From a virus: a stretch of 34,650 nucleotides of DNA. Every line of letters starts with the position of its first letter. Position 1 is the first letter of the stretch. This document shows positions 1 through 34,650 of this stretch, in pieces. The translations under genes and the position numbers were made by a program. The stretch covers positions 1-34,650 of the IMG/VR virus record IMGVR_UViG_3300028031_000009; one strand, given 5' to 3'. The notes under the pieces are model-generated. The model was not told the DNA's origin. It worked only from the letters and a program-made list of their open reading frames with translations, and did not search any database.

Positions 1-1800
1 AGTACGGTATATACAGATAACAAAACAATGGTTGGATTTAATAACCTCGGTTTTGATTATCCGATTATACATTATATTATGAATAATTATGATAACCTAA
101 CTGTTGAAGACATATACAGTGTGGCACAAAGATTAATAAACACACATTGGAATTTAAGGCATACAAATATAGTACGAAAACCACTAATCAAACAACTAGA
201 CTTAATGAAGGTTCATCATTTTGACAATGCTGCACGTTTAACATCTTTAAAAATGTTAGAAATAAATATGCAGATGTCAAACGTTGAAGACTTACCTTTT
301 AAACCAGGTACGGTGCTAACAGATGCGCAAATGGATACACTTATTGAATATAATAAGCATGATGTATTATCTACTTTTAATTTTTATAAAGAATCAAAAG
401 AACAAATCCAGTTAAGGTATGATTTATCAGAGATATATGGCGTCGATATGTTAAATCATTCTGATTCTAAAATTGGTTCTCAAATATTTATAAAATCATT
501 AGAAGAAGAAGGGGTGAGATGTTTTGGGTATACTAACGGCCAGCGGCAAGCTATCCAAACTATAAGAAAGGATGTATCTTTAGTAGATTGTATACTACCT
601 TACATCAACTTTGAGAATTATGAGTTTAAAGGGATTTTAAAAATATTTGAAAATAAAATAATTAGCGATACCAAAGGTGTATTTAAAGATTTAAAATGTA
701 TTGTTAACAATGTCGAATATATATTTGGTGTTGGAGGTTTACATGCCTCAGTAAGTAATAAATCTATATTAACTACTAACAAACGTTCAATAGTAGATGT
801 AGATGTAAAAAGTTATTACCCTAATCTAGCTATAAAAAATCAAATATACCCTGCTCATTTAAGCGAGCAGTTTTGTTATATCTATGAAAAGTTATATCTT
901 GAAAGAAATAAATGCCCTAAATCATCTGCATTGAACGCGGCTTTAAAGATTGCATTAAATGGGACTTATGGAAATAGCGGCAATAAGTATTCTCCTTTCT
1001 ATGACATAAAATACTTATTAACCATAACAATAAGTGGTCAATTATCGTTATTGATGCTTGTAGATATGTTGTTAAAAATACCAACTCTTGAGATTGTTCA
1101 ATGCAACACAGATGGTATAACTTATTCTGTTGATAACGAGTTTATTGATCTTTGTCAGCAAGAATGCAAGAAATGGGAAAATATTACTAATCTAGAATTA
1201 GAAACAGTTAATTATTCTCGATTTTGGGTAAGGGACGTTAATAATTATATTGCTGAATATGACGGTGGTTTAAAAAGAAAAGGGGCTTTTTGTTACGGCG
1301 ATGAAATTGGATGGCACCAGAATCATTCAATGCAGGTTGTAGCCAAGGCCTTGACAGCCTACTTTGTGCGAGGGCAGTCTGTTCAGTCATTTATAGAATC
1401 TCATGCTACTTTATATGATTTTATGATCGCTTTAAAGGTTCCTAAAACATCAAGGTTAATGTGGTCGGGTGTTCATTTTCCCTCTACATTGCGGTATGTT
1501 GTATCAGATGATGGAAGTCAGCTGACCAAGATAATGCCAGCAAAGGGCAAAGTAGGCGACTATAAACGGGCAAATAGTTTAGATAATGACTATTATGACT
1601 TTATAAAAGAACAAGTAGGATCTAAATGGGACGAAAGGATTAATACTAAGAATAAGTCGAAGTATGAGGATAGGACCATTTCAATTAATGCCGGATATGA
1701 TATTATTCCTTGCATGCACATTGATGATTTAGAGGGTGCAGATATTAACTACCAATTTTATATAGACCAGGCAAATAAAATAATTGATAAATTTAATTAA
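1..1800 (+). CDS. Family B DNA polymerase, 5'-truncated by the window edge
   Basis: Replicative DNA polymerase with proofreading exonuclease. The frame is open from base 1, so the gene begins upstream and the ATG at 28 is internal; 590 residues follow that ATG. Numbering from it, exonuclease motif II is FNNLGFD (Asp10) and motif III is YNKHD (Tyr108, Asp112). The exo I motif must lie outside the window. Polymerase motif A is DVKSYYP (Asp259), motif B is KIALNGTYG (Lys307), and motif C is CNTDGI (Asp362). Motif C has Asn where many family B enzymes have the first Asp of DTD; from memory, NTDG is common in phage members. The order exo-A-B-C is complete, so the visible part looks functional. It heads the early arm and presumably copies the phage genome together with the ligase downstream. 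Confidence 0.93.
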   Translation, partial: STVYTDNKTMVGFNNLGFDYPIIHYIMNNYDNLTVEDIYSVAQRLINTHWNLRHTNIVRKPLIKQLDLMKVHHFDNAARLTSLKMLEINMQMSNVEDLPFKPGTVLTDAQMDTLIEYNKHDVLSTFNFYKESKEQIQLRYDLSEIYGVDMLNHSDSKIGSQIFIKSLEEEGVRCFGYTNGQRQAIQTIRKDVSLVDCILPYINFENYEFKGILKIFENKIISDTKGVFKDLKCIVNNVEYIFGVGGLHASVSNKSILTTNKRSIVDVDVKSYYPNLAIKNQIYPAHLSEQFCYIYEKLYLERNKCPKSSALNAALKIALNGTYGNSGNKYSPFYDIKYLLTITISGQLSLLMLVDMLLKIPTLEIVQCNTDGITYSVDNEFIDLCQQECKKWENITNLELETVNYSRFWVRDVNNYIAEYDGGLKRKGAFCYGDEIGWHQNHSMQVVAKALTAYFVRGQSVQSFIESHATLYDFMIALKVPKTSRLMWSGVHFPSTLRYVVSDDGSQLTKIMPAKGKVGDYKRANSLDNDYYDFIKEQVGSKWDERINTKNKSKYEDRTISINAGYDIIPCMHIDDLEGADINYQFYIDQANKIIDKFN

Positions 1801-1805
1801 ATAAC

Positions 1806-1835
1806 TGTACTTTTATTATTTAACTGTGTTATAAT
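1806..1835 (+). promoter_or_regulatory. Sigma70-like early promoter with extended -10
   Basis: TGTACT at 1806-1811, an 18-bp spacer, then TATAAT at 1830-1835 preceded by TGT (an extended -10, TGnTATAAT). It lies in the 73-bp gap after the polymerase and points at the small-gene run. The blocks TGTACTTTTAT and TATAATTA recur in the same arrangement at 27568-27598, which supports a phage promoter family. Confidence 0.7.
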
Positions 1836-1873
1836 TACCCATACTTTAAAAAGACGCAAAACAAGGGAATAAA

Positions 1874-2083
1874 ATGACTAAAATTAAATTCAAAAAATCA
1901 GCTCATTACTATGAAGCTAGCGGTAGCTTTATGATGGATACTGTAAAGCTAAGAATATGTAAAGATGGAAAAAAATGGGATTTGAAATACTTGAAAGAAG
2001 GCGAACTAATGTTTAAATGTTTTTCAGAACACGTAACAAAAACAGATGCAAATGAGTCGGCTAACTATTACTTTGGGGTTTAA
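1874..2083 (+). CDS. Small hypothetical protein (69 aa)
   Basis: First gene behind the extended -10 promoter, with an AGGGA ribosome site seven bases before ATG. The product is basic and rich in Lys, Tyr and Phe, with no signal peptide, membrane segment or recognisable motif. Its start (MTKIKFKK) loosely resembles those of the small proteins at 2653 and 2859, but the rest does not align convincingly. The gene ends just before the zinc-finger gene at 2088 and is probably co-transcribed with it. Function unknown. Confidence 0.7.
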   Translation: MTKIKFKKSAHYYEASGSFMMDTVKLRICKDGKKWDLKYLKEGELMFKCFSEHVTKTDANESANYYFGV

Positions 2084-2087
2084 TCTA

Positions 2088-2288
2088 ATGAGTGGGCAAA
2101 AAACCTACTGTAAATACGTTTGCCCTTATTGCGGCAACCGTATCGGGGCTAACGGGGCATCACGAGCCGCCCACGGACGGATGCACGTTAGAACTGGCGA
2201 GGCTATTGAAGTGAACCACATGCACATTGATTACAGAGGACAGATTGAATTTATCCCAAACCCTGAATATAAGAATAAAAACAGGTGA
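2088..2288 (+). CDS. C2H2-type zinc-finger protein (66 aa)
   Basis: A small probable zinc-binding protein. CPYCG followed by 13 residues and HGRMH gives a C-x2-C-x13-H-x3-H arrangement, close to a classical C2H2 finger. A longer frame opens at 2046, but the ATG at 2088, with GGGG upstream, starts five bases after the preceding stop and fits better. The first half is clearly richer in G+C than the flanking genes (for example GGGGCATCACGAGCCGCC), which may mean separate acquisition. From memory, small proteins with CPYCG and MHVR-GEA are widespread in phages. A DNA- or RNA-binding role is inferred only from the finger. Confidence 0.75.
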   Translation: MSGQKTYCKYVCPYCGNRIGANGASRAAHGRMHVRTGEAIEVNHMHIDYRGQIEFIPNPEYKNKNR

Positions 2289-2383
2289 TAAATGAAAAAG
2301 GAGCAGGAGTTCTTGCAGGTAGCTACCACTGCAACTTCATTGTGGTTTGAAAGATAGTATTCTATGATTTAACGGGGATAAGT

Positions 2384-2656
2384 ATGAATGATATTTTTGA
2401 AAGATCTATAGATTTATTACATAACGCCCCCCCCCAGGTGATATGGGAAATGGATGAAATTACTTACCTTCGATGTAGACAGCTCAGGGATAGTCAAGGC
2501 AAGTACTTATGGATTAAAGATATAGAGTTTCCCGGTATGCCGGGAACATTATTTGGTTATGACATACACATACGTGGGGGTAAAAATAAGATACATCGTC
2601 TGTTATACTTATTTGAGAGTGGGACATCTGTTATTATAGATGAGGCTAAAAAATGA
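2384..2656 (+). CDS. Capsid-segment-like early protein (90 aa)
   Basis: Residues about 30-55 (RQLRDSQGKYLW, then PGMPGTLFG) align with the phage's own HK97-fold capsid protein (RQFKDSQGQYLW, then PGNPSTLLG). This is a highly recurrent segment of that fold. The protein is too short to be a capsid subunit and lies in the early, opposite-strand arm, so a structural role is not obvious. A nine-base C tract (2427-2435) in codons 15-17 could switch the frame if it changed length. The ribosome site is GGGGA, and the stop overlaps the next start (ATGA). It may be a capsid-interacting or decoy protein, or an exapted capsid fragment; this is inference. Confidence 0.75.
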   Translation: MNDIFERSIDLLHNAPPQVIWEMDEITYLRCRQLRDSQGKYLWIKDIEFPGMPGTLFGYDIHIRGGKNKIHRLLYLFESGTSVIIDEAKK

Positions 2657-2862
2657 ACAGGAAGGAATTTAGGGCGCACTTAATTAAGTCTGGCTGGGTG
2701 GTTAATAAAGTTAATAAAAATATATTAACAAATGATAAGGGTAGAATGAGAATTAAACTCAAACCGAAATATTACAAAGCTACTATAAAAAATGATCTAA
2801 ATAAATGGCAAAAGTTTAGACAGAGTGTATACTCAATAATAAAACCAGGTACTGAAAAATGA
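2653..2862 (+). CDS. Small basic protein, tandem relative of the next gene (69 aa)
   Basis: Overlaps its neighbour on each side by ATGA, so it is translationally coupled to both. The start MNRKEFRAHLIKSGW matches MTKHQFKEYLIKQGY of the next gene in the pattern M-x-[RK]-x-[FQ]-[FK]-x-x-LIK-x-G-[WY]. Both proteins are about 68 residues long and rich in Lys, Tyr and Asn. This suggests a tandem duplication followed by strong divergence. No known domain recognised. Confidence 0.7.
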   Translation: MNRKEFRAHLIKSGWVVNKVNKNILTNDKGRMRIKLKPKYYKATIKNDLNKWQKFRQSVYSIIKPGTEK

Positions 2863-3062
2863 CGAAACATCAATTTAAAGAATATTTGATAAAGCAGGGA
2901 TATAAACAAGAAGCATTTTATCCAAATAGACTTACTTTTGATAAGGAGATACGTTGCAGTTTAGGGACAAAATCGTTTAGGTTAGAAAAGTTAGTTTGTG
3001 GAGAATGGGAATTAGTATATTCTGACAAATATACTAAAGCTAAACATTACCGCTTTTTTTGA
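2859..3062 (+). CDS. Small protein, tandem relative of the previous gene (67 aa)
   Basis: Starts in the ATGA overlap with the 2653 gene and shares its N-terminal helix-like start (LIK-x-G-Y). The C-terminal half (KLVCGEWELVYSDKY) looks beta-rich. There is no membrane segment and no catalytic motif. It lies just before the large coiled-coil gene and is probably expressed with it. Function unknown. Confidence 0.7.
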   Translation: MTKHQFKEYLIKQGYKQEAFYPNRLTFDKEIRCSLGTKSFRLEKLVCGEWELVYSDKYTKAKHYRFF

Positions 3063-3101
3063 TTAAAAACAAACATAATAAATAATGTTAGAGGCGATTA
3101 T

Positions 3102-4040
3102 ATGAAACAAGAATTAATAACAGTAAATGATATAAATCCAATAGAAATCTTCACCGGTGATGGTCTTGATGAGGTGCTTCATAATATTGAGCAGGAAGTT
3201 CTATCCTTTGTTCCTGATTTATCTACAGTTACATCGAGAAAAGAAATTGCATCATTAGCGCGTAAAGTTGCCAGTTCTAAAATAGTACTAGATAACGCAG
3301 GTAAAGACTTGGTTGCTGAATGGAAAACAAAAGCAAAGTTAGTTGATTCATCCAGGAAAGCATCAAGAGATTTTCTTGACCTACTTAGAGATAGAGTAAG
3401 GAAGCCATTAACTGAATGGGAGAAAGAAGAGGCTGAGCGCATTGAAAAAGAAAAGCTAGAAAATGAATTAATAATAGCTTATGAAGAAGCACTTAATCTT
3501 GATTCTATTTTTAACAAAGAAATGGAAATAGCCGAGCGTGAACGATTAATAAGGGAAAAAGAAGAAGCTGAGCAACAAAGAATAGCTTATGAAGAAGCAG
3601 AAAAAGAACGACTGAAGAATGAAGAAAGAATTAAAAAAGAAGCTGCAGAGTCTGCAAAATTAAAGGCCGAACAAGAATCACAAAGAAAAATTGATGAAGC
3701 AAGAAGATTTGAAGCGGAAGCAATAGCTAAGGCCGAACGACTAGAAAAAGAAAAGTTACAAGATAAAGCTAATGCAGATCGTGATAAAAGAAATGCTGTA
3801 CTAGAAGCTGAAAGAAGAGCAAGAGCTGAAGCTGATCGTATAGAGAATAACATAAAGCAAGAAGAACATAGAAAGCAAAAAGAGATTAATAGGCGCAATA
3901 ATGATTTAAACCACAAAAGAACTATAAATAGTCAGGCTCTTAATTCATTTGTTGCAGAAGGAATTGATACAAAGACAGCAAAAATAATAATTTCACTAAT
4001 TAGTAAATACAAAATACAGCACATTTCAATAAACTATTAA
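3102..4040 (+). CDS. Phage coiled-coil protein with conserved C-terminal tail (312 aa)
   Basis: Residues about 1-105 form a globular part (EIASLARKVASSKIVLDNAGKDL, then SRKASRDFLDLLRDRVRKPLTEWEKEE). Residues 105-270 are almost wholly charged helix rich in Glu, Lys, Arg and Ala (a long coiled coil). The end, GIDTKTAKIIISLISKYKIQHISINY without a break, matches a tail I know from gammaproteobacterial phage proteins of this shape, which often end near PHVSINY. Such genes lie in early regions near recombination and replication functions; their biochemical role is not established to my knowledge. The ribosome site is AGAGG before ATG at 3102. Confidence 0.8.
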   Translation: MKQELITVNDINPIEIFTGDGLDEVLHNIEQEVLSFVPDLSTVTSRKEIASLARKVASSKIVLDNAGKDLVAEWKTKAKLVDSSRKASRDFLDLLRDRVRKPLTEWEKEEAERIEKEKLENELIIAYEEALNLDSIFNKEMEIAERERLIREKEEAEQQRIAYEEAEKERLKNEERIKKEAAESAKLKAEQESQRKIDEARRFEAEAIAKAERLEKEKLQDKANADRDKRNAVLEAERRARAEADRIENNIKQEEHRKQKEINRRNNDLNHKRTINSQALNSFVAEGIDTKTAKIIISLISKYKIQHISINY

Positions 4041-4050
4041 CAGTGATTAT

Positions 4051-4233
4051 GTGATTGATAATGAATTGGCGGATTTAATCCGTGCTAACAATAAAATAAA
4101 GCGATTACAAGGTATGCTAGATGCATCATTATGTAAGCCAGAACAATCACCAGACTTCCATTATCGTGTTGGGTATAGTGAGCAAAAATCACTTGATTCT
4201 GTGTACACTAATAATTTATCAATGCCATTCTAG
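4051..4233 (+). CDS. Small hypothetical protein, GTG start (60 aa)
   Basis: The only usable start in this frame near the 5' end is GTG at 4051, because the in-frame stop TAA at 4030 precludes an earlier one. No clear Shine-Dalgarno sequence precedes it, so expression may depend on coupling with the coiled-coil gene that ends 10 bases earlier. The N-terminal part (ELADLIRANNKIKRLQGML) looks helical and could dimerise. Function unknown. Confidence 0.5.
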   Translation: MIDNELADLIRANNKIKRLQGMLDASLCKPEQSPDFHYRVGYSEQKSLDSVYTNNLSMPF

Positions 4234-4244
4234 GTGGGGTGGTA

Positions 4245-4492
4245 ATGAATAAATACTCAGAAATAGATTTGATAAATCCAAAAGATGTTGTTCAAGTGCA
4301 TAAAAATATATGGTGCTGGTGCATAGGTGGAAACCCAAAGAAGGGGGGCTTATTTATAAAAATTATGTTATCGCAGGTAATAGAAATAAAAGAATAGCTG
4401 AACTTCATCTTGTAAAAAATAAGATTAAAAATGCAAAACTTATTTTTATAGAACTTGCTTTTGTTCCTTGTGACACAAGCGAATATTATTAG
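4245..4492 (+). pseudogene. Small gene split by a shift in a G6 tract
   Basis: ATG at 4245 (after GGGGTGG) opens MNKYSEIDLINPKDVVQV and runs to GNPKK at the tract AAGAAGGGGGG (G6 at 4343-4348). The zero frame then reads on to a different short end (stop about 4395). The next frame, reached by a -1 slip, continues as GGLIYKNYVIAGNRNKRIAEL to a stop at 4490-4492. If the tract held seven Gs, one 82-residue protein would result. The shift may be a sequencing or assembly error, a true mutation, slippage that makes both forms, or phase variation. Function unknown; neighbours are the coiled-coil and ligase genes. Confidence 0.6.
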
Positions 4493-4521
4493 TAATTCAA
4501 TCTACAAATAGGCAATAGAAA

Positions 4522-5562
4522 ATGACAAAATTATATGCAAGAGATGCAAAAAATAATATTCGGGTGTGGGGTATTGAGCCTTATGGAACTTATGGTTTAG
4601 TCACAAGTAGTGGCCTTCTAGGTGGCAGTATCACAAACAAGATTATTAAAGTAACACCAAAGGCAAACAGAACACAACGTGAACAAGTACAGCTAGAAAT
4701 AGAGTCAAGAATAAAAAGAAAAACAGATTCTGGCTTTGTTAAATCTGTTGAAGAAGCTGAAGCGAATGAAAGAACAAATGCCTTAGGTTTTAAAAGGCCA
4801 ATGTTGGCCATGGCTAAAGTTTTTGACTTTGACTCTGTGAATAGCCATGTACAGATTAAGTATGATGGTCTTAGATGCTTAATAACAAATATAAATGGAA
4901 AGCTATATGCTTATTCAAAAACTGGTCAAATATTTGATTGTATCGATCATATACTTGATGGTATAAAAATACCTGAGGGGGTAACAATCGACGGTGAATT
5001 ATACAGCCATAAGACACCTTTACAGACTATAAATAGTTGGGTAAGGAGAAAACAAAAGGATACAAAAAAGTTGGACTATAGGTGTTATGATACTGTAAAT
5101 GATCGTTGTTTTGAGGATCGGATAATTCAATTGCAAAAATATAACCTGGGTGAATTTGCAAGAGTAGTTAAAACCTGGAGGATAACAGAAATCAATATTA
5201 CTCGATTATTCAACGATGTTAGGGAAGAGGGTTATGAGGGACTAATTATTAGACAGCCTAATTTCAGTTACCAGAGTGGAAAAAGAAATAAAGCGATGAT
5301 TAAAGTCAAGCAGTTTTTGGATGGGGAATTTATCATTTGTGGTATAAATTCAACAAAGGATGGATTCGCCAGGTTACTTTTAAAAACTGCTACAGGTAGA
5401 TCATTTGTAGTTCTAGCTCCAGGAACTCATACTGAAAAAAGGGAAATATTAAACAACGTAGAAGAATATATTGGAACATTTATAAATATAACATATGCCC
5501 ACATGTCAACAGACGGTATACCTCAACAACCGATAGCAAGGTATTTTCGTGATTTTGAATAA
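4522..5562 (+). CDS. ATP-dependent DNA ligase (346 aa)
   Basis: Seals nicks in duplex DNA using ATP. The adenylation motif is KYDGLR (Lys113 would carry the AMP). Further nucleotidyltransferase motifs are IDGELY (III), EGLIIR (IV) and MIKVKQF (V). An OB-fold-like C-terminal part follows (residues about 255-346). The first 75 residues (VWGIEPYGTYGLVTSSGLLGG, then NRTQREQVQLEIESRIKRK) resemble the WGR-like N-terminal region of small phage ligases. The length is normal for compact phage and viral enzymes. It probably joins Okazaki fragments in replication by the upstream polymerase. Confidence 0.93.
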   Translation: MTKLYARDAKNNIRVWGIEPYGTYGLVTSSGLLGGSITNKIIKVTPKANRTQREQVQLEIESRIKRKTDSGFVKSVEEAEANERTNALGFKRPMLAMAKVFDFDSVNSHVQIKYDGLRCLITNINGKLYAYSKTGQIFDCIDHILDGIKIPEGVTIDGELYSHKTPLQTINSWVRRKQKDTKKLDYRCYDTVNDRCFEDRIIQLQKYNLGEFARVVKTWRITEINITRLFNDVREEGYEGLIIRQPNFSYQSGKRNKAMIKVKQFLDGEFIICGINSTKDGFARLLLKTATGRSFVVLAPGTHTEKREILNNVEEYIGTFINITYAHMSTDGIPQQPIARYFRDFE

Positions 5563-5574
5563 TAGGAGTAAACG

Positions 5575-5796
5575 ATGAAAATAAGACCGGTAATTGTTTT
5601 AGATTGGGATAGAAGTAAAACTAAAAACGGGCAATGTTTGAAAAAGGAAATTGATAAAGGTAAGTTTCATAAATGGGGTTGCGACTATGAAGAATTAGAG
5701 TTTGAAGTAGGTAACTATTCTACTGCAATTATTGAACTGAAAGATGGTACTGTTTTGAATCACCCTGCTGAACTGGTTAAATTTACAGACGTATAA
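5575..5796 (+). CDS. Small hypothetical protein (73 aa)
   Basis: Good ribosome site (AGGAG, 7 bases) 12 bases after the ligase stop, so probably co-transcribed with it. The product has alternating beta-like segments (RPVIVLDWD, ELEFEVGNYSTAIIELKDGTVLNHPAELVKF) and no Cys pairs or membrane segment. The stop codon lies inside the left arm of a perfect 19-bp hairpin. Function unknown. Confidence 0.65.
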   Translation: MKIRPVIVLDWDRSKTKNGQCLKKEIDKGKFHKWGCDYEELEFEVGNYSTAIIELKDGTVLNHPAELVKFTDV

Positions 5797-5837
5797 CAAC
5801 TAAATAACTAGCGATAGCCTAGTTATTTAGTTGTTAT
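5793..5837 (+). repeat. Perfect 19-bp hairpin starting on the stop codon (element A)
   Basis: ATAACAACTAAATAACTAG (5793-5811) pairs perfectly with 5819-5837 around a 7-base loop. No T run follows on the + strand, so it is not a typical intrinsic terminator. The end motifs ATAAC and GTTAT are the same as in elements B, C and E downstream, and as in those elements the left end overlaps the stop codon. Confidence 0.85.
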
Positions 5838-5873
5838 GAAAAGTAGCGCAAAACGTCAGAGGATTTTAAAATA

Positions 5874-6098
5874 ATGAGTGGTTTTAATTGTGAGCATTGT
5901 GGAGTTGAATGTATAGATACGAGTCATGGCTATATTACTGGATGCGAACACTACCCTATTGAAACTAAGAAGCATTCATACAGGCGAACTTCATTTTTAG
6001 AACTCTTGCAAGAACATCAGGTTTCTGAAAATGTAGTAACTAAAAGAGTCTACAAGGATATTATTAAGGAGCGTGTACATGATGCAAATTACACATAA
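5874..6098 (+). CDS. Conserved small phage protein with Cys/His cluster (74 aa)
   Basis: MSGFNCEHCGVEC, then GCEHYPIE: a CxxC pair followed by a C-x-H motif, probably a metal site. From memory, small phage proteins with NCEHC and GCEHYP are widespread in enterobacterial and marine phages, without a known role. The ribosome site is GAGGA. The stop codon lies in the left arm of inverted-repeat element B. It is one of the cassette-like units between 5575 and 7500. Confidence 0.75.
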   Translation: MSGFNCEHCGVECIDTSHGYITGCEHYPIETKKHSYRRTSFLELLQEHQVSENVVTKRVYKDIIKERVHDANYT

Positions 6099-6142
6099 CG
6101 ACCTAGCCACTTGTCTTTATCAAGTGAAGTGCATGGTTATGT
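6093..6142 (+). repeat. attC-like imperfect inverted repeat (element B)
   Basis: Outer box ACATAAC (6093-6099) pairs with GTTATGT (6136-6142). Inner box CACTTG (6108-6113) pairs with CAAGTG (6121-6126) around a 7-base loop. Unpaired spacers of 8 and 9 bases separate the boxes. This two-box, asymmetric fold is the architecture of integron attC sites, though it is short (50 bp) and GTTATGT departs from the strict GTTRRRY consensus. It starts on the stop codon of the preceding ORF. Confidence 0.7.
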
Positions 6143-6169
6143 TGTGACACTACTACACAGAGGGGTTTT

Positions 6170-6397
6170 ATGACTAGATGTAAAAAATGCCACATGGAAT
6201 TTATTTTTTGTATATGTGAAGAAGTAAAAACTCAACTTCCCTATCAAAATGCTTTGAATCTGTTGAATAATGATGATGGAAAGAGGTTTGACGCGGTTAA
6301 ATGCATGGTTTCAAAAATGAGTTACAGGGATGTAAAATTGATTACAGACTTTTGTTTAGTAATTGAGCGAGAAAATGCAGCAAACAAAGCAACATAA
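6170..6397 (+). CDS. Small Cys-rich protein (75 aa)
   Basis: MTRCKKCHMEFIFCICEE carries CxxC and CxC pairs within the first 16 residues, consistent with a small zinc knuckle. The rest (YQNALNLLNNDDGKRFDAV, then KMSYRDVKLITDFCLVIE) is helical. The ribosome site AGAGGGG lies in the short spacer behind element B. Its stop overlaps element C. Function unknown; cassette-like unit. Confidence 0.68.
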   Translation: MTRCKKCHMEFIFCICEEVKTQLPYQNALNLLNNDDGKRFDAVKCMVSKMSYRDVKLITDFCLVIERENAANKAT

Positions 6398-6441
6398 CGA
6401 CCTTAGCCCACTCTCTCATAGAGTGCAGCGATTGGTTATAA
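6392..6441 (+). repeat. attC-like imperfect inverted repeat (element C)
   Basis: ATAAC (6394-6398) pairs with GTTAT (6435-6439). Inner CACTCT (6409-6414) pairs with AGAGTG (6420-6425) around a 5-base loop. Spacers are 10 and 9 bases. The left block ATAACGACCTTAGCC matches element B (ATAACGACCTAGC), and the right block AGCGATTGGTTAT matches elements E and F. It starts on the stop codon of the 6170 gene. Confidence 0.7.
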
Positions 6442-6464
6442 AAAAATAATAAATAACATCAGTG

Positions 6465-6478
6465 GGTTCAATTGAACC
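6465..6478 (+). promoter_or_regulatory. 14-bp perfect palindrome, operator-like
   Basis: GGTTCAATTGAACC is an exact palindrome; the flanks TGGGT and ACCCA partly extend the pairing. It lies between element C and the next ribosome site. It could be an operator, or the core of another degenerate member of the repeat family (ATAACATCAGTGGG to CCCATTGTTTT). Undecided. Confidence 0.45.
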
Positions 6479-6517
6479 TGACCCATTGTTTTCATTGTTT
6501 TTGTTTTAGAGGATTTT

Positions 6518-6580
6518 ATGGAATTAACATATAAAGATAATCAGTTGGTCTTATGCCTATTTGTGGGCTGGACCAATTAA
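6518..6580 (+). CDS. Very small ORF (20 codons) with good ribosome site
   Basis: ATG at 6518 follows TTTTAGAGGATTTT, a well placed AGAGGA. It reads MELTYKDNQLV, then a hydrophobic end LCLFVGWTN. Either a genuine micropeptide or the remnant of a longer gene. The leader is very similar to those of the neighbouring small genes (TTTTGTTTTAGAGGATTTTATG), the main reason to list it. Confidence 0.4.
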   Translation: MELTYKDNQLVLCLFVGWTN

Positions 6581-6596
6581 AGCCTCATCAAAACTA

Positions 6597-6651
6597 GCAT
6601 AGCCCTAAGTTAACCCGCCGAGCGGGTTGAACGACTGGAACGGTGGTTTAT
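6597..6651 (+). repeat. Divergent stop-proximal hairpin (element D)
   Basis: AACCCGC (6612-6618) pairs with GCGGGTT (6622-6628) around CGA. It is flanked by a GCATAGCCC left side and a GGTGGTTTATG right side that loosely match the ends of elements B and C. GC-rich compared with its surroundings. Placed in the family with doubt. Confidence 0.4.
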
Positions 6652-6686
6652 GAAAAAAGTCACATTTACAATAAAAGAGGTTGCTC

Positions 6687-6870
6687 ATGACATACAAAGA
6701 AGAAGAAATAGAAATATTAAGATCAGCAATGAGAGAAATATATGAAGTCTGGGCTGGAAGTGAGGGGGCTTGTTAACACTACGGCTTCAGCCGCATATCA
6801 AATGAGATTAATAAAAGAAATGCGAGATATAACTGCAAAATATATTAATACAAAAAAAATAACACAATAG
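6687..6870 (+). pseudogene. Small conserved-looking gene shifted in a G5 tract
   Basis: ATG at 6687 after AAAGAGG gives MTYKEEEIEILRSAMREIY, then EVWAGSEG, and meets a stop at 6774. Removing one G from the tract at 6764-6768 joins it to TTASAAYQMRLIKEMRDITA and so on, to the stop at 6868-6870, giving an intact protein of about 60 residues. I recall small phage proteins with the pattern YEVWAGSEG, then AYQ-RLI-QM-D. Two of three such G/C-tract genes in this arm are broken, so error or slippage should be considered. Confidence 0.6.
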
Positions 6871-6920
6871 CTCACTGGGAGGCGCGTTTTATGCACCGAT
6901 CTGGCTTAGCGAATTGTTAT
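6859..6920 (+). repeat. attC-like imperfect inverted repeat (element E)
   Basis: ATAAC at 6859-6863 and GTTAT at 6916-6920 bound a 62-bp element. The left block ATAACACAATAGCTCAC and right block TTAGCGAATTGTTAT match the consensus of elements B, C and F. The longer centre includes partly complementary GGCGC and GCACC. The stop codon of the 6687 ORF (6868-6870) lies in the left block. Confidence 0.65.
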
Positions 6921-6944
6921 ATTTTTTGTTTTAGGAGAATAAGA

Positions 6945-7196
6945 ATGAAAGCTGGAAATAAAATAAGAGTGCAAAAATACATGATGGGTTTCTCGTCTGA
7001 AACAGATGATTATATTGTTGAGGAGTTTAGATATTGTCTTGGAATATTCATTAGCCCTCAACACAGAGAAGCTGGAAAATTTACACCATTATGCGAACTT
7101 TACGAAAGAGGCTGCGACTCAGAGAATAAATACATTTCTAATGTTGGTGAATATACATCAAATATGGTTCAGTCTTGGATGGATATTCCTGTTTGA
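6945..7196 (+). CDS. Small hypothetical protein (83 aa)
   Basis: The frame opens at 6891, but the ATG at 6945 has a well placed AGGAG and the upstream codons lie inside element E, so 6945 is the likely start. The product (MKAGNKIRVQKYMMGFSSE, then YCLGIFISPQHREAGKFTPLCELYE) has no recognised domain. A fully overlapping frame at 7006-7203 is a shadow. Element F follows three bases after the stop. Cassette-like unit of unknown function. Confidence 0.6.
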   Translation: MKAGNKIRVQKYMMGFSSETDDYIVEEFRYCLGIFISPQHREAGKFTPLCELYERGCDSENKYISNVGEYTSNMVQSWMDIPV

Positions 7197-7199
7197 AAT

Positions 7200-7243
7200 A
7201 TAACAACCAGCTCACCCGTTCGACGTGTGAAGCAATTGATTAT
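7200..7243 (+). repeat. attC-like imperfect inverted repeat (element F)
   Basis: ATAA(C) at 7200-7204 pairs with TTAT at 7240-7243. Inner TCAC (7212-7215) pairs with GTGA (7227-7230), with CGT/ACG stacked inside. The left block ATAACAACCAGCTCAC and right block AAGCAATTGATTAT match elements C and E. A partial left block (ATAACGACTTAAC) occurs again at about 7262. Confidence 0.65.
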
Positions 7244-7295
7244 GAAAAATAGCTCAAAAACATAACGACTTAACAAACTTGAGAGGAACAAAGAT

Positions 7296-7499
7296 ATGGC
7301 TGAAAATACTTGCAGTTATTGCAAAAAACCCTTGGGTAGTAGCTATTTATTTTCCTATGGTATACCTGGAATTAAAAGAGAATATGCTTGCGATAAGACT
7401 CTCTGCAAAATAACAAGAAGGTTTAGACGCAAAAGGAATGCTTATTTAATATCCTTTGTTAAAAGACTTTATGAGCTTATAGACACTGACTGTTATTAA
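7296..7499 (+). CDS. Small zinc-ribbon-like basic protein (67 aa)
   Basis: CSYCKKPLG near the start and CDKTLCK about 25 residues later give two Cys pairs, consistent with a zinc ribbon. A basic stretch RRFRRKR follows. Such a combination often binds nucleic acid, but this is inference. Strong ribosome site (GAGAGGA). The gap before it contains a partial left block of the attC-like family. Confidence 0.65.
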   Translation: MAENTCSYCKKPLGSSYLFSYGIPGIKREYACDKTLCKITRRFRRKRNAYLISFVKRLYELIDTDCY

Positions 7500-7531
7500 A
7501 AGTAACAACTTACATCAATGGTTTTTAAAAA

Positions 7532-7837
7532 ATGAATGATTACTGGACAGAAAACGGAATTAAAAAGCCAAGACCTTTCGTGGTTTGCGCTGCAAATAGA
7601 TATGGTGATTTAATTATCCCTAGTGCTAGACATCACGATAAATTAATGACCGATTTAATTAAAGCCGTCGGAGGTTTGAACAAAAAAGATGCAGAACAAG
7701 GATTTATTAATCAATTTGGTGAATTTATGACGCGTAAAGAGGCGATGATAATAGCCAAGGCGTACGGGCAGCCTGTTGATATTGAACGTGGTTGTGGCGG
7801 TGACAACAATATCCTTTATAGCGAGGGGTTATATTAA
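7532..7837 (+). CDS. Conserved phage hypothetical protein (101 aa)
   Basis: The pattern FVVCAANRYGDLIIPSARHHDKLM, interrupted and then followed by EQGFINQFGEFMTRKEAMIIAKAYGQ, belongs to a family I recognise from many phage early regions (ARHFD, then QGFIDQFG, then LTREEA). Its biochemical role is not known to me. No clear Shine-Dalgarno sequence precedes ATG at 7532. The length is typical. It is probably the last sizeable protein of the early arm. Confidence 0.78.
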   Translation: MNDYWTENGIKKPRPFVVCAANRYGDLIIPSARHHDKLMTDLIKAVGGLNKKDAEQGFINQFGEFMTRKEAMIIAKAYGQPVDIERGCGGDNNILYSEGLY

Positions 7838-7839
7838 AA

Positions 7840-7932
7840 ATGAAGAAAAAAGTTAATGCTCAAAAGAAAAACCAAAAGATTAAACGTAAATCCAAGGGTA
7901 CAAATAAAGAGTGTAGATATAGGGCTACGTAA
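7840..7932 (+). CDS. Lys-rich micropeptide (30 aa)
   Basis: ATG at 7840, two bases after the previous stop, with GAGGGG upstream. The product is extremely basic (MKKKVNAQKKNQKIKRKSKG). The stop codon overlaps the left arm of the hairpin at 7928. It could bind nucleic acid non-specifically, or be non-functional. Confidence 0.45.
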   Translation: MKKKVNAQKKNQKIKRKSKGTNKECRYRAT

Positions 7933-7957
7933 AATGGTAGATTACTTCCATTTTACG
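7928..7957 (+). repeat. Perfect 10-bp hairpin with TAGATTACT loop
   Basis: CGTAAAATGG (7928-7937) and CCATTTTACG (7948-7957) surround the loop TAGATTACTT. The left arm contains the stop codon of the Lys-rich ORF. There is no T run on either side. The loop sequence TAGATTACT recurs in the next hairpin. Confidence 0.8.
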
Positions 7958-7991
7958 AAAAGAAGGATTATATTATAAATAAATTTTACAA

Positions 7992-8036
7992 TTAATTAGT
8001 AAAAGAGGTATAATAGATTACTCTTTTGCTAATTAA
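7992..8036 (+). repeat. 16-bp hairpin with the same loop sequence
   Basis: 7992-8007 pairs with 8021-8036 with a single G.U (core AATTAGTAAAAGAG / CTCTTTTGCTAATT). The 13-base loop carries GTATAATAGATTA, so TAGATTACT (8014-8022) spans the loop and the right arm. The two hairpins lie at the end of the early arm and may act together as terminators, processing sites or protein-binding sites. Confidence 0.75.
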
Positions 8037-8052
8037 ACAATTAAATAACATC

Positions 8053-8187
8053 ATGCAAATCGAACTAAAATCCAATAGTACAAAAAAGTCTAATGAAGAA
8101 CAGATGTCAGACATACTACGTATATTGGAACAAATCGATAAGGAAACTCAGTTACAAGCTGGATTGAAATATATACCAGGGACGTAA
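8053..8187 (+). CDS. Small hypothetical protein (44 aa)
   Basis: ATG at 8053, 16 bases after the hairpin. No strong ribosome site is visible. The sequence is acidic and helical (NEEQMSDILRILEQIDKETQLQ) and could form a short coiled coil. Listed because codon use and position fit the series of small genes. Function unknown. Confidence 0.45.
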   Translation: MQIELKSNSTKKSNEEQMSDILRILEQIDKETQLQAGLKYIPGT

Positions 8188-8242
8188 AAATATAATCATA
8201 AATAACAGTATTACTTTAAACTTTCTAACTATAGGCTATGGT

Positions 8243-8431
8243 ATGATAATTATCTTTGCAATTTCTCTATGTATTTTTATACTTAACTTACTGATAATAC
8301 GAATTACCGATATTTTTGATATTGAAAACGATGTTATAAATTCAATATTATCATTTGTATTTATTTTTTCAACATTAATAATTATAGTTAGCTTTATACT
8401 TCTATCCGCAAGTATACTCGTTTGTAATTAA
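8243..8431 (+). CDS. Small membrane protein with two hydrophobic segments (62 aa)
   Basis: Two long hydrophobic stretches (residues about 1-22 and 36-60) flank a short acidic turn (DIFDIENDV). A holin-like or inner-membrane accessory role is possible, but the lysis group lies elsewhere. The start at ATG 8243 has only a weak upstream AGG. The stop overlaps the stop of the convergent minus-strand ORF at 8428. Last gene of the early arm. Confidence 0.5.
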   Translation: MIIIFAISLCIFILNLLIIRITDIFDIENDVINSILSFVFIFSTLIIIVSFILLSASILVCN

Positions 8432-8547
8432 ATAGCTTTCATACTTGCTGTAAAAGGGACATTAACCCATATATCAGTCACATTTATAACAGATCTGACT
8501 TTTTCCATAAGACCTAATACCTCAGCTAAATCCAATAGCCGAATCAT
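8428..8547 (-). CDS. Possible small terminal ORF of the late operon (39 aa)
   Basis: It starts inside the 3' end of the 1008-residue virion gene in another frame (ATG at 8547, with GGTGGA 7 bases upstream). It reads MIRLLDLAEVLGLMEKVRSV and ends TASMKAI with a stop at 8428-8430. The stop overlaps the stop of the convergent + gene (TTAA), much like the CTAG overlap at 28293-28296. The sequence looks protein-like, but it is short and unrecognised. Confidence 0.4.
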   Translation of the reverse strand: MIRLLDLAEVLGLMEKVRSVINVTDIWVNVPFTASMKAI

Positions 8548-11500
8548 TAATAAATCCACCATCATGACTAAATTCAGTATGATCTACAGAATTAAGATTG
8601 GATATTGATCTTCTAGCAGTGTCGACTGTATTTGTCTTAGGGTCTGATGTCGTTGGGGAAAAATACTTTTTGTTACCATTATTTTGCTTTTGAACTTTAA
8701 GTATCTGAGTATTATTCTCCTGAATAAGAAACCTAGTATCATAAATATTGGATACAGGGTTTATTGGAGTTGTATTACTTGTATTACTTGATAGAAAAGC
8801 ATTATAAATCATAACCTCATCTCCTGGCGCTCCAGATATAACCTCCAATGTTGGCTTTCCAAAAAATGGTACGTTAAAATACCAAACTAGCTGACCCCCA
8901 AATGACGTGTATATGTTCCCAGATGTCCCAATACTGCTAAACCCTCCATCGCTACTTCTTAACTCAGAACTACCAGCTATTATTCTATTACAATCACCTA
9001 AAGGTATTTCTAAAAACGAAGTTCCAGCATTACTTATTCCAGACTCTAAATCAGAATCTCTATCCCACCTAACCCATTTTGCACGCCATGCCCAATTTGC
9101 AGTCACATTTTCAGTTGTCCCATTGGTAGGGTTAAAAAAAGGAAGCTCTTTAGTCTGGTTTAGTGTGAGCCCACTGTTCAAACCATATTGAATCCCACTA
9201 TTATTATTCTGAGCTGAATTAAGTTCACCGTTTAAGTCAATTAGAAATCCTCTTTCAACAGGTGAACTCACCGTGTTTCTCCAAGAAGCTGTACTCCTAT
9301 TATTTATATGCTCTAACTTTTGATTAGCTAGTATTGCACCATTTACCTTTATACCACTTTCACCGGCAAGCAAAGGAAGAACATTAGTTGTATTATTCGT
9401 CTCAAATGGAGCTATTGCAGTAAACTCTGTAAAGTTAGTCAACTCAAAATTAGTGTTTGTACCGATTTTTATGTCCATATAAACGTTAACATCAATCTCC
9501 GTTTCAACCCCTGTAAGATAATCTCGCTCTATGTAAACATATACTATAGAATCAAAGTTACCCTCAAACCCATCAAATACAACTGCGGGATACGGTATTG
9601 GAAACATTGACTCAGCTTGTTCTGAAAATGTAAGTACATGAAATAAACTAGTTCTAGGCCACCATTCTTGATCTACTATAGGAGTTGAATTAGTAAAGGA
9701 TAATGATATTCTGCCAGATGTAATATCAATAGATTCTCGTATCACCATTTCATTTTTCGTGGACAAGTATCTCGGTGTTACAGGAGGTGTAGGGTCAGTG
9801 ACATAAGTAACACAAACTGATCTATCCCCTTTCCAAGTGGCATGCCAACCATAATCAACCACAAATCCAGGTATCTGCTCACCTAATAAATTGGTTTGAA
9901 CTTTATTTTTGCTGTTTATTTTAGCTGTGGATAAAATATAAGCTTCAACCCTAGTTACATACTGAACATCGTTAAGTCTATTACTTACTAATAGTAAATT
10001 CCTAAATTCTTCTCCAGCAGGTGTTAAATCCATAGGATATGCAGTTATAATCCCTAAACTATAAGTTATTAAAAAATACCTGTAATTATCTGTTGTATAC
10101 AAAATAGCACCCCCTTCAAGCTTCCTTGAAAGAATGACAGGTTTGTATATTGCTAAATCCTCTTGTGGATAACTAATTTCTAAATCAAATTTACCAGAGA
10201 TTCTATATGATTGTAAATTTGAACCATAAATAGATTGAACAAATAATTGAAGTTTACCGCTAAACATGCTACTTGGTATTTTAAGCTGTGCTTCTTTTTT
10301 GAAATTTAAACCAGAACAATAACCACCAGCATTATATTCATTCATACAATAGTCAATTATCTTTTCAACCTTGTCTCTATTAAGACAACCGACTGCAATA
10401 CTATCTTGACCATTTATTGGTTTATTTCCAAAAAATGGAGAATCTTGTGTTAAATCTGAAGGGATAGACCTAGTATTCAACAGCATTGGATTTAATATAG
10501 AATTTGAATAAGTTTGTGTTATTGAATCAAGGAATAGCTTACTTGGAAGGAAACTTTGTTCCCCACATCTCCCTGCAAAACCTAAGTCTAAAAATCCAGT
10601 TTCTAAATATATATTAACTGGGCATTTAAATGGGTTTGAAACAAAGCCTACTACAGTTCCAACTAAAGTTTTATTATCAGATCCCAATGCAAATTCAACA
10701 ACAACTTTATCATTATTAACAAAAGCCTCCGCGTCACAATCCATATATCTAATCGGGGATCCGACTAGATTATTACTTATTATTTTATACTTATCTGCTT
10801 TTATAAACCCTCGTATTGCTGAGAATTGTGGTTCTTTGGAAAAAGAAATATCACAAGTATCGTTTAAATAATCTATATTTGATATTATACCACTCCTATA
10901 CAGTGGTTTATACTTTTGTAATGCAGGGAGTGCTGTAATATTATAGGCTATTGCCATACCTCCGGATGATATAGCTGGTTGTATTATTTTAGGATCTTTC
11001 GCGCTACCTTTAGATTGAATGAGTATGGGTTCGTCCAAAGGTTTATTTGTATCATCAAATAGCTCTATAGTACCAACAAGCAAACTCTTCTTAAGGCCTT
11101 CGGTATAGTCGATACACCACGCATAAACCATATTTGGTGTTACATATTTTTCTTCGGCGGCACTTATTCTTTTTAATTCTAAATCAATATTTGCTAGTCT
11201 TAATAGGGAAGCTTTATAAGGCACTAGTTGTTCATTTATTTCTGCTTGTTTTAAAGTAAGTTTTGCAATTGCAGCACTAATTAGCTTTAAATCCTCGTTC
11301 AGTATCTCTACTCCTCCCCCCACATTACCTATAGATATACTAATTGCTTGATTTATATTGTTAACTAAAATATTTTTTTCAATATCTAAGTTATCTAAGG
11401 CTATTGTTAATTTTTTTATATATTTATCGAGTACTTTTTTATTATTCTCTAAATTCTTCTTTTTAGCTAAAGCCCTATCCATGTTATAGAAAACTTTTAT

Positions 11501-11548
11501 TTCATATAAACCTTTTCCCTGCTCTGATTCTATGATTGCTCTACCCAT
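8522..11548 (-). CDS. Large distal tail / virion protein (1008 aa)
   Basis: The last and largest gene after the tape measure, where siphophages encode tail-hub, tip and receptor-binding proteins. Residues about 25-135 are coiled-coil-like (ALAKKKNLENNKKVLDKYIKK and following). Residues about 150-330 hold a region that I recall from siphophage virion proteins: YRSGIISNIDYLNDTCDISF, then PIRYMDCDAEAFVNNDKVVVEF and GTVVGFVSNPFKCP. The rest is beta-rich and Asn/Ser/Thr-rich, with no enzymatic motif. It overlaps the preceding gene by 8 bases. A tail-tip or host-contact role is inferred from position and composition. Confidence 0.75.
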   Translation of the reverse strand: MGRAIIESEQGKGLYEIKVFYNMDRALAKKKNLENNKKVLDKYIKKLTIALDNLDIEKNILVNNINQAISISIGNVGGGVEILNEDLKLISAAIAKLTLKQAEINEQLVPYKASLLRLANIDLELKRISAAEEKYVTPNMVYAWCIDYTEGLKKSLLVGTIELFDDTNKPLDEPILIQSKGSAKDPKIIQPAISSGGMAIAYNITALPALQKYKPLYRSGIISNIDYLNDTCDISFSKEPQFSAIRGFIKADKYKIISNNLVGSPIRYMDCDAEAFVNNDKVVVEFALGSDNKTLVGTVVGFVSNPFKCPVNIYLETGFLDLGFAGRCGEQSFLPSKLFLDSITQTYSNSILNPMLLNTRSIPSDLTQDSPFFGNKPINGQDSIAVGCLNRDKVEKIIDYCMNEYNAGGYCSGLNFKKEAQLKIPSSMFSGKLQLFVQSIYGSNLQSYRISGKFDLEISYPQEDLAIYKPVILSRKLEGGAILYTTDNYRYFLITYSLGIITAYPMDLTPAGEEFRNLLLVSNRLNDVQYVTRVEAYILSTAKINSKNKVQTNLLGEQIPGFVVDYGWHATWKGDRSVCVTYVTDPTPPVTPRYLSTKNEMVIRESIDITSGRISLSFTNSTPIVDQEWWPRTSLFHVLTFSEQAESMFPIPYPAVVFDGFEGNFDSIVYVYIERDYLTGVETEIDVNVYMDIKIGTNTNFELTNFTEFTAIAPFETNNTTNVLPLLAGESGIKVNGAILANQKLEHINNRSTASWRNTVSSPVERGFLIDLNGELNSAQNNNSGIQYGLNSGLTLNQTKELPFFNPTNGTTENVTANWAWRAKWVRWDRDSDLESGISNAGTSFLEIPLGDCNRIIAGSSELRSSDGGFSSIGTSGNIYTSFGGQLVWYFNVPFFGKPTLEVISGAPGDEVMIYNAFLSSNTSNTTPINPVSNIYDTRFLIQENNTQILKVQKQNNGNKKYFSPTTSDPKTNTVDTARRSISNLNSVDHTEFSHDGGFINDSAIGFS

Positions 11549-12302
11549 CTGCAGTGATCTCCATTGTCCTAACAGTTGGATTTATATTTATGGCAACTCT
11601 ACCCACTGTTACTTCAGGAAATCCCGGAATAAGTAATTTATCACCAGGGAGAATTTCACTTATTATACTCAGTCTATATCTATTATTACCACTAGGGTCG
11701 GTAGCTATATAGGATGCAGTTTTTGCATTATACGATTTAAAAGAAGATTGCTGTATTATTGCTATACCATTTAAATTGACACTATAATTTTTAGATCCAT
11801 TATTTAGTATAACCGTTGCTATGTTATGTTCTAGTACAGTAACAAGAATAATAGCACCAGTTTTTAAAAAATCTGTTGATACTATTTTTATAGTTCCATC
11901 TTTTCTAGCTGCAATATCACTTCCATAAGTATTTCCATCAGGACAGACTATTAGCATCGACGAATTTAATGTTATCCCATCTAGTTGTAGTCCTATGGAG
12001 CTTATTGGAATAATTAAATCTGACAATCCATTATTTGCACCAGTTATTGTGCATTCATACGTTCTACTTAAAACTTCTTCATTACCAGATTCTGATATTA
12101 GTTTTGGTAATGAATCAGATATTATAGTTAGATTGCTCGATGATAGGGAAGCTATATACTGCCGATGCTTAAATAGTACAGATGTTGAAGTTATTATAAT
12201 AAGACTTGCTGAACTATTCGCCTGCAAAACCTTATGTTTGCTAAGAATTGCATTAGATGTTACAGTAACTAAAGAGTTACCTATTATGATGTGGGTAGCC
12301 AT
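11541..12302 (-). CDS. Beta-repeat tail-associated protein (253 aa)
   Basis: The N-terminal 70 residues hold about three degenerate 24-residue units (SLVTVTSNAILSKHKVLQ, SLIIITSTSVLFKHRQYI, NLTIISDSLPKLIS), suggesting a stacked beta structure. A mixed region with PDGNTYGSDIAARKDGTIKI follows. The end (EILPGDKLLIPGFPEVTVGRV) resembles a small beta domain. It is rich in Ser, Ile and Asn, like the 20614-21336 product. It lies between small distal tail genes and the large virion gene, so it is probably part of the tail tip. No known family assigned. Confidence 0.65.
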   Translation of the reverse strand: MATHIIIGNSLVTVTSNAILSKHKVLQANSSASLIIITSTSVLFKHRQYIASLSSSNLTIISDSLPKLISESGNEEVLSRTYECTITGANNGLSDLIIPISSIGLQLDGITLNSSMLIVCPDGNTYGSDIAARKDGTIKIVSTDFLKTGAIILVTVLEHNIATVILNNGSKNYSVNLNGIAIIQQSSFKSYNAKTASYIATDPSGNNRYRLSIISEILPGDKLLIPGFPEVTVGRVAININPTVRTMEITADG

Positions 12303-12308
12303 TATTCA

Positions 12309-12698
12309 CTAGTCTGCTAAAATAGTGGGTGTTACTTCATATACATCGTTTTCAACAAAGGTGAAAGGTCCATTTGCATCAACTTCTATTGTTACAATTC
12401 TTGGTGTAGTACCTTTTGTTATAATCGCATATCCTTCAATGGAACCCGTCCACCCTCCGGCACCAGTGGTGAATGTTTGTTTTGCATAAACACCCCCTGT
12501 CCAGTTAGCATCAACTAAATTTATCCTAGCATATCCAGTACCAGTGGGCTCTGTCAATGTCGAGGCGGTTATAGTATCTGTGACTCCAACATTAGTAAAA
12601 AGTAATAATTCTAAATCTGTACCTCTATCAACATCTGCATTATTCAATACTAGATTTAGAACTAAAGACTCCCCTTCATCTGGCGTAAATCCTGTCAT
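12309..12698 (-). CDS. Small tail-associated structural protein (129 aa)
   Basis: Pattern: LELLLFTN at the start, then TEPTGTGYARINLVDANWTGG, then IEGYAIITKG near the end. I recognise it from small phage virion proteins with GTGYAR and DW; they have no assigned enzymatic role. It sits between the tape measure and the large tail protein, consistent with a distal tail or fibre-associated component. Good context, function inferred. Confidence 0.7.
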   Translation of the reverse strand: MTGFTPDEGESLVLNLVLNNADVDRGTDLELLLFTNVGVTDTITASTLTEPTGTGYARINLVDANWTGGVYAKQTFTTGAGGWTGSIEGYAIITKGTTPRIVTIEVDANGPFTFVENDVYEVTPTILAD

Positions 12699-12707
12699 TT
12701 TAATCCC

Positions 12708-13052
12708 CTATATTTCTTTAATTATTAAAAAGTCAATTAGTATGGGTATCGAATTAGTATTCAACCTACTCATTGAAACTTCAAAGCTTCCAATATTTGA
12801 AGATAATCTTAACACACTGTAAGTTTTTATAAGATATATTAATGTATCAATTTCTTCTTTACTTATATTTGATACTTCAACTGAAAAATCTCCATCACTC
12901 GCGGAATATCCCAAGTCACTTACTACACTATTACCATCTAATGTCGCAGTTTTGCTGACCCTTCTACTAAATACTGGAATAGAGGTATTAACATCTTCTT
13001 TTAACATTACAAACCCGTTAGGGTCATATGATACTGATGATATTCCTATCAT
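12708..13052 (-). CDS. Post-tape-measure small tail protein (114 aa)
   Basis: Directly follows the tape measure with an ATGA-type overlap (13049-13052) and a good GGAG ribosome site. It contains RRVSKTATLDGNSVVSDLGY and a DFSVEVSN strand, a pattern known to me from small conserved tail genes. Its position matches that of distal tail or adaptor proteins in siphophages, but it is much shorter than a classical Dit. Role inferred from position only. Confidence 0.65.
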   Translation of the reverse strand: MIGISSVSYDPNGFVMLKEDVNTSIPVFSRRVSKTATLDGNSVVSDLGYSASDGDFSVEVSNISKEEIDTLIYLIKTYSVLRLSSNIGSFEVSMSRLNTNSIPILIDFLIIKEI

Positions 13053-15796
13053 GTTAATATCTCCAATCCTTGGTTAATAGCACTTATTCTTATATTATCT
13101 ATTAATGCCTCTAGAACTTTTTGAAGTTCAGGTGCAAGGTTTTCAGCTTTTATAATAATCTCTGATCCTCCACTATTTATAAGTTTAGTTCTAGCATTAA
13201 GATTGTCCACCTGGGCTTTGTTCAACTTTTTTTGTTCTTGAAGCTGTTCTCTAGCTTGCTTCTGGGAATCACGTATCCCTTTTTCCAATGTAAATTTATC
13301 AAATCCACTCAGGTTAGGATCGGATAATTGGGAAAAGAGGCTGGAAGTTAAATCATTTGCTGACTGAACACTAGAAGCGATGGTATCAAAAGCAGCAGTA
13401 ACTTTCTTAGCATCTGCTTCTATCTCGGCAACTCTTATTTCTGCAGTAAATTCAAACGCGGCAATACGTTCATTGGATGCTAGTTGTGCAAGTGTTTCCT
13501 CAAATCTAGCAGTATTATTTATGGCTAACTCTTGTTCCTTAGTTAACTGGCTAGTTTTTTCTTTTGTATTTTCTAAAGCGTTAGAAACTTTTTGAAGACC
13601 GTTCCCAACTTGTGTGTATACGGGTACTCCATTTACCAAATCTAGTGTATAGCCTCTAGCTATATCTCCTGCTCTTTCTTGGCTATCCGCTGTCTCGTCT
13701 ATAGTTGTTTTTATTTTGCTTATCGCCCCTGTTACAGGATCCACGGCAAAACCCAGCTCTTTCATTCCTTCTGAAAAACTATTTGTCTGGTCGGTTGCAG
13801 CTATTGAATTAGCTGCAACTTCTGCAACAATAGCATCATAATCCGTTAGGCTATCAACAGCACTGTCCACTACCTGAACAGATTTACCTGCTGAATCAGC
13901 AACACTACTTATCGTGGTGCCTATATCCTGAATTGCACTACCTGTTGTAGCGTTATCCCCTGAATGTAAAAGGTCAAATATTGCCCCGCCTAACGTTTGA
14001 CCTTCAATCCCTGTGAATTTCTGTATTAACGAATCCACACCATCCTTAGCACCAATTAAATCACCAAGGGCGAACCCAGCCGCGCCAGCCGCACCTAGTA
14101 GTCCTCCTTTTCCCAATAGCAGTATGAATTTACTTATGCTTGAGCTGGCAAGTGCTGACGATATAGCCGTTACTTCTAATTCTTTTGAAATACCACTCAA
14201 AACACCTACAACTAACGATCCAGCTATGATATTTATCGCACTTGCAAAAGTTTCTAGAGCCGCTGTGCCTGCAAGCAAGAATCCTTTAAATTTCTCAAAC
14301 ACTTGAGAAATACCACCTATATTCCCAGCTGTTTCTTTTTCTGCGTCACTTAGTTTATTGAATGCGTCGATAGCATTAAATATTTGATCTATAACAGGAT
14401 TCCAGGCCTGGACAACCCCCGTTATAAACCTGGTTAAACTATCTAGGCTATCAATAACAAACTGAATAGAATCGGTTAATTGACCGTTATCAGTTAAATC
14501 TATTCCTCCAGTTATTTTAGATATTTCGCTAAACAACGCTGAAAAAGAACTTATTACCCCGCTATAATCCACGTCATTTAGGGCTTTCGGCAACGCTTTG
14601 GCTATACCGTCTAGTAATGTACTAGCGTCTGAACCAAAACTCTCTATTGCAGAAATAACAGCGTTTAACCCTCCTTCAGAAACATCCTTCCCCAAGACAC
14701 TAAAAATATTTGATAGTGCTTTAGTGATACCACCATACTCATCGAGTAAATCTTCACCTGCACTAATTAAAGCAGCACGAACATTATTAGCTAAATTTTG
14801 ATTAAGGTTTGTAAAATTATCAACTAAGTTTGAGTATGCTGTTTCTACTTTACCGGAACTATCTGCCAATTCCAATAGGGCAGTATTGAAAGCACCTGTT
14901 GAATCCTTACCTAAAATTAAAGCTGCACTTACTGCTTCGACAGAACTGAATAGTTTATCTGTCCCTGCTTGTGTTCCTCCTGTAACCTCAGTTACTTTTT
15001 GAAGAACGGCCTGTAATCCATCTGCCTCTATAGTTGTTCCGCCTAAAGCTAAGGCTAGTTGTTTAGAAGGTGAAGACAACTCTCTAAAGAGTGCCTTTAG
15101 CTGGGTCATAACCTCAGCCGTTTTTATTCCGCTAACTGTTAATGCAGATACGGCAGCTAGTGATTCCTCTAGTGATACATTGGATGCGGATGCGGTTGCA
15201 GCTAAATTACCAAAATTATTTCCTAGCTCAGTCAGGTTGGTATCACCTAATTGCGCTGCAACAAACAAGGCATTAGAAACTCTTTCAGCTTCAGACGCCT
15301 CAAAACCATAGGCATTGAGCGTCCTAGTTAAGGCAGCGGTTGCAGTTGCTAAATCAGCAGATCCAGCGACGGCTAACTTTTGTGATATTGCAAGTGTGTC
15401 TGTAACTTCTGTCCACTTAGTCCCTGTGGAGATAGCTGTGAACGTAGCTTTGTTTATATCATTAATTGAAAAGACACTATCTTTAGAAAAAGATAAAATG
15501 TCATTTCCTAGTTTTTTAGACTGATCTGAAGTTGCATTAAATAACGCTCCAATCTCCCCTATTGAGGTTTGAAATTGTCCTGCCTCGTTAATGGAGAATC
15601 CAACTAATGCTGCACCAGCAGCAACTATACCTATTTCTAGAGAAACTAGAGAGTCAGTCAAATCGGCCAAGGGTTTAGTTACACCCGAAATATTTGTTAT
15701 CGCCCCTGACACATTTTTAGACACACTCGATATTGCTGTACCTGTGTTATCTATCGCACCAAATATTATTTCTATCGTTTTTTCAATATTAGCCAT
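13049..15796 (-). CDS. Tail tape measure protein, TP901-type (915 aa)
   Basis: Sets tail length and passes DNA through the tail. Residues about 75-250 carry the PhageMin_Tail/TP901 core (FQTSIGEIGALFNATSDQS, NDINKATFTAISTGTKW, AGSADLATATAALTRTLNAYG, LAATASASNVSLEESLAAVSAL). Hydrophobic stretches lie in the middle (about 510-600, GGLLGAAGAAGFALGDLIGA). The C-terminal part is helical and charged. It directly follows the chaperone pair, as in most siphophages. Using the usual relation of tape length to tail length, the tail is probably over 100 nm. There is no peptidase or lysozyme motif. Confidence 0.93.
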   Translation of the reverse strand: MANIEKTIEIIFGAIDNTGTAISSVSKNVSGAITNISGVTKPLADLTDSLVSLEIGIVAAGAALVGFSINEAGQFQTSIGEIGALFNATSDQSKKLGNDILSFSKDSVFSINDINKATFTAISTGTKWTEVTDTLAISQKLAVAGSADLATATAALTRTLNAYGFEASEAERVSNALFVAAQLGDTNLTELGNNFGNLAATASASNVSLEESLAAVSALTVSGIKTAEVMTQLKALFRELSSPSKQLALALGGTTIEADGLQAVLQKVTEVTGGTQAGTDKLFSSVEAVSAALILGKDSTGAFNTALLELADSSGKVETAYSNLVDNFTNLNQNLANNVRAALISAGEDLLDEYGGITKALSNIFSVLGKDVSEGGLNAVISAIESFGSDASTLLDGIAKALPKALNDVDYSGVISSFSALFSEISKITGGIDLTDNGQLTDSIQFVIDSLDSLTRFITGVVQAWNPVIDQIFNAIDAFNKLSDAEKETAGNIGGISQVFEKFKGFLLAGTAALETFASAINIIAGSLVVGVLSGISKELEVTAISSALASSSISKFILLLGKGGLLGAAGAAGFALGDLIGAKDGVDSLIQKFTGIEGQTLGGAIFDLLHSGDNATTGSAIQDIGTTISSVADSAGKSVQVVDSAVDSLTDYDAIVAEVAANSIAATDQTNSFSEGMKELGFAVDPVTGAISKIKTTIDETADSQERAGDIARGYTLDLVNGVPVYTQVGNGLQKVSNALENTKEKTSQLTKEQELAINNTARFEETLAQLASNERIAAFEFTAEIRVAEIEADAKKVTAAFDTIASSVQSANDLTSSLFSQLSDPNLSGFDKFTLEKGIRDSQKQAREQLQEQKKLNKAQVDNLNARTKLINSGGSEIIIKAENLAPELQKVLEALIDNIRISAINQGLEILT

Positions 15797-15797
15797 A

Positions 15798-16474
15798 TTA
15801 CTCAGTGCTCAGTTTTTTATTCTTGTAATATAGTTCCCATAATGCAACTTCTTCAGGTGACACACCTAGTTGCGGAAACTCAAGAGGTACGGCCTCAGAC
15901 AAAAACCTTCCACCTCCGCGACCATCTAACAAAGTCATCACATTGCGGAAATTTACATTTTGCCAGAGGCGTTCTACTTTTTTAAATCCATCCCTAAGCC
16001 AGTTAGCTTATTGATTGTATTTGTCAAAACATAAAACTCAACTGGAAAATTTTCAGCTAATTTTATAGCTACATCATGAGACATAACTGGATCAACCGAC
16101 CCATAGACAAGTTGTTCTAATCTTTTAGCTATATCAAGTGGGGTGTCCGTACCTATTCCTATCGCTTCCTTTATATCGTCAACATTACTTTTATTCGATA
16201 TAGCTTCAACTAGTGTAGATAGTGTTCTAGTTTTTTCAGTTACTGACATAACATTAGCTACTTCAGAACCAGTCAACCCTCTAACACACCAGTAGCAAAT
16301 AGAAGGTTCTATACCCGCCTTGATGAGGGCACTTTTCTCCTGACTACTGGCAGAAAACCATTTTCTATCCGTCTCAGATAAATCAAACCACTTATGCAAA
16401 GAGTTAACTTCAACCTCTTCAACTCTCTGTATAAATTGTTGTTTGATAAACTTTGTTTTGTTAAATCTCCCCAT
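15798..16474 (-). CDS. Tail assembly chaperone, -1 frameshift product (225 aa)
   Basis: A longer version of the 15974-16474 protein made by -1 slippage on TTTAAAAAAG (15977-15986). After residue 166 the reading enters the -1 frame at GTA and adds 59 residues (VERLWQNVNFRNVMTLLDGR to KKLSTE), with a stop at 15798-15800, two bases before the tape measure start. The layout matches the lambda G/GT pair: a short chaperone, a slippery site just before its stop, and the extended form directly upstream of the tape measure. The extension has no start of its own and would otherwise leave a 170-base gap. Confidence 0.85.
15974..16474 (-). CDS. Tail assembly chaperone, short form (166 aa)
   Basis: Lies between the tail tube gene and the tape measure, the position of G-type tail assembly chaperones, which hold the tape measure during tube polymerisation and are usually absent from virions. 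It is mostly helical (EISNKSNVDDIKEAIGIG, LAENFPVEFYVLTNTINKL) and ends MDLKK followed by TAG, right after the slippery sequence. The start abuts the tube gene stop (16474). Confidence 0.82.
   Translation of the reverse strand: MGRFNKTKFIKQQFIQRVEEVEVNSLHKWFDLSETDRKWFSASSQEKSALIKAGIEPSICYWCVRGLTGSEVANVMSVTEKTRTLSTLVEAISNKSNVDDIKEAIGIGTDTPLDIAKRLEQLVYGSVDPVMSHDVAIKLAENFPVEFYVLTNTINKLTGLGMDLKK
15977..15986 (-). promoter_or_regulatory. -1 ribosomal frameshift slippery site
   Basis: On the minus strand the codons are GAT TTA AAA AAG TAG. They contain two overlapping X-XXY-YYZ heptamers: T-TTA-AAA and A-AAA-AAG (the dnaX-type slip site). The zero-frame stop follows at once. Slippage opens the 59-codon extension of the tail chaperone. 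Confidence 0.85.
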
Positions 16475-17457
16475 TAAGACGCCCGCTCAATAGATTCAGC
16501 GTCTGCTGAGATAGTACAGGAAACTTTAGGATTATCAGAAGCATTAAATGTTCTAGCCAACCCTAGTTTACCTTGCGATAAAATATGAGGTGCTTTAGTT
16601 CTATCCTGCGAGTACTTAAAAAATAAGGTTTTATTTTTAAGCCCTATCAAGGTGTCTGTAATACCATCTTTTAAAATTGCAGTAAATGAACCCTGGCCAA
16701 GCGTCGTCGCAGATGTTCCGACCGTAGCCCCGTAAACCTGTTCAGATGTTACAGAATGCGAATTTTCAGCAGGAACAAAATCATTAGCAAAATTTTGTTC
16801 AGCAAAAATAGGATCGGCGTATGATGCGTAAACAGCTTTAGCTACTGAACCGGTATGTGACAAGGGTAAAGGAGTATTGAATGCAACAGTAGCATTAAAA
16901 TTATCCACTGTGAATACAGGAAAATCAGCTTTTTCTAAGTGCGTTCCAACAGTTTGAAAAATCTCTGTCATTGTAAATACACCTGCAACATTTGTTGTCG
17001 TTCTCACCTGTGCAATTTCAACACTACCAACTGGAATAAATGCCGGTCCTCCAGCAGCTCCACGGGTCTCAGATAGTGTTGCATTAGTGCTATCCACTCC
17101 CTTAATAACAGTCACCACACCAGAGCTATTGATAGTTATAGAGCTTATTGATGCAACATCTGTTGAAGCTCTTGTAACTGCAACATCTACACCAGCTGTG
17201 ACTGAGGTTACTACACCATTAAGATTCATCGTTAGTGCAGCTAAATCTATAACATTATTAGATCCAGATGCCGCGATTGAAGCAACACCACCAGTCAACA
17301 AGCCATTTGGTCTGATTACAGGGGCATTAATACCATCCTCCGAAAATAAGACCGCGTTGCTTGTAAATGTTTTTGCATCCCCCGAATCGGTTAACGTTTG
17401 TATTGGGTATGGTGTGACACCAGTTTCAATCTCTAATTTACTATTTTCATTTGACAT
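16474..17457 (-). CDS. Major tail (tube) protein (327 aa)
   Basis: Forms the tail tube. Its position between the tail terminator and the chaperone pair is diagnostic. It is beta-rich with Thr, Val, Ala and Ser, and has two low-complexity Val/Thr-rich parts (NGVVTSVTAGVDVAVTR, SSGVVTVIKGVDS) that look like an inserted surface domain. Then come VGSVEIAQVRTTTNVAG and the C-terminal tube-like end (LGLARTFNASDNPKVSCTISAD). Good ribosome site (GAGGA). The length is within the range for tube proteins with a decoration domain. Confidence 0.8.
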   Translation of the reverse strand: MSNENSKLEIETGVTPYPIQTLTDSGDAKTFTSNAVLFSEDGINAPVIRPNGLLTGGVASIAASGSNNVIDLAALTMNLNGVVTSVTAGVDVAVTRASTDVASISSITINSSGVVTVIKGVDSTNATLSETRGAAGGPAFIPVGSVEIAQVRTTTNVAGVFTMTEIFQTVGTHLEKADFPVFTVDNFNATVAFNTPLPLSHTGSVAKAVYASYADPIFAEQNFANDFVPAENSHSVTSEQVYGATVGTSATTLGQGSFTAILKDGITDTLIGLKNKTLFFKYSQDRTKAPHILSQGKLGLARTFNASDNPKVSCTISADAESIERAS

Positions 17458-17477
17458 ATTTATTCCTCATTTTTTTT

Positions 17478-17972
17478 TTAGTACTTGGTTATTGCTGAGA
17501 AGGTCCCAACAGTTATATTATATGATGCAGTTATCTCCACCAACACACCTACCCAGGATTGCTGACCCTCCACTATCATCGGTGTTATTGAGTCAATAGA
17601 TAGTTGTTCTATTAATCCTCCTAAAGCAGGAGATAGTGGATCTGTTACCTTTGGAAGTGCTGTACTCCGGAATAATGTAGTGATGATGTCGTTTCCTAAT
17701 TTTATAGCTAAATCAGTGAACGGGACATCTCTGGTAACTGAATATCCTTCTATCGTTATATTAAGCTCTCTATTTTCCATTCCATTTTGTTTTCCAGCCA
17801 AGGTGTCAGGCGTCGGCCAATAATTAATCGCAGGTAAATCACCAAATTTAAAGGGAGTTAATTTAGCTCTATGAATTGATGTTTTTTCAACATCAAACCT
17901 ATACCCATTTAAAATTCTTAGTCCTTCAAGACGTAGACCAATCTCATCTAATATCAATAATTGTGCATCCAT
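17478..17972 (-). CDS. Tail terminator-like protein (164 aa)
   Basis: Directly upstream of the tube gene, after the HK97-gp10-like gene: the usual place of the tail terminator (gpU-like) that caps the tail and joins the head. Sequence features are the starting helix (LILDEIGLRLEGLRILNGYRF), a middle NRELNITIEGYSV strand, and the beta end VGVLVEITASYNITVG. Size and shape fit. Called mainly by order. Confidence 0.72.
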   Translation of the reverse strand: MDAQLLILDEIGLRLEGLRILNGYRFDVEKTSIHRAKLTPFKFGDLPAINYWPTPDTLAGKQNGMENRELNITIEGYSVTRDVPFTDLAIKLGNDIITTLFRSTALPKVTDPLSPALGGLIEQLSIDSITPMIVEGQQSWVGVLVEITASYNITVGTFSAITKY

Positions 17973-18553
17973 TATAATCCCTCAAGTAGAATATTATTTA
18001 GGTTAGATAGCAACGTTGGCACTTCTTCCTCCGCCGATTTAATCATATTTAATCTAGGTTTTATGGTAACTTGTTTAACTAAAACAAACATTGGAATATT
18101 TTCACCACTCATTACAATATAATTTCCCTTTTTACTTTTTATAATATACCCACCCGCCGAGAATACAGATCTAGCATTTTGTCTAAGAACCCCCGCTGCC
18201 GTTTTATTTGCAGACAGTGGGATATTTAGATATGGACCACCTGGTACACCTAAATATTTATTTTTAGCCCGTACAACTCCACCCTTTTCCTGTATCGGGG
18301 CATAAATTACATTTGTTGATACACTTCCTACTAATGTTTGTATCCGGTCCCCTTTAACAACAGGTATCAGGCTTCTTCTCAGCCTACCTGATCTATTTTT
18401 TAGCCCCCCTGAGTAACTACTTACTTTAGCATGGACAGAAAAAGTTGAGATACCTATTGTTTTTCTAGCAGATAAAAACAATTCCTCTGGAAGTTCCCTG
18501 AGAAGAGTTAAAACTTCTTCATTTCCTACTACTGTCGTTGTTATCTCAGCCAT
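17972..18553 (-). CDS. HK97-gp10-like head-tail / tail completion protein (193 aa)
   Basis: Early helix (VLTLLRELPEELFLSARKTI) followed by SGGLKNRSGRLRRSLIPV. This SGRLRRS signature is typical of HK97 gp10-type proteins. Then VIYAPIQEKGGVVRAKNK, the YAxxxExGG segment also seen in that family. It stands between the connector and the terminator as expected. No clear ribosome site, but the stop of the upstream gene is only three bases away, so coupling is likely. Confidence 0.78.
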   Translation of the reverse strand: MAEITTTVVGNEEVLTLLRELPEELFLSARKTIGISTFSVHAKVSSYSGGLKNRSGRLRRSLIPVVKGDRIQTLVGSVSTNVIYAPIQEKGGVVRAKNKYLGVPGGPYLNIPLSANKTAAGVLRQNARSVFSAGGYIIKSKKGNYIVMSGENIPMFVLVKQVTIKPRLNMIKSAEEEVPTLLSNLNNILLEGL

Positions 18554-18555
18554 GG

Positions 18556-19083
18556 TTAAAATACAGGAAATGGGTGGATATGTCCGTCTAGCAGTATTTT
18601 TACTTCTTTCAGAAGCCCTAGCTCAGGTTTAACTGTTGTTCCCCCATCAGTGCTTATGGTTTGAATACCAATAGAATCCTTATTTTGAAATTCATAAACC
18701 GTCTGTAATAATGCAGCCCGTTTTATTATTGAATTTACCGTTTCTAGCCCACCTGTATAGCTAATAGATAGTTCTACATCTTCAACATACTTATCAAGTT
18801 GGACACCGTATTGCTTTATCTTATAATCAGTCGTAGCAATCCCGTCTATTAAAATACTGCTTATTGTTTTAATCGGGATAGCATCTAACATAATCATTTT
18901 TGTCTTACAAAACACAAAAACGGTCTTCGAGTACTTATCCTCAGTTAGTATACGTCTAGTGTAACTCTCAACAGCTGAAACGACTGACTCTTGGATAAGT
19001 GTTAATTCAGGATAATCTAATTCTGTTTTACTTAAACCAAGATATAATTTTAATTCGTCAAAAGAAACAAGTTCAATAGCCAT
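18556..19083 (-). CDS. Head-tail connector, HK97 gp6-like (175 aa)
   Basis: VSFDELKLYLGLSKTELDYPEL, then VVSAVESYTRRILTED: the alpha-helical start of gp6-type adaptor proteins that form a ring under the portal. Later, IKRAALLQTVYEFQNKDSIG fits the same fold. Strong ribosome site (GAGGAG). In many HK97-like phages this gene follows the capsid gene closely; here the lysis and adhesin genes intervene. Confidence 0.75.
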   Translation of the reverse strand: MAIELVSFDELKLYLGLSKTELDYPELTLIQESVVSAVESYTRRILTEDKYSKTVFVFCKTKMIMLDAIPIKTISSILIDGIATTDYKIKQYGVQLDKYVEDVELSISYTGGLETVNSIIKRAALLQTVYEFQNKDSIGIQTISTDGGTTVKPELGLLKEVKILLDGHIHPFPVF

Positions 19084-19084
19084 G

Positions 19085-19762
19085 TTAACTCCTCAAATAA
19101 TTAGATATACCTAGGGCAATCATTTGGCACGCTTCTTTCATGCTATTGTCTATGTTATTTAGTTGAGATATAAAATCAGGTTCTAATATCAACGCGGGAC
19201 ACCGGGTATACTCTAGGAAATAATCTTTTCTTTCATCACCATCTTTGTCGCCAGGATAATCTTCAAACCCAGGTCTGTCCATTCTGTACCATCCTTCTTT
19301 TACACCTCGATCTCTCACTCCCATAGTTGGAGCATAGACCATATGTACTGATCTAGCGAACATTTTGCCTTTGATGGAGCCAGGACAATATAATGTTTCA
19401 ACTCCCCTTATATTGGGATTATAAGCACCGTTAAAATGGATTTCTAAACAAGCATCAGCATCCACTGAATTTATAAATCTAACCTTATCATCTAGTAGCC
19501 CAACAGGTGATACAGCACAATCTATACCCAACAATCCAAGTTGATTTTTTAACTCAAAAGTCCAAGGTTTTGAAACTTCATGCTCGTAAACCCCTTTATA
19601 ACCAGCACCGGGGCTTTTAGGATAATGAGCAATACTTAGTACGACAAATTTTCTGCTAATTTTTTTAACTTGTTCTATTTTTCTGACTTGTTTCACTTCT
19701 TGTATTTGTGTTTCATTTTCTTCGTCTTTAAATATATTAAATAAGTTTAAAAACCAATTCAT
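19085..19762 (-). CDS. N-acetylmuramoyl-L-alanine amidase, endolysin (225 aa)
   Basis: Amidase_3-type, zinc-dependent; cleaves the amide between MurNAc and the peptide stem. The probable zinc ligands and catalytic residues are His46 (SIAHYPKS), Glu62 (YEHEVS), His109 (LEIHFNG) and Glu194 (LILEPDFIS). The frame opens earlier, but ATG at 19762 has GGAG seven bases upstream. The first 37 residues (MNWFLNLFNIFKDEE, then a Lys/Gln-rich linker) form an amphipathic start, not a clear signal peptide. It ends the lysis group. The placement before the head-tail connector is unusual. Confidence 0.88.
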   Translation of the reverse strand: MNWFLNLFNIFKDEENETQIQEVKQVRKIEQVKKISRKFVVLSIAHYPKSPGAGYKGVYEHEVSKPWTFELKNQLGLLGIDCAVSPVGLLDDKVRFINSVDADACLEIHFNGAYNPNIRGVETLYCPGSIKGKMFARSVHMVYAPTMGVRDRGVKEGWYRMDRPGFEDYPGDKDGDERKDYFLEYTRCPALILEPDFISQLNNIDNSMKEACQMIALGISNYLRS

Positions 19763-19799
19763 AGTCATTCTCCAAAACAGATACAATTAAGCCAAACAT

Positions 19800-20000
19800 T
19801 CAGCCTACGACGTGCTTACCAACCTTGATGATAATTACCCTATACTTAAAATACTTAGATGGGAACTCACTACATTTTTCTATATTATGTGTTTTGATAC
19901 AATGATATATTTTACCATTGCACACCTCCCAATACTTAGTATCAGCTGCAAGGCTATTTGTAGATTGAATTAAAAACAAAAATAATAATATTTTGTTCAT
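19800..20000 (-). CDS. Small secreted protein (66 aa)
   Basis: The N-terminal signal peptide (MNKILLFLFLIQSTNSLAA) ends in a typical SLAA cleavage site. The mature part has KYWEVCNGKIYHC and KCSEFPSKYF, so three cysteines that could form disulfides in the periplasm. It resembles the 30220-30405 product. It overlaps the lipoprotein gene by 4 bases (ATGA) and lies in the lysis group, so it may assist lysis at the envelope (inference). Confidence 0.7.
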   Translation of the reverse strand: MNKILLFLFLIQSTNSLAADTKYWEVCNGKIYHCIKTHNIEKCSEFPSKYFKYRVIIIKVGKHVVG

Positions 20001-20230
20001 GAGTCACCTCTAATTTCTGAATCAGTTATACCGACACAAATCCCCCCTTCTGGATACCCAGGGAGTTTTGTCTGTATAACCTTTATGGCTATCTTTTTTG
20101 TGATAGAATCACTAGTTTTGGAGCAATATTTCACACGTTCCTTATGTATCGTATCTACTTGGGCTTCGCAACCAAGTAGAAGCCCAAGGGTAATCAGTAT
20201 ATTTACAAATATAAAACATCTAAAAAACAT
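19997..20230 (-). CDS. Small lipoprotein, possible o-spanin-like (77 aa)
   Basis: Signal sequence with lipobox LLLGC (Cys21). The mature part of about 57 residues has QVDTIHKERVKYC and a GYPEGGICVG end. A small outer-membrane lipoprotein next to an amidase suggests a Rz1-type outer-membrane spanin, but it lacks the usual Pro richness and no clear inner-membrane partner is nested with it. The strong AAGGAG ribosome site supports the start. Confidence 0.65.
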   Translation of the reverse strand: MFFRCFIFVNILITLGLLLGCEAQVDTIHKERVKYCSKTSDSITKKIAIKVIQTKLPGYPEGGICVGITDSEIRGDS

Positions 20231-20233
20231 AAT

Positions 20234-20617
20234 TTAATCTCCTTTGTAAGTCAACACACCCATTAAAATACCAGTAACAGCTGTTAATGTAAACCATATT
20301 AGTTTAACACTACTTTTATCAACTTTAGCTTCTAAAATCTTTTTAATCGAAACAATTTCATTATCTACTCGTATTTTCACTGAAGAAAATTCTTTATTAT
20401 CAACTAGCCTGTCAAAAACTGTATCATATATTTCAGCTTTTAATTTTAACATCTTTAATTCAGTAGCAGCGTGTAACTCCGTGACATGATTATTATTCGC
20501 GTGTATCTCATCTTTTATTTCCCTTAGCAGAGAAAGGGTCATTTTAAAATTTGAGTATTCTCGCTGGCTTAATTTTTCAAGTTCTCTTTTTGTTGTGTCC
20601 ATAGAATCGTGCATCAT
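20234..20617 (-). CDS. Coiled-coil protein with C-terminal membrane anchor, holin-like (127 aa)
   Basis: Residues about 8-100 are charged helix. Residues about 104-123 (VKLIWFTLTAVTGILMGVL) form a single membrane segment with a short tail. This N-helix plus C-terminal anchor layout is like XhlA-type lysis proteins. Standing just before the lipoprotein and the amidase, it could be a holin or an inner-membrane lysis factor. The alternative is a spanin-like membrane partner. The start has AGGA upstream. Confidence 0.6.
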   Translation of the reverse strand: MMHDSMDTTKRELEKLSQREYSNFKMTLSLLREIKDEIHANNNHVTELHAATELKMLKLKAEIYDTVFDRLVDNKEFSSVKIRVDNEIVSIKKILEAKVDKSSVKLIWFTLTAVTGILMGVLTYKGD

Positions 20618-21336
20618 AATCCTTTTATTACATCAATAATTTCTACTACGGTTATTAAATCAAAAACAACGTCAGGCACTAAAACAAGAATATCACGTAT
20701 TACCAGTACATGTATATTTTGATTCGTATTTATATTTGATAACGAATTCTTTTTAGATATTACTTTAGACACACTATCTGAGGAGGTTAAAAGTATAACG
20801 GTACTTACATTTTTAACCCCTAATATATCCAACAACTCCGATCCAGTTTGTGTGTGCGAGGTGCTTATTCTTCCTACTATACCTGACAATAGAAACGAAT
20901 TGCCAGATGTAATCAAGGTCACATTAGCAGTTGCGCCGAGTGAATATAAAAAATGAATTTCGCTTGAACCGATATTTAACTGTATACTTCCGAGAACTGT
21001 GATTTTACCGCTTATGGTAATATCTGACACTTGGTCAATGTCACTAATGGAGACAGACCTTTTAACACTGGTAATATTAGTAACACTCAGTTGAGAAAAC
21101 CCTAAATCACTTTTCCCTCCTTTAATTCCATTTTGTAATAAGCTATTTATTACAAAACATAGTATACTAGATAGTGTGATCTTCAATCCTTGCATAGTCA
21201 GGGTATTATTAGTATTTGCAGATGATGTCGATTTATTACTCTTGACTCCCTGTATAATAGAACTATTAGCAATAGACAATGATACGTTTGAAGAAACACC
21301 ACCAGTTGCACTGTTTAGCCTTATTCTGCTGATCAT
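20614..21336 (-). CDS. Beta-repeat protein, probably virion surface (240 aa)
   Basis: Rich in Ser, Ile, Val, Asn and Thr, with repeating short strands (SLSIANSSIIQGV, TLTMQGLKITLSSIL, SVSISDIDQVSDITISGKITV, NVTLITSGNSFLLSGI). This looks like a stacked beta structure similar in style to the 11541-12302 product. There is no enzyme motif. It overlaps the LamG-like gene by 4 bases and is probably part of the same surface assembly. No family recognised. Confidence 0.6.
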   Translation of the reverse strand: MISRIRLNSATGGVSSNVSLSIANSSIIQGVKSNKSTSSANTNNTLTMQGLKITLSSILCFVINSLLQNGIKGGKSDLGFSQLSVTNITSVKRSVSISDIDQVSDITISGKITVLGSIQLNIGSSEIHFLYSLGATANVTLITSGNSFLLSGIVGRISTSHTQTGSELLDILGVKNVSTVILLTSSDSVSKVISKKNSLSNINTNQNIHVLVIRDILVLVPDVVFDLITVVEIIDVIKGL

Positions 21337-22064
21337 GACGGGATTAAGAACTGATAAGGGGTTTTTGTTAGCATAATTGCTTTTTGAGGCGCAATATGTT
21401 CATGGGAAATAAAACAACTCTCAACGCCCATTATTGATGGATCTATATCGGTTGTTCCTGCACCCAATACATGAAAATTGCTTCCATGCCGATTATATAT
21501 TTCTTCTGAGTTTGTGATAGTGATTTTTAATTCACCGTTTACGTATAATCCACAAAGGCCAGCTGAATTTCTAGTTATTAAAACGTTTAGCCAGTCATCT
21601 TGTGCATACTCATAGCTGCCTGGGTCCATTAGTAATAATCCAATAGCCCCTATTATTTTAAATAGGCCACCATTATTAACCCTGGAATATAAGAGGAAAT
21701 AATTGGCTGTTCTTTTTGTGGCATTTGTAAATATGGTGCTATTTGTACCGTTGACAGGCGTTGTCAACAATTTAAACCGAATAAAATAACTAAAATTACT
21801 AAAAGACGGCCATAGTGCATCATCCCCGCTTTCATCTAGGCTCATAGCACGGGCTACACCATCAGTAATAAGATCCCCCCCCTTGACTAAACCGCTTGAT
21901 GTCAAAGTAGACTTAACGCCAGAAACGCTATTAGCTTTGTTGAAATTAATCCAAGAACCTTTCATTTTTGGAAAGTCCCACCTAACATTTCCCACAGGTT
22001 TGCGCTCTGGATAATATAGTTCCAAGGTTTCATGTTTTCTATCAGGCAGGATAATGTCAGGCAT
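21333..22064 (-). CDS. LamG / concanavalin-like lectin-domain protein (243 aa)
   Basis: Residues about 65-235 match the shape of a LamG-type jelly-roll domain: ALWPSFSNFSYFIRFKLLT, then TANYFLLYSRVNNGGLFKI, then DDWLNVLITRNSAGLCGLYVNGEL. Such domains bind sugars in phage adhesins and decoration proteins. The N-terminal part (PDRKHETLELYYPERKPVGNV) may attach it to the particle. Its place downstream of the capsid genes suggests a head-surface or tail-adsorption role. Confidence 0.75.
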   Translation of the reverse strand: MPDIILPDRKHETLELYYPERKPVGNVRWDFPKMKGSWINFNKANSVSGVKSTLTSSGLVKGGDLITDGVARAMSLDESGDDALWPSFSNFSYFIRFKLLTTPVNGTNSTIFTNATKRTANYFLLYSRVNNGGLFKIIGAIGLLLMDPGSYEYAQDDWLNVLITRNSAGLCGLYVNGELKITITNSEEIYNRHGSNFHVLGAGTTDIDPSIMGVESCFISHEHIAPQKAIMLTKTPYQFLIPS

Positions 22065-22519
22065 TATGCAGCAACACCAAAACCTTTAGGAATCACCGTC
22101 AACAACCAGCCAGAATTTAACGTCTGTCCGCTGTCATTCTCTATATAAAAGGTACAATCTTTAGAAATAGGAACAGCAGGATGACTAAGTGTCTGGGTTA
22201 TGTCTGTTGATAAAATAATAGACGCAATAAAAATATTAGTATAGGCTGCTGATGGGGCAGGTGCATCGTCAGTGACATTAATATTCATGTCTCGACGATA
22301 AACATTGATAGACTGCCCTGATACCGGAGCAGCCGCAAATGTCCCTTTAAATACTAAATCAGCTAATGTGTGCGAATCTCCAGCCGCTAGACCTTCGGTC
22401 AATGCTACATAACCTTGATTAACATCAGCTACCGTGCTGAACACAGTATCTGCTAATGATGCTCCACTGGTTGTGGCGTTGATTACAGACAGTTCTCTTG
22501 CTATATGTTCTCCTGACAT
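22064..22519 (-). CDS. Putative virion protein (151 aa)
   Basis: Linked to its neighbours by overlapping start and stop codons (TAATG). Ala/Thr/Ser-rich beta-like protein (GYVALTEGLAAGDSHTLADL, then VSGQSINVYRRDMNINV, then FYIENDSGQTLNSGW). Composition and position, among head-decoration and adhesin genes, suggest a structural component. Not recognised as a named family. Confidence 0.65.
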   Translation of the reverse strand: MSGEHIARELSVINATTSGASLADTVFSTVADVNQGYVALTEGLAAGDSHTLADLVFKGTFAAAPVSGQSINVYRRDMNINVTDDAPAPSAAYTNIFIASIILSTDITQTLSHPAVPISKDCTFYIENDSGQTLNSGWLLTVIPKGFGVAA

Positions 22520-23058
22520 TATTGCATCCTCGCTGCCTGTACGTCGCCATCTTTAACTTCTCCAGACCAATTGTTATCAGCCCAGGAAATTGCTGTATCT
22601 GCCATGCCTAAAATGTAATCTTTATCAGCAGTGTTTAACAATGCAATAGTGACCAACCCATCTAAAATGGATGTCAATGTGGCTAAATAAACGGGATTTT
22701 CAGTATCAAAACTATTAAATTTTTGCAATGCAAGTACTGCTTCGCGGGCATTAGTATCAGCACTATCAATGATAGGAATATATTTATGCGTAGCCGCTAA
22801 ATATTTTTCTATCTCTACAACGATAATCGGCTTCTTAACTGGAATATTCGGGGTATTCAGTTCAACACTCCGTGCAGTATCATCTGCTAATATAGCTATC
22901 GTAGGGTCAGCTAATTTTGTTTTTAGTACGCTATAATCTGGCATTTTTACAATCTCTTTATTATTTAAATCTATTGCTGCTTGCTGGTCGGACATTGTAG
23001 AGTATTTAGCCCCTGTAATTCTGTTTTTAATACCAGGTAATCCATTTTTATCTCGCAT
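22519..23058 (-). CDS. Putative virion-associated protein with start codon in a hairpin loop (179 aa)
   Basis: Helical protein (QQAAIDLNNKEIVKMPDYSVLKT with interruptions, then TLTSILDGLVTIALLNTADKD) of unknown function between capsid-related genes. Its codons 3-11 (DKNGLPGIK) form one arm of a perfect 27-bp inverted repeat, and ATG lies in the 13-base loop with no Shine-Dalgarno sequence. A second in-frame ATG (codon 22, MSDQQAA) is an alternative start outside the hairpin. Expression may be structure-dependent, or the inverted copy may be an artefact. Confidence 0.6.
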   Translation of the reverse strand: MRDKNGLPGIKNRITGAKYSTMSDQQAAIDLNNKEIVKMPDYSVLKTKLADPTIAILADDTARSVELNTPNIPVKKPIIVVEIEKYLAATHKYIPIIDSADTNAREAVLALQKFNSFDTENPVYLATLTSILDGLVTIALLNTADKDYILGMADTAISWADNNWSGEVKDGDVQAARMQ

Positions 23059-23091
23059 TTTGTTATAAAAATGGATTACCTGGTATTAAAA
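23025..23091. repeat. Perfect 27-bp inverted repeat, 13-base loop with start codon
   Basis: 23025-23051 and 23065-23091 are exact reverse complements (core ATACCAGGTAATCCAT / ATGGATTACCTGGTAT). The loop CTCGCATTTTGTT holds the CAT that is the minus-strand ATG of the 22519-23058 gene. The upstream arm appears to be an inverted copy of the gene's first codons. It is far longer and more perfect than a typical terminator, and no T tract follows on the minus strand. Confidence 0.93.
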
Positions 23092-23184
23092 TTTTTAACA
23101 GTTACTAAAATAAATGATATTTTTGTTGTTTATTCATAGTCTACATCACCTTTATAAATTGATCTCCCTGACCAATGGAGGTAC

Positions 23185-23568
23185 TTATGTAGAGGCCGTA
23201 TATGTCATTGATGTAGTTTTGATAGGTTCTGTAGCTACAATTACGACGCTTGTCAATTCTGCATCACCTCCTCCACCTATCGCTGTCACACTACCTCTGA
23301 ATAGTTCTGTATTGTCCCTATCCCTAACAATAACTATAGCTACAGTACCACCAGCTGAACTTGGATCGTCGGTTATTGTATTCGCTGTTGCAACTCCATT
23401 TACAGATGCACCAAATGCCGGATTAGCAAAAGCACCAACTGAAACCTCCACATCTCCTGCGGTGGCATAAACTAAATCACCATTCGCATCGGCTACACCA
23501 AGATCTATTTGGTCTACCACCCCATCTGATATACTATTTCTGACTGCGGTTGTGTGTGTTAATGCCAT
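23185..23568 (-). CDS. Conserved phage structural protein (127 aa)
   Basis: MALTHTTAVRNSISDGVVDQI and later NPAFGASVNGVATANTITDD, then VRDRDNTELFRGSVT. This matches a common phage protein of the head region whose members start with THTTAVRN-ISDAVVD. Known from memory as a hypothetical or decoration-type protein. The ribosome site is AGGGG. The 127-base gap after it leads to the hairpin-start gene. Confidence 0.75.
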   Translation of the reverse strand: MALTHTTAVRNSISDGVVDQIDLGVADANGDLVYATAGDVEVSVGAFANPAFGASVNGVATANTITDDPSSAGGTVAIVIVRDRDNTELFRGSVTAIGGGGDAELTSVVIVATEPIKTTSMTYTAST

Positions 23569-23569
23569 T

Positions 23570-23893
23570 TTATCTAACCCCTAAATTATTTGAATTTTCA
23601 ACATTCAATGAAATTAGACTGCCAGGAATATACTCAGCTTTTCCAGCTGCAACCCACGAGTCTACGACAGGCTTAAAATCATCATTTATGTGATAGCTTG
23701 TTGATCCTTGTTCTATCTTTTCACCAAAGAATTCTAAATCTTCGTTAGCCTTAAATAGTTCTGCTGTTTCCCACCTAGTGACCATATCTTGCAATTTAGT
23801 ATTCCCTTCTCGCACAGTATACAACATTCCTGCGACATATTGGGAACCAGAAAATTCCTTACTTTTAAAGTTTATTAATGCTTTAAATCTCAT
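23570..23893 (-). CDS. Small head-region protein (107 aa)
   Basis: MRFKALINFKSKEFSGSQYV, GMLYTVREGN, then TRWETAELFKANEDLEFFGE and SWVAAGKAEYIPG. A mixed alpha/beta protein between capsid-decoration genes. AGAGG ribosome site. Role unknown; probably a virion or assembly component by position. Confidence 0.68.
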   Translation of the reverse strand: MRFKALINFKSKEFSGSQYVAGMLYTVREGNTKLQDMVTRWETAELFKANEDLEFFGEKIEQGSTSYHINDDFKPVVDSWVAAGKAEYIPGSLISLNVENSNNLGVR

Positions 23894-23905
23894 TTTTATT
23901 TACCT

Positions 23906-24277
23906 CTATACATCGATTATCGTAACACCCTGAAAAACCTGGACTTTATCATTAAAATTCTTAATAGACGGGGCAAGTGTTAGAACATCCGGTGGGGATG
24001 TCCCAGGCACAACTCTTTGAACATCCCAAACATATTTTCCAGGCGGTATGAGCTTACTAATATCAGACTCAAGTTGTACAAATGCTATCCCATTGGATAC
24101 CTGATCTAAAGCATGACTGCCGGCTACACTGAACGCCTGAGCGATTATATTTGTGTCTCCTAATTCTACTCTCAATGTTAACCAATGTTTATACCCAGTA
24201 ATATCTACACCCGTACCATAGTCTATCTTAACCCTTTTAGTATCACCTTGCCTGAAATCTTCTAATTCTTTTGCCAT
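23906..24277 (-). CDS. Phage structural protein, beta-sandwich-like (123 aa)
   Basis: LEDFRQGDTKRVKIDYGTG and DITGYKHWLTLRVELGDTN, then IPPGKYVWDVQRVVPG. This recalls the small beta domains found in phage virion and baseplate proteins (FRGDT, then I-G, then GTY-YDIQ). The start has no Shine-Dalgarno sequence, and a stable hairpin ends seven bases before it. Role inferred as structural. Confidence 0.68.
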   Translation of the reverse strand: MAKELEDFRQGDTKRVKIDYGTGVDITGYKHWLTLRVELGDTNIIAQAFSVAGSHALDQVSNGIAFVQLESDISKLIPPGKYVWDVQRVVPGTSPPDVLTLAPSIKNFNDKVQVFQGVTIIDV

Positions 24278-24284
24278 AATATAA

Positions 24285-24312
24285 ACAAATGGCTTATAGA
24301 TAAGCCGTTTGT
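24285..24312 (-). repeat. 13-bp hairpin just before the 23906-24277 start
   Basis: ACAAATGGCTTAT (24285-24297) pairs with ATAAGCCGTTTGT (24300-24312) with one T-G mismatch and almost no loop. On the minus strand it lies downstream of the 24342-24542 gene and seven bases upstream of the next ATG. Could be a weak terminator, an RNA-processing site or a translation control element. Confidence 0.7.
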
Positions 24313-24341
24313 ATCCTTCTAATTAGTTAATATTTGTTTTA

Positions 24342-24542
24342 TTATTCTAATTCGTCTAAGTCAGACTCAGAACTTGGTTCGTCTTCATCGTCATAGATAA
24401 TAGCAACTTCAAGATCACTTGTGAATACCAAGGCCAATGGTTCCGGCAAATTATACACCTGGTTTTCTTTGTATTCAATGACCGAGATCCCATCTGGGGA
24501 ACCGGTCTGGTCTTCCAGCATCTTAACTGTAATAATTTTCAT
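24342..24542 (-). CDS. Small acidic protein (66 aa)
   Basis: MKIITVKMLEDQTGSPDGIS, then a strongly acidic tail (YDDEDEPSSESDLDELE). The pattern of a short beta start plus NQVYNLPEPLALVF is like small phage proteins of the head region that relate to growth of gene products at the connector. Function unknown. AGGG ribosome site. Confidence 0.68.
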   Translation of the reverse strand: MKIITVKMLEDQTGSPDGISVIEYKENQVYNLPEPLALVFTSDLEVAIIYDDEDEPSSESDLDELE

Positions 24543-24572
24543 AATTCACCCTTTGTAAAATTAATGCAACGA

Positions 24573-24962
24573 TTAAGCAGCTACATGTCTCAACGGACCA
24601 AGAACCCCTACTACGGATAGAACAGATGCGGCAACTGCTACAGTCGTGACGACGCGTGAATATCTGGCACGCGGATTGGGGATATGCAATTCAGCATTAC
24701 CAGCCGCAACAATTTGAACAATACTATCATCATTACCCGCTTCGTCTAGAGCAGGATAATCAGTCCATGTTATCGCATCATCTGAATATTGTGTTTTTGC
24801 ATCAATTGTTGCAGATGCACCTACTGTACCAATAGATAATAAAAACGAAACCGAACTTGCTTTCGCATGGTCAACAGAAATTCCATTCACAGAGCCAATC
24901 GCTTGTGAAGCAGCGGCATGTGACTCAATTAAATCATAATTACTTTTTACATCTTTTCTCAT
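24573..24962 (-). CDS. Putative capsid-associated / decoration protein (129 aa)
   Basis: Directly downstream of the major capsid gene, separated by a terminator-like hairpin. Beta-rich with ASSVSFLLSIGTVGASATID, QYSDDAITWTDYPAL, then NPRARYSRVVTTVAVAASV. This layout is typical of small phage proteins placed next to the capsid gene and often supposed to decorate heads. Good GGAG ribosome site. Confidence 0.7.
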   Translation of the reverse strand: MRKDVKSNYDLIESHAAASQAIGSVNGISVDHAKASSVSFLLSIGTVGASATIDAKTQYSDDAITWTDYPALDEAGNDDSIVQIVAAGNAELHIPNPRARYSRVVTTVAVAASVLSVVGVLGPLRHVAA

Positions 24963-24990
24963 CTTATAACTCCAAAATAAACCAATTCTT

Positions 24991-25015
24991 AAAAATGCAG
25001 GGATGTTATCCCTGC
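24991..25015 (-). terminator. Intrinsic terminator after the capsid gene
   Basis: On the minus strand GCAGGGAT-AAC-ATCCCTGC is followed by ATTTTTAAG. Eight perfect pairs, a three-base loop and a short T tract. It lies 22 bases after the capsid stop. Partial termination here would keep capsid protein in excess over the distal genes. A second small hairpin (25025-25044, CTACTTA/TAAGTAG) overlaps the capsid stop. Confidence 0.75.
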
Positions 25016-25036
25016 TTTAGTCAGCTACTTAGCTTG

Positions 25037-26245
25037 TTAAGTAGAAACTTTCATCAATACGAAGGCCTCAGGAAGCGTAACTTGACCACCAACACGTTTC
25101 TTGATTAAGAAACCGGTTTGGTCGTACTCGGCATATTTTTCAACTAATCGCTGAACTGTGACACCGGCTCTGTCACGAATTTTATATCCTTTGCGGAAGT
25201 CACCCAAAATAATTGGAAATGAATTAGCAGCAACGTCTGGTAATCCTTCAGGGTTAACAAGAGGTCGACCCAGTAATGTAGATGGATTACCAGGCTGAAC
25301 AGGAGGCTGCCATAAATATTGACCTTGACTATCTTTAAATTGACGGACAACCCCTTCAGTTGTACTATTCATAGCCCAGGTTGAATTCCGACGGTACATT
25401 TTTTTGATACTTTGCAACATATTGATGAGAGCATCAACACCATTGTTAGAACCATCTGACAACGCCCCTGCAACACCCGACGCCTTAAAATTAGCTTGTA
25501 CACGGTCATCCGAAATAATTCCTTGAGGCATTTTATCACCTGCTGCCGATGCAAAAGCATCATCTTCAGTCTCAGCAATAGCCATCGAGAACATGTCACG
25601 TAGCTCAGCCCACACATCAGCAGCGGAATCGTCCAAGGTATTGTTGGCAATTAAAGTTAGCGCTTTAAGATCAAAAATTTCGAGACGTTCACCACCTGCT
25701 TGCAAATCTTGTGGTAAAATTGCAAGATTGCGAGTTCCCCATGATACAACAGGTTTGGAAATCGCAGCCATTTGAACTACGTCCCTACCCGTTGAAGCAA
25801 CATTACAAATTGCTCTTAACTCAGCTTCATTATAAGCTTGAGTAATAATTTCAGTTTCAAAAGTTGATGGAACTAAAAAACCCCCGTCTTTATCCGATGA
25901 ACTAGACAGTGCTCGAATTTCATTTTCATCCATCGCGGCTCGACCGGTTTCGCCAAAGCCATAACGTATAAATTTATCAAATGCTGATTTGCGGGTCTGC
26001 AGTTCAGGGCTGTCAGCTTCATCACTTCCAGAACCCACAGAGGGGCGCTGTCCTGCAATAACCAAAGCATCATACTTACCACGCAGCTCAGTTAGGTCTG
26101 TATTGATTTTTTCAATAGTTTCCAAAGTCATTTTGTCAGCTGAGCCTGTCTTTCTAACTTCTTCAATTTTCACATCAACTGTTTTTGTCAATGCTTCATG
26201 CGCTTGTCGCATCTCATTGAACAATTTTTTTAATTCTTCATTCAT
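25037..26245 (-). CDS. Major capsid protein, HK97 fold (402 aa)
   Basis: Forms the icosahedral head. Residues about 1-75 are a charged helical delta domain (ELKKLFNEMRQAHEALTKTV and on) expected to be removed by the upstream protease. The mature part starts near RKSAFDKFIRYG. Typical segments follow: KDGGFLVPSTFETEII, then VSWGTRNL, LADLR-type WAELRDMFSMAIAETEDDAF, MPQGIISD, then RQFKDSQGQYLW and PGNPSTLLGRPLVNPEGLPD, ending GYKIRDRAGVTVQRL. The start overlaps the protease stop region (26245). GGAG ribosome site. Confidence 0.96.
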   Translation of the reverse strand: MNEELKKLFNEMRQAHEALTKTVDVKIEEVRKTGSADKMTLETIEKINTDLTELRGKYDALVIAGQRPSVGSGSDEADSPELQTRKSAFDKFIRYGFGETGRAAMDENEIRALSSSSDKDGGFLVPSTFETEIITQAYNEAELRAICNVASTGRDVVQMAAISKPVVSWGTRNLAILPQDLQAGGERLEIFDLKALTLIANNTLDDSAADVWAELRDMFSMAIAETEDDAFASAAGDKMPQGIISDDRVQANFKASGVAGALSDGSNNGVDALINMLQSIKKMYRRNSTWAMNSTTEGVVRQFKDSQGQYLWQPPVQPGNPSTLLGRPLVNPEGLPDVAANSFPIILGDFRKGYKIRDRAGVTVQRLVEKYAEYDQTGFLIKKRVGGQVTLPEAFVLMKVST

Positions 26246-27306
26246 TACTTTTCTCCAACCTTGCTAAAAAATTCTGTTAAACCTCTAATTTCAGATTCCA
26301 GCGTTGGCTCAGACTGTGATTCAATCACGGGTTCAAGTAATGCCCTTATCCTCGTTTTTTCTGAGTTCGTTAATGAACCCCTTAACTCTGAACAAAGTGT
26401 TTCAACGGCTTTGTTTCGTTGCTCTCTATGTGCAAGCTGAACGTCATTAGATAATGTAGTAAGCTTGCTACGGTTATCTATCAATTCACCTTGTTTAAGT
26501 TTCTGTAGTTCCCCTACTGTAAATTCGCTGCTGCCAGCAATATCCAAAATACTTTTTCTTGTTTCTAATAAATGTTTTGAAAACGTATTTGAAAGGTCGT
26601 TGTCAAAAGGGGAGGACCTAAATTCAGACCCTTGAACCCAGTATCTTGCAATCCAACGTTGGGCATAATCTAAATAAGCAGCGTGGAAGTCAGCCAATCC
26701 AGAGTCTAATTTAGGTATCACATTTTCAGAAGTTGTATCGGAAGCCCACCAAATATCAGATAATGTCGACTGAAGCGCTCTTTTTAAAATCCAAGCTTCT
26801 TCGTCTAGTCCTTCATCATTCAAGCTCTCTGTAAAATCCTGTGATCTAACGTCTGTGATTAAAGCTTCATCATTAGCTGGAAAAGTATTAGGACCAAATT
26901 CATATAGCATTACCTCTTTTATCTGGCGCACACCATTTACAAATCCTTCTTTAATGGTACGAAATCCAAAGGATAGACCATCTAGTGTTCCATCCTTCAT
27001 GAATTCATAGGCTTCTTTTGCCTTTTCAACGTCTAGATTCAACTTACCACGCCCAAAAACACCATGATCATCTTCCCTTAATTCAATGCTTGACCCGATT
27101 AAGTGTTCATGATCGAACAGGATTTTGACCTTATTACCTCGCTCTTGAATAGTTTTTTTGAACGATCCACGAGTAAATGTCGAGTTATAATCATCTACAG
27201 TATCCCATACTGTCAAATAACCTTCAAATGTGCCATCTTCATCGACTGATCTAAGTTCACCGATAGACCGTATTTCTCTTTTTTGGTCAGATTCTCTTAT
27301 TTCCAT
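26245..27306 (-). CDS. HK97-type prohead protease (U35) with C-terminal extension (353 aa)
   Basis: Matures the capsid. Residues about 15-160 form the serine protease domain: GTFEGYLTVWDTVDDYNSTF, FDHEH (His66/His68) and DGLSFGF (Ser112), then LYEFGPNTFPANDEA. Residues 170-353 are helical and charged, longer than a bare protease, perhaps a scaffold-like part cut off in assembly. It lies directly before the capsid gene as in HK97. The start is ATG at 27306 with GGTGGA upstream. Confidence 0.93.
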   Translation of the reverse strand: MEIRESDQKREIRSIGELRSVDEDGTFEGYLTVWDTVDDYNSTFTRGSFKKTIQERGNKVKILFDHEHLIGSSIELREDDHGVFGRGKLNLDVEKAKEAYEFMKDGTLDGLSFGFRTIKEGFVNGVRQIKEVMLYEFGPNTFPANDEALITDVRSQDFTESLNDEGLDEEAWILKRALQSTLSDIWWASDTTSENVIPKLDSGLADFHAAYLDYAQRWIARYWVQGSEFRSSPFDNDLSNTFSKHLLETRKSILDIAGSSEFTVGELQKLKQGELIDNRSKLTTLSNDVQLAHREQRNKAVETLCSELRGSLTNSEKTRIRALLEPVIESQSEPTLESEIRGLTEFFSKVGEK

Positions 27307-27350
27307 CTCATTTCCACCATATTACTAGGTAAGTCATTAATTTTTATATA

Positions 27351-27379
27351 ACTATACTATAACTTCCTTATAAAGTAAA
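27351..27379 (-). promoter_or_regulatory. Possible promoter of the protease-capsid operon
   Basis: On the minus strand TTTACT (27374-27379), a 17-bp spacer and TATAGT (27351-27356), about 45 bases before the protease ATG. The + strand island at 27647-28296 separates this operon from the portal, so a separate promoter here makes sense. The direct repeat CCTTATAAA at about 27365 and 27427 flanks it. Confidence 0.5.
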
Positions 27380-27442
27380 GTGAGATACGGTAGGTTAAGC
27401 AAATTATTTAATTTAATTTTACTTTACCTTATAAATCAATAG

Positions 27443-27470
27443 CTTACAACAACTAACCAGGTTGTGTAAG
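27443..27470. repeat. Hairpin in the divergent control region
   Basis: CTTAC(A)ACAAC and GTTGTGTAAG pair with one bulged A around TAACCAG. It sits in the middle of the 340-base gene-free gap (27307-27646) that holds the divergent promoters. Could be an operator. The rest of the gap is AT-rich with nothing else recognised. Confidence 0.45.
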
Positions 27471-27567
27471 AGTTTAAAATAACAACATTTTTATTTTTAG
27501 CGGCAAATTTAATATACAACAATGTGTAAAAGGGTTAACGTTTTTTAATTATTGAATAAAATAAAGG

Positions 27568-27596
27568 TGTACTTTTATAAAAAAAGGGCATATAAT
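27568..27596 (+). promoter_or_regulatory. Early-type promoter of the small-gene island
   Basis: TGTACT (27568-27573), a 17-bp spacer, TATAAT (27591-27596). It shares TGTACTTTTAT and TATAATTA with the promoter at 1806, so both probably use the same polymerase and timing. It points at the three small + genes inside the late operon. Confidence 0.7.
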
Positions 27597-27646
27597 TAAC
27601 TCAACGTCAATGAAAAAAACACAAACTTAACTAACTGGAGAATAAA

Positions 27647-27883
27647 ATGAAACATACAATTATCGTAAAAGTTGATGTTTGGGGGTTTGAATATGAGTGT
27701 CAAGTCACAGTGGTAGAAGATCACTATGTTAGCGCAACATGTAAAGGGGATAAAATAGCAAAAGGATCACCTACACATCACTGTATATGCAAATCATTAG
27801 GGCTTAAAATAGAGAACCTAACTAAAGAGGAACACCAAAAAGCAGAAAAAAGAAGAACTGAAGTAACTAATGAAGGTATCTAG
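27647..27883 (+). CDS. Small hypothetical protein, island gene 1 (78 aa)
   Basis: Starts in the leader CTGGAGAATAAAATG, and its first 19 transcribed bases around ATG (ATAAAATGAAACATACAAT) are identical to those of the next gene. The protein has VDVWGFEYECQVTVVEDHYV, then THHCICKSLGLKI and a charged helical end. The Cys/His cluster (HHCIC) may bind metal. It is antisense to the late transcript, likely early-expressed. Function unknown. Confidence 0.65.
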   Translation: MKHTIIVKVDVWGFEYECQVTVVEDHYVSATCKGDKIAKGSPTHHCICKSLGLKIENLTKEEHQKAEKRRTEVTNEGI

Positions 27884-27900
27884 GCCATTGAGATAATAAA

Positions 27901-28053
27901 ATGAAACATACAATACAAACTCTTACAAATAAAAACCTCGCTGAACTAGTCAGGATTTTTAATAATATTAATGGTGTTTCAAAAGTCATTAACTTTAAAA
28001 CGGAAATAGTAGCAAAAATATCTATATTGGAAGCACAAAGAAGAGATAATTGA
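27901..28053 (+). CDS. Small helical protein, island gene 2 (50 aa)
   Basis: MKHTIQTLTNKNLAELVRIF, then NGVSKVINFKTEIVAKISIL. This resembles a small motif recurrent in phage and plasmid proteins (NLTELVRLYN, then G-KPVKKFKTK-DAI-RI) which I know as a short helical, possibly nucleic-acid-binding element. ATG at 27901 has GAGATAA upstream. Shares the 5' end of island gene 1. Confidence 0.6.
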   Translation: MKHTIQTLTNKNLAELVRIFNNINGVSKVINFKTEIVAKISILEAQRRDN

Positions 28054-28095
28054 ACAATTTAACAAACTTAATAAATTAACCAATTGGAGAATAAA

Positions 28096-28296
28096 ATGGT
28101 CAACTTAACTTTAGAAAATTTAGCTCAATATACAACCAATCAATATGTAATACTCCACTTAACAAAAAGACTAAATGAAGGGGTTAATTTATCAGCTATG
28201 GCTCCTGGAAGTACAATAACACATGAAATCCAATATTGTGCGTGTTTAGATCGTGGCTTCGTAGCAGTTAAAACTAATCCCAAACAATTTAACTAG
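28096..28296 (+). CDS. Small hypothetical protein, island gene 3 (66 aa)
   Basis: ATG at 28096 after TTGGAGAATAAA; an upstream TTG (28084) is less likely because it would lie in the ribosome site. Contains NLAQYTTNQYVILHLTKRLNE and CACLDRGFVAVKT. The leader repeats that of island gene 1 (ACAAACTTAA, then AACTGGAGAATAAAATG). The stop overlaps the portal stop on the other strand through CTAG (28293-28296). Function unknown. Confidence 0.62.
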   Translation: MVNLTLENLAQYTTNQYVILHLTKRLNEGVNLSAMAPGSTITHEIQYCACLDRGFVAVKTNPKQFN

Positions 28297-30230
28297 ACAC
28301 TAAAGGTCATTGAGCAGCGACAATTAATCCTATCAGAAGCTGAAGCTTGTTGATCTAAAGGGTATCTGGGGCTAGAATTACCGAATTTAGTACTAAACCG
28401 ATCATTTATCCCAACAATTTCACCATCCCTTTGTTGATGTTCTTCCCTTACTTCAAAATCAGCGTCGCGCCACACTTTTTTAGTTGCTCCTGCTGCCATA
28501 GCCCCTGATAATTGTCCTATACTTTGAGCTGTACCCGCAACAGTTCGGGCTATACGTAACGCCCTTTCAGGAGAAAATGTACCGCTGTCTAGTATCGCTT
28601 GCTGCACTTCCATAATCGATTTACCCTCAACCTCAGCATCTATGACAGCTTCTAAAATTAAAGCTATGGTGGACTTATTAATAAGAGATAGCTCATTTAG
28701 AATAACCCTTTCAACTTGTAAAAATGAATCTATGTTAGCTTCAACTATAGGGTCCATGGCCCTAGTTTCAAAATTTATGTCTAAACCACGTTTGTCAACT
28801 ATAACGGATCCTGCAAAAGTAATAGCAGTTTTTTTATAAAGAGTAGTCAAAGCTTCCTCCATCAATGCAGAATTTGTTGCAAGAGCCCCACTAGTATCCG
28901 ACGACTCATCAAGAGCCTTAAATACTGCTACTCTTTGCTCATCAAGTGCTTTTTTAAAAATCTTAGAGGCAGTGGTAGCTTTTTTTTCTTTAAGAATTAT
29001 CAAGTCTTGCACGTTTCGTTTATCTAACTTTTTTAGCATCAAGTCTGAGACCCCTCTATTTTGCAAAGGGGTCTGAATTTGTTGAGGCTTAATTGATTTA
29101 TCCCAGCCCTCATACTCAGGCACACCTAACGTAAACATTTCATTCAGCTGTTCCATTGGCACTCCCATATCGGAATAAATTTTAGCCACTTCAGCTTTTT
29201 CTTTAAGATCTTTTCTTAAAGCTGGCACATCTTTTAGATCGTAGGTGATTGAAAGTCCATCACCTAACTGACTAACCAACGCTTTGTTAAGTGTATTTTT
29301 CATGTCCTCTAAAATAGGTATAAGTGTGGTCTCCCAAAATACAACGCGAGCCGTATTAAAATTATTGTATGTGGTAGCTTCTTGCACTCCAGCCAGTTGA
29401 GGAGGAACGCCAAATATAATAAATATTTCCTCTCTATTGAATTTACGAGAATTAAGAAAATCCATCTCAACCGGTGATAAACTTAATTGTTGATACTTTG
29501 CGTTACTCCCTATAATACCTATTTCACGTTTTCCGCTAAAAAGTTCTTTTATTTTCTGTTTGTATACATCGAAAACGCCTTCTTGTAATGCTTCTGCAAA
29601 CGTAAATACCCCATCTAGTACGCCTCTATTTTGCATGGCTGATTTATTCCAGGCCAGTTGGTCAGTATCAATATCTACTGCTTTTGCTGCTACTTGTAAA
29701 GGACCTATACCTAGAGTAGGGTCAGACGGATCCAAAAATTTAAAAGGTATAATGTTATCTACCGTAAATTCAGGCGAAACCTTACGCACGCCGTTGGCAT
29801 CTATAACTTCGTATTTATCAATAAGTTTATCCATTTCTTTACTTGGCACCGGAAATATTCTATCAGGCGAGATAGGCCAGAGTTCCTTTGTTATACCATC
29901 CACAAAAATCTGTTTAACGTACGCCATGCCTGATAATTGTTGCCACGCCGCTATAAGCTCAAAAAAGTCCTGTCTACTAAAAAAAGGATTTGGGTTTTTA
30001 AGTAACAAAGAAAGAGGATGCCCCTCAACAACTTCACCGTCTTTATCTACTACAATCCATGGTACTGTTGAAAGGTTTTTTGATATAAGAGACACAGCTT
30101 TATATACCCACCCTGAAACTTTGTACCCACTTTTCACAGCGTTAAAAACAGTCCAATCTGACCATTTAGCAAAAGGTGTTCTCAGCGTGTTTATAACAGA
30201 ACTCGCCATATTTCTCTTTTCATATTTCAT
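28293..30230 (-). CDS. Portal protein fused to a MuF-like domain (645 aa)
   Basis: The dodecameric portal through which DNA enters. Residues about 30-400 are HK97-type portal (VYKAVSLISKNLSTVPWIVV, HPLSLLLKNPNP, AWQQLSGMAYV, LWPISPDRI, RKFNREEIFIIFGVPPQL, then ATTYNNFNTARVVFWETTLIP). Residues about 400-560 are a helical linker. Residues about 560-645 look like a MuF/SPP1 gp7-type minor head domain: RIARTVAGTAQSIGQLSGA, KKVWRDADFEVREEHQQRDG, and INCRCSMTF at the very end. The fusion joins two often separate genes. It overlaps the upstream small gene by 11 bases. Confidence 0.93.
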   Translation of the reverse strand: MKYEKRNMASSVINTLRTPFAKWSDWTVFNAVKSGYKVSGWVYKAVSLISKNLSTVPWIVVDKDGEVVEGHPLSLLLKNPNPFFSRQDFFELIAAWQQLSGMAYVKQIFVDGITKELWPISPDRIFPVPSKEMDKLIDKYEVIDANGVRKVSPEFTVDNIIPFKFLDPSDPTLGIGPLQVAAKAVDIDTDQLAWNKSAMQNRGVLDGVFTFAEALQEGVFDVYKQKIKELFSGKREIGIIGSNAKYQQLSLSPVEMDFLNSRKFNREEIFIIFGVPPQLAGVQEATTYNNFNTARVVFWETTLIPILEDMKNTLNKALVSQLGDGLSITYDLKDVPALRKDLKEKAEVAKIYSDMGVPMEQLNEMFTLGVPEYEGWDKSIKPQQIQTPLQNRGVSDLMLKKLDKRNVQDLIILKEKKATTASKIFKKALDEQRVAVFKALDESSDTSGALATNSALMEEALTTLYKKTAITFAGSVIVDKRGLDINFETRAMDPIVEANIDSFLQVERVILNELSLINKSTIALILEAVIDAEVEGKSIMEVQQAILDSGTFSPERALRIARTVAGTAQSIGQLSGAMAAGATKKVWRDADFEVREEHQQRDGEIVGINDRFSTKFGNSSPRYPLDQQASASDRINCRCSMTFSV

Positions 30231-30405
30231 ATATTTCCCCTAATTCAATAAAATCTTTTTTAAGAAATCGACCACAAGAGGTGTCCACTTCCCTTTTATT
30301 CTCACAAATAACAATGTCTTCTCCGTCGTAGTACCAATATTCTTTCGTAAGAGAAGTAGTGGCATTACAACCAAAAGCTAAAAATAACCACAAATAGCGA
30401 CGCAT
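30220..30405 (-). CDS. Small exported protein, relative of the 19800 product (61 aa)
   Basis: Hydrophobic start MRRYLWLFLAFGCNATTS, either a signal peptide or a lipoprotein signal with a weak lipobox (AFGC). The mature part, KEYWYYDGEDIVICENKREV, then SCGRFLKKDF, lines up with KYWEVCNGKIYHC, then KCSEFPSKYF in the lysis-group protein. Position just before the portal. Possibly an envelope-located small protein such as a superinfection or lysis modulator (speculative). Confidence 0.6.
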   Translation of the reverse strand: MRRYLWLFLAFGCNATTSLTKEYWYYDGEDIVICENKREVDTSCGRFLKKDFIELGEIYEI

Positions 30406-30406
30406 C

Positions 30407-30664
30407 TTAATTTCTTAATAATTCATAAGAAGAATTATTTTTTAACCAACAAACTATTGAGTGGTGCGGAATTCTTCTATGAGTACCCACCCTATAGCTC
30501 TCTAACCCTTGAAATGTAATTGGCGTCCATGTATCACATAACATGATAACGCTGTTATACGAAATACTCATAATCTTAGCAACTGCACGAGGCGTGTAAG
30601 TAGACTGTTTTTCTACCCCTGAAGACTGTAATAACTCATCTAATGACGTTGAATAAATACACAT
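30407..30664 (-). CDS. Excisionase-like helix-turn-helix protein (85 aa)
   Basis: A winged HTH of the HTH_17/MerR-like type: STYTPRAVAKIMSISYNSVI is the first helix pair, and YRVGTHRRIPHHSIVCWLKN is the classical wing and closing helix (VG-RRI, then L-WL). Short DNA-binding protein. Between portal and terminase it may regulate late transcription, act in packaging as a small DNA-recognition protein, or be a stray excisionase homologue. No integrase is seen in the window. Confidence 0.72.
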   Translation of the reverse strand: MCIYSTSLDELLQSSGVEKQSTYTPRAVAKIMSISYNSVIMLCDTWTPITFQGLESYRVGTHRRIPHHSIVCWLKNNSSYELLRN

Positions 30665-30670
30665 AATAGG

Positions 30671-30928
30671 CTATGAGTGCTGTATCGAAATATCATTGGA
30701 TAGCAGACAAAATTGTATTCGATTAATCTTTCCAGGTTCAGAGATGATTTCAAATCCTGTACACATTGGTAGGTGTATATAATCTCCTTCTATATATAAT
30801 GTGGCATTGTTATCCGTAGTAACCACAACTATTTTCTCATAAGGTTCACACAGCTCGTCATTCACATAATCATCTTTATAAATAAAAAAGAAACTCAAAA
30901 ATTCACTTAATTTTTCTAATAAATACAT
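30671..30928 (-). CDS. Small hypothetical protein (85 aa)
   Basis: Hydrophobic start (YLLEKLSEFLSFFFIYKDDY) followed by a beta-like part (EKIVVVTTDNNATLYIEGDYIHLP). It begins five bases after the terminase stop. The hydrophobic stretch is short and amphipathic, so membrane location is unsure. Unknown function. Confidence 0.6.
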   Translation of the reverse strand: MYLLEKLSEFLSFFFIYKDDYVNDELCEPYEKIVVVTTDNNATLYIEGDYIHLPMCTGFEIISEPGKINRIQFCLLSNDISIQHS

Positions 30929-30933
30929 ATTTT

Positions 30934-32136
30934 TTATCCTATAAATATTTCAGTTGGTTTTTTAATCCAATTTAAGAATTGACTTGTGCTATCACATTGG
31001 TCATCATTTTTGCAATTTGGAAAAGTAGTTATCTCTGTCTCGTACACTGGTAGCCACGGAGCTGATTCTGGTAAGTATACCCGACCTGCTTCTATATTAA
31101 GCGAGGCTGTGCTCATCCGGGTTACTTTATCAATTACAGGAGTTATAGGTATTATATTCCACCTAAAATCTCTGTCAACATTTAAATCTTGAATGAGTGC
31201 CATTCCACTAGACTTATCCTCAACCAGTACAACATTAGGATTCCATTTAAGACAATAGCTTTTAGTGGTTCTCTTTAACTCAGGATACTTTAACCACTCT
31301 CTTAATATGTCAACTAAATAAAAAACATTATTAAATTCGTACCATACAGACATAACTGTCGGGTCATTAATTTGTTTATCTTTACTCGCTGTGTCTAAAC
31401 TAATAATTATTTTACTAGGATATTCAGGTAAAGCTTTATATCGCTGAAACCAGGATAAATTAACGATACTCCCCGACTCCAGCATCATTTTCCCATATAT
31501 TTCTTGTTGCCGTTCATTAGCTGGTATTTTCATTTCCAGCTCTTTTATCTGCTCCTTTTTTAAAAATATATTATCATAAGTTGAAAAAGTTTTAGTATAA
31601 TAGCCAGGCTCTCTATCTATTGCCTTTTTATATAAATCATAAAATAAACGTCCTTTCGATCTCAGAAGTTTTGGTGTGCCCGCAGCAATTAGTTGGCTGT
31701 CAGGTTCATCTAACATCATTGGTAACACTGAATTATAGTATAAATACTCGTCATTCAGAATTATTCCTGCTTCATTCAAAAATATTCTGTTATACCCAAA
31801 ACCTTCCCAATTCTCAGGATTATCAGCGCTTCTAAAATCGGTGTAGCCATAACCGACTTTCATTAATTTTTTTTGAACATTCCAACTAAATGGTATTTTA
31901 TAAGCTCTTAAAAAAGGTTTAAAATATCTTTCAACGTACCTGTCAATATTAGAATTAATTGTATCACCCCATAGACAGGTGTCACCATCTAACATCCATT
32001 TTATATGCGCAATCGCTGCGCCGTGTGTAGCGCCGAGTCTTCTCCCTTTTGGAAAAAATCTAAATCTACCAAATTTCTCAGAACTAAAAAAAATATGTTC
32101 CTGGGCTGGAGTTAAAGTAAGTATTTTATTTATCAC
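30934..32136 (-). CDS. Terminase large subunit (400 aa)
   Basis: The ATP-driven DNA packaging motor and nuclease. Walker A variant PKGRRLGATHG (residues 29-39), Walker B-like RIFLNEAG (117-124, Asn where Asp is usual before Glu122), coupling motif AAGTP (151-155). RNase H-fold nuclease: SLDTAS (Asp248), VLVEDKSSG (Glu306/Asp307), and NDDQCDSTSQFLNW (Asp379/Asp382). It is at the short end for the family but all motifs are present. GTG start in a GTGA overlap with the previous small gene, suggesting coupling. Confidence 0.94.
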   Translation of the reverse strand: MINKILTLTPAQEHIFFSSEKFGRFRFFPKGRRLGATHGAAIAHIKWMLDGDTCLWGDTINSNIDRYVERYFKPFLRAYKIPFSWNVQKKLMKVGYGYTDFRSADNPENWEGFGYNRIFLNEAGIILNDEYLYYNSVLPMMLDEPDSQLIAAGTPKLLRSKGRLFYDLYKKAIDREPGYYTKTFSTYDNIFLKKEQIKELEMKIPANERQQEIYGKMMLESGSIVNLSWFQRYKALPEYPSKIIISLDTASKDKQINDPTVMSVWYEFNNVFYLVDILREWLKYPELKRTTKSYCLKWNPNVVLVEDKSSGMALIQDLNVDRDFRWNIIPITPVIDKVTRMSTASLNIEAGRVYLPESAPWLPVYETEITTFPNCKNDDQCDSTSQFLNWIKKPTEIFIG

Positions 32137-32306
32137 TTTCTACAACAACCAACATCCGTATCTTTTTGAACTTCGGGAAACTCCAGAAATCCGCGCCTAA
32201 CAGGTGTTGCTATATACCAGCTCCACCACATACACTCACTCCCTTTACACTTGTCATTAATAAAAGGGCAAAACATTTTTTTAGCCGTTTCCTGAGTTAC
32301 GTACAC
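32133..32306 (-). CDS. Small Cys-rich protein before the terminase (57 aa)
   Basis: GTG at 32306 has GAGG five bases upstream. The product has MFCPFINDKCKGSECMWWSW and ends VGCCRK. The pattern C-P, then KC-GS-CMaW is one I know from small phage proteins with four Cys residues (likely metal-binding). The stop overlaps the terminase GTG (GTGA), so it is translated just ahead of the terminase. Role unknown. Confidence 0.65.
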   Translation of the reverse strand: MYVTQETAKKMFCPFINDKCKGSECMWWSWYIATPVRRGFLEFPEVQKDTDVGCCRK

Positions 32307-32353
32307 ACTTACCTCATTATTAGTATAAGTTAACTGTAGATCTATATCTATAG

Positions 32354-32533
32354 TTACAAGTTGTCATTGTTATTTCTTACCATTTTATAAGAATCCCAGT
32401 TTTCAGGAAACCTGATTAACTTTTGCTGTATAAAAGCACGAGCTTTTTCTTGCCCTTGCTGTGTAAAAGGAAAATCTAATTTTCGGGTTGCTATAACAGT
32501 ACCCTTATAAGTAAACTCTATAATCATTGGCAT
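32354..32533 (-). CDS. Small hypothetical protein (59 aa)
   Basis: The frame extends upstream into a TATATATATATATA run (32544-32557), so the start is probably ATG at 32533 (MPMIIEFTYKGTVIATRKLD). The C-terminal part has QQGQEKARAFIQQKL, a helix with RFPENWDSYKMV. No Shine-Dalgarno sequence; the AT run may hold a -10 element. Function unknown. Confidence 0.6.
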   Translation of the reverse strand: MPMIIEFTYKGTVIATRKLDFPFTQQGQEKARAFIQQKLIRFPENWDSYKMVRNNNDNL

Positions 32534-32579
32534 ATTAATGAAGTATATATATATATAAGTTAAGTTGTACAAAAAAATT

Positions 32580-32599
32580 GAGGCAAGTTAGGTCGTTAT
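32580..32599 (-). repeat. attC-like left block at the YopX stop
   Basis: On the minus strand ATAACGACCTAAC begins at 32599 and includes the stop codon of the YopX gene. It matches the left block of elements B and C (ATAACGACCTAGC, ATAACGACCTTAGC) from the other strand and arm. A right partner is not clear (a TTAACTTAT near 32550 is the best candidate). Confidence 0.5.
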
Positions 32600-32928
32600 A
32601 CTTCATAGATATTTCCAATTATTTCCACAGGAGCATAAGCATCAATCGTGTAATTATAATTAACAGTAAATAAATGCCCCCTGTTAAAAACTACCGATGT
32701 TTCCATTTCTTCACCATCAGAATCAACCCATTTAAGTATATCTCCCTCATAAATATCTGTACCGTGTATATCAGTTAGGCTTGTTGTTTGCATCATTACA
32801 TCGCTGTCATCTTTGCCATGTATTAAATTATAAAATTGCGTTGCAGTATATTGATCTACCTTATCTGGGTTAAAATAAATCATCTTTTTATTAGATTTAC
32901 ACCACGCCCTGAATTTAATCTCTCTCAT
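32596..32928 (-). CDS. YopX-family protein (110 aa)
   Basis: MREIKFRAWCKSNKKMIYFN, then QTTSLTDIHGTDIYEGDILKW, then VEIIGNIYEV at the end: all hallmarks of the YopX family (PF09643), common in phages and prophages of many bacteria. Its function is not established. The stop lies in an ATAACGACCTA block that matches the early-arm repeats, suggesting that it may have moved as a similar unit. Confidence 0.9.
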   Translation of the reverse strand: MREIKFRAWCKSNKKMIYFNPDKVDQYTATQFYNLIHGKDDSDVMMQTTSLTDIHGTDIYEGDILKWVDSDGEEMETSVVFNRGHLFTVNYNYTIDAYAPVEIIGNIYEV

Positions 32929-32967
32929 TATTAACCTTGTTCAAATTAAAAAAAATATAACTATAAA

Positions 32968-32985
32968 GGTATATAGTAATATACC
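32968..32985. promoter_or_regulatory. Operator-like palindrome upstream of YopX
   Basis: GGTATAT-AGTA-ATATACC, an exact 7-bp dyad, 40 bases before the YopX ATG, in a 159-base gap. A second dyad (ACTAAAATTTAGT, about 33011-33023) lies nearby. Likely control sites; no regulator identified. Confidence 0.45.
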
Positions 32986-33062
32986 AAGGTCCCCATACTC
33001 GCCGTTTAATGACTAAAATTTAGTAATCTTGTAGTTTATATACTAATTTAATTAAACATTGT

Positions 33063-33090
33063 TAAACGAGACCATAGATGCGTCGGTTTA
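33063..33090 (-). repeat. Stop-anchored hairpin after the nuclease gene
   Basis: TAAAC-GA-GAC (33063-33072) pairs with GTC-G-GTTTA (33082-33090) across a 9-base loop. Two paired boxes separated by small unpaired spacers, starting on the nuclease stop codon, as in the early-arm elements, but compact and with different boxes. Confidence 0.5.
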
Positions 33091-33450
33091 GCTTATTTTA
33101 TTCATTCTTATATGTTCTTGGATCCACTGTATAAACTTTTCTTTACTTAACTCAATTTTATCTAAACCAACAATAAATTTCCAAGATTTTCGATTTTGTC
33201 GGTATGCAAGAACAGGTATACTATCACATTCCGCTGCCTGTCGTAGTGTTTGTCTCCACCATGCAAGTAAGCATAACTTTTCTTGCCTTTTAACTTCAAT
33301 ACTTAAGCCATCAATTCCATCTAGATCATGTCCCCCATTTCTAGTTTGTTCTAAATTTCTAACCATTTGAACGCCTGTCGCATAGAATATTATATCCGCT
33401 AATTCACGTTCAGCATTGGCCCCTTTATTTTTACTTGATCTGCCTGCCAT
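33088..33450 (-). CDS. PDDEXK-like phage nuclease / Holliday junction resolvase-like (120 aa)
   Basis: KNKGANAERELADI supplies the first Glu (Glu14/Glu16). NGGHDLDG supplies the Asp (Asp42), and LSIEVKRQEKL gives the E-x-K (Glu52, Lys54). LLAWWRQTLRQA and IPVLAYRQNRKSW complete the pattern of a family of small phage resolvase-like nucleases. Likely role: resolving branched DNA before packaging. Its place next to the terminase genes fits that. AGGA before ATG. Confidence 0.82.
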   Translation of the reverse strand: MAGRSSKNKGANAERELADIIFYATGVQMVRNLEQTRNGGHDLDGIDGLSIEVKRQEKLCLLAWWRQTLRQAAECDSIPVLAYRQNRKSWKFIVGLDKIELSKEKFIQWIQEHIRMNKIS

Positions 33451-33462
33451 TTTATATTCCTG

Positions 33463-33518
33463 TAAGTTATTGATTTTAAAATAAGTTATTATAAAATCAG
33501 GTATAAGTCATTGATTTT
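33463..33518. repeat. Three direct repeats upstream of the nuclease gene
   Basis: TAAGTTATTGATTTT (33463-33477), TAAGTTATTATAAAAT (33482-33497) and TAAGTCATTGATTTT (33504-33518). Starts are 19 and 22 bases apart, about two helical turns. The middle copy contains a minus-strand TATAAT. They look like operator copies around a promoter. Confidence 0.55.
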
Positions 33519-33628
33519 CATCTCGATATGATCTAAACAATTTTAAGTTAATTTTAAAGCCCGAAACTTACTAACTAGTATAAGTACATACGTACTACTC
33601 TTTTTGACTGGTGACGAACACCGCAGAG

Positions 33629-33651
33629 GCCTTTAACTAAAATATAAAGGC
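33629..33651. repeat. Hairpin downstream of the small-terminase-like gene
   Basis: GCCTTTA-ACTAAAATA-TAAAGGC, seven exact pairs, about 25 bases beyond the stop of the leftward gene at 33674. No T run on the minus strand, so termination is uncertain. The AGTACATACGTACT dyad at about 33580 lies further on in the same gap. Confidence 0.5.
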
Positions 33652-33673
33652 TTATTATTAACTAACAAGCTTT

Positions 33674-34048
33674 TTAAATCTTTTCAAGTTCATTTTCTAA
33701 CTTACCTTGTGCTATTTCAATTATTATTTTTTTTGTGTCATTAGACTCATCACCTGTGTCCCCATTAATTAACGCTAGCAGAGACACCATTTCTTTTGCG
33801 TCATTTATATTCATTTGTCCTTTTGAAATTGCATTTAATATGTCAGCAGTGTTTTTGACCTGAATTTTTTGTATGTCAGTATCAGCTTTAATTAATTCCA
33901 ACATTGTGTTAATTATTTTAGGATGGAACTCTACATTAATTTCTGAAGGGTCTAATGAGATATTATCACCTACAGCTAGTGCAAGCTCATACTCTAAAAC
34001 TTTTTGGCCTTGCTTAATAAAATCTTGCTTTACTGCTTTAATATTCAT
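33674..34048 (-). CDS. Possible terminase small subunit (124 aa)
   Basis: Helical protein (MNIKAVKQDFIKQGQKVLEY, FHPKIINTMLELIKADTDIQ, NTADILNAISKGQMNINDAK, EMVSLLALI). The helix pair DILNAISKG-M-INDAKEMVSLL resembles a C-terminal element I have seen in phage TerS proteins, and it opens the packaging and head operon. There is no obvious HTH, so the call is tentative. Start ATG 34048 is chosen over an upstream GTG because that GTG lies in the promoter -10. Confidence 0.45.
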   Translation of the reverse strand: MNIKAVKQDFIKQGQKVLEYELALAVGDNISLDPSEINVEFHPKIINTMLELIKADTDIQKIQVKNTADILNAISKGQMNINDAKEMVSLLALINGDTGDESNDTKKIIIEIAQGKLENELEKI

Positions 34049-34054
34049 AATTTT

Positions 34055-34083
34055 ATTATACACTATTTGAAAAAAAGGGTAAA
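34055..34083 (-). promoter_or_regulatory. Late operon promoter giving an apparently leaderless mRNA
   Basis: On the minus strand TTTACC (34078-34083), an exact 17-bp spacer, TATAAT (34055-34060). Transcription would start about seven bases later, on or next to the ATG at 34048, leaving no room for a ribosome site. Best promoter candidate for the leftward operon. Confidence 0.6.
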
Positions 34084-34213
34084 TGATTAAAAATAAGTGA
34101 AAATAATACTTTTATTTTTAGCTCAGGCCATGGTGTCCTTGTCTTCTATCTCTTGTATTAATATATAAAATAAAAAAATAAAAAAATAATAAAGACCAAA
34201 ATCCACCGACATT

Positions 34214-34250
34214 GGGGGGGGGGGGTGAGGGGGCGGGAGGCCCCCCTCCA
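34214..34250 (+). terminator. G12 tract and GC-rich hairpin with T-rich tail
   Basis: Twelve Gs (34214-34225), then GAGGGGG and CCCCCTC that pair around CGGGAGGC, followed by ATTTTTATTTTTTATTTTT. A GC island in a very AT-rich stretch. As a rightward terminator it would fit the stem plus T-rich tail. G tracts can also form quadruplexes or hamper sequencing. Confidence 0.5.
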
Positions 34251-34270
34251 TTTTTATTTTTTATTTTTAT

Positions 34271-34295
34271 CAAAAAAAAATGGCCTCTAAGCCAT
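34271..34295 (-). terminator. Leftward intrinsic terminator
   Basis: On the minus strand ATGGC-TTAGAG-GCCAT is followed by nine Ts (the A run at 34272-34280 on the + strand). It would end transcription of the gene that enters from the right edge (34525-34650) before the late promoter. Confidence 0.55.
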
Positions 34296-34395
34296 GGTGC
34301 GCATACCCTGGATCAAAAATAAAAAGCTCTATTTTCATTTTATTTTTCATTTTAAAAAATAAAAAAATAAATAAAACTAGGTAAAAAGAATTATC

Positions 34396-34446
34396 TTAGA
34401 CGTTAATCAGCATACAATAGGCGTTAACGAGATACTTTAGACGCTA
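34396..34446. repeat. Three phased 10-bp repeats (iteron-like)
   Basis: TTAGACGTTA (34396), ATAGGCGTTA (34417) and TTAGACGCTA (34437). Starts are 21 and 20 bases apart, two helical turns each. They lie in the gene-free stretch 34064-34524. Candidates for an initiator, packaging or repressor binding site. Confidence 0.55.
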
Positions 34447-34524
34447 GCTGTAAGCCCTTGAAAGTTCAAACTAGCAACATAAAAAGCGCCGTAGAGAATC
34501 ACCCTAGATGTTGGTAAAATATGG

Positions 34525-34650
34525 TTAAATACTGAAAACTTCGCAAATACATGTTTTTTTAGACTTACTGCCTGCTACAGCAATAGCTGAGTTGCTTACT
34601 TTAAGCCCTTTATTTTTTATAAAAGTAGCTATTATTCTGTTAATTTTCTC
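34525..34650 (-). CDS. C-terminal end of an unidentified gene cut by the window edge
   Basis: Open from the right edge to TAA at 34525-34527: 41 residues (KINRIIATFIKNKGLKVSNS, AIAVAGSKSKKTCICEVFSI). No start seen inside the window. Composition looks protein-like, with a helix followed by AIAVAGSKSKK. A leftward terminator 230 bases downstream supports a transcribed gene. Not recognised. Confidence 0.45.
   Translation of the reverse strand, partial: EKINRIIATFIKNKGLKVSNSAIAVAGSKSKKTCICEVFSI

Follow-up and report, generated by a model that had tools for sequence, protein, structure and literature searches.

A small early-region phage gene with a probable origin in an HK97-type major capsid protein fragment

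Results

Gene arrangement of the phage

The window, a virus record analysed over its whole length of 34.65 kb, belongs to a siphovirus-type phage whose plus strand carries early-type genes up to about 8.4 kb (DNA polymerase, small genes and an ATP-dependent ligase) and whose minus strand carries the terminase, portal, protease, major capsid protein (MCP) and tape-measure genes. The stretch between polymerase and ligase is early and accessory-rich, and holds a 90-residue open reading frame (ORF) with a capsid-like segment. Since this ORF is co-directed with the polymerase and ligase genes and opposite to the late genes, it is presumably expressed early; its location in the early arm, on the strand opposite that of the MCP gene, is as described in the original prediction. 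The features considered below are as follows.

28..1800, plus strand: DNA polymerase, the upstream early gene (phrog_1252, E = 1.3e-167), truncated by the window start (compared with 644 aa in a relative)
2384..2656 (coordinates include the stop codon), plus strand: capsid-like small gene, 90 aa, ATG start, supported by the ORF and an orthologue
2384..2434, plus strand: codons 1-17, weakly like the MCP helix that comes before the segment (IDLLH), four residues being deleted (hhalign, piecewise shuffle test)
2435..2572, plus strand: codons 18-63, homologue of the MCP A-domain (W-x-M ... RxLxDxxGxYLW ... PGxPxTLxG; profile searches, shuffles, short-ORF null)
2573..2653, plus strand: codons 64-90, C-terminal part in which the shuffle test detects no relation to capsids, well kept in the orthologue
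2859..3062, plus strand: 67-aa gene, directly after the capsid-like gene in the relative and separated from it by a 69-aa gene in the window phage
4522..5562, plus strand: ATP-dependent DNA ligase, the early gene downstream, with conserved synteny in the relative
25037..26245, minus strand: HK97-type MCP of the window phage, 402 aa (PF05065, E = 4.9e-63), whose residues about 287-332 form the matching segment

Extent of the capsid-like segment

The ORF contains RQLRDSQGKYLW followed by PGMPGTLFG, and the phage's own MCP contains RQFKDSQGQYLW followed by PGNPSTLLG. The nearly gap-free match claimed in the original prediction amounts to 18 identities over 38 positions (47%) with one single-residue gap (E = 5e-10 in a single BLASTP comparison), and profiles, shuffles and a null made of real ORFs all agree with it. 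The relation is wider than first reported: ORF residues 18-63 match MCP residues about 287-332, and profile-profile comparison, proposed at the outset as a check, aligns ORF residues 6-66 with MCP residues 271-334 at 97% probability (hhalign). From its place in HK97-type MCPs, we take this MCP span to be part of the A-domain.

Within the ORF, the signal is borne by residues 18-63, which reach 46.4 bits, a score equalled by none of 5,000 shuffles, on a profile that is biased upward by including MCPs found via the ORF itself. In a piecewise version of the shuffle test, the signal is borderline for residues 1-18 (180 of 5,000 shuffles score as well) and absent from residues 64-90 (1751 of 5,000). 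Visual inspection made it plausible that the latter correspond to the final A-domain strands, but this assignment was discarded as the shuffle statistics gave it no support. In the homologous part, three motifs follow one another in the same order and at the same distances as in MCPs, and its 46 residues correspond to about half of the small protein and to part of one MCP subdomain. As judged by these alignments, a capsid origin is demonstrable for roughly half of the protein and not for all of it. Among MCPs themselves, one (L096:1069-1386) has its conserved KDxxGxYLW loop interrupted in frame by about 24 additional residues.

Statistical strength of the match

Against curated families, the ORF scores 22.6 bits with TIGR01554 (E = 5e-5; cut-off 27.5) and 15.6 bits with PF05065 (E = 0.011; cut-off 24.2), reaching neither cut-off, and it matches PHROG major-head families with E = 5.8e-5 and 1.3e-3. 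All of its low-E-value matches in general libraries are to capsid families. A tblastn search of 50,697 phage genomes returned 31 records, in which the match was to an MCP wherever the gene was annotated as one or was opened; three matches labelled "hypothetical protein" are genes of full size that fall into the MCP profile. Nearly all database matches of the ORF are to MCPs of full length.

On an independent MCP profile, made without the ORF from sequences recruited through the phage's own MCP only, the ORF scores 21.8 bits, whereas the highest-scoring of 20,000 shuffles attains 7.9 bits. Stricter than shuffling is a null of 4,867 real short phage ORFs, drawn from all loci analysed and scored on a regional profile from the same independent MCPs: here the ORF ranks first (24.4 bits), followed by its orthologue (9.2 bits) and by the best unrelated ORF (8.0 bits). 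With the upward-biased profile that includes MCPs found via the ORF, the corresponding values are 44.3, 23.6 and 7.9 bits. Because the finding was picked from a large screen of windows, nominal E-values of about 1e-5 are weaker than they look, and the stronger case comes from the gap that separates the ORF from other real ORFs. By these sequence scores, a relation of the ORF to MCPs beyond chance is confirmed.

Orthologue, selection and age

The gene was found in two phages only. Its orthologue (L001:5974-6267) has 97 aa, shares 82% identity with it and belongs to a relative with a 95% identical MCP. It also lies between polymerase and ligase, even though in this relative, which retains the 67-aa gene, a number of the window's other small genes are missing. 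The search for the family in other phages, proposed at the outset, yielded this one copy; no additional copy was detected in the 50,697 phage genomes (tblastn), plasmids, species genomes or viral contigs (four routes, the contig scans requiring near-exact matches of 7-8 residues, by which distant relatives would be missed). The gene is absent from five phages with 71-76% identical MCPs, an absence that is uninformative because the same five lack the polymerase of the window phage. A comparison of the two relatives gives a dS of 0.91 for the MCP, against 0.34-0.50 for the four early genes included; this contrast, together with the polymerase missing from phages with similar MCPs, suggests that the head and early modules have different histories.

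Between the relatives, dN/dS is 0.24 for the capsid-like gene (dS 0.41), 0.14 for the polymerase, 0.11 for the ligase and 0.036 for the MCP, and the capsid-like gene evolves faster than the MCP (82% versus 95% identity). An orthologue at the same place and a dN/dS like that of the neighbours indicate that this is a real gene under purifying selection, and its retention while other small genes are missing argues that it is not a mere hitch-hiker. At the level of individual residues, the orthologue carries the changes Y41H, W43C and G51D at positions with 93-100% conservation among the aligned MCPs; R32, D36, G39, L42, P53, T55, L56 and G58 are capsid-like in both copies, and residues 64-90 are largely kept. 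The best database matches of the orthologue are again mostly MCPs.

The ORF scores 88 with its own MCP and 96 with that of a Pseudomonas phage, and at the DNA level it resembles its own MCP gene in a single collinear 24-nt stretch only. That the phage recently duplicated its own MCP was considered and rejected, the ORF being no closer to this MCP than to distant ones; equal distance from own and foreign MCPs indicates instead that the capsid-like segment is an old fragment and not a recent copy.

Two local features of the gene were also observed. A run of nine C (window about 2428-2436) has no counterpart in the orthologue, which is one codon shorter there; this run is a possible hazard for homopolymer slippage or assembly, though the frame is kept. 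A hairpin (TTCCCGG-TATG-CCGGGAA, window 2529-2546; L001 6137-6154) lies further downstream, and the relative keeps a stem in which one C-G pair has become A-T through a change on each side, at the third positions of two proline codons. The hairpin is not followed by a proper U-tract and could be due to chance.

Structure prediction

AlphaFold2 run on the ORF and its orthologue only gave poorly agreeing, low-confidence, beta-rich models (pLDDT 62.5), and no capsid was found among the 50 PDB matches listed for this low-confidence model. Upon addition of 29 MCP fragments to the alignment, pLDDT rose to 67.4 with the order helix-strand-helix-strand-strand-strand, and capsids became the top matches (best E 0.02 in the PDB and 0.0038 in a viral library). 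Because the second alignment consisted mostly of capsids, the resulting model speaks for compatibility with the capsid fold, not for identity of fold. The same low-confidence capsid-like model is also matched by an uncharacterised 138-aa protein of Pseudomonas phage Noxifer (BFVD A0A1Y0SV83; probability 0.87, E 0.12), possibly a second free-standing capsid-subdomain protein.

Discussion

Origin and proposed role

The origin of the gene from an MCP fragment, raised in the original prediction as an exapted capsid fragment, is well supported by the homology of residues 18-63 to the MCP A-domain. The sequence shows the source to be the A-domain strand-helix-loop-strand element of an HK97-type MCP that ends in the LxG strand. 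A new C-terminal part was attached to this element or completed it, and the resulting small gene has been kept independently, under purifying selection, between polymerase and ligase. Early in infection, its product would most likely bind and occupy another protein, the specific form of this activity being a putative non-activating decoy that sits on a host capsid-recognising factor before late MCP synthesis begins. We give a probability of about 0.35 to this reading as a whole, in which an exapted MCP fragment acts as an early accessory binding protein with a capsid-sensing decoy as its specific form. Accessory host-interaction genes are often fast-changing and narrowly distributed, and a small early accessory gene that evolves faster than the MCP fits a host-factor binder. 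At the least, the locus is a clear case of part of a structural protein becoming a new gene.

Several bacterial defences sense capsid proteins, which trigger CapRel (PMC9712102) and staphylococcal Thoeris (PMC11312562); Lit, in the accounts cited by these two papers, is activated by a capsid-derived peptide. The phage protein DSAD1, in turn, blocks DSR2 by occupying the site of its tail-tube trigger (PMC11087589). With capsid-sensing immunity documented and a structural-protein sensor blocked at its trigger site, a decoy would be the leading mechanism and a reasonable first hypothesis by analogy, and a reused piece of capsid is a candidate for blunting such sensing. The fully specified version, a free-standing early mimic of one capsid subdomain that pre-emptively blocks capsid-sensing immunity as a self-antigen decoy, is nevertheless improbable. 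A mimic of that capsid surface would be expected to keep Y41, W43 and G51, so their loss from the orthologue counts against it, and a trigger-like decoy could activate the sensor instead. The substitutions that affect CapRel escape and specificity fall in capsid residues 113-124, far in sequence from this segment (PMC9712102), and this stretch of the capsid was not linked to any known defence sensor. PADLOC defence models gave no match for the capsid-like protein, its orthologue or four small neighbours, and literature searches returned no description of such a protein.

Alternative explanations

Weighted equally with the early binder and decoy reading is an exaptation that has nothing to do with capsids any longer, whereby a small early protein that binds a host or replication factor was built from the fragment and owes its likeness to MCPs to ancestry. 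The loss of otherwise invariant capsid residues from the orthologue, next to the retention of the capsid-unlike residues 64-90, speaks for a function that has ceased to depend on resemblance to capsids, and equal distance from own and foreign MCPs points the same way. Against it stand the eight positions that remain capsid-like in both copies, and selection on individual capsid features is not measurable from two sequences. Because the only known orthologue has lost three near-invariant residues, present-day mimicry is doubtful, and the suggestion in the original prediction that the protein currently mimics or interferes with capsids is not supported: the segment covers about half of the protein and part of one MCP subdomain, and leaves residues 64-90 without signal.

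A less probable possibility is that the protein modulates capsid assembly by inserting into or capping subunits, thereby poisoning rival phages or satellites or tuning assembly of its own phage. Its relation to the MCP and the ability of Ccm, a divergent capsid homologue (24% identity), to redirect assembly (PMC8569155) are consistent with such a role; however, Ccm is a 355-aa protein that is itself present in the shell as pentamers, whereas the ORF retains part of the A-domain and lacks the N-arm, E-loop and P-domain that make inter-capsomer contacts. In addition, a poison made early would harm the phage's own assembly, and the fragment is no closer to its own than to foreign MCPs.

Chance or convergent similarity in a small protein of another fold is unlikely. 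It would be in line with Pfam and NCBIfam scores under the curated cut-offs, with the beta-rich two-sequence model, with selection of the finding from a large screen and with an orthologue near background on the unbiased profile; it is opposed by the collinear, equally spaced motifs, by the wide separation of the ORF from 4,867 real ORFs on a profile built without it, and by the orthologue, which ranks directly after it there and also retrieves mostly MCPs. Finally, a functionless, decaying relic of a capsid gene, for which partial capsid content and rapid change relative to the MCP might speak, is very improbable given an ORF that stays intact in both phages despite indels, a dN/dS of 0.24, and its retention where other small genes differ.

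Comparison with known systems

Like HK97-type MCPs (PF05065, TIGR01554, phrog_10 and phrog_15928), the ORF bears the WxM...RxLxDxxGxYLW...GxPxTLxG motifs with equal spacing in residues 18-63. Unlike them, it has 90 residues instead of about 400, is without N-arm, E-loop and P-domain, is encoded by an early gene on the other strand and has a C-terminal third that is unrelated in sequence; its homology is thus to an A-domain segment and not to the complete fold, with scores under the curated family cut-offs. Ccm of SaPIbov5, which redirects the assembly of phage phi12 (PMC8569155), resembles it in being a divergent capsid homologue that is found outside the usual head-gene position and does not build the standard capsid of its own genome. 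Ccm differs in being a complete, satellite-encoded HK97-fold protein of 355 aa that is built into shells, whereas the ORF is a phage-encoded fragment with about 46 homologous residues. By mode of action only, the protein may be likened to DSAD1, a small phage protein that occupies the site at which a structural protein sets off immunity, and of which it would be a functional analogue.
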